From: an uncultured Bacteroidia bacterium
Lineage (GTDB): Bacteria > Bacteroidota > Bacteroidia > Bacteroidales > ML635J-15
DNA: 44,372 nucleotides
Assembly: GCA_902762455.1 (NCBI GenBank)
Contig: CACWOG010000012.1
Span: forward strand, 1 to 44,372
Direction of reading: 5' to 3'
The notes under the pieces were generated by a model that saw only the letters and a list, made by a program, of their open reading frames with translations, had not been told where the DNA came from and ran no database searches. Each line of letters opens with the position of its first letter. Positions within the stretch are counted from its first letter, which is position 1. This document shows, piece by piece, positions 1-44,372 of the stretch. Both the position numbers and the translations under genes were made by a program.

Positions 1-160
1 GATTCTATTTTTTGCAGATACCCATTTCTATGATTGCGACGTATTTTGTGGCTTGGGCTAACAAATTTAAAGCATTTCATTCTCAATTTTCATTGCTGTA
101 CAAAGTCAGAGTCCACAGTTTGCAGTCATAGAAACGGCTTTTAGCCATTGAAACAATAAT
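1..160. other. Intergenic edge, no supported gene
   Basis: I see no supported coding region. A 21-codon minus-strand ORF beginning MAKSRFYDCK and a short open stretch ending LAQATKYVAIIEMGICKK then a stop can be read, but neither has a recognisable promoter or similarity. The region lies downstream of the minus-strand PKD gene and its terminator. Confidence 0.4.
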
Positions 161-188
161 AAAAAAGCGGACGTTGTCCGCTTTTTTT
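161..188 (-). terminator. Rho-independent terminator of the 1004-aa PKD gene
   Basis: A perfect hairpin (GCGGAC, loop GTT, GTCCGC, extended by A/T pairs) has a T run on both strands. It begins two bases past the minus-strand stop, so it should end that transcript. It could also act on transcripts entering from the left. Confidence 0.85.
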
Positions 189-189
189 A

Positions 190-3100
190 TTATTCCACTA
201 CCAAGGTTCTGACGAATGTGCCAGTATCGGTTGTGATTCGTATTGCGTATGTTGCACGCTGGAACTTGGAAATGTCAAATGTTTCGTTGTCCGAATTAAC
301 ATCCTTTTCGAATACAATTCTACCCGTGATGTCGTAGATGCTGATTTGTTGCAATCCTTCTGCCGAAACATTTACAACAGATATAGCCGGATTAGGATAA
401 ATTTCGACTTCGCTATTATTTGTTGTGCTGATGCTTGTTTCATCTGTTACAGTAATGAATCCTTCCTTGATTTCCATATCGGACGAAGCTCCATTTGTAG
501 CAAACAAAGTTACACTGTAAACACCTGCATTCGGATAAGTTACTTCGGGATTTTCTTCCTGCGATAACGATGGTTCTCCGCCCGGGAACGACCAATAGTA
601 AGATGTTGCATTCTCGCTAAGGTTGATGAATACAACAGTTTCGCCAACAAGGACAGTTGTTGTATCAACGGTAAAATCGGCAGTTGCCACAGCTCTGACA
701 TAAATGTATGCGGTCTTTGTTGCAACATCGTATCCGTGTCCGTTGGTTGCAAATAGAGTTACATCGTAGTATCCCGGTTCATTGTATGTTACAACAGGAT
801 TCTCTTCTGTCGAATTTTCGGGTATTGCGCCCTCGAATGTCCAGAAGAAGGATGTTGCGTTTTCGCTGAGGTTTGTGAAAGCAACAGAATCTCCTACAAA
901 TATTTCGGTTGCAGAAGCCTCAAAATCAGCCGAGGTGACTGGCAAAACGGTTATGTATGCCGTTTTTGTCTCGCTGTCGCTGCTGTTTTCGCCAGCGGCA
1001 AACAGTGTTACCGAATATGTTCCTGGGGTTTCGTAGGTTACGGTCGGATTGACATCGGTGGAAGTTGACGGATTTCCGCCCGTAAATGTCCAGTAGTAGG
1101 TCGAAGCATTTACACTCAAGTTTGTAAATGTTACGCTTTCGCCTGCGCTAATGGTTGTATTGTCGGCGGTAAAGTCGGCAGAAGCAACATCCATTACATT
1201 TACATTTACAGTTTTGGTGTCGCTATTGGTTCCGTTGGTAACAAAAAGCGTTATTGCAAAATTTCCAGCGCGTGAATATGTTATGGTTGGATTTTCTTCG
1301 GTTGAAGTCGCTGGTGTTGCTCCCTCGAACGACCAGAAATACGATGTAGCATTCTGGCTGCGGTTCTGCATTGTTACAGGTTGACCTGCTGGCAACGATG
1401 CTGGCACAACAAAGTCGGCGACAACCTCATCAGGCTGTGGTGGTTCAACAGGGCCTTCGGTAACAGTAATGTATCCGCGCTTTGTTTCAGTAACACCGTT
1501 TACATAAATCATAATGTTGCTTGAACCTGCGCGAAGGCTAACATCGTAAACGCCTGGCGTGTTGTATGTTACTGAAGGATTAGCATTTGTCGAGGTTGCC
1601 GGGTCGCCACCATCGAATGTCCACGAGAATGCGGTTGCATTTGAACTGCAATGGCTTGTGAAATGCACTGTTGTACCAACTTGCACAGTTGTCTGGTCGG
1701 CTTCAAAGTCAACATCTATGTCGGAACCCGACGGAGCGGTAACTATGATATAATTTTCCTTCGTTTCGGTAACTGCATTGGTAAGCAATTCAACCGTACT
1801 TGCTGCGGCACGGAGTGTCACGGTGTACGTTCCTGCTTCGGCGTAGGTTACCGACGGATTTTCATCGCTTGATGTAATTGGGTTGCCGCCATTGAAAGTC
1901 CACAAGTATGCTCCTGCGTTCTGGCTCAAATTGGTGAAGGTAATTGTTTCTCCTTCGGTGATACGGGTTGCGCTTGCCACAAAGTCGGCATACAATGCTG
2001 TGGGGTCTTGCGTTATGTTCAGTACAATTCCCGAAGCGAAAGTCAGTTGCCTGTTGTTGAGCGCCATATTTACCGGCGTGGTCACATTGCCGTTTATAGC
2101 ACCCGAAATGTTAATGTTGAACTCACCAACCTCGGTTGGCGTACCATATATATGAAGCGACTGATATTCACCCGATTCCATATAGGTTCCGCTCAAGCAA
2201 CAGCTAAGTCCAGCGGGCAAGTTTGAAAGCCCATTAATGTCGATGCTAGTTATGTTTGCATTGGCGTTAACGCTGTAGTTACCATATATATTAACTTCTA
2301 CCGATGTAGTTTCGGGGCATTTTATTGTGAGGCATAGGTCGATTGGTGTATTTACCTGATACGACATCGGCTGCGAAGTATAATAAGGTATGGAAGTTTC
2401 GGTAAAATCATTGTCAGTCTCAATGGGGCAAGGGTCGGATGCACATATAATTCCTTGTTCCACAGTTATATAGTTTTCCTTGATTTCGGTATCGCTGCCA
2501 TTTTCATTCTCAACGGTCAACTGCACGGTATATGTACCAGCCTCTGCGTATGCGTGAGTAGGATTCTGTTCGGTTGAAGTTTCGCCGTCACCAAAATCCC
2601 AAAGCCATGATGTAGGGTTGAACGCACTTCCGTCGGTAAAGGTTATTGTCTCGTTGATTGCTACATTTGTCTTGTTAGCAGAAAAATCAGCTATTGGCAA
2701 TTCTGTTCCTGTAGCATTTACAACCAAAGTTATTCCCGACGAATATCCTTGGCCGAGCATATTGTTTGCCATCGTAAGCAGGAATGCCTGAGTAGATGCG
2801 CTGTATGCACGAGCCACGATTTTCAGGTCGAAATTTCCAGCGACTGTCGGGGTGCCAGTAATATGGGCTGTGTATGCAGTGTTTGGATGAGCCATAGTAT
2901 CGCTCACGCAGATTGACATTCCGCTTGGAACATTCTGAAATCCACGCAAGGCAATGCTGTCGATAACAATTGTCATCCCTGCTTCGCTGATTGACTCGGG
3001 AATCAAAAGCGTAATACAAAGGTCAGCTGGCTCACCAACTGTAAATTCGGGGATTACAGCAGGATTGTACTGAATGATTGTTGATGAAAATTCGTCAGTT

Positions 3101-3204
3101 TCAGGATTGGCAGCTGGGCAAGGGTTCTCGCATATTACTACCTGGGCAAAAGAGCTATAAGCCAATGCAATAGCAACAAAAACAGAAAGTATAAATCTTC
3201 TCAT
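190..3204 (-). CDS. Secreted multi-PKD protein with T9SS sorting domain (1004 aa)
   Basis: Probable surface or secreted adhesion/structural protein; no catalytic domain is visible. The order is: signal peptide (about 1-21, ending SSFAQ); a Cys-containing putative-Ig-like domain (about 22-166, CENPCP and an LCITLLIP-type motif); one PKD domain with the classic WDFGDG motif; a second Cys domain (about 253-400); six more PKD domains (W-[TS]-F-x-G motifs, VTY, G-x-Y-x-VTL); and a type A sorting domain (about 925-1004, EIYPNP, DITGR, terminal VVE). Known biology: such C-terminal domains direct export through T9SS and are usually removed or exchanged for a membrane anchor at the surface. It has its own promoter upstream and a strong terminator. 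The ligand is unknown. PKD repeats are commonly spacers or protein/carbohydrate-binding modules, so a role in surface binding is inference. Confidence 0.9.
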   Translation of the reverse strand: MRRFILSVFVAIALAYSSFAQVVICENPCPAANPETDEFSSTIIQYNPAVIPEFTVGEPADLCITLLIPESISEAGMTIVIDSIALRGFQNVPSGMSICVSDTMAHPNTAYTAHITGTPTVAGNFDLKIVARAYSASTQAFLLTMANNMLGQGYSSGITLVVNATGTELPIADFSANKTNVAINETITFTDGSAFNPTSWLWDFGDGETSTEQNPTHAYAEAGTYTVQLTVENENGSDTEIKENYITVEQGIICASDPCPIETDNDFTETSIPYYTSQPMSYQVNTPIDLCLTIKCPETTSVEVNIYGNYSVNANANITSIDINGLSNLPAGLSCCLSGTYMESGEYQSLHIYGTPTEVGEFNINISGAINGNVTTPVNMALNNRQLTFASGIVLNITQDPTALYADFVASATRITEGETITFTNLSQNAGAYLWTFNGGNPITSSDENPSVTYAEAGTYTVTLRAAASTVELLTNAVTETKENYIIVTAPSGSDIDVDFEADQTTVQVGTTVHFTSHCSSNATAFSWTFDGGDPATSTNANPSVTYNTPGVYDVSLRAGSSNIMIYVNGVTETKRGYITVTEGPVEPPQPDEVVADFVVPASLPAGQPVTMQNRSQNATSYFWSFEGATPATSTEENPTITYSRAGNFAITLFVTNGTNSDTKTVNVNVMDVASADFTADNTTISAGESVTFTNLSVNASTYYWTFTGGNPSTSTDVNPTVTYETPGTYSVTLFAAGENSSDSETKTAYITVLPVTSADFEASATEIFVGDSVAFTNLSENATSFFWTFEGAIPENSTEENPVVTYNEPGYYDVTLFATNGHGYDVATKTAYIYVRAVATADFTVDTTTVLVGETVVFINLSENATSYYWSFPGGEPSLSQEENPEVTYPNAGVYSVTLFATNGASSDMEIKEGFITVTDETSISTTNNSEVEIYPNPAISVVNVSAEGLQQISIYDITGRIVFEKDVNSDNETFDISKFQRATYAIRITTDTGTFVRTLVVE

Positions 3205-3229
3205 TACGAAACATTTTTAAAATTGTTTA

Positions 3230-3261
3230 CAAAATTAGAAAAAGGGAACTAAAAAGGCAAA
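3230..3261 (-). promoter_or_regulatory. Promoter of the 1004-aa PKD gene
   Basis: On the minus strand a TTTG (-33, at 3258-3261) is followed after 20 nt by TAATTTTG (-7, at 3230-3237). This matches the Bacteroidota primary-sigma consensus. The leader to the ATG is about 20 nt. Confidence 0.75.
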
Positions 3262-3279
3262 CTATAAAATCAAAAAAAA

Positions 3280-3298
3280 GGAGCAATTTTTTTGCTCC
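3280..3298 (-). terminator. Terminator of the 186-aa barrel gene
   Basis: GGAGCAA/TTGCTCC hairpin, followed on the minus strand by eight Ts. It lies just after the stop of the 3325-3885 gene. Confidence 0.8.
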
Positions 3299-3324
3299 CT
3301 TTCCGTATATTAATTTAACAATTA

Positions 3325-3885
3325 TTAATGGAATATGTATCTTACGCCAAGTGCAACACCCCAGCCGAAATATCTATACAAATCGTTTACTGGCTTGTAA
3401 TGACCGAGGAAATAAAAATGAGCCATTGGTCTCAAATCCAAGCTTAACTGTAATGGAACATCAAGATCAGTCAAGAAATCGTATTCAAGACCAATCTGAG
3501 CGCCAACGCCCAAAGAAAGGTCGGTGTGGTCTGAATCGGCAAGCAAAGTATTGAACTGAGCAGCAGGACCAACAAACCAGTTGAAGCCCGAAACTATGTT
3601 CCAGTGCCACTGGTATGAACCAGTAAATCCTAAAAACAAACCATGATGCAAATGGTCAATACCAGCATTATCGGTATGCCAGTACCTGAAATCACCAACA
3701 CCAAGGTCAAGTTCCCACCTATTGTCGGCATCAACCTTAGTCAAATAAGAAAGTTCGGCACCCAAAAGGTCACCACCGCCTAATCTAACACCAAGACCAC
3801 CATTGTCGTTCTGTGCGTTTACGTGCTGTACCGAGCCAAATGCCAATGCTACAGCAGCAACCATAATTACTAATAATTTCTTCAT
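3325..3885 (-). CDS. Small outer-membrane beta-barrel protein (186 aa)
   Basis: Signal peptide (about 1-24, ending HVNAQ), then alternating amphipathic strands rich in Gly and aromatics and a C-terminal strand ending in an aromatic/His (GVRYIFH). This is the pattern of a small OmpW/OmpX-like barrel. Glycine-rich GVRLGGGDLLGAELSY follows the signal peptide. No specific family is recognised; substrate and role are unknown. It is monocistronic, with its own -7 box upstream and a terminator downstream. Confidence 0.8.
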   Translation of the reverse strand: MKKLLVIMVAAVALAFGSVQHVNAQNDNGGLGVRLGGGDLLGAELSYLTKVDADNRWELDLGVGDFRYWHTDNAGIDHLHHGLFLGFTGSYQWHWNIVSGFNWFVGPAAQFNTLLADSDHTDLSLGVGAQIGLEYDFLTDLDVPLQLSLDLRPMAHFYFLGHYKPVNDLYRYFGWGVALGVRYIFH

Positions 3886-3945
3886 TCTTCTTTGTTTTTA
3901 ATTAATACAATTTTAAACACAACATCCATTTTACGGATATGGGCG

Positions 3946-3953
3946 CAAAATTA
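3946..3953 (-). promoter_or_regulatory. Promoter -7 box (TAATTTTG) for the 186-aa barrel gene
   Basis: TAATTTTG on the minus strand, about 60 nt before the ATG, which implies a roughly 55-nt leader. A TTTG lies 15 nt further upstream, shorter than the usual spacing. Confidence 0.5.
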
Positions 3954-3994
3954 CTATATCTAAATTTACAAAATTATGTATTACACGAAAAATA

Positions 3995-6127
3995 TTAACC
4001 GCCGATTGTGACTATAAATGCACCGTCGGTTCTAACATCATGCACATCGTAGCCCAAAGCCACTTTTTCCGCATCCCAAGCCTCGCATCGCGAAATGCTG
4101 TTGGAACTTGCAATTATTATCTTCTTGAAGTTGAAATGCTCTGCGACTTCTTCAAGTGTAACATACGGACTGTCAGCCAGAACAACATAATCTACATCAA
4201 CTTTTCCAAAACTTTCGTTGGCAATTGGCATAAAGTTGTCGTCAAGCACATAAAGCCTTAGTCCATCGTAATCTATAAACTTGTGCTTGAAAAACACCTT
4301 GCGGTTGCCGATGGCAGTAATGGTCGAAAGCAGGTTCTCCTTTCCCGACGACAAATTCACATACTTTTCGCGGTCAAGACCTTTCTTTAGCCAGTTGTTC
4401 TTGGCGGTAAACTCTATCTTTCCGGGCTGAATGGAATCGAGGTTGGCAAACATTATGTTGTCGGTGCCGTCAATAATATTTATTGCAGTGGTCTTGCTGA
4501 TGTTATACACTACCAAAGTCTTCTGCGAACTTGCCTCCACCGACTGCCACAGATTTGTGGCAGCAAGTATTACGCACATAGCCACCGCAGCAAACAGATG
4601 CCTATAGTGTTTCGTGAAGAAGAAAAATGTGACGAACAAAACGATAATTGCAAAGAGCAGAATCATTTGTGGAATGTCAATGTATATGTCCTGCGCAGTC
4701 GAGAACGGCAAACCTTCGATTGTAAGGCAGGCATAATTCATCGCTTTTGCAAGCCACGACAGGCAATAGGCAACCGCAGTTGAAACGTATGGAATCCACG
4801 ACACAGCAAAGAAAATGAAGCAAGTCCATATTGCAATGGTCGAGATGGGAATCATCACATAGTTGGTGAGCAGGAAGTAGTTGGAAAATTGATGGAAATA
4901 GTAGAAGCAAAGAGGCATTGTCGCCAGTTGTGCCGCCACCGAAACTGTTGTGAGCGACCAAATCCAGTCCAAGAACTTGTTTTTCACCTCAAAAATTGCA
5001 TACAATCTTGGTTGCAAAATGATAATGCCGATTACCGCCGAGTATGAAAGCTGGAATCCGATATTCACAAGGTTGTATGGGTTTATCACAAGCAGGATGA
5101 ACATACTTGCGAACACTGCATTGAGCGAACCGGGGCTATTTTTCTGCAACTTGCCCAGCGACATCAGAGAAAACATCAGCGAAGCGCGCGACACCGACGG
5201 CGACAAGCCTGTAAACAATGCGTACAACCAAATCAGTGTTATGGTAATCAGCACTTTCAGCCAGTTGAGTTTGTCGTTTTTGATGAACGAAAGCAGAAAG
5301 ACGATTATACCATAAATTATACCTACATGCAATCCCGACACCGCCAAAATGTGCATTGCTCCAGCCGACGAATAGGCGTGGCGAATTTCGTCGCTAAGGA
5401 TGTCGCTGTAGCCCATAGTCATAGCCGACATAACGCCCAACTCGTCGTCCGACAGGCCGAAATCGCGTAGCAGACCAACAAGTTTCATACGCAGACGCGA
5501 AAGTTTCGGGCGGAAGCCAACAGCCTCGTCGTCAACCAGCCGCCAGTCGTCGCCGGCAAGGTAGTCGGAACTAAAAATCATGTTGTAGGCAAGGTATTTG
5601 CGATAGTCAAACTCTTCGGGATTACCCTTGTTTTCAATTCCCGAAAGTTCGGGACTGAATACAATTCTGTCGCCAGTGCGCAGAAGCACCGATGCCGAAT
5701 CCTTTTCCAAGTAAAGCAAGGTTCGTCCAGATGTTTCGAGCCATTCATCGCCATCGCGAATAGCCGAGACATTAATTTCAATCGAAACATTGTTCTCCTT
5801 TATCTTCGGGTCGTCGGCAACCTCGCCAATCACAAAACCCTTGTAGCCGGCAAGCGTGTCCTTTGCCTCGCCATCAACATTGAACGAAGCCAATAGCAAT
5901 CCAACCGCTACGAGAAAGACATTTACAGAAATGCCAGTGGCAAGCGCAATATTATATTTAGGTATATGCTTGAAAACAACGAAACAAACAGCCGATACGC
6001 CAAGCAACGACCAGCCAACCCATTGTGGCATAGGCAGAAGCAAAGCCAGCACAATTCCGACAATCAGCGGAATTGTCAGCCTGATGAACGGATAACGCCG
6101 TATTTCTTCTGCGAAGGTGAAGGTCAT
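3995..6127 (-). CDS. comEC: ComEC/Rec2-type DNA-uptake channel protein (710 aa)
   Basis: Predicted inner-membrane channel that moves single-stranded DNA into the cytoplasm during natural transformation. The N-terminus has hydrophobic segments and a DUF4131-like soluble region (about 60-200). The competence domain with HILAVSGLHVG and about eight membrane segments follows (about 230-520). A C-terminal soluble part (about 540-710) starts like the metallo-beta-lactamase-like domain of Bacillus ComEC but has no HxHxDH metal-binding motif. Its ATG overlaps the stop of the upstream TPR lipoprotein by 4 nt (ATGA), so the two are probably translationally coupled. Other competence genes are not in the window, so function in uptake is inferred from the family. 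Confidence 0.88.
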   Translation of the reverse strand: MTFTFAEEIRRYPFIRLTIPLIVGIVLALLLPMPQWVGWSLLGVSAVCFVVFKHIPKYNIALATGISVNVFLVAVGLLLASFNVDGEAKDTLAGYKGFVIGEVADDPKIKENNVSIEINVSAIRDGDEWLETSGRTLLYLEKDSASVLLRTGDRIVFSPELSGIENKGNPEEFDYRKYLAYNMIFSSDYLAGDDWRLVDDEAVGFRPKLSRLRMKLVGLLRDFGLSDDELGVMSAMTMGYSDILSDEIRHAYSSAGAMHILAVSGLHVGIIYGIIVFLLSFIKNDKLNWLKVLITITLIWLYALFTGLSPSVSRASLMFSLMSLGKLQKNSPGSLNAVFASMFILLVINPYNLVNIGFQLSYSAVIGIIILQPRLYAIFEVKNKFLDWIWSLTTVSVAAQLATMPLCFYYFHQFSNYFLLTNYVMIPISTIAIWTCFIFFAVSWIPYVSTAVAYCLSWLAKAMNYACLTIEGLPFSTAQDIYIDIPQMILLFAIIVLFVTFFFFTKHYRHLFAAVAMCVILAATNLWQSVEASSQKTLVVYNISKTTAINIIDGTDNIMFANLDSIQPGKIEFTAKNNWLKKGLDREKYVNLSSGKENLLSTITAIGNRKVFFKHKFIDYDGLRLYVLDDNFMPIANESFGKVDVDYVVLADSPYVTLEEVAEHFNFKKIIIASSNSISRCEAWDAEKVALGYDVHDVRTDGAFIVTIGG

Positions 6128-6654
6128 TCCTTGCTTAGTTTTTCAATTACCTTTATCAAATCTTCGTCCGACATTCCAAGGAACATCAGCGAAGAATTTG
6201 CAGCCTCGGCAAGTTCGTGGTCGGGATAGTCGGCAATGAACTTTTCGTAATACTGACGAGCCTTTTCCTGATTTTTCAGGTAATTTTCGTAAATGTACGC
6301 CTTCTTGAATATGCAAAGCGGATAATTTCTGTAATCCTTGTAATTTTCCTCGATTCTGGTGAGATATGTGATTGCATTGTTGGGCTGGTTGGCATTCTCG
6401 CTTATTTCGGCGGCACGGAAAAGGTACTCGGGAGCAAGAGTATCGGTTGTGTATTTGTCGGCATACTCTGCATACATACGCACCATTTCTATGGCTTTGT
6501 CCTTGTCTATTGCTTCGGTTTTGTCCTTGTAAAGTTCGGTTTCCTTGGCTGTTATTTCATCGTACAACTTTTCCTGCTCGGTTTTTTCGTGCTTGCAACT
6601 AACAACAAATAGTATAAATGCTACGCATCCCAGTAATAATAGTTTTGTCTTCAT
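6124..6654 (-). CDS. TPR lipoprotein (176 aa), BamD/YbgF-like
   Basis: Lipoprotein signal peptide with lipobox FVVSC (Cys at about 20), then helical TPR-like pairs: YLFRAAEISENANQPNNAITYL and CIFKKAYIYENY...ARQYYEKFIADYPDHELAEAA. The last repeat carries the F/Y-P-DxxxAxxA signature seen in BamD and YbgF/CpoB. The Met at 6654 is chosen because it gives a clean lipoprotein signal; the longer open frame to 6744 runs into the MITE-like repeat. The stop overlaps the comEC start by 4 nt. Probable periplasmic scaffold; a link to DNA uptake is suggested only by the coupling. Confidence 0.8.
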   Translation of the reverse strand: MKTKLLLLGCVAFILFVVSCKHEKTEQEKLYDEITAKETELYKDKTEAIDKDKAIEMVRMYAEYADKYTTDTLAPEYLFRAAEISENANQPNNAITYLTRIEENYKDYRNYPLCIFKKAYIYENYLKNQEKARQYYEKFIADYPDHELAEAANSSLMFLGMSDEDLIKVIEKLSKE

Positions 6655-6739
6655 TTTTTTGTTAATGTATTTGCTTGCAAATCTAAGCAAAATTTCAATT
6701 AGTTCAACTAACAATTCAGCAGCAGGTCTGTTTTTCATA

Positions 6740-6901
6740 GTCATTTCGGAAGGTATAATGAACCTGCGATACGGAGTGGAGCAGTGTGAATTAACCTATC
6801 CGAAATCTCCCTTTGTGATGTAAATAAGCAGATTCCGCACAACCGAACATTACAACGCTCCCCGTTCCGTATCGCGTTATTGTTCTAACTTGCGGAATGA
6901 C
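6740..6901 (+). repeat. MITE-like intergenic repeat, copy 1
   Basis: About 162 bp with imperfect terminal inverted repeats (GTCATTTCGGAAG at the left; CTTGCGGAATGAC at the right). The right half is the reverse complement of the left half of a second copy at 38431-38585. Shared blocks include GTCATTCCGCAAG, AGAACAATAA, GCGATACGG, TGTGCGGAATCT and GGAGATTTCG. It codes for nothing. I could not see a clear target-site duplication. Confidence 0.75.
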
Positions 6902-6915
6902 TTGAAAATAATAAA

Positions 6916-6944
6916 AAAGGCGAAAGCATTACACTCTCGCCTTT
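6916..6944 (-). terminator. Terminator of the 605-aa PKD gene
   Basis: AAAGGCGA/TCGCCTTT stem with a 13-nt loop and a T run on the minus strand, just past the stop at 6966. Confidence 0.7.
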
Positions 6945-6965
6945 AATATAAACTATGACAATAAC

Positions 6966-8783
6966 TTATTCAACAACTATGTTCTTTACAACCACACCGT
7001 CAGTAGTTGCAATTCTAACCATATAGTTTGCCTTTGCAAAACCTTCTGTACTGATAGTTTCAAAGTTTGAGTTTACATCCTTGCTCATTACTACGCGACC
7101 AGTCATATCGATGATGGTAATGTTCTGCATACCTTCTGCTGCAATGTTGATTACAGAGCTTGTCGGGTTAGGATAAACGCTGATTTCGCTGATTGCATTT
7201 TCGTCAACGGAAACAGGGTCGGTGACGATAATATAATCTTCCTTGGTTTGGATAGGAAACCATCCACCAAATATATCGAGTGTATTTATTTCTTCATCTG
7301 AAGCAGCAAGAGTTACACTATAAAGCCCCGCAGATTCGTAAGTGTATGAAGGATTCACATCCGTTGATGTTGCGCCATTAATTGCGCCAAAAATCCATCG
7401 ATAATATATTGTACTTGTATATGGTTCATCGTTCAATGTTACAGTTGTATTGTTAGTAAAATGTACTGTTTCGCCAGTTTCTATTGTGGTTACATCGGCA
7501 GTAAAATCAACATTGAAAACAGGAGTAGGAGCAGCGCTTACATTTACACCTACGGTCTTTGTATTTTGTTCGTTATTTGCTCCGTATGCAGTAAGTGTAG
7601 TGGTGTAGTTTCCTGCTGTTGCGTAAGTAACAGTTACAGTGTTTTCAGTTGAAGATGCTGGATTACCACCTTCGAAAGTCCACGCTATGCTTGTTGCGTT
7701 TTCGCTTGTGTTGGTGTAGGTAATTGTTTCGCCAGCAGTAATGTAGATGGCCGAACCACCGAGCAGTTGTGTGGCTTCGGGATTGCTTGTGAAATTAGCA
7801 ACAACAGGATTTGAAGTTTCTTCCTCGATTGTTACAACGATGCCAGTCGGGAATGTTATTGCTTGATTGTTAAGGGGCATATCACTTCCAAAAACATTTG
7901 CTGTTCCTGTTACATTGCACGAAAGGTTAAGGTTGTATTCGCCAGCCGTGGTTGGTGTTCCTGTAAGATGCAATGTTGCGAAATTGTTGGTTGTCGGGTC
8001 CATGTCAACACGGCTTACGCAGTATGAAAGCCCTTCTGGCAAGTTGGAGAAGCCTGTGATAGTCATACTTGTAATTGTTGCGGCAGCCTGCATTCCCATA
8101 TATTCAACATTGGTATTTGCCGGGCATTGGATTGTGATGCAAACATCAACGGCTTCGTTCACATTGTAGGTAAGTTCTTCGGGAGCATAGTAGGGAATCG
8201 TTGTCTGGCTCATCGGCTGGTTGGTTACGGCAGGACATGGTTCGTCGCAAACAATTTCGGATGGCTGTGATTGTCCTTCTCCAATTGTCAATACAATGCC
8301 TGTCGCGAAAGTTACACTTTGATTATTCAGAGGGAAATCGCTACCCATAGCACTTGCCGTTCCTGTAAAAATGCCTGACAATTCGAGGTCGTAGTCTTCG
8401 TTTGCAGATGGCGCTGTACCTGTGATGTGAATTGTTGCATAAACATTGGTTGTCGGGTCCATATCTACGCGGCTTACGCAGTACGACAAACCTTCGGGCA
8501 GATTAGAAAGACCCGTAATTGTAAGGCTCTGGATTTGTGCCGTAGCGGGGAAACTGTAAACTGTGACATTAGTCGTTTCTGGACACATTATTGTAATACA
8601 TACATCAACGGCTTGTCCCTGTTCGAATGTAAGCGACTGCGGACAGTAATACGGAACGCTGGTATTACTGAAAGTCTGGTCGGTAATTGGTGTACAAGCA
8701 TTGTCGGTACACACGATGCTCTGTGCAAAACTGCACAATGTCATTGCAATGATTGCAATTGCTGAAAGTAAAAATCTTTTCAT
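6966..8783 (-). CDS. Secreted PKD protein with T9SS sorting domain (605 aa)
   Basis: Signal peptide (about 1-20). Two Cys-containing putative-Ig-like domains follow (about 22-175 and 180-325), each with a paired-Cys start (CTDNAC; CDEPCP), VDVCITIxCP, NLPEGLSYCVSRVDMDP and a TGT-type strand. Then come two PKD domains (about 330-420 and 425-525) and a type A sorting domain (about 527-605, SVYPNPTSS, DMTGR). Conserved Cys pairs suggest disulfides outside the cell. The two Cys domains are close duplicates. It has its own -7 box and terminator. The DNA encoding its last 80 residues is nearly identical to that of the neighbouring 656-aa gene. Ligand unknown. Confidence 0.9.
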   Translation of the reverse strand: MKRFLLSAIAIIAMTLCSFAQSIVCTDNACTPITDQTFSNTSVPYYCPQSLTFEQGQAVDVCITIMCPETTNVTVYSFPATAQIQSLTITGLSNLPEGLSYCVSRVDMDPTTNVYATIHITGTAPSANEDYDLELSGIFTGTASAMGSDFPLNNQSVTFATGIVLTIGEGQSQPSEIVCDEPCPAVTNQPMSQTTIPYYAPEELTYNVNEAVDVCITIQCPANTNVEYMGMQAAATITSMTITGFSNLPEGLSYCVSRVDMDPTTNNFATLHLTGTPTTAGEYNLNLSCNVTGTANVFGSDMPLNNQAITFPTGIVVTIEEETSNPVVANFTSNPEATQLLGGSAIYITAGETITYTNTSENATSIAWTFEGGNPASSTENTVTVTYATAGNYTTTLTAYGANNEQNTKTVGVNVSAAPTPVFNVDFTADVTTIETGETVHFTNNTTVTLNDEPYTSTIYYRWIFGAINGATSTDVNPSYTYESAGLYSVTLAASDEEINTLDIFGGWFPIQTKEDYIIVTDPVSVDENAISEISVYPNPTSSVINIAAEGMQNITIIDMTGRVVMSKDVNSNFETISTEGFAKANYMVRIATTDGVVVKNIVVE

Positions 8784-8819
8784 ATCAGTAAGCTTTAATT
8801 AAACATCAACAAATTTCAG

Positions 8820-8827
8820 CAAATGTA
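8820..8827 (-). promoter_or_regulatory. Promoter -7 box (TACATTTG) for the 605-aa PKD gene
   Basis: TACATTTG on the minus strand, 36 nt before the ATG and just past the terminator of the upstream gene. No convincing -33 box was seen. Confidence 0.5.
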
Positions 8828-8867
8828 AAAAATATTTTTTTGTGTGTGAACGATTTTTACAAAAAAA

Positions 8868-8895
8868 ATGGTGTGGAGCGGTTGCTCCACACCAT
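8868..8895 (-). terminator. Terminator of the TonB receptor-PKD operon
   Basis: Perfect 12-bp stem (ATGGTGTGGAGC/GCTCCACACCAT) with a 4-nt loop and eight Ts on the minus strand, 21 nt after the stop at 8917. Confidence 0.88.
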
Positions 8896-8916
8896 TAAAT
8901 AAACAATAGTACTAAT

Positions 8917-10887
8917 TTATTCTACAACAATGTTCTTAACAACAACACCATCGGCAGTTGCAATTCTAACCATGTAGTTAGCCTTTGCAAAACCATTAGC
9001 ATCAATTGTTTCAAAGTTAGAATTTACATCCTTGCTCATTACTACGCGACCAGCCATATCGACGATGGTGATGTTCTGCATACCTTCTGCTGCAATGTTG
9101 ATGATAGAGCTTGTCGGGTTAGGATAAACGCTGATTTCGCTGATAGCGTTTTCGTCAACAGCAACTCCCGATTCGGTAACTGTCACCGAAAGAGTAACTG
9201 TGTCCGTTAATGTTCCTTCTTCGTTGTAGGCAATGAGTGTTGTTGTGAAGCTACCTGCAGTTGTGTAGGTTACGGCAACTACATCTTCTGTTGAAGTTGT
9301 TGGGTCACCACCTTCGAATGTCCAAGCAATGTGGTCGGTATATGAATTGCAAGTGCTTGTATAGGTAACAGTTGTTCCTGTCTCAATAGCAAGCATCTGG
9401 TATATATATAAATCTGTGTAAGCAGGGTCGGTTGTGAAGCTTGCTTCAACAGTAGGTTCGCTTACATTAACGTTCAAAGTCTTTGTGCTTTGTCTGCCTC
9501 CTTCGCCGTAAGCAACAAGTGTAGTTGTGTATGAGCCTGCTGCTGCATAAGTAACAGTTACTTGGTCGTCGGTTGAAGTTGCTGGGTCACCACCTTGGAA
9601 AGTCCATTCTATGCTAGTTGTGTTTTCATTGCAAGCACTTGTGTAAACAATTGATTCGCCAACCATGATATTAACTGATGCTCCGCCAAGTATTGATGTA
9701 GTAGCTTCGGGAGTGGTTGTGAAGTCGGCAATAACTGCATTGGGGTCATCCTGAACTGTAATATAAGCATGTTTTACCAAAGTGTCGGCAGTTAAATAAA
9801 CGCCATACTGTGATTCTGCAACTGCTAATTTTACTGAATAAACACCAGGTTCTGTGTATGAATAAGTTGGGTTCTGTTCTGAAGATGAAGCTCCTGACAA
9901 TAGAGATCCACCATCGGCATCGAAGTTCCAGCTATAGAATATTTCGCCAGTGTAAGGCTGTCCATTCTGGGTTGCAGTGGTGTTGTTGGTGAATGTAACA
10001 GTCTGACCAACGAATACTGTAGTGTTGTCTGCTGCAAAATCTACATTGAAAACAACAGGAGCTTCGCTAACTACAACGCTTACTGTAGCAGTGTCTCTCA
10101 AATCACCAGATTCGCTGTAGGCAACCAAGGTAGTTGTGAATGTACCTGTGTTGGCGTAAGTAACGGTTGCAGTGTTTGCTGTGGAAGTCGCAGGAGAACC
10201 GCCCTCGAATGTCCATGCTACATGGTCTGTATTAGAACTTGAACTTGTGTACGAAACAGTTTCGCCCTGTGCAATACGGATAGCCTGTGTCCAGTCGGTA
10301 AGACCACCTGTTGAGGTTGCTGGGTCGGAAGTAATATTTGCTATAGGAGCAGCTTCTTGTCCTTCTTCAACTACGGTAATGGTAATGTTTGTGGCTGCGC
10401 CCATTCCATTTAAATAGCCATTTACAACTGTCATTGATACAAGCCACGATGAACTTTCTCCATCAATGTTAGCCTTTAACTTAAGTTCGTGATTTCCAAC
10501 AGCCTCCTGTGTCGGAGATCCTGTGATACGCAAAGTGTATGTGCCATTTGCTGCCATTGGGTTTTCGCTTATGCAAGCTGTAAGACCATCAGGAAGGTTT
10601 ACAAGTTCGTTTGCTGTAATTGAATTAACGGTTATTGTTACATTGTTCAATGCCGAATTAATAGCACCACCGTTTATCTCCGAAGGAATCTGTATGCTTA
10701 CGCATTGGTCAACTTCTTGTCCTACAACCAGAACAGGGAAAGCTGTCGGATAAGTAGGTATTACACCTGTTGAATAATCTGCTGCGTTTGCGTATGGTGC
10801 ACAAGCATCGGCGCAAACTGGCATCTGTGCAAAACTACAAATTGTCATTGCAAAAATTGCAATCATTGAAAGTAAAAATTTTTTCAT
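8917..10887 (-). CDS. Secreted four-PKD protein with T9SS sorting domain (656 aa)
   Basis: Signal peptide (about 1-20). One Cys-containing putative-Ig-like domain (about 22-175; CADAC, DQCVSIQIP, LPDGLTACIS, LRITGSPT). Four PKD domains (about 180-275, 277-385, 387-480, 482-575), three with the AWTFEGG-like core. Type A sorting domain (about 578-656; SVYPNPTSS, DMAGR). It starts 30 nt after the 428-aa gene with no terminator or -7 box between them, so it is probably the third gene of the TonB-receptor operon. Predicted cell-surface or released protein; ligand unknown. Confidence 0.9.
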   Translation of the reverse strand: MKKFLLSMIAIFAMTICSFAQMPVCADACAPYANAADYSTGVIPTYPTAFPVLVVGQEVDQCVSIQIPSEINGGAINSALNNVTITVNSITANELVNLPDGLTACISENPMAANGTYTLRITGSPTQEAVGNHELKLKANIDGESSSWLVSMTVVNGYLNGMGAATNITITVVEEGQEAAPIANITSDPATSTGGLTDWTQAIRIAQGETVSYTSSSSNTDHVAWTFEGGSPATSTANTATVTYANTGTFTTTLVAYSESGDLRDTATVSVVVSEAPVVFNVDFAADNTTVFVGQTVTFTNNTTATQNGQPYTGEIFYSWNFDADGGSLLSGASSSEQNPTYSYTEPGVYSVKLAVAESQYGVYLTADTLVKHAYITVQDDPNAVIADFTTTPEATTSILGGASVNIMVGESIVYTSACNENTTSIEWTFQGGDPATSTDDQVTVTYAAAGSYTTTLVAYGEGGRQSTKTLNVNVSEPTVEASFTTDPAYTDLYIYQMLAIETGTTVTYTSTCNSYTDHIAWTFEGGDPTTSTEDVVAVTYTTAGSFTTTLIAYNEEGTLTDTVTLSVTVTESGVAVDENAISEISVYPNPTSSIINIAAEGMQNITIVDMAGRVVMSKDVNSNFETIDANGFAKANYMVRIATADGVVVKNIVVE

Positions 10888-10917
10888 ATCTATACTGATT
10901 TTAAAAATTAAACTCTA

Positions 10918-12204
10918 TTACATTTTAATAATTCGCTTTACAGAAGTTCCCTTCTTTGTTTCCACCTTAATCATATATTCTGACTTTGCGAAACTGCTAA
11001 AATCGATGCTAGCTGCCGAGCAATTTTCGTTTGCAAAATATACAATTCTTCCCGACATATCAAAAATTGATATAGAAACAAGATTTTCTGCTTCAATGTT
11101 GAGTATGCTGCTTGTTGGGTTCGGGTAAATGCTTACCATATCATCAACATTGTAGTCGTTGATGCCTACGACATTTATTGTGCGGGCAACAGAGTCGCGG
11201 CCATATTGGTTTTCTGCGACAAGCGAAATTAGGTATTCACCTTCTTCGGCGAATGTTACCACTGGGTTTTGTTCTGTTGAAGATTCAGGTGTTCCGTTTG
11301 CAAAAGTCCAGTTCCACGATTCTGGCAAATTTGTACTCAAGTCGTTGAACTGTACCGAGAAGCCTTCTTCCTGCTTTGAAATAACATAAGAGAAATCAGC
11401 TATAGGTGCTTCGCCTTGCTGTGGCTCGGTAACGGTAATATATGCAGCTTCTTCCTTTGTGTTTTCGCCACAAGCGTTAGTCACGGTCAAGGAAACTCGA
11501 TATGTACCAGGAGTAGAATATACTACGCGCGGATTTTCCTCGTTTGAAGTCGCTGGGTTACCACCTTCAAATGTCCAAGTGCGAGTTGCCTGATAGCCTG
11601 TTGACGTGTTTGTGAAGTCAACTGCATTACCTGCTGCTATTTCGGTTGCACTTGCAGAAAATCCAGCTACTGGAGCAGAACCTTCCTCCACCGTAACTTG
11701 AATTGCATCCATACCATTGGGGAAGAACGTGTCGGTATTTACAGACAAAACAGAACCCTGCAATACAGCACTAAGTTTCAGCTGATATGTTCCTGCTTGC
11801 TCTGGAGTTCCTGTAAGGTGTATTGTATAGTAGCCATCCGGAACCCAATTGGCATTTGACAGGCAATAGGTAACTCCATTGGGAAGTCCGCCGAAACCTT
11901 TAACTTCAATACCACGCAAATTAATGTTTCCATTTCCCAAACCTACAGCAGAAAGATTTATTGATGCTGGACAATGCATGGTGATGCACACATCCACGGG
12001 TTCGCAAGCCCTAATTACAGGGAAATATTCACTGTTTACATCAGGAGCGTAAGGAACTATACCGCTTGAAAAATGACCTTGTTCATCCGGTGGACAAGAT
12101 TCTCCTTCGCCACATACAACCAAAGGTCCAGCGGCACCATCAAATTGTGCATTGGCAACAAATGCCAAAACTGCAAATAAAAGTACTGATAAAATCTTCT
12201 TCAT
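10918..12204 (-). CDS. Secreted two-PKD protein with T9SS sorting domain (428 aa)
   Basis: Signal peptide (about 1-19). Cys-containing putative-Ig-like domain (about 25-178; CGEGESCP, VDVCITMHCP, LPNGVTYCLS, IHLTGTPEQAG). Two PKD domains (about 179-262 and 268-348). Type A sorting domain (about 350-428; SIYPNPTSS, DMSGR, terminal KRIIKM). It begins 12 nt after the TonB receptor stop, so it is almost certainly co-transcribed with it. A plausible job is capturing or presenting a ligand for the receptor, as surface lipoproteins do for SusC-type receptors; this is inference, and no SusD-like protein is present. Confidence 0.9.
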   Translation of the reverse strand: MKKILSVLLFAVLAFVANAQFDGAAGPLVVCGEGESCPPDEQGHFSSGIVPYAPDVNSEYFPVIRACEPVDVCITMHCPASINLSAVGLGNGNINLRGIEVKGFGGLPNGVTYCLSNANWVPDGYYTIHLTGTPEQAGTYQLKLSAVLQGSVLSVNTDTFFPNGMDAIQVTVEEGSAPVAGFSASATEIAAGNAVDFTNTSTGYQATRTWTFEGGNPATSNEENPRVVYSTPGTYRVSLTVTNACGENTKEEAAYITVTEPQQGEAPIADFSYVISKQEEGFSVQFNDLSTNLPESWNWTFANGTPESSTEQNPVVTFAEEGEYLISLVAENQYGRDSVARTINVVGINDYNVDDMVSIYPNPTSSILNIEAENLVSISIFDMSGRIVYFANENCSAASIDFSSFAKSEYMIKVETKKGTSVKRIIKM

Positions 12205-12216
12205 TTCCTTAACTGT

Positions 12217-14604
12217 TTAAAATTTTGATGATATTGATATTTCAAAGCGGCGTGGAGCACAGATGTCGCCCGGACGACCGCAATATGCTTGATTTAAAAG
12301 ATTCTTTATGTGGAATGACAGCTTTGTTTCCTTGTATAGCTTTGCACCTACATAAAAGTCGATGTTCCAGAAATTCTGTCCGGCTGTTCTAATGCGGTAA
12401 TCCCAATATCCGGGAAGCACCAATCCGCTAAGGACTACATAGTCGCCAAGGATTTCGTCTTCAGGACGCTCGTCGCAGAACAGACGGTCAACATTCTTGA
12501 CCTTGCTCTTCCATACGAGGTCGAAACCGACTTCAAACCATTTTGCAGTAAGGCTTACATCGGCTTTTACAGAATGCTTATATCTGTATTTCAAGGTTTT
12601 ATCATCGGTCGAGGTTGACGGATCGATGTCGTCGGAGATGTATTTGGGATTGTTGTAGGTGTAGCCCACCATTGCATTAAGTTCGCCCCAGTTGCCAAGC
12701 GGACCTGTAATTATGCCCGAAAGGTCAACACCAAAGATGTCGGCGTTTCCGACATTTGCGCACTGGAATCCCATTTCGGGGTCGCCAACCTGACCAAGCT
12801 CGTACGGTTCGCCAGTAAGCGAATTGAGTACGACAAAGCCAAATTCCATCATATTGTACATACGCTGGAAATACACCGCCGCATCGGCAAATCCTTTCCA
12901 CTTGCCAAACTTGTAGCCCTGCTTTGCACCGACTTCTACGCTCCAGCTTGTTTCGGGATTAAGGTTGTTGTTCGGGAAAACCTTTACAGCACCCAATGCC
13001 ATCGAAATGAATTTCTCGGAAACTGCTGGGAACCTATATCCCTGTCCGAACGAAGCGCGCAGGAAGGTGGCCTCGGCAACCTGATAGTTGACACCAAGTC
13101 GAGCAACGGGCTTTATCGGGATATTAATGGTGTCCTTGCCAAACTTAAGTTCGGTCTTGGTCATTGATGTATCGACCTTGAAATACTCGAAGCGTACGCC
13201 GAGCGAGAACTTCAGCCTGCCATAACGGGCATCGCCCTGAACATACGCTGCAACCTCGTTGCTATAGTGGTTGTTGAACATATTTGATATTACAACCTGA
13301 TAATTTTCTACAGCACCTGCCGAAATTTTCCAGTGTTCCAACGACTTCTGGTACTGATACTCTGCGTACCAAACATCGCCGAGACTGTTTTTCATTGTAT
13401 CGTTGGAGATTTCGTTCAATGTGCGGAAGAATCTTGTGCGAAGGCTGTGCCTGTCCTCGTTTTTTGGGCAGATGTACTGCACAAACGGGTCAACATTCAC
13501 CCTGTAGCCCTGTGTAGGAGCCGACGAACCGCCAAACATAGTGTTTGATACATACGGAGTTGTGTCCGAATTCCACATGAAGAAGTCGCTAATCTGGTTT
13601 AGCATGTAGTTGGCATTTACGCCAATCGAAAGGCCGTCAACCTTCTTGAAGCGGTAGCGGAGATTGGTGTTCAGTCGGGCGCGACGCTCGTATTCGGTAT
13701 CGCGGAAGCCCTCGTTCTTGTAGAAGTTTCCGCCGAGCACAAAGTCGAAGTTGCCGAACTGCTGGCTATGCAGGAAACTTGCGCCCATATAAGCGGGGTT
13801 CTGTTCCTTGCCCCACCACTTGAAACGGTCGTCGGGTGGATTGCCGTACACGCCGAAGAAAGCATTTATCTTTGTCATCGGTTCCGATGTAGGATAAGCC
13901 GTGCGGATGTTGATAACGCCGCCCAGAGCCTGCGAGCCGAACAGAGCCGATGAAGCGCCTTTCAGCACCTCGACCTGCGAAATGTTCTCGGTGGGGATAT
14001 AGTTCCACTTTGCATCGGCGATGTCGGCCGACATAAGCGGCATTTCGTCAACCAGAATCATCACGCGGCTGCCTGCGCCGTAGCTCCAGCCCGTGCAGGA
14101 ACGGATACTCGGCTGGTGGTTGTTGACATCGACGCCCGGAACCTTGTTGAGCGACGATTCTATATTATAGGTATTCTTGTTTTCTATCATCTGAGGCTTC
14201 AGCACTTCCATTGAAACGGTGATGTCCTGCAGTTTCTGCTCGTACTTGCCACCAGTAACAACAACCTCGTCGATGATTTCAGCATCCTGCGCAAGTGCAA
14301 CATCCTGTACGATGTCCTTTCCTGCAATTGTAATCGTATAGTTTTGGTTTGCGTAGCCGATATAGTTGTATTTTACCTTGTAGGAGCCATTTGGAAGTGT
14401 GATTTCGTAGTTCCCGTCGAAATCGGTACTGGTTCCGGTCTTGACGCTTTCGCTTGCCACCATTACATTTACACCAAAAAGACCTTCCTTTGTGGTTGCA
14501 TCGGAAACTCTACCTTTCAGTTTTGCCGACTGCGAAAATCCTTCTGCACATATAAGAATACATGCGATAATAGCAAATATGCTTGATAATAAACGCTTTA
14601 TCAT
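12217..14604 (-). CDS. TonB-dependent outer-membrane receptor (795 aa)
   Basis: Energy-dependent importer of the outer membrane. Signal peptide (about 1-24). Carboxypeptidase-regulatory-like domain (about 27-110; GRVSDATTKEGLFGVNV, TDFDGNYEI). Plug domain (about 125-240; VLKGASSALFGSQALGG). A 22-stranded barrel follows, ending in an aromatic (ISISSKF). At 795 aa it is shorter than SusC proteins (about 1000 aa), and no SusD gene adjoins it. It looks more like cobalamin/siderophore/metal receptors, but the substrate cannot be read from sequence. It is first gene of an operon with two T9SS PKD proteins; its promoter has a -7 box 24 nt upstream. Confidence 0.9.
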   Translation of the reverse strand: MIKRLLSSIFAIIACILICAEGFSQSAKLKGRVSDATTKEGLFGVNVMVASESVKTGTSTDFDGNYEITLPNGSYKVKYNYIGYANQNYTITIAGKDIVQDVALAQDAEIIDEVVVTGGKYEQKLQDITVSMEVLKPQMIENKNTYNIESSLNKVPGVDVNNHQPSIRSCTGWSYGAGSRVMILVDEMPLMSADIADAKWNYIPTENISQVEVLKGASSALFGSQALGGVINIRTAYPTSEPMTKINAFFGVYGNPPDDRFKWWGKEQNPAYMGASFLHSQQFGNFDFVLGGNFYKNEGFRDTEYERRARLNTNLRYRFKKVDGLSIGVNANYMLNQISDFFMWNSDTTPYVSNTMFGGSSAPTQGYRVNVDPFVQYICPKNEDRHSLRTRFFRTLNEISNDTMKNSLGDVWYAEYQYQKSLEHWKISAGAVENYQVVISNMFNNHYSNEVAAYVQGDARYGRLKFSLGVRFEYFKVDTSMTKTELKFGKDTINIPIKPVARLGVNYQVAEATFLRASFGQGYRFPAVSEKFISMALGAVKVFPNNNLNPETSWSVEVGAKQGYKFGKWKGFADAAVYFQRMYNMMEFGFVVLNSLTGEPYELGQVGDPEMGFQCANVGNADIFGVDLSGIITGPLGNWGELNAMVGYTYNNPKYISDDIDPSTSTDDKTLKYRYKHSVKADVSLTAKWFEVGFDLVWKSKVKNVDRLFCDERPEDEILGDYVVLSGLVLPGYWDYRIRTAGQNFWNIDFYVGAKLYKETKLSFHIKNLLNQAYCGRPGDICAPRRFEISISSKF

Positions 14605-14627
14605 ATAGTTTGCCTTTTAACAAGTTG

Positions 14628-14635
14628 CAAAAGTA
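14628..14635 (-). promoter_or_regulatory. Promoter -7 box (TACTTTTG) for the TonB-receptor operon
   Basis: TACTTTTG on the minus strand, 24 nt before the ATG; no good -33 box at the usual distance. Confidence 0.55.
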
Positions 14636-14871
14636 ATTCATTTTTCCCCTGTGGAATGTTTTCCGTTTACATTTTACTCACAATCCATTGTTCAACATAC
14701 AAAAAATCAGACACTTACAATCGGTTTTCAAAACGATGATTTATACTAATTTTTAGAGTGTAACAAGCAGATTATATTTATTGTTATTGGATATATATAA
14801 TATTATGCGATAGGCTGAGAATGGAAACAACAACTGGGAAACAGCATAGCCATAGAGCAGAAGACCTGTCC

Positions 14872-14898
14872 AACAGAAGACCAGTCTGTCTGCAAGAC
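14872..14898 (+). repeat. Direct repeat, left copy (27 bp identical core)
   Basis: A 27-nt block beginning AACAGAAGACCAGTCTG is identical to 15627-15653. A second shared block (G[CT]TAGCCTTCAA, about 14916-14927) extends the similarity. Together the copies bracket the AT-rich ORFs at 15027-15547. Confidence 0.85.
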
Positions 14899-14928
14899 CG
14901 TTAGCCTTTTTGTCCGCTAGCCTTCAAA

Positions 14929-14961
14929 ATTAGTCCAAACTATATGTTTTATTAGTCCAAA
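14929..14961 (+). promoter_or_regulatory. Paired ATTAGTCCAAA sites upstream of the small ORFs
   Basis: Two identical 11-nt sites (14929-14939, 14951-14961) with starts 22 nt apart, about two helical turns, 36 nt upstream of the -7 box. This is the geometry expected for a DNA-binding activator or repressor. Regulator unknown. Confidence 0.4.
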
Positions 14962-14996
14962 TGCAATATTATCTTTTTTCATATAAAAATTATTCT

Positions 14997-15004
14997 TACA
15001 TTTG
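14997..15004 (+). promoter_or_regulatory. Promoter -7 box (TACATTTG) for the small ORF and lipoprotein
   Basis: TACATTTG ends 22 nt before the ATG of the 33-codon ORF. The -33 region is AT-rich with no clear TTTG. Confidence 0.55.
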
Positions 15005-15026
15005 CTCCCAAAACAAAAAAAACATT

Positions 15027-15128
15027 ATGGCAACAAGCACAACACAACGCAAAATAGGAATATATCTGTCCCCAATCCGCAGGGGGGCGGTAAAAATGAC
15101 TGTGGAAATGACAGAATTTAAAGTGTAA
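15027..15128 (+). CDS. Small ORF (33 aa), possible leader peptide
   Basis: ATG at 15027, product starting MATSTTQRKIGIYLSPIRRG, stop at 15126-15128, five nt before the lipoprotein ATG. It sits between a good -7 box and the lipoprotein, so it would be translated first from the same mRNA. No family is recognised. It may be a real short protein or a leader whose translation affects the downstream gene. Confidence 0.45.
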   Translation: MATSTTQRKIGIYLSPIRRGAVKMTVEMTEFKV

Positions 15129-15133
15129 AAACA

Positions 15134-15547
15134 ATGAATAGAAAAATATTATTAATAATCATTATATCAATAGGAATTCTTTGTTGCCATTGCAGAAAAG
15201 AAAGCAATTGCAATGTAGGCGCGAGTGTTAATGGATATTTTATGATAAATAATGATAAAATAAATATAAAGGTTAATGATGATCGTATTACGGCATATAT
15301 AATAGATTCTACAGCCGCTGATTATATTGGGCATCCTTATTATTGTCCTATAACAGGCAATGTATCAAAGTATAAAGACAAAGATGGTAAGTTTTTTTCT
15401 GATATAAGATTAAAATTTGTAAAAATAATTGATGACAGGGAAATGACCATACCATTAACTTCGGCGTATGCTATTGAGGCTACTCATCAACATGAATCCA
15501 CAATCAAAGAATACCAATTATTCAAAATAGTATGTATAAATAATTAA
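15134..15547 (+). CDS. Putative lipoprotein (137 aa), AT-rich
   Basis: Short N-terminal signal with a lipobox ending ILCC (alternative Cys two residues on, CCHC), then a mature part of about 115 aa rich in Asn, Asp, Lys and Ile with no recognised domain. Its base composition is clearly more AT-rich than parC or the TonB receptor, and long direct repeats bracket it. Acquisition by recombination is therefore likely (inference). Function unknown. Confidence 0.6.
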   Translation: MNRKILLIIIISIGILCCHCRKESNCNVGASVNGYFMINNDKINIKVNDDRITAYIIDSTAADYIGHPYYCPITGNVSKYKDKDGKFFSDIRLKFVKIIDDREMTIPLTSAYAIEATHQHESTIKEYQLFKIVCINN

Positions 15548-15560
15548 TAAATTATCCCGT

Positions 15561-15585
15561 CCTTCGGGATTTGCAATCCCGAAGG
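15561..15585 (+). terminator. Hairpin downstream of the AT-rich lipoprotein
   Basis: Perfect 11-bp stem (CCTTCGGGATT/AATCCCGAAGG) with a TGC loop, 13 nt after the stop. There is no T run, so it may be an RNA 3'-end stabiliser or an intergenic repeat rather than an intrinsic terminator. Confidence 0.45.
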
Positions 15586-15626
15586 CTTGAATATAAGGAT
15601 TTGTAATCCAGTCTAACAGAAGGTCT

Positions 15627-15653
15627 AACAGAAGACCAGTCTGTCTGCAAGAC
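15627..15653 (+). repeat. Direct repeat, right copy, within a hairpin-prone repeat cluster
   Basis: Identical 27-nt core to 14872-14898. The surrounding 15613-15677 also holds two CTAACAG and two CTGTTAG motifs in opposite orientation, so the RNA could fold into a long stem between the convergent lipoprotein and parC genes. Confidence 0.8.
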
Positions 15654-15694
15654 TGCAAGACTGTTAGTCTGTTAGCCTTCAAGCCTTTTCGCCT

Positions 15695-18328
15695 TTAAAA
15701 CAGACTCATCTGCGTTCCGTCGTCGGGCATGAATGCATCGTCGGAAAGTTTCGACGAATCGTCTTCTGCCTGCGGTTCTTCCTCAGGCTCCTCATCCTCT
15801 GGCTTTACCAAAGGCTCTATGAAGCATATTTCCTTTACCTCGTAAGTTGTAAGTCGTTTGCCGCGGGCTGTTATACCCTTTACACCGATAAATTCTTCTG
15901 CATCAATAATTTCAGGCTCACGCTTTTCGTCCTTGCCGCCAAAGGTTATCTTAAGCTGCGGATGTTTGTCCTCGCTTACTGCAAGCATATACGAACCTTC
16001 GTATTCCGAAACAAACGACTGCGGTTTGGTCATTTCCTGAACATTGAAACGCTTCAAATAATAGAAGTTCTGCTCGGCATCGAAATGAACGGCAGTGAAA
16101 ACCTTGTCGGCCTTGTACTTCTCGATTATGAGAATGTCGTCGTTGTAGTGGTTAGAGAGGTCGAAATTGGTGAAAATGCAGTCGCCGGCATTGGTGACAA
16201 CGAGAATCTTGTCGGTTCCCGAAAATTCGCCCAAGTACTGTCCGCGTCCGTCAACATTGAGGCGCAAAACATCCTTGTCGAACCATATCTTGCGTCCGCC
16301 AAGCGTCGAAACGCCTTCTTCCTTCTGCGTAATCTTGTGTATTTCGGTACGGGCGAAAATATTTCCCTGCGCATCGCGGTTCTTTATGGCAATGTCCTTG
16401 AAATCAACATCAAAGGTAAGTTTTCTCAATTTCGGCTTCGGCTTCAGCTTGCACGAGATAACTTCGGCTTCACCATTTGGATTAGCCTTGAAGTACAGCA
16501 ATTTAGAACCGGGTGTCCCCTTGGTCATATCGTATTCCTTGTCGCGGATGACATTGGTAATTGCAAAACGCTTGATGTATGAAGTTGCCGACTTGCCATC
16601 GCGGTAAACCACATTGTAGATGGTGCGCTTGTCGTTCTTGCGGTACACAGCCACATATATTATGCCCTTGCCGAAGAATGCCTTGTCGGTCACCTTTGAA
16701 ACCTGATATTTTCCATCTTCGTGAATGACAATGATGTCGTCGATGTCGGAGCAGTCGCATACATATTCGTCCTTCTTCAAGCCATAACCAACGAAGCCTT
16801 CTTCCCTGTTGATGTAGAGCTTTTCGTTTGCAACGGCCACCTCGCCGGCATCAATCGAATCGAAGTTGCGGATTTCGGTCTTGCGTTCGCGACCTTCGCC
16901 GTACTTTTCCTTGATGTGCTGGTAATAATTAATGGTATAGTCAACAATGTGGTCGAGGTCGTTCTGTACGGCCTTTATCTGTTCCTGTATTGCAATCAAG
17001 TCCTCGTCGGCCTTCTCGATGTTGAAGCGAAGAATGCGTTTCATCCTTATTTCCAGCAACTTTAGAATATCTTCGGCTGTTACCTCACGCATAAGTTTCA
17101 GCTTGTGTGCGATAATCTTGGAATGGATAAACTCGACTGCCTCATCGTTCGATCCGGCATTTTCGTAAGCCTTTTCCTTATAGATGCGCTTTTCGATAAA
17201 CCATTTTTCGAGCGACTGGTAATGCCATTGCTCCTCGAGTTCGCTCTTCTTGATTTTCAGTTCCTGACGGAGCAGTTCCAAGGTGTTGCGCACCGATGCT
17301 TCCAAAATTTCGGTTACCGAGGCAAAGCGTGGCTTGTCCTCCTCGATTACGCAGGCATTGGGAGAAATGGAAACCTGACAGTTGGTAAATGCGTACAATG
17401 CATCGATTGTAACATCGGCCGAAACGCCAGGCTGAAGTTCTATCAGAATTTCGGCATTTTCGGCGGTGTTGTCGTCAACTTTCCTGATTTTTATCTTGTT
17501 CTTCTCGTTGGCTTTCAGTATGGTGTCGATGATTCCGCTGGTTGTCTGTCCGTATGGTATCTCCTTGATTGCCAAAGTCTTCTTGTCAACCTTTTCGATA
17601 CGGGCACGGATGAGCAGCTTTCCACCGCGCTGACCATCGTTGTAGCGGCTCACATCGATAAGACCGCCAGTGGGGAAGTCGGGATAAAGTTGCACGGGCT
17701 CGTCGCGGAGCACTGCAATACAGCCGTCGAGCAGTTCGTTGAAGTTGTGCGGAAGAACTATAGAGTTGAGACCTACGGCAATACCTTCTACGCCCTGAGC
17801 AAGCAGAAGCGGGAACTTTATAGGCAGGTTTATAGGTTCCTGCTTACGACCGTCGTATGAATCCTTCCAGAAGGTGGTCTTGTTGTTGAAAGCCACCTCG
17901 AGGGCGAACTTCGAAAGACGAGCCTCGATGTAACGGGGTGCTGCTGCGCTGTCGCCTGTGAGTATGTTACCCCAGTTACCCTGAGTTTCGATGAGCAGGT
18001 CCTTCTGTCCCATCTGCACCAAAGCACCGCCGATTGCAGCGTCGCCGTGCGGGTGGTACTGCATTGTCTGACCGACAATGTTTGCCACCTTGTTGAAACG
18101 GCCGTCGTCTATCTGCTTCATTGCGTGAAGGATACGGCGTTGTACCGGTTTCAGACCATCGTAAATGTGTGGTACGGCACGCTCGAGAATTACATACGAG
18201 GCATAGTCCAGAAACCAATTCTGGAACATATTCTTCATACGAGTAATGGTGACACCGGTTTCGGGATTCTGTTCTACCTCGATAACATCGGTTTCGTCCT
18301 GCGGTATATTCTTGTTTTCGTCGTCCAT
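15695..18328 (-). CDS. parC: DNA topoisomerase IV subunit A (877 aa)
   Basis: Breakage-reunion subunit of the type IIA topoisomerase that decatenates daughter chromosomes, working with ParE encoded just upstream. The N-terminus (1-30) is acidic and non-conserved. The winged-helix DNA gate has the active-site Tyr133 in APRYIEARLS. The tower and coiled coil span about 350-480, followed by a beta-pinwheel-type C-terminal region (about 510-820) and an acidic tail ending in MSLF. In the quinolone-determining loop (YHPHGD, 91-96) the positions equivalent to E. coli ParC Ser80 and Glu84 are Ala97 and Gly101. It begins 12 nt after the parE stop, so the two form one operon. Confidence 0.93.
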   Translation of the reverse strand: MDDENKNIPQDETDVIEVEQNPETGVTITRMKNMFQNWFLDYASYVILERAVPHIYDGLKPVQRRILHAMKQIDDGRFNKVANIVGQTMQYHPHGDAAIGGALVQMGQKDLLIETQGNWGNILTGDSAAAPRYIEARLSKFALEVAFNNKTTFWKDSYDGRKQEPINLPIKFPLLLAQGVEGIAVGLNSIVLPHNFNELLDGCIAVLRDEPVQLYPDFPTGGLIDVSRYNDGQRGGKLLIRARIEKVDKKTLAIKEIPYGQTTSGIIDTILKANEKNKIKIRKVDDNTAENAEILIELQPGVSADVTIDALYAFTNCQVSISPNACVIEEDKPRFASVTEILEASVRNTLELLRQELKIKKSELEEQWHYQSLEKWFIEKRIYKEKAYENAGSNDEAVEFIHSKIIAHKLKLMREVTAEDILKLLEIRMKRILRFNIEKADEDLIAIQEQIKAVQNDLDHIVDYTINYYQHIKEKYGEGRERKTEIRNFDSIDAGEVAVANEKLYINREEGFVGYGLKKDEYVCDCSDIDDIIVIHEDGKYQVSKVTDKAFFGKGIIYVAVYRKNDKRTIYNVVYRDGKSATSYIKRFAITNVIRDKEYDMTKGTPGSKLLYFKANPNGEAEVISCKLKPKPKLRKLTFDVDFKDIAIKNRDAQGNIFARTEIHKITQKEEGVSTLGGRKIWFDKDVLRLNVDGRGQYLGEFSGTDKILVVTNAGDCIFTNFDLSNHYNDDILIIEKYKADKVFTAVHFDAEQNFYYLKRFNVQEMTKPQSFVSEYEGSYMLAVSEDKHPQLKITFGGKDEKREPEIIDAEEFIGVKGITARGKRLTTYEVKEICFIEPLVKPEDEEPEEEPQAEDDSSKLSDDAFMPDDGTQMSLF

Positions 18329-18340
18329 AGTTTCTGTTTT

Positions 18341-20212
18341 TTAGTCTTCTTCCATCCTAAGGTTCTCGATAATGAAGTTCTGGCGCTCCTGGGTGTTGTT
18401 ACCCATAAAATAGTCGAGCAGAGCCTTTATGTTGTCGTCTTTCGACAGGGTAACGGGCGATAGTTTCATATCGGGACCGATGAAGTTTTTGAATTCCTGC
18501 CAGTTGATTTCACCGAGACCTTTGAATCGGGTAGTTTCCGAATTCTTGATTTTTTTCTGGGCCTCGTCGCGCTCGTTTTCGGTGTAGCAGTACTTGGTTT
18601 CCAGCTTGTTGCGCACACGGAAAAGCGGTGTTTCGAGGATAAACAGATGCCCCTGCCTGATGATGTCGGGGAAAAACTGCAGGAAGAATGTTATCAGCAG
18701 AAGCCTGATGTGCATACCATCAACATCGGCATCGGTTGCGATTACCACATTGCGGTAGCGGATATTGTCGATTCCCTCCTCAATGTTGAGTGCCGCCTGC
18801 AAGAGGTTGAACTCGTCGTTCTCGTAAACAACCTTCTTGGTCTTGCCGTACGAATTGAGCGGTTTACCGCGCAAGCTGAACACTGCCTGAGTGGTAACAT
18901 CGCGGCTCTTGGTGATTGAACCGCTTGCAGAATCACCCTCGGTGATGAAGATTGTACTTTCGTCGCGACGGGGATTGTTGCTGTTGTAGTGGATACGGCA
19001 GTCGCGAAGCTTCTCGTTGTGCAGGCTGACCTTCTTGGCCTTTTCGCGGGCAAGTTTCTGTACGCCCGACATTGCCTTGCGCTCCTTTTCGGATGACTGG
19101 ATTTTCTCAAGCATCCTGTCGGAAATTTCCTTGTTCTTGTGCAGGTAGTTGTCAACCTCGCGCTTAATGAAGTCTCCGATGAACTTGTTGACGCTTACGC
19201 CCGACAGCGGATAAGGATTACCATCTTCATCCTTCTCTGGCGCCATATTTGCAGAGCCAAGCTTAATTTTTGTCTGGCTTTCGAAAGTAGGTTCAATGAC
19301 ATTTATAGCGATGGCAGCCACGATTCCGCTACGAATATCCTGCGGCTCGAAGTTCTTGCCGTAGTATTCCTTGATTGTGCGGGCAATGTGTTCCTTGAAT
19401 GCGCTCTGATGAGTACCGCCCTGCGAGGTGTATTGTCCGTTTACAAACGAATAGTATTCCTCGCCGTTCTGGTCGGTGTGGGTGAATGCAATCTCGATGT
19501 CGTCGCCCTTGAGGTGGATATGCGGATAAAGCGGTTCTGAATTGTGGCGTTCTTTCACAAGGTCGAGAAGACCGTTTTTCGAAATGTACTTTTTGCCGTT
19601 GAAATTAAGTGTAAGACCAGTGTTGAGGTAGCTATAGTTGCGGAACATCGTCTCGAGGTATTCTTCGCGGAAGCGGTAGTGTCCGAAAATCTCCTCGTCG
19701 GGGGTAAATTCCACATAAGTACCGTTCTTTTCGGTTGTTGGAACAAGGTCGTATTCCTTCACCAGCTTGCCTTTCTCAAAATCGGCCTGCTTCATCATTC
19801 CGTCGCGGAACGACTTAACGGTAAATGTTACCGACAAAGCGTTCACCGCCTTGGTACCAACGCCGTTCAAACCGACCGACTTCTGGAAAGCCTTGTTGTC
19901 GTATTTACCTCCGGTATTCATTACCGATACGGCATCTATCATCTTGCCCTGCGGGATTCCTCGTCCGAAGTCGCGAACCGAAATGGTATTTTCGCGCAAT
20001 TTGATTTCGATGTTAAGCCCGAAGTGCATACGGAACTCATCGATAGAGTTGTCGATGACTTCCTTCACGAGAACATAGATCCCATCGTCGGAAGCCTCGC
20101 CGTTACCGAGCTTGCCAATGTACATACCCGGACGCAGACGCACATGCTCGAGACCTTCGAGGGTGCGAATGTTGTCGTCGGTGTAGTTGTTTATGTTGTT
20201 GTTTTCTGCCAT
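18341..20212 (-). CDS. parE: DNA topoisomerase IV subunit B (623 aa)
   Basis: ATPase subunit of topoisomerase IV. GHKL domain: Glu51 (general base) and Asn55 in EVIDNSIDE, Asp81-Gly85 in DFGRGIP, and the ATP-lid GLNGVG (about 114-119). Transducer domain about 220-390. Toprim domain: EGDSASG and the metal-binding [10 protein letters not shown]. It ends in the short C-terminal region typical of ParE (623 aa; GyrB is usually longer). The start at 20212 gives the usual short, poorly conserved N-terminus before [17 protein letters not shown]. First gene of the parE-parC operon, with a -7 box 20 nt upstream. Confidence 0.93.
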
Positions 20213-20232
20213 TGAACAAAAATTTTGCTTCG

Positions 20233-20258
20233 CAAAAATACAAAACCGCTACGCCAAA
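20233..20258 (-). promoter_or_regulatory. Promoter of parE-parC
   Basis: Minus strand TATTTTTG (-7; 20233-20240) preceded by TTTG at 20255-20258. The flanking block TCAGATTTTGGCGTAG is nearly identical in front of the ParE-like gene at 20342-20965, so the promoter was duplicated with the gene. The 14-nt spacing is shorter than usual, but both copies keep it. Confidence 0.6.
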
Positions 20259-20341
20259 ATCTGACCTATACCTTATTTTTAATTAACAAAGTGGGTGTTA
20301 ATTACGGAATACGAATCTTTTCTTTAAAAATATTCTGCAAA

Positions 20342-20965
20342 TCATTTTTCCGAAACAATCTTTTTCTTATTGAAATAAAATGTAACTCCAGAGATATTGT
20401 CACTGTAGTTGCGGATTATTGTTTCAATATATTCTTTGCGGAAGCGGTAGTGCCCGAAAATTTCCTCATCGGGGGTAAATTCCACGTATGTACCTTTCCT
20501 CTCGGTCGTAGACTCAAGGTCGTATTCCTTCACGAGCTTGCCTCTCTCAAAATCAGCACGCTTCGTTTTTCTTTCTCTGAACGTCTTGATGGTAAATGAT
20601 GCTGATAAAGCATTTGCAAGTTGCGGACCATATAGCGGCACCAATAAGAACTTAGTGTAATCCTCGCTCCAGTGAGCTTTGATACGCATAACCATTACAT
20701 TTTCGTCAATCATATTATGATGTAATCCTATTCCGTAGTCACGAATAGAAATAGTTTTATCTTTAAGTTCTATTTTGATCTTATCTCCAACTTCCAAGAA
20801 CTCGCCGATTGACCAATCGAGAACTTTTTTCACGAGTACATAAATCCCATCATCGGGAGACTCACCATTGCCAAGTTTGCCAGTGTATAAAGTGGGGTGC
20901 AGACGCACACGATTAAGACATTCAAGTTCATAATCGTACATTGGTTCAATTTTATAATCTTCCAT
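20342..20965 (-). CDS. Truncated, catalytically degenerate ParE-like GHKL protein (207 aa)
   Basis: The whole ORF aligns with residues about 10-215 of the adjacent ParE (for example [25 protein letters not shown] and RNYS are shared) and stops before the transducer and Toprim domains. Residues needed for ATP hydrolysis are replaced: EVIDNSIDE is KVLDWSIGE here (general-base Glu to Lys47, Mg-binding Asn to Trp51), and the lid GLNGVG has become LVPLYG. Asp76 and two Gly of DxGxG remain. The frame is open over 207 codons and the promoter is kept. It is either a pseudoenzyme that could bind ParE or ParC, or a recent decaying duplicate. Confidence 0.75.
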   Translation of the reverse strand: MEDYKIEPMYDYELECLNRVRLHPTLYTGKLGNGESPDDGIYVLVKKVLDWSIGEFLEVGDKIKIELKDKTISIRDYGIGLHHNMIDENVMVMRIKAHWSEDYTKFLLVPLYGPQLANALSASFTIKTFRERKTKRADFERGKLVKEYDLESTTERKGTYVEFTPDEEIFGHYRFRKEYIETIIRNYSDNISGVTFYFNKKKIVSEK

Positions 20966-20984
20966 TTGCTAAAAAATTTTTCTG

Positions 20985-21010
20985 CAAAACTACACGCAAC
21001 CTACGCCAAA
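20985..21010 (-). promoter_or_regulatory. Promoter of the ParE-like gene (duplicate of the parE promoter)
   Basis: TAGTTTTG (-7; 20985-20992) with TTTG at 21007-21010 and the same TCAGATTTTGGCGTAG block as the parE promoter, including the same 14-nt spacing. The ATG follows about 19 nt after the box. Confidence 0.6.
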
Positions 21011-21186
21011 ATCTGACCGATGTTTATTGATTCATCAAAATGTTTGTATATTTATTGCAGCGGGCCTGTGTGGAAATGGTGCCTTGAAATATCGGAGAAA
21101 TTTGATGCAGAGACTATTCTGCCCAGTTCTTCCAAAAAAATAGGAAGCATAACATTAAACCCAATATGGTGATTGGTTAAAAATAT

Positions 21187-21194
21187 TACTTTTG
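21187..21194 (+). promoter_or_regulatory. Promoter -7 box (TACTTTTG) for the M28 peptidase gene
   Basis: TACTTTTG ends 24 nt before the chosen ATG at 21219. A transcript would start near 21201, past the upstream TTG and ATG codons at 21192 and 21198, which supports the later start. Confidence 0.55.
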
Positions 21195-21218
21195 CAAATG
21201 AATTTAAAAGATATAAAA

Positions 21219-22470
21219 ATGAGGAAAATATTTGTTTTGATATCGGTTTTTGCATTGGTATTGGTGTTTCACGAAACATCTTTAAATGCACAGGATATAG
21301 TCTATTATAGACAGATTATCAAGGAATTAACTTCTGCAAAGTACCAAGGACGCGGATATGCGAAAGGCGGTTCGAACAAGGCTGGGAAATATCTGGAAAA
21401 GGAGTTCGCCAAAGCTGGTGCCGATGAAGTTGTTTGCCAGCCGTTCAAGTTGGACATAAACACCTACGTTGGAAATATGGAATTGTCGGTTGACGGTCGC
21501 AAGCAAACTCCGGGCGTTGATTTTGTAATGCGCGAGTACTCACCGGGCGTACACGGCACATACAATCTATACTTTGTCGATACCACCAATTTCGACGCGG
21601 AAAAGATGTACAGCGACCTTGCAAAACCCGAAAACAAGGATTGTTTCGTTGTTTGCGACTTCTGGTTTTCTTATACGCATAGCAAGGATTTCAAGAACCT
21701 GCAAATTCCTGGTGCTTGCACAAATGCAGGCTTGATACAGACATGGCCTCCGATACTGAAATTCTACAAGGCATACGGCGAAAAGGTGGTTGACAAGCCT
21801 ATCATTTGGGCAACATCTGATTTCCCGAAGGATGCCAAGACCATCACCGCCAACATCGACAACACTTTCCTGAAGGATTACGAGTGCTTCAATGTAGTTG
21901 CAAAGGTTGAAGGTCGCAAGCACGACAGTAGCTTCATCTTCACTGCCCACTACGACCATCTGGGCAACCTCGGCAAAAAGGTTTACTACGCTGGTGCCAA
22001 CGACAATGCCTCGGGCACAGCCGCCATAGTGACACTTGCCTCATATTACTCAAAGAACCGTCCCGAATACGACATGTATTTCGTCGCTTTTGCAGCCGAG
22101 GAATCGGGTCTGCATGGTTCTGAATGGTATGTAACCCATCCCAGTGTGCCGCTGTGTCTTCAACCTTGATATGATTGGCGACAACAATCCCGTGCAGTAT
22201 GTAGAGACCAATTCCGACCGTGGATTTGCCCTGTTTGAGCAAATCAATGGCGAAAAGCACTACTTCAAGGGGTTGAATCGTGGGGAACTGGCTGGCAACA
22301 GCGACCATTATTCGTTTGCCGAACATAAAGTGCCATGCATACTGTTTGAAAACGAAGAAGGCGATGCCTTCAAGTATTACCACACAGTATTCGACACATA
22401 CGAGACCATGAAGTTCGATACCTACGAGCCTGTTTTCAGGTTGGTGAGGGATTTTGTGGAGAGGTATTAG
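21219..22470 (+). pseudogene. M28-family metallopeptidase broken by a frameshift
   Basis: Secreted zinc aminopeptidase family. The signal peptide begins MRKIFVLISV and ends NAQ. Zn-ligand motifs are present in order: AHYDH, GANDNASG and AAEESGLHGSE in the first frame; FNLDMIGDN and a late His in YYHTVFDTYE in the second. The first frame ends at 22169 (WYVTHPSVPLCLQP). The second, open from at least 22144, continues the family sequence through VFNLDMIGD to 22470. One extra base or two missing bases near 22140-22160 explain it. The start at 21219 gives the best signal peptide. Either a real inactivation or a sequencing error; all catalytic motifs survive when the frames are joined. Confidence 0.85.
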
Positions 22471-22504
22471 TATTCGATTTTCGGATTTGACTTTATAAAA
22501 TACA

Positions 22505-22545
22505 TTCCGCCGCGATAAAGAAAGCAATTCTCCATCGCGGCGGAA
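22505..22545. repeat. 12-bp inverted repeat between convergent genes
   Basis: TTCCGCCGCGAT and ATCGCGGCGGAA are separated by 17 nt, between the M28 pseudogene and the poly-Ser protein gene (convergent). GC-rich stem without a T run on either strand; probably a 3'-end structure or an intergenic repeat. Confidence 0.6.
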
Positions 22546-22604
22546 AAAGTTAGTGTCAACTCCTATTCAAAAAAATGTGCAAATTGTGGTGAGAATAGGA
22601 ATTT

Positions 22605-23627
22605 TTAGAAGAAGAAGTCGCAGAAGATTAATGCTGCGTTCCATTCAGGATGATTGCTGTAACATCTGCCGATTTCATTAAACGAGTTTTGGTCTTCGTC
22701 GCGGTTATTACGGCAAGTAACACGATCACCGTCGCAGTCGCCCATAATAATGTTACTGCTCGATTTCCTCGATTTCGTGTAAAGGGTGTTGCGCTCTACT
22801 TTGCAGACAACTGTGCCGTCTTTTTTGATTTCACCGCTCCAAATTTCACCGATTTTGCGGCCCGAAGCATCTAGAATGTCGCCATTCCCCTCGGGAAGTT
22901 TGCCGATTTTGTTCTCGTAACGGTCGTAAACGTTGCCGTGGCCGTCAACGTAGCCTACATCGTGAGAACCTTTCTCAACACTGATTTTCTTATCTTTTTG
23001 GTCGGTTGATGATGAAGAAGAAGATGATGAGGAGGAGGATGGAAGCTTTGTATATGTAGGAGCCTGTATATTGGGCTGTGATTTCTTTATCTCTTCTGAC
23101 TTTTGGGCTTTTTTATCGAAATCATCTTGTGTGAACACTAAGCCGAAGTACGCGTATGCTATCAGTAGAGGACTTATGGTTTTATCGGTGACAGTACCAT
23201 TGTCGCCTAAGCGGCGATCTCTGTAATAGACTTCTCCAATTGCACCAAGCACGGCTCCCAATTTTTCTTCGTTGCGCCATACGTAGAAAAAGTTTGTACC
23301 ATCTTGTTTAACTTGAATGGTGCCAAAGTTGGGTGCTTCGACAGTACCGTCTGCACTAATAGAGCCTTTCGGCGAACCTTGGCTGTCGGTAAATTTACCT
23401 GTGTTCGCATCGAGTTTATAGACTACACCATCGTTCATTGTAAATTCGAGCGTGGCAGGATTCCACTTGCCAACTTCTTTGCCGTCTCTGTTGAATGTTA
23501 CAATCTGACCGTTTGCATCGGGCTTGGGGATTGACAGACTGCCCGACTGCGCCCAAGCGTTGAAATTTGCACCAAGAATGATGACCATCAACGCCACTAA
23601 CACCTTGAAAATTGATTTTCTGTACAT
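22605..23627 (-). CDS. Secreted protein with poly-serine linker (340 aa)
   Basis: Signal peptide (about 1-27, ending NAWAQ). The N-terminal half (about 30-150) consists of short beta-hairpin-like repeats with DANGQIVTFNRDGKEVG-type motifs. An 11-serine run (about 197-207) is a flexible linker. After it come more such repeats (GYVDGHGNVYDRYENKIGKL; DASGRKIGEIWSG) and a Cys-containing tail ending CDFFF. No catalytic domain and no sorting domain are recognised. Isolated minus-strand gene with its own -7 box. Function unknown; possibly a periplasmic or surface protein. Confidence 0.75.
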   Translation of the reverse strand: MYRKSIFKVLVALMVIILGANFNAWAQSGSLSIPKPDANGQIVTFNRDGKEVGKWNPATLEFTMNDGVVYKLDANTGKFTDSQGSPKGSISADGTVEAPNFGTIQVKQDGTNFFYVWRNEEKLGAVLGAIGEVYYRDRRLGDNGTVTDKTISPLLIAYAYFGLVFTQDDFDKKAQKSEEIKKSQPNIQAPTYTKLPSSSSSSSSSSSTDQKDKKISVEKGSHDVGYVDGHGNVYDRYENKIGKLPEGNGDILDASGRKIGEIWSGEIKKDGTVVCKVERNTLYTKSRKSSSNIIMGDCDGDRVTCRNNRDEDQNSFNEIGRCYSNHPEWNAALIFCDFFF

Positions 23628-23651
23628 TTTTTAAAATTTTTTTGTTAGGTG

Positions 23652-23659
23652 CAAACATA
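23652..23659 (-). promoter_or_regulatory. Promoter -7 box (TATGTTTG) for the poly-Ser protein gene
   Basis: TATGTTTG on the minus strand, 25 nt before the ATG. A TTTG-like element lies 23 nt further upstream, longer than ideal. Confidence 0.5.
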
Positions 23660-23895
23660 CAAAAAGATTGTTAATGCGTAAACAAAAAACAAAAAAGAAT
23701 TTATCGTAAAGACAAGTCTCTTTCATATAAACTAATCCCTGCACCCTTTCGCTCCCTGAGCGTCAGTCGAAGGGTCGAAGGGTAAGGTTAATACACATTA
23801 TAGCATTTCGTCATCTTGACTTCCCTTCGACAAAGCTCAGTGCGGCGCGACAAGCTCAGTCAGCGCAAAAGCAAAAAATGAATATTAGCCCAAAC

Positions 23896-23926
23896 TTGTA
23901 CAAACGAACATAAAACCGTACTTTTG
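23896..23926 (+). promoter_or_regulatory. Promoter for the CatA-like gene
   Basis: TTG (-33; 23896-23898), 20 nt, TACTTTTG (-7; 23919-23926). This is a near-consensus Bacteroidota promoter with a short leader of about 11 nt to the ATG. Confidence 0.7.
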
Positions 23927-23943
23927 CAAAAAATAGATGCGAA

Positions 23944-24561
23944 ATGAAACAGGAAATCGACCCCAAGGAAACCAACAGGGCATACGCCTTCGAAATGTGG
24001 ATGACTGCCCCAATGCCCATGGTGACATTGGTAAAGACAATGAATATCAACCGTCTGGTAAAGTTTGCCAGGAAAAGCGGTATGAAGCTGAATATGCTCT
24101 TGTGCTGGTGCATAGGCAAGACGGCTAGTCAGACAAAACATTTGTTCCTGTTGCCAGAAAATGGCAAGTTGTACAAGTATGACCAGCTGGCTATCAATGT
24201 GGTGGTGAGAAACAAAGAAGGCGGAATCAATTCCTGCGACATTCCGTTTTCGGATGATATAAGGCAGTTCAACCGCGACTATCTTGAATCGACGACCAAG
24301 GTGGCTAACGAATGCAAAAGTTATTTCATAGATGGCTATATGATTGTCGGCACATCGGCAATGATACAGACCGAACTCGACTGCGTCACCAACCAGTACA
24401 CCGACAAGTTCCTCAACCCGATGGTGATGTGGGGCAAATACCGCAAAAGTTGGTTCAAGAACACACTGCCCATATCGTTCCAGTTCCACCACGTGCAGAT
24501 GGATGGCGGTGACGGAGCAAGATTTTTGGAAAATTTGCAAAAGACAATAATGTCAATATAA
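23944..24561 (+). CDS. CatA-fold acetyltransferase-like protein (205 aa)
   Basis: Belongs to the chloramphenicol acetyltransferase fold family: total length about 205 aa and the active-site motif HHxxxDG as HHVQMDG (His182-His183, Asp187-Gly188), followed by ARFLENLQ. The N-terminal YAFEMWM and the mid-protein FLNPMVMWGKYR also fit. The second His would be the general base that activates a hydroxyl acceptor for acetyl-CoA. Many housekeeping homologues in Bacteroidota lack resistance function, so chloramphenicol resistance should not be assumed. The following zinc-ribbon gene starts 9 nt later, so the two are an operon. Confidence 0.75.
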   Translation: MKQEIDPKETNRAYAFEMWMTAPMPMVTLVKTMNINRLVKFARKSGMKLNMLLCWCIGKTASQTKHLFLLPENGKLYKYDQLAINVVVRNKEGGINSCDIPFSDDIRQFNRDYLESTTKVANECKSYFIDGYMIVGTSAMIQTELDCVTNQYTDKFLNPMVMWGKYRKSWFKNTLPISFQFHHVQMDGGDGARFLENLQKTIMSI

Positions 24562-24570
24562 GTGATAAAG

Positions 24571-24837
24571 ATGGAAAAATTTTGTCAGAGCTGCGGAATG
24601 CCGCTGAACGATGAAGTATTAGGCACAAATGCCGACGGAAGCAAGAACGAGGAATACTGCATGTATTGCTACAAGGACGGCAAGTTCACGAACGATTGCA
24701 CTATGGACGAAATGATTGAGTTCTGTGCTCAGTTTGTGGACGAGGTAAACAAGAATATGCCAAAGCCTATGACCAAGGACGAATACAAGCAGATGATGCG
24801 CCAATACTTCCCGACACTAAAGAGGTGGAAAAGGTAA
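24571..24837 (+). CDS. Small zinc-ribbon protein (88 aa)
   Basis: The N-terminal zinc ribbon FCQSCGMPL then EEYCMYCYKDG (CxxC...CxxC) is the 'putative zinc ribbon' family found in small cytosolic proteins, often next to GNAT or CAT-type acetyltransferases. The C-terminus is a short helical region ending LKRWKR. ATG 24571 is preferred over the in-frame GTG at 24562. It follows the CatA-like stop by 9 nt. Role unknown. Confidence 0.75.
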   Translation: MEKFCQSCGMPLNDEVLGTNADGSKNEEYCMYCYKDGKFTNDCTMDEMIEFCAQFVDEVNKNMPKPMTKDEYKQMMRQYFPTLKRWKR

Positions 24838-24869
24838 GGATTTCAGCTTTTACTAATAAAACAAAAAAA

Positions 24870-26279
24870 CTATTTCTGGACTTGCTCTTCGACCTCCCCT
24901 CGCCTGAATATCTTATAGCCGATAAAGGCTATCGTGATTGACATCAGTGGCGAAAGGATGTTGAAGAAGCAGTAGGGCAGATATTCCAGCGTGGAGACTT
25001 TCAGTACCATCGACTGCGTCATACCGCAGGTGTTCCACGGAATCAACACAGAAGTAACAGTGGCAGAGTCCTCGGTTGAACGGCTAAGCAGTCGTCCTTC
25101 GAAATTCTTGTCCTTGTATAGTTGCTTGAAGATGTTGCCCGTGAGGACAATGCTAAGATATTGGTCGCCGGTTGCCATATTGGAGAAAAGTCCTGTTGCT
25201 ACCGTAGAAGTTACAATCGAACGCCGTCCACTGATGCCACGTGCCAAGGCTGTCGTGAGGCTTCTCATCATTCCGCCACCCGTAAGTGCACCACCGAAAG
25301 CCGATGCGCAGAAAATGAGGAATACCGTGCTTAGCATACCCTTCATGCCACGGGTCTGCACCAAGTTGCTTAGAGTTTCGTTGCCAGTGTCGATGGCGGT
25401 ACTGTCGAAGTAGGTAACCATCAGCCCGCGGAAGCTGTTGCCATCGCCAACTTGCGCCACTATGTCGGGCTGTGCAAAAAGCATTGTTATGCCAGCCACC
25501 AATGCCGACAAAAACAATATGACAGCAGCAGGAAGTTTCAAGGCGATAAGCACGGCAGTGAATAGCGGTATCAGCATCAGCCATGGATTTATGACAAAGC
25601 TGTTTTGCAGTCCTTCGGCAAAAGATTCGGCTTGTGCTGTGCTTTCGGCTGAGTGCATAAGGCTTACCACGAGGAATATTATCAGGGTAATGCGTATGTG
25701 TTTGAAAAGAGGCACTTCGCCTACCGACGAAGCAAGAACGGTTGTATCGGAGAGCGGAGAAATCTTGTCGCCGAAATATGCGCCCGAAATTATTGCTCCG
25801 GCCGTCCATCCTGCGGAATATCCGTGTGCCGTACCGATGCCCAGAAGTGCTATGCCGACGGTCGCAACTGTAGTCCACGAACTGCCAGTTATGAGCGACA
25901 CCAAAGCGCAGATGATGCAAGCCATAAACAGGAAGAGCGAAGGCGTTAGGATTTTCATTCCGTAGTATATCATTGTAGGCACAACTCCGCTCATCATCCA
26001 GCTTCCCGAAACGGCACCGATAAGGAAAAGTATAATGACTGCCGGTCCGATAGTCTTTATGTTGTCGCCAATGGCACCGTTGATGTTTTCCCACGACACC
26101 TTGTAGCCAATCATCGCTATTGCCACAGCCACGGCGGCTGCAACCAGCAAAGCCGTCTGGCTGGCGCCATCGATGGCATCGGAGCCGAACTCCCTAATGA
26201 CAAGAACCTGCAATGCCACAAGCACCGCAAAGGGAATTATGGCTATTGACCAATGGATATGGGGAGAGGTGGAAGTCAT
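24870..26279 (-). CDS. nhaC: NhaC-family Na+/H+ antiporter (469 aa)
   Basis: Predicted inner-membrane antiporter exchanging Na+ (or an organic cation) for H+. About 11-12 hydrophobic segments and the family core SSWTTVATVG, then GAYFGDKISPLSDTT, then a polar repeat with EDSATVTSVLIPWNTCG near the C-terminus. The ATG overlaps the stop of higA (ATGA, 26276-26279), and no -7 box lies directly before it. It therefore appears to be translated from the higBA message. The exact substrate is not determined by sequence. Confidence 0.88.
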   Translation of the reverse strand: MTSTSPHIHWSIAIIPFAVLVALQVLVIREFGSDAIDGASQTALLVAAAVAVAIAMIGYKVSWENINGAIGDNIKTIGPAVIILFLIGAVSGSWMMSGVVPTMIYYGMKILTPSLFLFMACIICALVSLITGSSWTTVATVGIALLGIGTAHGYSAGWTAGAIISGAYFGDKISPLSDTTVLASSVGEVPLFKHIRITLIIFLVVSLMHSAESTAQAESFAEGLQNSFVINPWLMLIPLFTAVLIALKLPAAVILFLSALVAGITMLFAQPDIVAQVGDGNSFRGLMVTYFDSTAIDTGNETLSNLVQTRGMKGMLSTVFLIFCASAFGGALTGGGMMRSLTTALARGISGRRSIVTSTVATGLFSNMATGDQYLSIVLTGNIFKQLYKDKNFEGRLLSRSTEDSATVTSVLIPWNTCGMTQSMVLKVSTLEYLPYCFFNILSPLMSITIAFIGYKIFRRGEVEEQVQK

Positions 26280-26587
26280 AGTACCGCTGCAATTTTTCTT
26301 ATATTACCTAGGATTTTCGTTATGGACTTATCGTTTCGAGAAGTCTGCATATTGTATTTCGTTTGCAGATACATAAGCGCATCGGCAGGAATGTCAAGTG
26401 CAGCCTCGATCATAAGAGCAGTCTTGGCGGTCAACGGACGATGACCGTTCAAAATTTCATTTACCACCGAGTATGTAAGCCCAATGCTGTCGGCAAGTTG
26501 ACGCTGACTGATGCCACGCGATTCTATTTCGTCCTTTATTACTTCGCCCGGATGTGTCGGGAAAGCTCCATATCCTAAATTTCCCAT
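26276..26587 (-). CDS. higA: HigA-type antitoxin, XRE helix-turn-helix (103 aa)
   Basis: Antitoxin and probable autorepressor of the module. HPGEVIKDEIESRGISQRQL followed by LNGHRPLTAKTALMIEAAL is the HigA signature. The helix-turn-helix spans about residues 25-60 (QRQLADSIGLTYSVVNEILNG). It begins 7 nt after higB, and its stop overlaps the nhaC start by 4 nt. The gene order toxin-then-antitoxin is typical of HigBA. Confidence 0.88.
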   Translation of the reverse strand: MGNLGYGAFPTHPGEVIKDEIESRGISQRQLADSIGLTYSVVNEILNGHRPLTAKTALMIEAALDIPADALMYLQTKYNMQTSRNDKSITKILGNIRKIAAVL

Positions 26588-26594
26588 AGACTTT

Positions 26595-26909
26595 CTATTT
26601 GTAATGGTTCGACAATTCTATTATGTTGCAGATGGTAATACCTTTGTCTGTCTCATCCGAAGATTTGAATTCTATGCGATACTGGTCGTTGACACGAACA
26701 GACTCCAATCCTAATTTATCACCAGATAGTTTTTCGTAATTCAAAGAATTGAAGCGAAACAAATCTGTCACTTTGTCAACGGCATCAAGAATATTAATTA
26801 CGCGAATATATTTCTTTACAATTTGCGGTTGGTAGCGATGCTGTTTGTCGCTAGTTTTCCCATCATAGTAAAGTTCTCGCAAATATTCCTTGTCAAATAA
26901 TATTTCCAT
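26595..26909 (-). CDS. higB: HigB-type toxin of RelE/ParE superfamily (104 aa)
   Basis: Predicted mRNA interferase. Length and layout (FRFNSLNYEKLSGDKLGLESVRVNDQYRIEF) match HigB/RelE-superfamily toxins, which cut mRNA on the ribosome. The basic RVNDQYRIEF strand includes the Arg usually important for activity. First gene of the higB-higA-nhaC unit, with a -7 box about 19 nt upstream and an inverted repeat over the promoter. Confidence 0.82.
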   Translation of the reverse strand: MEILFDKEYLRELYYDGKTSDKQHRYQPQIVKKYIRVINILDAVDKVTDLFRFNSLNYEKLSGDKLGLESVRVNDQYRIEFKSSDETDKGITICNIIELSNHYK

Positions 26910-26928
26910 CCTGCAACAATGACAGTTG

Positions 26929-26962
26929 CAAAGATAATGAACATTTTCTAAAAGTTCGCAAA
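26929..26962 (-). promoter_or_regulatory. Promoter of higB-higA-nhaC
   Basis: TATCTTTG (-7; 26929-26936) with TTTG at 26959-26962 (22-nt spacing). The upstream element lies inside the inverted repeat at 26950-26976, so binding there by HigA would block RNA polymerase. Confidence 0.6.
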
Positions 26963-26976
26963 AAATGCGAACTTTT
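26950..26976. promoter_or_regulatory. Inverted repeat: terminator and/or HigA operator
   Basis: Two 11-bp arms, AAAAGTTCGCA and TGCGAACTTTT, separated by five As. It lies just past the stop of the 649-aa gene and could end that transcript, since the minus strand continues with TTTT. It also covers the -33 region of higB, so it is equally a candidate autoregulatory operator. Confidence 0.6.
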
Positions 26977-27005
26977 TTTTATTCGCGAACAGAATTAGCG
27001 TTTTC

Positions 27006-28955
27006 TTATTCCACCACCACCTTCTTCTCAACCAACTTCCCATCAATGTCAAACACCACCAAGTAAACGCCCTTACCATAGCCCGACAAATCGACTTCGG
27101 CAGCATCGACAAGGCTTTCGATACTTGTTATCTTTCTGCCTAACGAATCGTAAATGTCGGCTCTGGCATTTTTGCCATCGTTAGAAATGTAGAACTTGCC
27201 AGTGGTGGGATTGGGGTAGATACTGATTCCATTATTGCAATCTTCTGCAATACCGTCAAGGGTCGGATTGCGATATACTAAAACATCATTTCTGTAGAAA
27301 GTATGTAAACCATAGTCTGAACCATCAGTTGCATGTGGTATAGAATACCAAAAGAAGCCACTAAGACTACCTATTCCTTGTATTATGTCTCCATTCCATT
27401 TATAATAATTGCCATCAAGTAATAAAATAGAATCTATTGTACTTCCCAAAGTGGCTTGCTCAAACATACTATTATCATATAACAATTGGCAATACAAAGT
27501 TTTGTTTGGAGTCCAATCAAAATCATATATCAAATATTCACCAGGCTGCATAAACGGAAAATTATAACTTGAAAAATATGCATATATTTTATTGTCGTAC
27601 GATTCCCTTAATGCAGCATAGTAATTTCCATCACACAATATCTTGTAATAGTACACATCATTAATCAAAGTATCTCCTAAAACCTCGTAATTATATTCCC
27701 TATAATAACGTGGGTCAAAGAAATTTGTCTGTACGACTGTCCATCTGCTTCTTGGTTCAAAATAATGATACCCGCTTATATAGCATTCGTCATAATGCGG
27801 ATTGTGGTATATGATTTCATCATTGTACTGTACGCAAAGCAACTCTTCTGAACCACCAGTAATACCAATGTTGCCATAATTATTAAGCAACCCATTAAGA
27901 GAACCAATTCCTTCGCACCATACAACCTGCTGTCCCATTGCCGACAAATACAAAGTTTTCCTTTGCCTATTACCAACCATCATACTTCCAACCGAATCGA
28001 CAACAAGATTTGTTTGAAGTGCATCTACATAAAACTCATCGCCTTCTTCCAATGTAAAGTCGTACAACAGGACATGTTCGTCGTCAGCATTGCGGAAATA
28101 ATAAACCTTGCCGTTATAGGAATACATATAGCCGGCATCAACCCAGTATGTATGGTTTTCATCCGTTGACTTCATCAACTTGAAATTGGCATTGTGTTCA
28201 TCGACAAGTTTCATATAATAACTGCCGCAAGGCCTATTGTCGTACGATGAAAACAAACCTGTACTCCAGAGCCAGTTTGTGCTGAAGATTGGGCTTTCGT
28301 CAATTCGTTCGTCACATTCGTAATGATTCCACATATAACTTCTGTACGACACTTCATCGTCGTTGTAGCACCTAAGACCTGTATATACAAACACATCGCC
28401 AGGACATTCCGGAGAATAGAAAAATCGCTTCTCGCTTCCAATCCTCTCTATTATTTTCTCGCTGTATATCTCATTATTATCATCACCATACAATCCGTAT
28501 ATCGTGCAAGAAAATTCCTGCACCTTCAAATCGACACCGTTAATATTCTCAATATATACAGAATCCACAATGAAAGGTGAGATAGAATCGCAGTAACAAT
28601 CAAGGGAGTATATATTCAGCGTGTCTCCAACATTAAGGCTTAGGTCGTACATCTGCACAAATTTAGTCCCATCCCAATAGTAAACCCTTGAATTGGATTC
28701 GTGTACAATAATTGATGGAACATTTCCTCCATATTCTGTTCCCATATAACTTACGGTCTTATGGAGAATCTGTTTTGCAGCCGTATCGTTTATAACAGTA
28801 TCTCCCACTACTGTATATTTATCATATCCGTGTGCCTGATAAGTAAATTCCTGCTGGTCGTCGAATGTCCAGGTTGCACCATCACGGAACCAATTCTGAG
28901 CAAACAAAACCGTACTCAACACTACAAAAAGCGAAATCAAAGCAATCTTCTTCAT
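27006..28955 (-). CDS. Secreted protein with T9SS sorting domain and three repeat modules (649 aa)
   Basis: Signal peptide (about 1-19, ending LFAQ). Three related modules of about 170-200 aa follow. They share VGDT[VL]IND-type starts, a Y-rich DGN/ESN hairpin with 'LYDF' or 'MYDL', and an end motif GIGSL[NS]G visible in modules two and three. The type A sorting domain (about 575-649) has SIYPNPTTG, DSLGR and a terminal VVVE. No catalytic residues are recognised. Predicted surface or released protein with its own -7 box; it may bind a glycan or protein (inference). Confidence 0.85.
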   Translation of the reverse strand: MKKIALISLFVVLSTVLFAQNWFRDGATWTFDDQQEFTYQAHGYDKYTVVGDTVINDTAAKQILHKTVSYMGTEYGGNVPSIIVHESNSRVYYWDGTKFVQMYDLSLNVGDTLNIYSLDCYCDSISPFIVDSVYIENINGVDLKVQEFSCTIYGLYGDDNNEIYSEKIIERIGSEKRFFYSPECPGDVFVYTGLRCYNDDEVSYRSYMWNHYECDERIDESPIFSTNWLWSTGLFSSYDNRPCGSYYMKLVDEHNANFKLMKSTDENHTYWVDAGYMYSYNGKVYYFRNADDEHVLLYDFTLEEGDEFYVDALQTNLVVDSVGSMMVGNRQRKTLYLSAMGQQVVWCEGIGSLNGLLNNYGNIGITGGSEELLCVQYNDEIIYHNPHYDECYISGYHYFEPRSRWTVVQTNFFDPRYYREYNYEVLGDTLINDVYYYKILCDGNYYAALRESYDNKIYAYFSSYNFPFMQPGEYLIYDFDWTPNKTLYCQLLYDNSMFEQATLGSTIDSILLLDGNYYKWNGDIIQGIGSLSGFFWYSIPHATDGSDYGLHTFYRNDVLVYRNPTLDGIAEDCNNGISIYPNPTTGKFYISNDGKNARADIYDSLGRKITSIESLVDAAEVDLSGYGKGVYLVVFDIDGKLVEKKVVVE

Positions 28956-29126
28956 AACTAATCTATGTTAAACTTTCCGCAAATATAAGCATAATTCTAT
29001 TTATAACTATATCTTTGAGATGTTATTATACGAATGGGGGGGGTATATAAAATTGTGAAAATTTGAGACAAATATGTAATATTGGGTATTTGTTTTGTTG
29101 TCTGGAAATAATCTTTTGTACTGTTC

Positions 29127-29149
29127 TATCAAATAACCATCAAATAAGA
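29127..29149. repeat. 23-bp direct repeat, copy 1
   Basis: Begins TATCAAATAACCATCAAAT; identical to 29193-29215, starts 66 nt apart. Each copy contains two CAAATAA units. They lie downstream of the minus-strand lnt gene, upstream of the 649-aa gene promoter. Confidence 0.85.
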
Positions 29150-29192
29150 ACTCACTGATAATCAGCATTCATTTTGCAAATATAAGGCTTTT

Positions 29193-29215
29193 TATCAAAT
29201 AACCATCAAATAAGA
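29193..29215. repeat. 23-bp direct repeat, copy 2
   Basis: Perfect second copy of the repeat at 29127-29149. The intervening 43 nt are unique AT-rich sequence. Confidence 0.85.
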
Positions 29216-29250
29216 TTTACCTAGACAAGTATGTTCTGCTGACAAATACT

Positions 29251-30753
29251 TTATTCTTTCCCCAACTTTCTCCTTATCCCCGCCACTATCTGCATCAGAA
29301 TAAGTATCACAGCCACAACGCCGCACATACGCGCAATGTAGTCGCCATACTTGGAGTAGAAGGTAACCTTGTCGTTGGCATTTATTGTTGCTGCTATGCC
29401 ACCGCGCTGCCACCAGCCGAGCGACTCAACGACATCGCCACGCTGATTGATGATGCAGCTTATGCCCGTATTTGCGCTTCGTGCTATGCTGCGGCGAGTC
29501 TCTACGGCACGCAGACGCGAGAAACTGCAATGCTGGCGATAGCCGGGAGTGTCGCGCCACCAGCCATCGTTGGTGATGACAAAAATCATTTGTGCGCCAT
29601 CCTCCACAAAACCTCCGCAATGTTCACCAAATGCCGATTCGTAGCACACCGGCACACCGACCTTTACACCGCTTACATCGTTTGTAAACGCTGTCGGATG
29701 TTCCTGTCGTCCGTGACTACCACTCATTCCTCCAAGGTCGGTCATAAGGTCGCTGAGGAAGCCGAAAACGCGGATGTACGGAAGTATTTCTGCACCGGGA
29801 ACCAGCTTGCTCTTGCGGTAAATTTGCACATAGGGACCAGAATCGACTTGCATCGAGACATTGTAGATGTCGTAGTGGTCGTTTTCGCCGATTTCGCGTG
29901 CGGTTTCGGTGATGGAAGTACCATCGTAGGCCTTGTCACCGTTCTTGTGGTAATAGACCTTGAAAGTGGTTGCGCCAACGACGAACTTGCCCTTAGGATA
30001 GTCGGCCATAAACTTGCGCACCGCCACAAGCGACGAATTGCCCTGCATAAAGTCTTCCTGAATGGTATTGTTCAGTGCCGTTTCGGGAGCGACAAAGTAG
30101 TCGGTCTCGGCATTGCCGTAGGTAGAGGCAATGTCAAGAATATTTTCAATCTGCGAACCGAAAGTGTTCTCGTCGAACTTTTCGCCCCACGGGTCGATAT
30201 TCGGCTGAATTACCAACATTTTGTACAACAGAGCATTCACAATCAATATCCAAGCCGAACCACCCAGATGTCCGGTAAATTCGTACCACTGTACAAACAT
30301 CACATCGTTGGCGAACGAGTTACCTAGCACCAGCCACGGCCAAGCAATCTCACTGTTCATAAACAGATATTCGAAAGCCACATAGCAGCTCACAAATGCA
30401 ATAAGTCCAACCTTTTCACCACCGCGCCGCCACAATGCATATACAATCCTCATTGTCAGTGCCATTAGCAACGACGATGCAAGCACAGCCATAAATACGC
30501 CGGCAGGACTTGCAAAGTAAACCCACCAAGTCGTAATGAGGTTCCAAAGTACGAATGTCAGGTACGAATAGCCGAAAAACTTTGCTCCGCCGTGCTTGCC
30601 GTTCTCGCTTATGATATTCTGCATCAGCATAAGCATTGGGACAAAGCCCACAAGCGTCAGCCACGGCAAATGCAGGTTGAACCAGCCTGCGCTCAGCAAA
30701 AGTGCCGACAATACGCACAAACCGAACCTTATAGCAACACTGAACTTTTTCAT
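29251..30753 (-). CDS. lnt: Apolipoprotein N-acyltransferase (500 aa)
   Basis: Adds the third acyl chain to the N-terminal Cys of lipoproteins in the inner membrane. An N-terminal set of about 6-7 membrane segments (about 1-190) is followed by a periplasmic nitrilase-fold domain. The complete catalytic triad is visible: Glu in APETAL, Lys in YRKSKLVPG, Cys in PVCYESAFG. A last membrane helix lies near the C-terminus. The start MKKFSV at 30753 is chosen because its ATG overlaps the waaA stop (ATGA); the open frame upstream lies inside waaA. Third gene of the barrel-waaA-lnt operon. Confidence 0.92.
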   Translation of the reverse strand: MKKFSVAIRFGLCVLSALLLSAGWFNLHLPWLTLVGFVPMLMLMQNIISENGKHGGAKFFGYSYLTFVLWNLITTWWVYFASPAGVFMAVLASSLLMALTMRIVYALWRRGGEKVGLIAFVSCYVAFEYLFMNSEIAWPWLVLGNSFANDVMFVQWYEFTGHLGGSAWILIVNALLYKMLVIQPNIDPWGEKFDENTFGSQIENILDIASTYGNAETDYFVAPETALNNTIQEDFMQGNSSLVAVRKFMADYPKGKFVVGATTFKVYYHKNGDKAYDGTSITETAREIGENDHYDIYNVSMQVDSGPYVQIYRKSKLVPGAEILPYIRVFGFLSDLMTDLGGMSGSHGRQEHPTAFTNDVSGVKVGVPVCYESAFGEHCGGFVEDGAQMIFVITNDGWWRDTPGYRQHCSFSRLRAVETRRSIARSANTGISCIINQRGDVVESLGWWQRGGIAATINANDKVTFYSKYGDYIARMCGVVAVILILMQIVAGIRRKLGKE

Positions 30754-31976
30754 TGCAATTCGTTTATCTTGTTGTAGATGAATTCGGAAACACCAACCGA
30801 CTTTTTCACATACGCATTTGCCTGCGCACACGATTCGGAATATTTTGCCTCGTCGGAAAGAAGTGTTTCGATAACATTTTCAAATTCGTTGTATGAGGAA
30901 ATAGAGAATCCAGCACCGCAACCTATCAAGTCGAATGCTTCCTTGAACTTGCGGTAGTTTGGCCCGAAAATCACAGGAATACCATAAACCACAGCCTCGA
31001 GAGTGTTGTGAATTCCGACACCGAATCCTCCGCCCACATACGAAAGCCGTCCGTAGCGGTACATCTTCGACAACATTCCCATAGAATCGACAATTATGTA
31101 CGAAAGTTGCGACGCATCGGCAGTTTCGCACTTTGAAAGGCGCACAAGCGGTTTTCCGAGCATCTTTTCGATTGCACAGAGGTGCTCCTCGTGAATCTCG
31201 TGAGGAACAATCACAGCTTTCAAGTCGTCGTGTGAGTTGACATACTGCGAAATAATCTTTTCGTCGGGTGGCCAGGTGCTTCCGCAAACGATGACATTTC
31301 CCGACTTTGCAAACTTGCTAAGAAATTCATTTTCGTACTCCTCGTGTGAAATCTGGTACACACGGTCGATGCGGGTATCGCCACAAACCGAAATGTTCTT
31401 CACGCCAGCCGATTCGAGCAAGCTCTTGGAGTTTTCGTCCTGCACAAACATCCATGCAAAGTCGGTAAGAACCTTGCGGTAGAACTTTCCCCACGGACGG
31501 AAAAATATCTGTCCACTGCGGAAAATTCCCGAAATGAGGTAAGTATTTATTTTTCTTCGTGCAAGTTCGCGTATCATGCAGTACCAGAACTCGTATTTCA
31601 CGAAAACGGCGAATTCAGGATTTATGATTTCGATGAATTTTCGTGCATTGCGCTTGCTGTCGAAAGGAAGGTAGCACACGATGTCGGCCTTGTCGTAGTT
31701 TTTGCGCACCTCGTAACCACTTGGACTGAAGAAAGTAAGCACAATCTTCTTGCCTTCGCGCTTGTAGCGTTCAATCAGCGGACGACCTTGTTCGAATTCG
31801 CCGAGCGAAGCCGCATGAAACCAAACATATTTCTGTTCAGGTTCGATTTTTGCACGCAGATTTTCCTCCCAATTCTTGCGTCCCGACACCATAAGTTTTG
31901 CCTTGCGGTTGAACGGGGCAGCCAACCTTACCGCCAGAAAATAAGCGCGTATGCAGAGAAAATAGAAGAATTTCAT
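30750..31976 (-). CDS. waaA: 3-deoxy-D-manno-octulosonic acid (Kdo) transferase (408 aa)
   Basis: Glycosyltransferase of family 30 that joins Kdo to lipid A precursor at the inner face of the cytoplasmic membrane. N-terminal membrane anchor; catalytic Glu in SLGEFEQGRP; sugar-nucleotide-binding C-terminal Rossmann domain with GSTWPPDE, DSMGML, YVGGGFGVGIHNTLEAV and VIFGPNYRKFKEA. The length (408 aa) fits monofunctional or bifunctional enzymes; which one cannot be told. It begins 2 nt after the barrel gene stop and overlaps lnt by 4 nt. Confidence 0.92.
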   Translation of the reverse strand: MKFFYFLCIRAYFLAVRLAAPFNRKAKLMVSGRKNWEENLRAKIEPEQKYVWFHAASLGEFEQGRPLIERYKREGKKIVLTFFSPSGYEVRKNYDKADIVCYLPFDSKRNARKFIEIINPEFAVFVKYEFWYCMIRELARRKINTYLISGIFRSGQIFFRPWGKFYRKVLTDFAWMFVQDENSKSLLESAGVKNISVCGDTRIDRVYQISHEEYENEFLSKFAKSGNVIVCGSTWPPDEKIISQYVNSHDDLKAVIVPHEIHEEHLCAIEKMLGKPLVRLSKCETADASQLSYIIVDSMGMLSKMYRYGRLSYVGGGFGVGIHNTLEAVVYGIPVIFGPNYRKFKEAFDLIGCGAGFSISSYNEFENVIETLLSDEAKYSESCAQANAYVKKSVGVSEFIYNKINELQ

Positions 31977-31978
31977 CG

Positions 31979-32737
31979 TTAGTAGTAGTAATATTCCTCA
32001 GGTGCATGGCGGTAAACCGGCAAAATCCACCCTACGCGTATTCCGATCATTGAGTCGTGATACTGGGTATTATCCTTGCCACGCAGGTTGAAGTCGTAGT
32101 TGCGGCGCGATTTTGTCCAAGCAAACGTATACTCAACGCCACCATAGAAGTTTATCAACTTTTTGTTGCTAAGGAATTGATATCCGAGGAAACCGCGCAA
32201 AGCAATACCGTTTCGCAGTCCGTCGTAGCCTTTCTTGTAGTCGCCAAGCACTGGGGGCGTGTTGTTCGAACGGTTTTCGATGCGGATATGGTGTTCAAGA
32301 ATGCCTGCGCCAATGTTTACAACTATTCCCGAATTTGGATTCGGCTTGCGGAAAGAGAAAACATAGCCGGTCTTGATTCCTGCGTAAAATCCCGACTGCG
32401 TCATCAGCACGGTGCCGTATTCACCCGCCGAGTTTATGATATTGCCCGACTGCGTCATGATGCCTCGCAGAATTGAAACACCATTGTCGGTATATCCACC
32501 CCAGAGGTAGCTTCCCTCGAAGCCGAAAATCCAGTTGTGCTTAGTCTTGAACGACAATCCCACCCCCATAGTTGAAGGATTTTTGCCGTATTTAGCCCTT
32601 AAATCTGTAAGCGAAAACTGGTAGGCATAGTTTATTTCACACTGCCAAACATTTATGCACGAGTCCTTTATCTGTGCAATCCCCGCCACAGAAAAAGACA
32701 TAATGGCAAGTAATATTATCAAATACTTTTTCATCAT
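31979..32737 (-). CDS. Outer-membrane beta-barrel protein (252 aa)
   Basis: Signal peptide (ending SVAGIAQ), then amphipathic strands (WIFGFEGSYLWGG, FYAGIKTGYVFSF, IALRGFLGYQF) and a C-terminal tail HAPEEYYYY. This is a conserved Bacteroidales gene type seen beside waaA, but no function is recognised. Being first in the operon with waaA and lnt suggests a part in envelope assembly. Two in-frame Met codons start the ORF (32737, 32734). The promoter is so close that the second may be the first translated codon. Confidence 0.8.
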   Translation of the reverse strand: MMKKYLIILLAIMSFSVAGIAQIKDSCINVWQCEINYAYQFSLTDLRAKYGKNPSTMGVGLSFKTKHNWIFGFEGSYLWGGYTDNGVSILRGIMTQSGNIINSAGEYGTVLMTQSGFYAGIKTGYVFSFRKPNPNSGIVVNIGAGILEHHIRIENRSNNTPPVLGDYKKGYDGLRNGIALRGFLGYQFLSNKKLINFYGGVEYTFAWTKSRRNYDFNLRGKDNTQYHDSMIGIRVGWILPVYRHAPEEYYYY

Positions 32738-32741
32738 TTCG

Positions 32742-32770
32742 CAAAACTAATACTTTTTTCCATTAGTCAA
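32742..32770 (-). promoter_or_regulatory. Promoter of the barrel-waaA-lnt operon
   Basis: TTG (32768-32770), 18 nt, TAGTTTTG (32742-32749). The box ends only 4 nt before the first ATG, so the predicted start of transcription falls within the paired ATG codons. Confidence 0.65.
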
Positions 32771-32785
32771 GCGTAAAATATATTT

Positions 32786-33010
32786 TTAATTCTCTTTACC
32801 CTCAATATATTCCGAATAGCACTTGAAGAAGTCGTAGCCCATAATGTCACTGATTTTTAGAAGCAAGTCGGTGTATATCCATTTTCGTTCGAATAGTTTA
32901 TACATATTTTGCCTTGAATAGCCGAGTTGTGTTGCGAGCCAAGTAATTGTACGACCTTGACGGCGAAGCTCCTGTTTTATTATGTGTCCTATATGTAGTT
33001 CTTTGTCCAT
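32786..33010 (-). CDS. Small helix-turn-helix DNA-binding protein (74 aa)
   Basis: Conserved Bacteroidota XRE-like mini-regulator: MDKELHIGHIIKQELRRQGRT followed by an HTH (WLATQLGYSRQNMYKLFERKW) and an amphipathic C-terminus (ISDIMGYDFFKCYSEYI). ATG 33010 is chosen over the upstream in-frame TTG because it begins at the conserved domain and follows a -7 box. Target unknown. Confidence 0.75.
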   Translation of the reverse strand: MDKELHIGHIIKQELRRQGRTITWLATQLGYSRQNMYKLFERKWIYTDLLLKISDIMGYDFFKCYSEYIEGKEN

Positions 33011-33383
33011 TGTTTTTGCCTTTGCGAACCTTGCCATTGTTTCAAATATAAGCATACAAAAAAGGCGGAACTGCTTCGTTGGATGCTTATATTGTAATCG
33101 AGGCTCGGCAAAGCCTTTGTAGCACATAAGCACGAACAATTCACGCCTAAAGCGTGAACTTATCGCAACTTATTCTCGCTACTTGAATTGTGCCGATTCC
33201 GATTACAGAGAATAAGAGCAAAAGCTCAATAAGTTTTATGTCTTTTAAATTTTATATATCATATATAATCTTTCATTTAGGGAACAAAGATAAGAGTTTT
33301 TAAGCAAAAGGAGCATGTTTTTTCTCAAAAATGGAAAAAGGTTACCATATAGGCAACCTTTTTTGTTTAATGAACTGTGTAAA
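33011..33383. other. Intergenic: promoter, small inverted repeats and a terminator
   Basis: Holds the -7 box of the HTH gene (TATATTTG, 33043-33050). Two short inverted repeats lie at 33101-33116 (AGGCT/AGCCT) and 33140-33158 (TTCACGC/GCGTGAA) in a GC-richer segment that looks like a dispersed intergenic repeat. The terminator of the 137-aa secreted-protein gene is at 33335-33363. No gene is seen. Confidence 0.5.
33335..33363 (-). terminator. Terminator of the three-gene secreted cluster
   Basis: AAAAAGGTT/AACCTTTTT stem with a short internal loop and a minus-strand T run, 21 nt after the stop at 33384. Confidence 0.75.
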
Positions 33384-33797
33384 TTATTCGCCAAAATAAT
33401 CACAAACGTCATCATAAAAGTTTGAAGCAATAGAATTTGCATACTGTGCAATAGTTGCACCCGCTGCTGCTCCCGATGGACCACCAATATAAGCACCTGC
33501 TGCAGTTAACCCAGCAGTGATTGCTGACTTCAACCCAGTTTTAACGATGCCTTTTGTATATTTATTTCCGCAAAAGAAATCATACAACGGCCTTCCATTA
33601 GAATCTTTTCTATCACTCTTTTCAACTTTCAAGTTAAGAGTACACTGATGAATATCATCTTCTATTACAGCCACATTACCATAACTGGCCAAATACAATC
33701 CATCAGCAATTTTTGTTCTTTCTTGTGCATTCGCAATATTAGAGCCTAAAAACAAAAGACAGATAATTGAAAATACCATTACTAAACTTTTTTTCAT
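33384..33797 (-). CDS. Small secreted protein with glycine-zipper-like segment (137 aa)
   Basis: Signal peptide (ending IANAQE). Mature N-terminal half with two Cys; C-terminal half with an Ala/Gly-rich helix (GLTAAGAYIGGPSGAAAGATI) resembling glycine-zipper helices. It ends DDVCDYFGE. Start at 33797 (MKKSL) chosen; an upstream in-frame ATG at 33824 belongs to the conserved leader (MGYNLAKIE). Function unknown. AT-rich like its neighbours. Confidence 0.65.
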   Translation of the reverse strand: MKKSLVMVFSIICLLFLGSNIANAQERTKIADGLYLASYGNVAVIEDDIHQCTLNLKVEKSDRKDSNGRPLYDFFCGNKYTKGIVKTGLKSAITAGLTAAGAYIGGPSGAAAGATIAQYANSIASNFYDDVCDYFGE

Positions 33798-33802
33798 CTC
33801 TA

Positions 33803-33841
33803 TTTTTGCCAAGTTATATCCCATTAGGCTCGTCGGTTTTT
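33803..33841 (-). promoter_or_regulatory. Conserved leader element, copy A
   Basis: Minus-strand CCGACGAGC then AATGGGATATAAC, ending 16 nt before the ATG and followed by GGCAAAA. The ATG inside it opens a micro-ORF (MGYNLAKIE) that is in frame with the downstream gene. Near-identical elements precede the next two genes upstream. Confidence 0.75.
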
Positions 33842-33875
33842 GAGAATTAAGTTGACTATCGTAAATTATTGGATA

Positions 33876-34247
33876 CTAGTTTAAAACTTCCACAGAATCT
33901 ATTTTAATTCTTTTTGTCTCACAGCCAGATGTAGTACCACTTGGGCTATTTTTGTAAAGTGTTGCTGTGCTTTCTGAATGATAACCATGCTCAGCAGCGC
34001 CATAAACAGAATAGCAATCCGATCCAACCTTAATGCCTCGTTCATTGTAAACACTGACGCAGACCTTTATTGATTTTGTAGAATTATTGTAGAATTTGAG
34101 AGAAGAAGAGGTGTGACTGTCATCTGAAACAGAAACAAACACCGCATAACCATCATCACCTGGAACAAATGCTTTATCCTGTTGTGCATTTGCTACAAAG
34201 ACAAAACTCAACATCATCGCTGATAATAATACCAATATTTTTTTCAT
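33876..34247 (-). CDS. Small secreted protein (123 aa)
   Basis: Signal peptide (ending FVANAQQ), then a beta-rich mature domain with KFYNNSTKSIKVCVSVYNERG, suggesting an immunoglobulin-like sandwich, and three Cys. No homologous family is recognised. It lies 61 nt after the 135-aa gene and 78 nt before the 137-aa gene, each gap holding one leader element. Confidence 0.65.
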   Translation of the reverse strand: MKKILVLLSAMMLSFVFVANAQQDKAFVPGDDGYAVFVSVSDDSHTSSSLKFYNNSTKSIKVCVSVYNERGIKVGSDCYSVYGAAEHGYHSESTATLYKNSPSGTTSGCETKRIKIDSVEVLN

Positions 34248-34253
34248 TGTTAC

Positions 34254-34294
34254 TTTGCCTGGTTATATCCCATTAGGCTCTTCGGTTTTAAAAA
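34254..34294 (-). promoter_or_regulatory. Conserved leader element, copy B
   Basis: CCGAAGAGC then AATGGGATATAAC on the minus strand, ending 15 nt before the ATG. The micro-ORF reads MGYNQAK and its TAA ends 2 nt before the ATG of the 123-aa gene. Confidence 0.75.
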
Positions 34295-34308
34295 TATATA
34301 AAATTGTT

Positions 34309-34716
34309 CTATTGCAAATTTATCTCTTTCTGTCTTGGCACTATTCTACCTAATGGACCAGGAATTACATATTCTTTAATAAAATCACCATACGGTCTCA
34401 CTTCGTCGCGAATAAGCTCATCACTTTGACTGAATCCAAATGTAAATGGCACATATTCATCTGTTGTATTCGTTATACTAAGATTAACGCGTACAAAACT
34501 AGAACCAGAACAATCCTCTAAAGTTGCAGACCATCTCAATTCACCAATCCTCTCCTTTTTTGCCATTTTGAACTTGTTAACTATAATTGTTCCTGTTGTT
34601 GGGAATGGAGTCGAATACGATTCAACAACATACTTAGGTGCAGAAAATGCGCAAAAGATTATAGCAGACAACACCAAACTGCATACAACACTTATTATTA
34701 AAAATATTTTCTTCAT
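34309..34716 (-). CDS. Small exported/membrane-anchored protein (135 aa)
   Basis: N-terminal hydrophobic segment (MKKIFLIISVVCSLVLSAII) that may be a signal anchor or cleaved signal. The mature part is beta-rich (VVESYSTPFPTTGTIIVNKF; FVRVNLSITNTTDEYVPFTF) and suggests an Ig-like fold. No specific family recognised. It is first in the group of three genes that share the leader element. Confidence 0.65.
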   Translation of the reverse strand: MKKIFLIISVVCSLVLSAIIFCAFSAPKYVVESYSTPFPTTGTIIVNKFKMAKKERIGELRWSATLEDCSGSSFVRVNLSITNTTDEYVPFTFGFSQSDELIRDEVRPYGDFIKEYVIPGPLGRIVPRQKEINLQ

Positions 34717-34720
34717 CTTC

Positions 34721-34757
34721 TTTTTGCCTTGTTATATCCCATTGAGCTCATCGGTTT
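34721..34757 (-). promoter_or_regulatory. Conserved leader element, copy C
   Basis: CCGATGAGC then AATGGGATATAAC on the minus strand (GCTC replaces GCCT of the other copies), ending 15 nt before the ATG. The micro-ORF reads MGYNKAKRR and its TGA overlaps the ATG of the 135-aa gene (ATGA). Confidence 0.75.
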
Positions 34758-34766
34758 AAATGGGAA

Positions 34767-34802
34767 AAAGAGACCTCTATGATCACAAAATGAGATCTCT
34801 TT
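34767..34802 (-). terminator. Terminator of the OmpA-domain protein gene
   Basis: Stem AAAGAGACCTC/GAGATCTCTTT (one wobble pair) with a minus-strand T run, 17 nt past the stop at 34819. It separates that gene from the three leader-element genes. Confidence 0.75.
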
Positions 34803-34818
34803 TAGGAATAAATATGCT

Positions 34819-35982
34819 TTACTTAATTACCTTGATTTCAATTCTCCTATTTTGACTCATGCTGTCTTTAGCATTTGGTGCGATAGGTTCTGTTTCTCCC
34901 TTACTCTCAAGTATAATTCTCTCTGATGAAACTCCCTTTTCTACCAAATATGCTTTGCCTGCTTCAGCACGTTTCATTCCTACTCTTTCGTTTACGCTTT
35001 CAGTTCCAAGACTGCATGTGTGACCAGTTATACATATTTTAACATCCGAATACCTATTTAATATATCGGCTGCATTGTCCAATTCTTGCTTTTGTTCTTC
35101 AGTCAAACTAGTATCGTTGAACTTAAACTTTTCAACTTTTGTAGAAGCCAAAACATTCATCGCATCTTGTTTCTTCTTTTCTTCGGCTGCCCTTATTTCT
35201 GCTTGTCTCTTTTCTTCAGCAATACGAGCCTCTTCCTGTCGTCTTTGTTCTTCCTGCTGCCTTCTCAACTCTTCTTCGTTTTCTTCTTCTACAGTTGACT
35301 TAACTGCATTTATTATCTCCTCAGGAGTTTGACGAAGTCCAGATTGACTTAAAATTTCTTTTTTTTCTGTTTCTGTAAAATCGTTAGAATTAACAATAGC
35401 TACTATATAATTCTCATAATGAAAATCATTGCCTCCATATTGATTCATTTGCTCTTCCAATTCTAACTTTTCTTTCAATCTCTGAGCACGTTTTCTTTCT
35501 TTGTTCATCTCATTGGCATCATATGCGATATCAAACCAAGCAAGTCCACGCTTTGTCAAAGCTTCGGTACGTTCTTCTTGACTAGTTGCCTTATGCTTAT
35601 CACTCATATAATTTAATTCTGTATCATAGGCCCTTCTTGCTAATTCTACTGCTTCTGGATTTTTAGAATTGGCAGCAATAACATCAAATCCATAATCCTT
35701 CACAACATTCATCTTTTGGTATCTATCTTCTGCATTAGACCAAGACATTCCTCTTTGAACATCTTGATTGTTATTAGAAACCCATTGTGCTATAGCCTCT
35801 CCATTTTCGCGGCCTATACCTAATTTTTCACCAACATCTCCAGCGACAGCACCGACAGCAAAACCAACAGCCTTTTTAAAACCATTACAAAATTTTTTCC
35901 ACCCTTTTCCGTCTTTAGCACTAACATCAAAACTAAGTAGTATGCAAGATATCAATGTAAAAATGACAACTTTAGTTTTCAT
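34819..35982 (-). CDS. OmpA-family peptidoglycan-binding protein with coiled coil (387 aa)
   Basis: Signal peptide (ending DVSAK). N-terminal region (about 25-235) of unknown fold with a small Gly/Ala segment. Charged coiled coil (about 235-275; EEELRRQQEEQRRQEEARIA). C-terminal OmpA domain (about 280-387; VKICITGHTCSLGTESVN, MKRAEAGKAYLVEKGVSSERI, NRRIEI). OmpA domains bind peptidoglycan diaminopimelate through a conserved Asp and Arg. Here the Arg remains, but the Asp position reads Cys (GHTC), a variant seen in some OmpA proteins. Probably a periplasmic linker to the cell wall; possible structural partner of the neighbouring small exported proteins. Confidence 0.82.
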   Translation of the reverse strand: MKTKVVIFTLISCILLSFDVSAKDGKGWKKFCNGFKKAVGFAVGAVAGDVGEKLGIGRENGEAIAQWVSNNNQDVQRGMSWSNAEDRYQKMNVVKDYGFDVIAANSKNPEAVELARRAYDTELNYMSDKHKATSQEERTEALTKRGLAWFDIAYDANEMNKERKRAQRLKEKLELEEQMNQYGGNDFHYENYIVAIVNSNDFTETEKKEILSQSGLRQTPEEIINAVKSTVEEENEEELRRQQEEQRRQEEARIAEEKRQAEIRAAEEKKKQDAMNVLASTKVEKFKFNDTSLTEEQKQELDNAADILNRYSDVKICITGHTCSLGTESVNERVGMKRAEAGKAYLVEKGVSSERIILESKGETEPIAPNAKDSMSQNRRIEIKVIK

Positions 35983-36006
35983 CTTCCTTTTAATTTATTG
36001 TTAATA

Positions 36007-36429
36007 TTAAGGTAACACTATATTTTTCTGCCATGTATAAATGCCAGGTATGGAGTCTTTAGAAATCAGATACATAGCATCTCTTTTACTATAAACTCCG
36101 CTATATCCGAATTTCTCTTTATCTAGGCTTTTGCCTTCTATTTCAATTTCAGCTTCCTTCTTGGGATTACCCTTAACAACATACTTACATTCTGCATACT
36201 TGAAAGGAGGAACCACAATTGAAGTATCAACCACTACTGATTTATAAACATCCACCTTACTATCGGTTAGAAAATACAAACTTGTAATGACAGTCCCTCT
36301 TTCTCCATTGTTTTCAGCACCATGTATGGTACTCCATACTGTTTTTCCCAACTTATAACTTGCGCAACTGCACATAATTGCGCCAAGAATAAAAAAGACT
36401 AATAATTTTTTCATCATATAAACTAACAT
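36007..36429 (-). CDS. Putative lipoprotein (140 aa)
   Basis: Signal ending IMCSCASYKLG: a lipobox with Ser at -1 before Cys. Mature part about 120 aa, beta-rich, ends WQKNIVLP; no family recognised. The ATG at 36429 shares its A with the stop of the upstream gene (TAATG), implying coupled translation. ATGs at 36417 and 36414 give a shorter, cleaner signal (MMKKLLVFF) and could be the true start. Confidence 0.65.
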   Translation of the reverse strand: MLVYMMKKLLVFFILGAIMCSCASYKLGKTVWSTIHGAENNGERGTVITSLYFLTDSKVDVYKSVVVDTSIVVPPFKYAECKYVVKGNPKKEAEIEIEGKSLDKEKFGYSGVYSKRDAMYLISKDSIPGIYTWQKNIVLP

Positions 36430-36857
36430 TAATAATTCAAATAAAATTTGCTAGATCCAATTAAGATAAAATACTTATAATACGAATATTGATCGGGATT
36501 TGTGGAATTGGAATCATACGAATAATTTGGCTTCATGTCATAATACTGATCATTGCACTTAACTTTCAATAATCCATCTTGTGTAATATACACATCTACA
36601 TTTGCCGCACTTTTTATAGATCCATCCCAACTATAACATACTACAGTGGATACTTTACGATACTCGCCAAATCCCACAAATTCACATCCCTCACATCCCA
36701 TATCTTTAGCATCAGATTCAACAATTTTTTTTGCAACAGAGGAAACTGTCCTAAACAAAGCATCATATTTATGATTTTGCGCATTAGCATTTTCAGCAAA
36801 AATGATTATCATCAATATTAAGTAACAAAAACTTCTTATCATTCTTTTATCCATCAT
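36429..36857 (-). CDS. Small secreted protein (142 aa)
   Basis: Signal peptide (ending ENANAQN), then a mature region with a CEGCEF pair and a C-terminal Tyr-rich region ending in YYKYFILIGSSKFYLNY. No recognisable domain. First gene of a pair with the downstream lipoprotein. The promoter region just upstream carries several palindromes. Confidence 0.65.
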   Translation of the reverse strand: MMDKRMIRSFCYLILMIIIFAENANAQNHKYDALFRTVSSVAKKIVESDAKDMGCEGCEFVGFGEYRKVSTVVCYSWDGSIKSAANVDVYITQDGLLKVKCNDQYYDMKPNYSYDSNSTNPDQYSYYKYFILIGSSKFYLNY

Positions 36858-36880
36858 TCTTTTTATTTAAATTAACGGCA

Positions 36881-36888
36881 CAAAAGTA
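36881..36888 (-). promoter_or_regulatory. Promoter -7 box (TACTTTTG) for the 142-aa secreted protein
   Basis: TACTTTTG on the minus strand, 23 nt before the ATG. Operator-like palindromes lie 26-96 nt upstream of it. Confidence 0.55.
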
Positions 36889-36913
36889 CCTATAAACACC
36901 ATTTGTAGGTAAT

Positions 36914-36984
36914 TTTACGCGTAAACTATATTGAGTAATGTTTTATGATTTAAACTTGTCGAAAATGTAAACTATAGGTTTACA
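36914..36984. promoter_or_regulatory. Operator-like palindromes upstream of the 142-aa gene
   Basis: A 12-bp perfect palindrome TTTACGCGTAAA (36914-36925) and an inverted repeat TGTAAAC-N5-GTTTACA (36966-36984). Both contain GTAAACTATA (36921-36930 and 36967-36976), so a repeated regulator site is likely. Regulator unknown. Confidence 0.5.
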
Positions 36985-37011
36985 AAAAAAGATACGACAC
37001 CTCTGAGGTCG
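36984..37011 (-). terminator. Terminator of the 228-aa barrel gene
   Basis: Imperfect CGACCT/AGG-TG-TCG hairpin (36995-37011) followed on the minus strand by seven Ts, 20 nt past the stop at 37031. Confidence 0.5.
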
Positions 37012-37030
37012 CACATTCTTATAATGCTAT

Positions 37031-37717
37031 TTATTGCTGTTTCTTGAAGCGGATGTAGTAACCCAATGCAAACTGACATACGAAGCCGAATCGTTGGTCA
37101 CTTTCACGATATACATCGCCAGGACGTATGCCTGCATCGTCAATTACCTCTGTATTCGTTTCGTCAATTGAGATTACATCGTGACGCCATGAGGTCAGCC
37201 AATGGAAGTTGAATCCGATATTTAGGTCGAATGTTATTCTATTGCCTGCATTAAATTGATATCCAATGCGGTAAGCCGATGTTATGTCGTTTATTGCAAC
37301 ATCCTCCACGTAGCTATACGTTGCCGCGAAACTGCCAGCATGATACGAATCGATATTCATTCCCTTATATGCAATCTGCACTTCACCGTACCATCCGAAA
37401 GGAGCCTTCTGGTCGAATTCAACCAAATGTTTGTTGACCTTGCCCCAGTAACCACGCGCGCCAACAGAAATCTCACCGCCTTTGCAACCGGAAAAGAGAC
37501 TCCACTCATTGCCATTATTGTACATGCATGCAAATTTGTATGTAAGTTCGGCTGTGACACTAAAATTCCTATGGAAAGGCTTTTCGAAACCAACATTCGG
37601 ATTGAGCACAAGTGCCTTGAAAGGTCGTATTTTCACCACAGTGTTCTGGAAAAACTGCGCCGATGCCGACAGCGACAAAAGCAAAGCGATTGATAATATG
37701 GCGAAATATCTTTTCAT
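37031..37717 (-). CDS. Outer-membrane beta-barrel protein (228 aa)
   Basis: Signal peptide (MKRYFAILSIALLLSLSASAQ), then amphipathic strands with YWGKVNKHLV and a final strand FALGYYIRF. This is a small Bacteroidota barrel family. ATG 37717 is preferred over the GTG at 37723 because that GTG overlaps the promoter. Function unknown. Confidence 0.75.
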   Translation of the reverse strand: MKRYFAILSIALLLSLSASAQFFQNTVVKIRPFKALVLNPNVGFEKPFHRNFSVTAELTYKFACMYNNGNEWSLFSGCKGGEISVGARGYWGKVNKHLVEFDQKAPFGWYGEVQIAYKGMNIDSYHAGSFAATYSYVEDVAINDITSAYRIGYQFNAGNRITFDLNIGFNFHWLTSWRHDVISIDETNTEVIDDAGIRPGDVYRESDQRFGFVCQFALGYYIRFKKQQ

Positions 37718-37722
37718 CGTCA

Positions 37723-37753
37723 CAAAGGTAATATTTTTTTTGATTGAGACAAA
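37723..37753 (-). promoter_or_regulatory. Promoter of the 228-aa barrel gene
   Basis: TTTG (37750-37753), 19 nt, TACCTTTG (37723-37730). Near-perfect promoter whose predicted transcription start coincides with the ATG, so the mRNA may be leaderless. A second -7-like box (TAGTTTTG, 37762-37769) would give a 38-nt leader. Confidence 0.65.
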
Positions 37754-37770
37754 TGGATCTGCAAAACTAC

Positions 37771-37795
37771 TTATTTCATAGTACTTTTGAAATAA
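37771..37795 (-). terminator. Weak hairpin after the 197-aa lipoprotein gene
   Basis: TTATTTCA/TGAAATAA stem with a 9-nt loop, 26 nt past the stop at 37822. AT-rich, with no strong T run; a weak terminator at best. Confidence 0.35.
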
Positions 37796-37821
37796 GGTAT
37801 AATGCGCTTAACAACAAATTT

Positions 37822-38415
37822 CTATATCCCCACCTTTTCGACGAGTTCAACAAGTTCGTCCAAATGGATTTCACGCGAAGGGATTTCAAAGTCGAAACCT
37901 TCGTCTTCGATGAATTTGTTCAGCTCGTTTATGTTTCTGAGACGCTTCGTGACGTCTAACTCTATCCTGAGGTAATTGTCGCCGTGAGCAATGAAATACC
38001 CTTTGAAATATCCACCGGATGTCTTGCAGGCACAGGTTTTCATCTTGTATTTCGTAATACCTACATATAGTTCGTTTCCTGCAAGCCGCTTTACGAATCC
38101 ATACGATTCCATTCCGAACCGTTCTTCATCGAAGAAAAATGAATTATAGGCAAAATTGCCGTTCTTTACCGACTTTACCGAATCGGGCGGGTATATTGTC
38201 CTGCGTTCGTCGGAAGAATATTTTGCACGGAAAAAGTTGTAGTACGACATCGGGGAGAAATATACCAAGGCTTCCTTTTCGGAATTGTCGTTGAAGGTGA
38301 TTGTCGCCTTCTCCCATTTTTTTGCAGGAACGCACGAAGACAACAATAGTGCCGATAATAAAAACAGCAATGTAATCTTTATTGGCAGTATGATATTTTG
38401 TTTTTTCAAAAACAT
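37822..38415 (-). CDS. Putative lipoprotein (197 aa)
   Basis: Signal peptide with lipobox LLLSSC (Cys about 28), then a mature beta-rich region (ITFNDNSEKEALVYFSP), a central CACKTSGGYFKGYF loop and a C-terminal helical, acidic segment (ELNKFIEDEGFDFEIPSREI). No known family recognised. It is preceded by the MITE-like element, which separates it from ribH. Confidence 0.7.
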   Translation of the reverse strand: MFLKKQNIILPIKITLLFLLSALLLSSCVPAKKWEKATITFNDNSEKEALVYFSPMSYYNFFRAKYSSDERRTIYPPDSVKSVKNGNFAYNSFFFDEERFGMESYGFVKRLAGNELYVGITKYKMKTCACKTSGGYFKGYFIAHGDNYLRIELDVTKRLRNINELNKFIEDEGFDFEIPSREIHLDELVELVEKVGI

Positions 38416-38430
38416 TACTTATAACAAACT

Positions 38431-38585
38431 GTCATTCCGCAAGTCAGAACAATAATGCGATACGGGCAGGGAGCATAATATTGTTCGACTGTGCGGAATC
38501 TCCTATAAGTACCCAGTGGAGATTTCGCATAAGCGGACTCACAAGGCTCGTTCCTGCGCCTGTTCGTTCTGCTTTGCGAAATGAC
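38431..38585 (+). repeat. MITE-like intergenic repeat, copy 2
   Basis: About 155 bp with terminal inverted repeats GTCATTCCGCAAG and CTTTGCGAAATGAC. The left half is similar to the reverse complement of 6740-6901. It starts 16 nt before the ATG of the lipoprotein gene and ends just after the ribH stop. Confidence 0.75.
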
Positions 38586-38586
38586 G

Positions 38587-39087
38587 TTATAAAACTTCAT
38601 TCTTCAAAGTAAGCATCTTCAGTGCTGCGGCTGCTGCTTCTGTTCCCTTGTTGCCAAGTCGTCCGCCAGCGCGGTCGATTGCCTGCTGCTGGTTGTTAGT
38701 GGTAAGCAGTCCGAATGCCACTGGTGTAGCGTATCTGGTGTTTACGTCCATTATGCCTTGAGTTACACCCGAACACACATAATCGAAATGCTTGGTGTCG
38801 CCTTGAATTACACAGCCGAGACAAATTACAGCATCACAATTTTGGTTTTCAATGAGATAAATTGCGCCTAACGGGAGTTCGAAACTGCCGGGAACGCTTC
38901 TAAGTACTATGTCTTCGTCCCTATATCCGTATTTCTTTAGCGTTTCGATTGCTCCGCTTGCAAGGTTGGATGTTATTTCCTGGTTCCACTCCGATACAGC
39001 TATTCCAATTCGGTATGGATTCTGCGGATTTTGCTTTGCTATTCCGGTTTCTGTGTAAATTGAAAGGTTCTTCAGTTCGCTTGCCAT
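38587..39087 (-). CDS. ribH: 6,7-dimethyl-8-ribityllumazine synthase (166 aa)
   Basis: Penultimate enzyme of riboflavin synthesis; condenses 5-amino-6-ribitylamino-uracil with dihydroxybutanone phosphate. Motifs: VSEWN (ribityl binding), VPGSFELP, GCVIQGDTKHFDYV (catalytic His in the last motif), and AFGLLTTNNQQQA. A hairpin with a T run lies 20 nt before the ATG. No FMN riboswitch was seen. Confidence 0.92.
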   Translation of the reverse strand: MASELKNLSIYTETGIAKQNPQNPYRIGIAVSEWNQEITSNLASGAIETLKKYGYRDEDIVLRSVPGSFELPLGAIYLIENQNCDAVICLGCVIQGDTKHFDYVCSGVTQGIMDVNTRYATPVAFGLLTTNNQQQAIDRAGGRLGNKGTEAAAAALKMLTLKNEVL

Positions 39088-39106
39088 AGTCGTAATATTA
39101 AAAAAA

Positions 39107-39124
39107 TGGGGGACAAGTCCCCCA
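39107..39124 (-). terminator. Terminator between the TPR protein gene and ribH
   Basis: Perfect 8-bp TGGGGGAC/GTCCCCCA stem with a 2-nt loop, followed on the minus strand by seven Ts, then only about 12 nt to the ribH ATG. It ends the TPR transcript, and any ribH promoter would have to lie within or upstream of it. Confidence 0.85.
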
Positions 39125-39148
39125 GAGATTATGAAAGATAATGTGTGT

Positions 39149-39853
39149 TTACTTGCCTAAATGCATTTCTGCACGCTTGATATACTTTTCAATGTTGGTC
39201 TTGTCGTTTCTCTCAAGTACCGAATAGTAGTCTTCCTGTACTCTTGTGTAGGTGTCGAGAGCCTTCTGGTATTCGCCCATAAGTTCGTAGGTGTTGCCTG
39301 CCTTTATGAGGAACAACGGAGAAAGGTAGTCGTTGTTAGCCTTGTCGGCAGCTTCTACATAGTGCTTTGCAGCCTTTTCGTTGTTGCCGAGTTCCATATT
39401 TGCGTCACCGATAAGAGCGACTGCCATAGGACCAATCATCGGGTCGTCGCTATCAAAACCTTCAAGGTAAGATATTGCATCTTCGTACTGACCGAGTCTC
39501 ATGCAACAAACACCTGCATAGTAGCGAGCAGCGTTGCCCGAAGGAGTTCTGCCGTAGTCATCAACTATTGCTGCAAAACCGCTGTATTCGCCGTCGATTC
39601 CGTTGAGTGCAAGTTCGAAGTTGTCCTCTGCAAAAGCGAATTCTGCCTTGTAGAGTTCGGTCATAGCCTCGCGGTTCCTAGGTTGCTGTACAAATTTAAC
39701 GTATGCGATGATACCCAATGCTATAACTACGATAGCAGCGAAAATTATAATAATTATTTTCTGATTTTTCTCGAACCAGTTTTCGGTACGGTTCAATGCA
39801 GATTCTACATTCTGCAAGCCTTCATCCTGAGTAGTTTTCTCTTTGTTTGACAT
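39149..39853 (-). CDS. Membrane-anchored TPR protein (234 aa)
   Basis: Cytoplasmic N-terminus, one membrane segment (about 33-52; IIIIIFAAIVVIALGIIAYV), then periplasmic TPR helices (about 75-230; YYAGVCCMRLGQYEDAISYL; AAKHYVEAADKANNDYL; YELMGEYQKALDTYTRV). The layout is that of YfgM-type ancillary proteins of the secretion/outer-membrane chaperone network. Partner unknown. Confidence 0.82.
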   Translation of the reverse strand: MSNKEKTTQDEGLQNVESALNRTENWFEKNQKIIIIIFAAIVVIALGIIAYVKFVQQPRNREAMTELYKAEFAFAEDNFELALNGIDGEYSGFAAIVDDYGRTPSGNAARYYAGVCCMRLGQYEDAISYLEGFDSDDPMIGPMAVALIGDANMELGNNEKAAKHYVEAADKANNDYLSPLFLIKAGNTYELMGEYQKALDTYTRVQEDYYSVLERNDKTNIEKYIKRAEMHLGK

Positions 39854-40173
39854 AATCTGTTCTTAAAAAATAACGTTACAATTTTGAGAGTGCAAATTTA
39901 ATTCTTTAATTTGAATTGGATATTAAAAATATGCACTTTTTTTACATTTGGCTAATTGGTTGAGGTTCAGGCAAAGAGGAGGTTCTTCATAAATAAGGGC
40001 AAGGTTCATATTTAGAAAGGCAGAGCCTTGATTGGAGTATTGTGATTATGTTATCGTAGGCACGAGCCTACGACAAACGAGGGAAGATTATACTATCAAA
40101 AGTAAAATTCAACACCAATTTTTTACTTTAAAAAGTAAAAAAATACCTAAGATTTTTATTATAAAAAGTAAAA
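39854..40173. other. AT-rich intergenic region with repeats
   Basis: Holds the -7 box of the TPR gene (TAAATTTG, 39893-39900), a perfect 8-bp hairpin TCGTAGGC/GCCTACGA (40054-40073), and repeats of AAAAGTAAAATT (40098-40109, 40164-40175) around an inverted repeat TTTTTTACTTT/AAAGTAAAAAA (40119-40142). No intact gene. Confidence 0.55.
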
Positions 40174-40371
40174 TTGTCGGTCGATAATGAAATAACTATG
40201 CCAGCCAATGGGGATTTCCTAGTTGGCGGCAAGCTTCTTATTGAAGTTGGTGGCAAGGGAAAAGACTTCTCACAGATTGCCGATTTACCCGATAGTTATC
40301 TTGCAGTTGATAATGTCGAAATAGGTGTTGGCAATCGTATTCCATTGTGGATGTTGGGATTGCTGTATTAA
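40174..40371 (+). pseudogene. Remnant of an AAA/DUF4143-type ATPase (C-terminal end)
   Basis: The 65 codons end in a sequence typical of the C-terminus of Bacteroidota AAA-ATPases with DUF4143: PANGDFLVGGKLLIEVGGKG, DLPDSYLAVDNVEIG, GNRIPLWMLGLLY. No P-loop or upstream part of the protein is present. The ORF starts at a TTG inside the AAAAGTAAAATT repeats. It is probably the 3' end of a gene whose body was deleted, and not expressed as a functional ATPase. Confidence 0.72.
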
Positions 40372-40378
40372 ACAAAAA

Positions 40379-40400
40379 AGTCCGCCTTGCGAGCGGACTT
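40379..40400 (-). terminator. Terminator of the atp operon
   Basis: AAGTCCGC/GCGGACTT stem with a 6-nt loop, followed on the minus strand by a T run, 24 nt past the atpG stop. Confidence 0.8.
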
Positions 40401-40423
40401 CTTTATTTTCGAATACAAGTTCC

Positions 40424-41299
40424 TTATCCCTTGAGTGCCTCGGCACCGCTGGTGATTTCGGAAAGTTCGTTTGTAATGGCAGCCTGACGAGCCTTGTTGT
40501 ACATGAGCGTGAGAGTCTTGATAAGCTCGGTTGCATTGTCGGTTGCCTGATGCATTGCTGTCATACGGGCACCCTGCTCGGCTGCAAAGCTGTCGAGTAT
40601 CGACTTGAAGAACTGAATCTTCATTGACTTCGGTATCATGTCGTCAACAATCTTATCGACAGTTGGCTCAAAGATATAGTCGGATTTCTTGGCTCCTTCG
40701 CCTGCCTCGATGGTGAAAGGAAGGAAAGGTTCGACTTTCTGTTCCTGCGAAGCTGCGTTCTTGAAGCTGTTGTAGATAAGGTCAACTTTATCGTACTTAC
40801 CATCAACAAAATCCTTCATTATCGGTTCTGCGATTTCGGCGGCAGTTGCGAAATTGAGCTTGTCGAAAATTTCTTCGCTGTGAGCAACAATTTCGAACTT
40901 CTGCTTAAGTATGAAGTCGTAAGCCTTCTTTCCAAGGCAAATAAACTTCACATTGCCCTTTTCGAGCTGAGCGGGATAGTTCTCCTTCACGTGAGCCATA
41001 GCCTTCTTGCAGATGTTGGAGTTGAAACCTCCGCACAATCCTCTGTTCGATGCCATCAGCACCACGAGAACCTTTTCCACCTTGCGAACCTCGCCGTAGC
41101 AACTTGCGTGGTTCTTGTCGAGACTTGAGCTAACCTCAGCCAAAACGTCACGCATCTTGTCGGCATACGGTCTAATCTGCAAGACTCTGTCCTGAGCCTT
41201 CTTCAGTTTAGCCGCAGCAACCATCTTCATTGCAGATGTTATCTGCTTGGTTGACTTTACAGAACTGATTCTATTTCGTATATCTTTAAGTCCTGCCAT
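40424..41299 (-). CDS. atpG: ATP synthase F1 gamma subunit (291 aa)
   Basis: Central rotor shaft of F1. N-terminal helix MAGLKDIRNRISSVKSTKQITSAMKMV and C-terminal helix MTAMHQATDNATELIKTLTLMYNKARQAAITNEL form the coiled-coil shaft. Last gene of the operon, 8 nt after atpA. No beta/epsilon genes follow, as expected for Bacteroidota, where atpD and atpC sit elsewhere or upstream. Confidence 0.94.
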   Translation of the reverse strand: MAGLKDIRNRISSVKSTKQITSAMKMVAAAKLKKAQDRVLQIRPYADKMRDVLAEVSSSLDKNHASCYGEVRKVEKVLVVLMASNRGLCGGFNSNICKKAMAHVKENYPAQLEKGNVKFICLGKKAYDFILKQKFEIVAHSEEIFDKLNFATAAEIAEPIMKDFVDGKYDKVDLIYNSFKNAASQEQKVEPFLPFTIEAGEGAKKSDYIFEPTVDKIVDDMIPKSMKIQFFKSILDSFAAEQGARMTAMHQATDNATELIKTLTLMYNKARQAAITNELSEITSGAEALKG

Positions 41300-41307
41300 A
41301 ATTTACA

Positions 41308-42888
41308 TTATTTCTTGTACTTCTTTGTTAAATCCTTTGCGACTTCGGTAAGCACATTGGTGATTTCGTCGGAATATTCGCCCTTTGCAAGACGGTCCAT
41401 GATGTCCTTGCGGCTTGTGTTCATGAACTCGATGTATTCCTTTTCGAATTCGCGTACCTTGTCAATCGGAACATCCTTCATCAAGCCCTTTGTTCCGCAG
41501 AAGATGATAGCTGCCTGTTCCTGAACCTTAACTGGTGCATGCTCCGGCTGCTTCAGGATTTCGACGTTCTTGCGGCCCTTGTCGATAACCGAAAGGGTAA
41601 CTGCATCGAGGTCGGAACCGAACTTAGCGAAAGCTTCCAGTTCACGGAACTGAGCCTGGTCGGTACGAAGGGTACCAGCAATCTTCTTCATACACTTTAT
41701 CTGAGCCTTACCACCTACACGCGATACTGAAATACCGGCGTTGATAGCGGGACGGATACCAGCGTTGAACAAGTTTGACTCGAGGAATATCTGTCCGTCG
41801 GTGATAGAAATCACGTTGGTCGGGATGTATGCCGAAACGTCGCCTGCCTGGGTTTCGATGATAGGAAGAGCGGTCAACGAACCACCACCTCTTACCTTAC
41901 CCTTGAGGCATTCTGGCAAGTCGTTCATCTTAGCTGCAATCTCGTCGGACTGGATAATCTTAGCAGCTCTTTCGAGCAGACGTGAGTGCAGATAGAAAAC
42001 GTCACCCGGATAAGCTTCACGTCCTGGTGGACGACGGAGCAACAACGAAACTTCACGGTACGAAACTGCCTGCTTCGACAAGTCGTCGTAGATGATGAGG
42101 GCGTGACGTCCAGTATCTCTGAAGTATTCGCCGATTGCAGCGCCTGCGAACGGAGCGTAGTACTGCATAGCTGCCGAGTCGGAAGCCGTTGAAGTAACGA
42201 TGATGGTGTAGTCCATAGCACCGTAGCGTTCCAAGGTCTTTGCAACGTTAGCAACGGTAGAACCCTTCTGACCGATTGCAACGTAGATACAATAAACCGG
42301 GTCGCCCTTCTCGAAGTTTTCCTTCTGGTTAATTATAGTATCGATTGCGATAGCCGTCTTACCTGTCTGACGGTCACCGATAATCAATTCACGCTGTCCT
42401 CTTCCGATTGGAATCATGGAGTCGATAGCCTTGATACCAGTCTGCAACGGCTGGTCAACTGGCTGACGGAAAATAACACCGGGAGCAACTCTTTCCAGAG
42501 GCATTTCAAACAATTCGCCCTGAATAGGTCCCTTGCCGTCGAGCGGGTCGCCGATTGTGTTGACAACACGGCCCAACATCTGCTCGCCAACCATTATGGA
42601 AGCAATACGGCGCATTCTCTTCACCACGTTGCCTTCCTTGATTTCGTCGCAAGGTCCTAATACTACGGCTCCTACATTATCTTCCTCTAGATTTAAAACT
42701 ATCCCCTTGGTGCCGTTCTCGAATTCGACAAGTTCGTTCGACTGAACATTGTCCAATCCGTAGATTCTAGCGATGCCATCTCCTACCTCAATAACAGTGC
42801 CGACCTCTTCCAAGTTGTTCTTGGTTGCGATGCCGTCCAACTGCTGCTTCAGTATCTGAGACACTTCGGATGGTTTAATATCTGCCAT
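41308..42888 (-). CDS. atpA: ATP synthase F1 alpha subunit (526 aa)
   Basis: Non-catalytic nucleotide-binding subunit of F1. P-loop GDRQTGKTA, the [18 protein letters not shown] segment, and the Arg finger region SRVGG. The length is as expected for the family. It begins 31 nt after the atpH stop. Confidence 0.95.
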
Positions 42889-42919
42889 AAGTCGTATGTT
42901 TAATTAAATGTTATACCTA

Positions 42920-43465
42920 TTAATATATTGATCTCTGAAGTGACTGTTTAATTTCCTGCAACTGTGTCCTGACGCTCAGGTCGAGCTGCTGGTTTTCGAT
43001 ACGTACTATCACGCCGCCAATCATCTGCTCGTCAACCTTGTTCTTCAAATCGACATTTGCCTTGTAAACCTCCTTGATGCGGTTTTCGATGTCGGCACGA
43101 AGAGCGTCGTTAATCGGCTGGGCTGTGGTTATCACAACTTCCTTGCAGTTGTTCTTGCGGCGATACGAAGTCTCGAAGTTGCGAAGTATGTCAACCACAT
43201 ATATTTCGCGGTTCTTCTCGACAAGGAACTTGAGGAAGTTGAGCGACAATTCGTCAATCTTTCCAGCGAAAGTTCCATCGAAAAGGCTTATCTTGTCGGA
43301 CTTCTTGACGATAGGGCTAGCCATTACTTCCTTGAATTCGGGGAGGTCGGCCAATGCTTCGCGCACGAGACGGAAATCGGCATACACTTTTTCAAGCAGT
43401 CCTTTTTCCTCTGCAAGCTCGAATATTGCCCTTGCGTATCTAACAGAAATCTTGCTCTGATTCAT
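42920..43465 (-). CDS. atpH: ATP synthase F1 delta subunit (181 aa)
   Basis: Peripheral-stalk protein that joins F1 to the b subunits. N-terminal ISVRYARAIFELAEEKG and C-terminal domain with MIGGVIVRI (delta-subunit signature). It begins 2 nt after the atpF stop. Confidence 0.93.
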   Translation of the reverse strand: MNQSKISVRYARAIFELAEEKGLLEKVYADFRLVREALADLPEFKEVMASPIVKKSDKISLFDGTFAGKIDELSLNFLKFLVEKNREIYVVDILRNFETSYRRKNNCKEVVITTAQPINDALRADIENRIKEVYKANVDLKNKVDEQMIGGVIVRIENQQLDLSVRTQLQEIKQSLQRSIY

Positions 43466-43467
43466 AA

Positions 43468-43962
43468 CTAGTTGAATTTAATTTCTTTTACCAAATCGTT
43501 CACGAGCATTTCCTGGTCGGGTGTAGTGCTGATTTGCTTGCGTACAACCTTTTCGGCAACGGCAATCGAGAGGTCGAGAACCTGATTCTTGATGTCGGCC
43601 ATTGCAGCCACCATCATAGCATCGCGTTTCTGTTCAGCCTCGGCCATAACCTTTGCGGCTGCCTTTTCTGCTTCCGACTTAGCCTGTGCTACGATTTGTT
43701 CCTTTATTTCACGCGCCTCCTTAAGCATCTTGTCTCTTTCTGCACGAGCCTCGTCCATAATCTTCTCGTTGTCGGCCTGAAGTTTCTTCATTTCCTCGCG
43801 AGCGATTTCGGCCTGATTCAATGCATCCTCGATGCTCTGGCTTCTTTTCTTAATAGCATTGTTGATGGGCTTCCAAGCAACCTTGCCCAACACGATGAGC
43901 AATGTCAGGAAAATAATGGTGGTCCAAAAAACTAATCCTATTCCGGGCGTTACTAAATCCAT
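43468..43962 (-). CDS. atpF: ATP synthase Fo b subunit (164 aa)
   Basis: Membrane anchor of the peripheral stalk: a single N-terminal membrane helix (VFWTTIIFLTLLIVLGKVAW), then a long charged helix (about 35-155). It follows atpE after an 88-nt gap that contains a stable hairpin. Confidence 0.93.
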   Translation of the reverse strand: MDLVTPGIGLVFWTTIIFLTLLIVLGKVAWKPINNAIKKRSQSIEDALNQAEIAREEMKKLQADNEKIMDEARAERDKMLKEAREIKEQIVAQAKSEAEKAAAKVMAEAEQKRDAMMVAAMADIKNQVLDLSIAVAEKVVRKQISTTPDQEMLVNDLVKEIKFN

Positions 43963-43999
43963 AACCTATATATTTTAATTTAACGTTTCTTCTGTTTTT

Positions 44000-44035
44000 A
44001 ACGGGTAGCTCCAGCCAATCGCTGGAGAACCCGTT
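44000..44035 (-). promoter_or_regulatory. Intercistronic hairpin between atpE and atpF
   Basis: Stem AACGGGT/ACCCGTT plus CTCCAGC/GCTGGAG, with a short bulge and a 5-nt loop; no T run follows, so it is not a terminator. It lies 15 nt after the atpE stop. It could block 3' decay of an atpE-containing RNA or hinder atpF translation, raising the ratio of c to b. Confidence 0.7.
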
Positions 44036-44050
44036 TGCTTTTGCACTGAA

Positions 44051-44257
44051 TTAAGCGATCAAAGCAACTACAACACCGAACAAAGCAACACCTTCTACAA
44101 GAGCTGCTGCGATGATCATTGCAGTCTGAACTTTACCTGCTGCTTCAGGCTGTCTTGCGATAGCGTCCATTGCTGCGCTACCAATCTTTCCGATGCCTAA
44201 ACCTGCACCCAATACTGCCAAACCGGCGCCAAGTGATGCGATTGTTGTAATTCCCAT
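44051..44257 (-). CDS. atpE: ATP synthase Fo c subunit (68 aa)
   Basis: Two-helix hairpin of the rotor ring: helix 1 rich in Gly/Ala (GAGLAVLGAGLGIGKIG), polar loop ARQPEA, helix 2 with the ion-carrying Glu in AALVEGVALFG. The Na+-site residues of Ilyobacter-type rings are not there: the Gln position in helix 1 is Ile, and Glu is followed by Gly, not Ser. The ring is therefore predicted to use H+. Very short at 68 aa, within the family range. Confidence 0.93.
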   Translation of the reverse strand: MGITTIASLGAGLAVLGAGLGIGKIGSAAMDAIARQPEAAGKVQTAMIIAAALVEGVALFGVVVALIA

Positions 44258-44304
44258 AGTAACAAATATTAAAAATTAAACATAAAAAATTCTAAATCAA
44301 CATT

Positions 44305-44372
44305 CTACTCGTGTTTGTGCTCTGCAACTGCCAGACTGATGAACACTGCCGAAAGCATCGTGAATATGTATG
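44305..44372 (-). CDS. atpB: ATP synthase Fo a subunit, C-terminal end (partial)
   Basis: The last 21 codons (YIFTMLSAVFISLAVAEHKH... to a TAG at 44305) match the C-terminus of subunit a, including the final helix YIFTMLSAVFI and a His-rich tail. The gene is cut by the window edge. It lies 47 nt before atpE, as expected. Confidence 0.85.
   Translation of the reverse strand, partial: YIFTMLSAVFISLAVAEHKHE

Follow-up and report, generated by a model that had tools for sequence, protein, structure and literature searches.

Directly upstream of parE, and in the same orientation, a window of 44,372 nt from an uncultured Bacteroidia bacterium carries a gene for a diverged copy of the ATPase domain of ParE (the fragment; Table 1). 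It is a genuine partial paralogue of an unusual kind, for which our searches revealed no precedent, and it is present in two related rumen-type Bacteroidales genomes only. We give an even chance to the reading that it is a retained, weakly constrained pseudo-ATPase domain derived from a partial duplication of parE. A decaying duplicate is its main rival.

Table 1. Features of the parE locus, with positions in the 44,372-nt window
Feature	Positions	Strand	Description
ParE-fragment ORF	20342..20965	-	207 aa, ATG start, uninterrupted; diverged copy of the ParE GHKL (24-kDa) ATPase domain
Hyper-diverged stretch of the fragment	20618..20731	-	codons 79-116 (ATP lid and its approach); 32/38 residues unlike ParE
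Fragment leader and second promoter (P2)	20971..21021	-	copy of the parE promoter, exact 18-mer GGTCAGATTTTGGCGTAG
parE promoter and leader, paralogous copy	20219..20269	-	conserved in sister genomes
parE	18341..20212	-	full-length topoisomerase IV subunit B (623 aa) with intact ATPase motifs
parC	15695..18328	-	topoisomerase IV subunit A-like, 877 aa; assigned from its position after parE and from reading the sequence, without a family search
Near-identical block, window genome (G000) versus G005 (RUG13567)	20191..21012		822 nt, single difference at 20762

The fragment is a copy of one ParE domain

BLASTP aligned the fragment with residues 18-212 of the neighbouring ParE with 106 of 195 residues identical (54%, E 4e-66) and two single-residue gaps, and the two genes are 68% identical in DNA sequence. 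One run of 19 identical residues is longer than scattered mismatches would give (P 0.0005). The initial annotation, which had described a 207-codon ORF beside parE that aligns with ParE and keeps long identical stretches in an open frame, was therefore correct on this point. The fragment is 54-58% identical to the ParE proteins of the window's subclade and 30% identical to GyrB, and in protein trees it joins the subclade ParE with support of 93-98 on a branch of length 0.92-0.98. These identities and the tree placement show that it shares its ancestry with ParE rather than with GyrB.

The end of the fragment coincides with the end of the 24-kDa ATPase domain of GyrB and ParE, and the fragment spans exactly one domain. 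The transducer, TOPRIM and C-terminal domains of a full ParE are absent, and an N-terminal arm was not recognisable in the fragment. With the NCBIfam parE and gyrB models the fragment scored 45-59 bits against cut-offs of at least 723, and the full-length neighbouring ParE also fell below the cut-offs, with 318-414 bits. Laboratory constructs of the GyrB 24-kDa domain (PDB 7ptf and 4duh), which are among the best solved-structure matches, have the same extent. However, those constructs were cut from active GyrB, whereas the fragment is a natural gene product with a broken site and is about 23% identical to them in structural alignments.

The ATP site is degenerate in a predicted GHKL scaffold

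Residues of the ATP site were numbered as in E. coli GyrB and mapped onto the alignments. The catalytic Glu42 is replaced by Lys47 and the Mg-binding Asn46 of the N box by Trp51, and Asp49, Arg76 and Pro79 have become Gly54, Ile79 and His82. The glycine-rich ATP lid has changed from GLNGVG to LVPLYG, with the loss of nearly all lid glycines. The equivalents of Asp73 (D76), Gly77 (G80), Glu50 (E55), Arg136 (R130) and Thr165 (T159) are kept, and the DxGxG motif of the G1 box is present as D76-Y-G78-I-G80. An earlier statement that all catalytic GHKL residues are replaced thus holds for the Glu, the Asn and the glycine lid, but goes too far for DxGxG and for the Glu50, Arg136 and Thr165 equivalents. 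Because the catalytic Glu and the Mg-binding Asn are gone and the lid is rewritten, ATP hydrolysis by the fragment should be lost; some residual nucleotide binding may persist.

The DNA identity to parE drops to 40% in codons 99-118. A compensated double frameshift behind the odd lid was considered and rejected, as no other frame is ParE-like there and the in-frame offset was the best both for codons 79-98 and for codons 99-118. In GyrB, Arg76, Pro79 and Asn46 hold aminocoumarins. The equivalents of these three residues are lost, which makes a role of the fragment as an aminocoumarin decoy unlikely.

An AlphaFold model built with an alignment of ParE relatives has a GHKL fold with a mean pLDDT of 84.8, with low confidence confined to the first ten residues and to the lid (about 91-110). 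A Foldseek search using this model returned the 24-kDa and 43-kDa domains of GyrB and ParE as the best matches (E about 1e-13 to 1e-14). Folding from the single sequence gave an uninformative pLDDT of 32. Because the fold fails without the ParE relatives, the model indicates compatibility with a GHKL fold and is not proof of it. A profile search with Pfam HATPase_c gave no match to the fragment. The fragment is predicted from the model to have the Bergerat fold.

Compared with the N-terminal GHKL 24-kDa domain of ParE, the fragment is alike in sequence (54% identity), predicted fold, domain boundary, DxGxG motif and the Thr165 and Arg136 equivalents, but it differs in the absence of the arm and the downstream domains and in the loss of the catalytic Glu, the Mg-binding Asn, Arg76, Pro79 and the lid glycines. 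It resembles pseudoenzymes that arose by partial gene duplication in having lost catalytic residues, kept the scaffold and remained beside its parent gene. No described example of such a pseudoenzyme derived from ParE or GyrB was found in a literature search.

Tests for selection on the fragment and the case for decay

About 88 of 194 fragment residues have changed, yet the frame is open and contains whole-codon indels only. The changes cluster in the lid, as shown by a scan-corrected permutation (0/20,000 for 38 residues; P <0.001 for windows of 30-38 residues). The pairwise dN/dS between the fragment and ParE, a value that includes the ParE branch, was 0.37 overall, 0.27 and 0.26 in the two flanks and 1.0 in the lid.

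For the branch models, the fragment was placed to split either before or after the sister genome G022, and the codon likelihoods of the two placements (-2744.4 and -2743.0, respectively) did not separate them. The nucleotide tree of the sister parE genes was poorly resolved and contained one misaligned sequence (G013), so the groupings at the core of the tree were assumed in these models. A single omega on the fragment branch since duplication was 0.48-0.54, compared with 0.027 for ParE; a value of 1 was rejected with the fragment inside the G022 split (p 0.012) but not outside it (p 0.20). With separate omegas, the estimates were 0.35-0.42 for the flanks and 2.6-3.1 for the lid (codons 79-118). 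One shared omega was rejected (2dlnL 55-57), as were two omegas both equal to 1 (2dlnL 59-62), with p about 1e-13 for either rejection. For the flanks only, p against neutrality was 0.002 or 0.15 depending on which of the two equally likely placements was used, and the flank omega was 0.22 when the lid was taken as neutral. The lid omega above 1 is suggestive; the lid boundaries were picked after inspection, and the scan-corrected permutation guards the claim of clustering rather than that of omega above 1.

Among neutral simulations matched for amino-acid change, 0-2.5% of the runs ended without a stop codon (P 0-0.025). Conservative replacements had a share of 0.38-0.40 in the fragment versus 0.28 in the simulations (P 0 to 0.035). 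Outside the lid, 14 of the 48 ParE-invariant positions had changed versus 34 of the 77 variable ones, which is not a significant difference (p 0.13). Together, these results make plain uniform decay of the fragment unlikely and weak constraint likely, and they exclude constraint of the strength seen for ParE. Our initial annotation had favoured a retained pseudoenzyme, and the degenerate GHKL ATP site and the poor fit of uniform decay agree with it; it is tempered by the branch omega of about 0.5, for which 1 is not excluded in one placement.

The same omega is what could be expected if the fragment were a functionless, decaying partial duplicate that has stayed open by chance, has been carried from one species to another by recombination around the essential parE and has had its lid scrambled by one local replacement. 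We regard this main rival as a serious contender, though not as the probable account. It is in keeping with AT-rich drift, since the G+C content of the fragment (39% versus 49% for parE) is as expected of a relaxed gene, and with the lack of a significant conservation bias outside the lid. Codons 99-118 are barely alignable as DNA, and one replacement event could explain the lid; however, the replaced segment must then have kept the frame and almost the exact length. Decay must also account for a frame that has neither a stop nor a frameshift after some 155-170 or more substitutions (P 0-0.025), for the excess of conservative replacements and for the rejection of uniform neutrality.

Alternatively, the fragment might be the remnant of a once full-length second ParE, a working or alternative subunit whose divergence was driven by selection and which afterwards lost everything beyond its first domain. 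Such a history would explain past constraint together with present relaxation, and the long independent branch in the protein trees is consistent with it. However, inspection by eye of the 60 nt that follow the stop revealed no trace of a transducer, TOPRIM or tail, the ATP site itself is broken, and a full-length divergent ParE of the fragment branch was not found in the genomes searched. We therefore consider this history improbable.

Our preferred reading, a partial duplication followed by weak constraint, would proceed as follows. A tandem duplication around the G022 split, in the lineage leading to today's ParE subclade, would have copied the parE promoter together with the initial ~210 codons, with the duplicate ending at the natural GHKL domain boundary. 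The copy would then have lost ATP hydrolysis while its scaffold was kept under weak protein-level selection. It survives in two species, which recently exchanged it by recombination at the parE locus; the sisters hold other genes there. Its product would be made and useful. In favour of this reading are also the truncation at the 24-kDa domain boundary, the recent exchange of an intact block and the parE-type promoter ahead of the gene; the restriction to two genomes and the dependence of the confident model on ParE relatives speak against it.

The subclade ParE proteins are themselves ~71% identical to ParE of two other families (L162-L164: G180, G397 and G257) and ~67-68% identical to ParE of their own genus outside the subclade, where measured. 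This hints at a horizontal replacement of parE in the window's subclade.

The promoter of parE is duplicated

The promoters and leaders of parE and the fragment form a 51-nt repeat that is 73% identical. In the window genome the 18-mer GGTCAGATTTTGGCGTAG occurs at only these two sites, even allowing 2 mismatches; within the genus, nearly all of its occurrences are close to parE. A TAnnTTTG element, as in the Bacteroidales consensus, is present in both copies of the promoter. A sigma-70 promoter scan gave no signal above chance, as expected for Bacteroidales.

P2 is also present in two sister genomes, with 94-96% identity over 45-141 nt. It precedes a lipoprotein gene in G016; in G006 it stands before a secretion-type gene, at a distance of 3.3 kb from parE. 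The duplicated promoter block that had been reported for the fragment is hence a genuine repeat, but it is not special to the fragment. From these short sequences we infer that the duplication predates the separation of these species and that only the promoter was kept in other lineages. A second parE-like promoter with GGTCAGATTTTG(G/A)CGTAG was seen before three unrelated genes in different sisters (L030 2555-2600; L025 4766-4906; window 20979-21118).

Distribution and recent exchange between two species

The search for the fragment covered 26 genomes of the genus, 31 of the family and 393 across the order. Two species carry it, represented by the window genome (G000) and G005 (RUG13567, contig CADARW010000035.1), and no third copy was found in any of the three sets. 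The orthologue search in related genomes that the initial annotation had proposed thus yielded an intact orthologue in one other species, but no copy at the protein level in the remaining 9 ParE-subclade genomes. Sensitive blastn detected no decayed remnant of fragment DNA at the sister loci read around parE. The patchy presence (2/11 subclade genomes) and the turnover of gene content that occurs beside parE anyway are in line with decay.

The fragment genes of G000 and G005 differ at one synonymous base, and for this reason the orthologue dN/dS carries no information. Across 120 kb of matched stretches the two genomes diverge by 11% on average (about 89% identity). The divergence is 5.9% in parE and 3.3% in parC, compared with 1 base in 822 nt at the fragment. 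When 117 segments of 830 nt were compared, the one containing the fragment was the most alike, with 4 differences; the next had 7 and the median was 83. An 822-nt block with one difference against an average of 11% shows that the block moved recently between both species, or into both.

The compared genomes are draft assemblies, RUG13567 being a MAG and the window genome consisting of 354 contigs, and a near-identical parE promoter among sisters is a classic place for a wrong join. An assembly chimera, in which the block of one organism was joined to the parE of another at the roughly 110-nt near-identical promoter region, is nevertheless very improbable, as the two contigs that hold the fragment (15 kb and 44 kb) differ in their left flanks, and misjoining could put the fragment in the wrong place but would not produce its ORF.

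Two other assignments of the fragment were considered and set aside. With regard to an origin from a mobile element or phage, there was no viral-contig relative, and matches in plasmid and phage records were below 40% identity, the annotated ones being ordinary topoisomerase genes. PADLOC gave no match to a defence-system protein.

Possible function

Any action of the fragment on topoisomerase IV would most plausibly involve contact with the ATPase domain of ParE or with a ParE partner. ParE contacts ParC through the TOPRIM region, and the N-terminal arm crosses over in the N-gate dimer. Because the fragment has neither a TOPRIM part nor a recognisable N-terminal arm, its binding to ParC, as had been proposed alongside binding to ParE, is unlikely. 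We tentatively suggest, as a possibility well short of probable, that the fragment binds the N-terminal domain of intact ParE or another ParE partner and could thereby temper topoisomerase IV. More doubtful is the idea that it is a transferable single-domain protein derived from ParE, with a lid remodelled by positive selection, that binds the topoisomerase IV N-gate or an attacker of it and serves as a modulator or decoy.

Should the fragment be functional, a bacterial type II topoisomerase would have a natural inhibitor or modulator derived from its own ATPase domain, and this would exemplify N-gate control without a drug. If it is decaying, it would be a clear case of a broken duplicate spreading between species beside an essential gene.

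Surroundings of the locus

In sister genomes, the position beside parE is occupied by other genes, among them a lipoprotein gene (G016 and partly G013) and a flavodoxin-like gene adjoining an M28 peptidase gene. Across the subclade, gene content turns over at the site preceding parE, which holds lipoprotein genes, flavodoxin-like and M28 peptidase genes, transporter genes or the ParE fragment (L025 4992-5822, L029 1-813, L027/L028/L032) and always ends at the same conserved parE promoter. In the window, the gene of the M28-family peptidase (21192-22470, + strand) is broken, its two parts lying in frames that overlap (21192-22169 and 22144-22470). The peptidase is intact, with 415 aa, in the sister genomes (L027, L028 and L032). 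Further along, at 22605-23627 (- strand), the window encodes a protein of 340 aa that begins with a signal-like sequence, contains 12 serines in a row and matches Bflower_2 (beta-flower) weakly, below the cut-off. A sequence resembling this protein adjoins the M28 gene in sister genomes.

What the first reader, a model, noticed from the sequence alone, without database searches (positions are those of the whole stretch)
33803..34757. Conserved leader with micro-ORF MGYNxAK before three unrelated secreted proteins
Seen: three elements with CCGAnGAGC and AATGGGATATAAC, each with its end 15-16 nt upstream of the start codon of a different small exported protein. In each, an ATG opens a tiny ORF: MGYNLAKIE fused in frame; MGYNQAK ending 2 nt before the ATG; MGYNKAKRR with its stop overlapping the ATG. 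The exported proteins themselves do not resemble each other. Inference: a shared cis element, either a promoter/regulator site or a translated leader coupling expression. The conserved DNA also covers non-coding bases, so it is not only peptide conservation.
Basis: partly seen in the sequence, partly recalled or inferred. Interest (0 to 1): 0.7.

Follow-up and report, generated by a model that had tools for sequence, protein, structure and literature searches.

The report
RNA pseudoknot before many start codons
A small folded RNA, looking like a knot of about 32 letters, sits at an almost fixed distance in front of the start codons of many unrelated genes, mostly for exported proteins, in gut Bacteroidales and in some phages; it is probably an undescribed control element for protein synthesis, not a hidden tiny gene.

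Summary
The three repeats are real. They are copies of a larger family: I collected 243 distinct elements. The conserved unit is about 32 nt, N-CCG-AnGn-[4-6 nt]-AUGGNAUAUAAC-[4-6 nt]. The strands flanking the 12-nt loop pair, with about 100 different stem sequences, and the 5' NCCG can pair with UGGN in the loop, giving an H-type pseudoknot. Stem covariation is strong; the pseudoknot rests on one covarying pair plus three invariant ones. The start codon lies 13-16 nt after the loop in 79 of 95 unrelated downstream protein clusters. About three quarters of these proteins look exported, against 30% of neighbours. A Bacteroidota -7 box often precedes it, so it is a 5'-UTR element. It occurs in Bacteroidales gut MAGs and in phage contigs before a glutamine-amidotransferase-like gene; no Rfam family matches. 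The micro-ORF reading fails: frame, length and fusion vary freely and 13 elements carry a stop inside it. Best reading: an undescribed translation-control pseudoknot that works like small start-codon pseudoknots; ligand or protein and sign of control are unknown. No expression data were available.

The parts
33808..33839 (-). element 1: S1 33837-33834 with 33823-33820; S2 GCC 33829-33827 with GGC 33810-33808; loop ATGGGATATAAC 33824-33813
   Evidence: read; model match 60.4 bits, best in the genome
34257..34288 (-). element 2, same anatomy; loop 34273-34262
34726..34757 (-). element 3, same anatomy; loop 34742-34731; weakest stem of the three (GCU/GGC)
33384..33797 (-). gene downstream of element 1: 137-aa exported protein, start codon 15 nt after the loop; no Pfam family
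33876..34247 (-). gene downstream of element 2: 123-aa exported protein; 5 homologues in other loci also follow an element; predicted beta sandwich
34309..34716 (-). gene downstream of element 3: 135-aa exported protein; 2 homologues also follow an element; predicted beta sandwich of lower confidence
34315..34322 (-). TAAATTTG, Bacteroidota-type -7 box (box recalled), 30 nt upstream of the CCGA of element 2; overlaps the end of the upstream gene
   Evidence: read; the same arrangement is enriched over all elements
34763..34800 (-). inverted repeat followed by a T run after the OmpA-like gene (terminator-like), just upstream of element 3
   Evidence: read; no terminator scan was run
32786..33010 (-). 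small HTH (Cro/XRE-like) gene; homologues are recurrent upstream neighbours of the element in other loci (here it lies downstream of the array)
   Evidence: Pfam matches below the curated cut-off

Best explanation
Each repeat is the DNA of a 5'-UTR RNA that folds into a compact H-type pseudoknot: S1 = N-C-C-G with U-G-G-N, S2 = 3-6 variable base pairs, and a near-invariant AUAUAAC third loop. Its 3' edge ends about 9-10 nt before the AUG of the gene it controls, so it lies inside the stretch the 30S subunit must occupy. I propose that it controls translation initiation of the gene behind it as a conditional switch: a ligand or an RNA-binding protein that recognises the conserved CCGAnG and AUGGNAUAUAAC nucleotides stabilises the knot and thereby changes 30S loading, repression being my slightly preferred sign. 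Shown here: the family, stem pairing, spacing, 5'-UTR position, diversity of targets. Supported but not proven: the S1 pairing. Inferred: action on translation, existence of a ligand or protein, sign of control.
For: Family: 113 matches in 26 same-genus genomes against 2 for the backwards pattern; 243 distinct elements collected. Stem: with one element per protein cluster, 71 of 95 have at least 4 bp against a shuffled mean of 36.9 and a maximum of 49 in 2000 shuffles; on the 110-match alignment 71 double-change cells against 20.7 shuffled; 102 distinct stems of 3 bp or more. S1: Watson-Crick pairs between the base before CCGA and loop base 5 exceed the shuffled mean in 20 of 20 draws of one element per cluster, in 17 of them with 0 of 2000 shuffles as high. 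Spacing: start codon 13-16 nt after the loop in 79 of 95 clusters; in the phage loci the Met-Cys start expected for a class II amidotransferase (recalled) is again about 15 nt away. Transcript: -7 box TAnnTTTG 20-60 nt upstream in 102 of 235 elements against 34 of 1175 control windows; 53 of 235 lie within 80 nt after a same-strand ORF, so the element stays with the start codon and not with a promoter. S2 alone is only moderately stable, median -4.0 kcal/mol, as a switch would want.
Against: No expression, probing or binding data exist here. The inner three S1 pairs hardly vary, which neither supports nor refutes them; the fourth pair is an A.G mismatch in 138 of 243 elements. Loop and CCGA invariance is partly by construction, since loci were fetched with patterns that fix most of those bases. 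98 of 235 elements show neither a -7 box nor a close upstream ORF. The targets share no pathway that would name a ligand.
Confidence: 0.7

Rival explanations
1. Constitutive initiation element: in Bacteroidota, which make little use of Shine-Dalgarno pairing, the pseudoknot docks on the 30S platform and positions the AUG, raising initiation without any ligand.
For: Spacing to the AUG is about as rigid as a Shine-Dalgarno spacing across 95 unrelated protein clusters; the spacer is A-rich (58% A); genes without a shared pathway use it; the phage contigs that carry it show few Shine-Dalgarno-like sites. Abstract of PMC6847099: Bacteroidetes mRNAs lack SD sequences.
Against: Only about 10 genes per genome use it, mostly small exported proteins and not the highly expressed core genes; the same abstract says that mRNA secondary structure tunes initiation, and structure at the start site generally lowers it (recalled).
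Confidence: 0.2
2. Translated leader: the loop AUG starts a conserved micro-ORF MGYNxAK that couples translation to the gene.
For: The AUG is almost invariant (242 of 243; in part by construction) and MGYN is the commonest start (141 of 236).
Against: Frame, length and fusion state vary freely; MAYN, MVYN and MEYN occur; 13 of 243 carry a stop at codon 3; the varying base follows pairing.
Confidence: 0.03
3. DNA element: promoter or operator bound as duplex DNA, for example by the small HTH protein that is often encoded just upstream.
For: A small HTH gene is a recurrent neighbour: same strand within 700 nt upstream of 37 of 232 elements, 27 of them 88-132 nt before the CCGA.
Against: The stem keeps pairing while its sequence changes; the element is tied to the start codon, and where a -7 box is seen it lies upstream; 195 of 232 elements have no such HTH gene in that stretch, and HTH homologues occur in genomes without elements. 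The HTH protein more likely acts on the promoter region between its gene and the element.
Confidence: 0.04
4. Recombination site of mobile cassettes (integron-like), since elements occur in short same-strand arrays of unrelated small genes.
For: Arrays of three in the window and in L076; many unrelated cargo proteins.
Against: Most copies are single; the site is fixed relative to the start codon; no integrase was sought or seen; the hairpin is far shorter than an attC site (attC anatomy recalled).
Confidence: 0.03

Closest known systems
preQ1-I and SAM-II type riboswitches (small H-type pseudoknots at the start codon; anatomy recalled)
   Same: compact H-type pseudoknot with invariant loop nucleotides next to the ribosome-binding region
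   Different: no Rfam match; no Shine-Dalgarno strand in S2; targets share no metabolic pathway; no ligand known
ribosomal-protein and phage autoregulatory pseudoknots (S15 rpsO, T4 gene 32; recalled)
   Same: pseudoknot in the ribosome-binding region, trapping or blocking the 30S subunit
   Different: each controls one operon, while this element precedes 95 unrelated protein clusters
odc1 (uORF-25-1) motif, PMC8632094 (section 19 read)
   Same: hairpin plus pseudoknot from the 5' end into the loop, near the start codon, with an upstream ORF
   Different: alphaproteobacterial, extended stem, ribosome-binding site in the stem, uORF of fixed length with a conserved peptide; here the micro-ORF has neither fixed length nor fixed frame
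PhotoRC-II RNA (RF01717)
   Same: weak sub-threshold hit over element 3 (16.3 bits, cut-off 39), sharing AACCGA
   Different: four cyanophage matches fetched as controls (three over the cut-off) have a different hairpin and no AUGGNAUAUAAC

Membership tests
H-type pseudoknot RNA | covarying stem S2 | tested here: met
H-type pseudoknot RNA | second helix between the 5' strand and the loop (S1) | tested here: inconclusive
   one of four pairs covaries beyond shuffles, three hardly vary; A.G at the fourth pair in 138 of 243
riboswitch | lies in the 5' UTR close to the gene start | tested here: met
   98 of 235 elements show neither promoter box nor close upstream ORF
riboswitch | selective binding of a metabolite or ion | not testable with these tools
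   needs in-line probing or similar; targets do not point to a ligand
any Rfam 15 family | score at or above the curated cut-off | tested here: not met
PhotoRC-II | hairpin and sequence of RF01717 | tested here: not met
   16.3 bits against cut-off 39; true members differ
leader-peptide / uORF element (odc1-like) | conserved reading frame, length or peptide | tested here: not met
bacterial promoter or operator | conserved duplex sequence without strand pairing | tested here: not met
   stem covaries; the -7 box, where seen, is upstream

The most novel reading that the evidence does not exclude
A start-codon-tethered pseudoknot is a portable translation-initiation module of Bacteroidota: it replaces the missing Shine-Dalgarno signal for a set of envelope and exported genes, is read by the 30S platform (or a factor on it), and has been taken up by Bacteroidota phages for a glutamine-amidotransferase gene.
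Probability: 0.22. Interest if true: 0.9.

Novelty: new variant of a known kind. Interest (0 to 1): 0.72.

Why it matters
Bacteroidota dominate many gut communities, and how their ribosomes choose start codons without Shine-Dalgarno pairing is an open question. A single compact RNA at a nearly fixed distance from the AUG of many unrelated genes gives a direct handle: one can mutate it, move it and look for what binds it. It also defines a set of mostly uncharacterised exported proteins in rumen and gut Bacteroidales that may be controlled together, and links it to phages.

Tried and rejected
Micro-ORF: rejected by frame, length and in-loop stops. Duplex DNA site: rejected by covariation. PhotoRC-II: followed up because of a weak Rfam hit and rejected against true members. 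Shared protein function: Pfam and NCBIfam on 92 of the 95 cluster representatives (three under 35 aa left out) gave scattered families, the commonest in 2 of 92. Fold search of two of the three window proteins gave no match at E 0.001 or better. HTH gene as obligate partner: it is a frequent neighbour but also occurs in genomes without elements.

Copies outside Bacteroidales: a phylum sample gave only the own genome of 395 with model R2 under strict filters. A class sample gave 7 of 395 by pattern; the 6 others lack a stem of 3 bp or more, and only one has any ATG ORF of 35 aa or more within 40 nt (at 20 nt), so I take them as chance. IMG/VR: 42 pattern stretches, of which I take 15 as real by stem and start codon; 27 look like chance, as do the 7 new loci. 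Literature: searches found no description of this motif; subscription papers and supplementary files were not searchable, so it may sit unnamed in a candidate list (for example the 3161 candidates of PMC8040213, of which only passages were seen).

Rows dropped: 250 raw matches became 243 after requiring CGAnG, ATAnAAC and 4-8 spacer bases; 6 of the 243 had no ORF. Elements were made distinct by a 100-nt context, but species overlap between the two genome collections, so the main statistics were repeated with one element per protein cluster. Model hit counts per genome are lower bounds, because only part of the candidates was scored.

Full report
OBSERVATION. The three repeats are present as described, on the - strand. 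Their loop end lies 15, 14 and 14 nt from the start codons of three small exported proteins. The short 13-mer is weak evidence by itself (4 matches with up to 2 mismatches, 1.27 expected), but the own genome holds a fourth copy of the 24-nt motif on another contig and none of the backwards control.

FAMILY. A covariance model from 13 copies found hits in 15 of 31 genomes of the family, often 5-12 per genome. The pattern CCGANGN{4,8}ATGGNATANAAC found 113 matches in 15 of 26 same-genus genomes, against 2 backwards matches; the single match in G011 has no stem and looks like chance. A scan of one genome for each of 84,980 species returned 113 stretches, all titled as Bacteroidota and nearly all Bacteroidales MAGs, mostly from rumen and gut. 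In the order 15 of 393 sampled genomes have a model match; in a sample of 395 from the phylum only the own genome does. Eleven of the 26 genomes of the same genus have no pattern match at all.

STRUCTURE. From all loci I collected 243 distinct elements. The loop A-U-G-G-N-A-U-A-U-A-A-C and the 5' CCGAnG hardly vary, in part because the searches fixed them; the bases between and behind do. These pair: 71 of 95 elements (one per protein cluster) have stems of 4 bp or more, against 36.9 on average and 49 at most in 2000 shuffles; 102 different stems of 3 bp or more occur. On the 110-match alignment the stem has 71 double-change cells against 20.7 in shuffles, and sliding it by one to three columns destroys the signal. 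The 5' N-C-C-G can pair with U-G-G-N of the loop. The outer pair covaries: of 243 elements 37 are G-C, 28 A-U, 15 C-G, 9 G-U and 2 U-A, but 138 are A.G. With one element per cluster, Watson-Crick counts exceed the shuffled mean in each of 20 draws, and in 17 of them no shuffle of 2000 is as high. The inner three pairs hardly vary. Together this is the order S1-S2-S1'-S2', an H-type pseudoknot, with S2 well supported and S1 probable.

POSITION. The start codon is 13-15 nt after the loop in 191 of 237 elements and 13-16 nt in 79 of 95 clusters. The stem's 3' edge is most often 9-10 nt before the AUG. A Bacteroidota-type -7 box TAnnTTTG (box recalled) is found 20-60 nt upstream in 102 of 235 elements against 34 of 1175 control windows; 53 of 235 lie within 80 nt after a same-strand ORF; 98 show neither. 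So, where the start of the transcript can be guessed, the element is in the transcript, and it stays with the start codon in either setting. The window's element 2 has such a box at 34315-34322.

TARGETS. The 237 downstream proteins fall in 95 clusters by BLAST. Of 92 representatives, 70 pass a simple signal-peptide rule, against 215 of 705 neighbouring ORFs (the rule is my own and crude). Named domains are scattered: Band 7, T9SS-sorted adhesin-like proteins, Cys-Xaa-Xaa-Xaa radical-SAM target peptides, fn3, BACON, TM2. The second and third window proteins have 5 and 2 relatives that also follow an element in other loci, so element and gene stay together.

PHAGES. In IMG/VR I take 15 of 42 pattern stretches as real. 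14 of these precede a glutamine-amidotransferase-like ORF (two were tested against Pfam: one has GATase matches below the curated cut-offs, one has none; the N-terminal Met-Cys of class II enzymes is recalled), with the Met-Cys start about 15 nt after the loop; one precedes an unknown ORF. A GGACT-family gene lies close by in L311. Few Shine-Dalgarno-like sites and -7 boxes before two of the elements (L311, L316) point to Bacteroidota hosts; the hosts themselves are not known.

HTH NEIGHBOUR. Homologues of the small HTH protein encoded at window 32786-33010 occur in 46 of 113 genome loci. One lies on the same strand within 700 nt upstream of 37 of 232 elements, 27 of them at 88-132 nt. In the genus, 18 of 26 genomes have homologues, including some without elements. 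I read this as a common module, regulator gene plus promoter plus element plus exported protein, in which the HTH protein acts on DNA.

MECHANISM. The micro-ORF is not conserved as a peptide. Stem pairing and a nearly rigid distance to the AUG, in a phylum with little Shine-Dalgarno use (abstract of PMC6847099), say that the ribosome, or something that competes with it, measures this distance. I prefer a conditional switch (0.70) over a constitutive docking element (0.20). The sign of control, the ligand or protein, and the action on translation itself are inferred.

COMPARISON. No Rfam 15 family reaches its cut-off. PhotoRC-II was a weak hit and fails against true members. The odc1 motif (PMC8632094, section 19 read) shares the idea of a loop pseudoknot near a start codon but not the defining features. 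Passages of PMC2864571, PMC11109978, PMC9602691 and PMC8040213 were seen and do not describe this element. It works like small start-codon pseudoknots but is not a tested member of any named family.

Noticed in passing
window 32786-33010 and loci L049-L161: A small HTH gene recurs about 90-130 nt upstream of elements, with repeats such as TTTGACA...TGTCAAA in the gap of some loci, perhaps its operators.
   Followed up: partly
L295 33-2344, L311 2130-6457: Phage contigs with the element carry an amidotransferase-like gene; in L311 a GGACT-family gene follows, and both contigs have a large upstream ORF that resembles an amidoligase by eye but has no Pfam match.
   Followed up: partly
L054, L060, L061, L088, L090: Cys-Xaa-Xaa-Xaa radical-SAM target-like precursor peptides with an RRxFFK-type leader are among the genes behind the element.
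   Followed up: no
L072, L150 and the other members of the largest target cluster (45 elements in all): The largest target cluster is a family whose one scanned member has T9SS sorting and choice-of-anchor J domains, with several copies in some genomes.
   Followed up: no
window 34731-34765: Only at element 3, an upstream TCCCATT could pair with AATGGGA of the loop, an alternative hairpin that would compete with the pseudoknot; not seen at elements 1 and 2.
   Followed up: no
L053, L068, L073, L094, L104, L112, L132, L173, L180: A loop variant AUGGNAUAGAAC (U to G at loop position 9) recurs in 10 of 243 elements.
   Followed up: no
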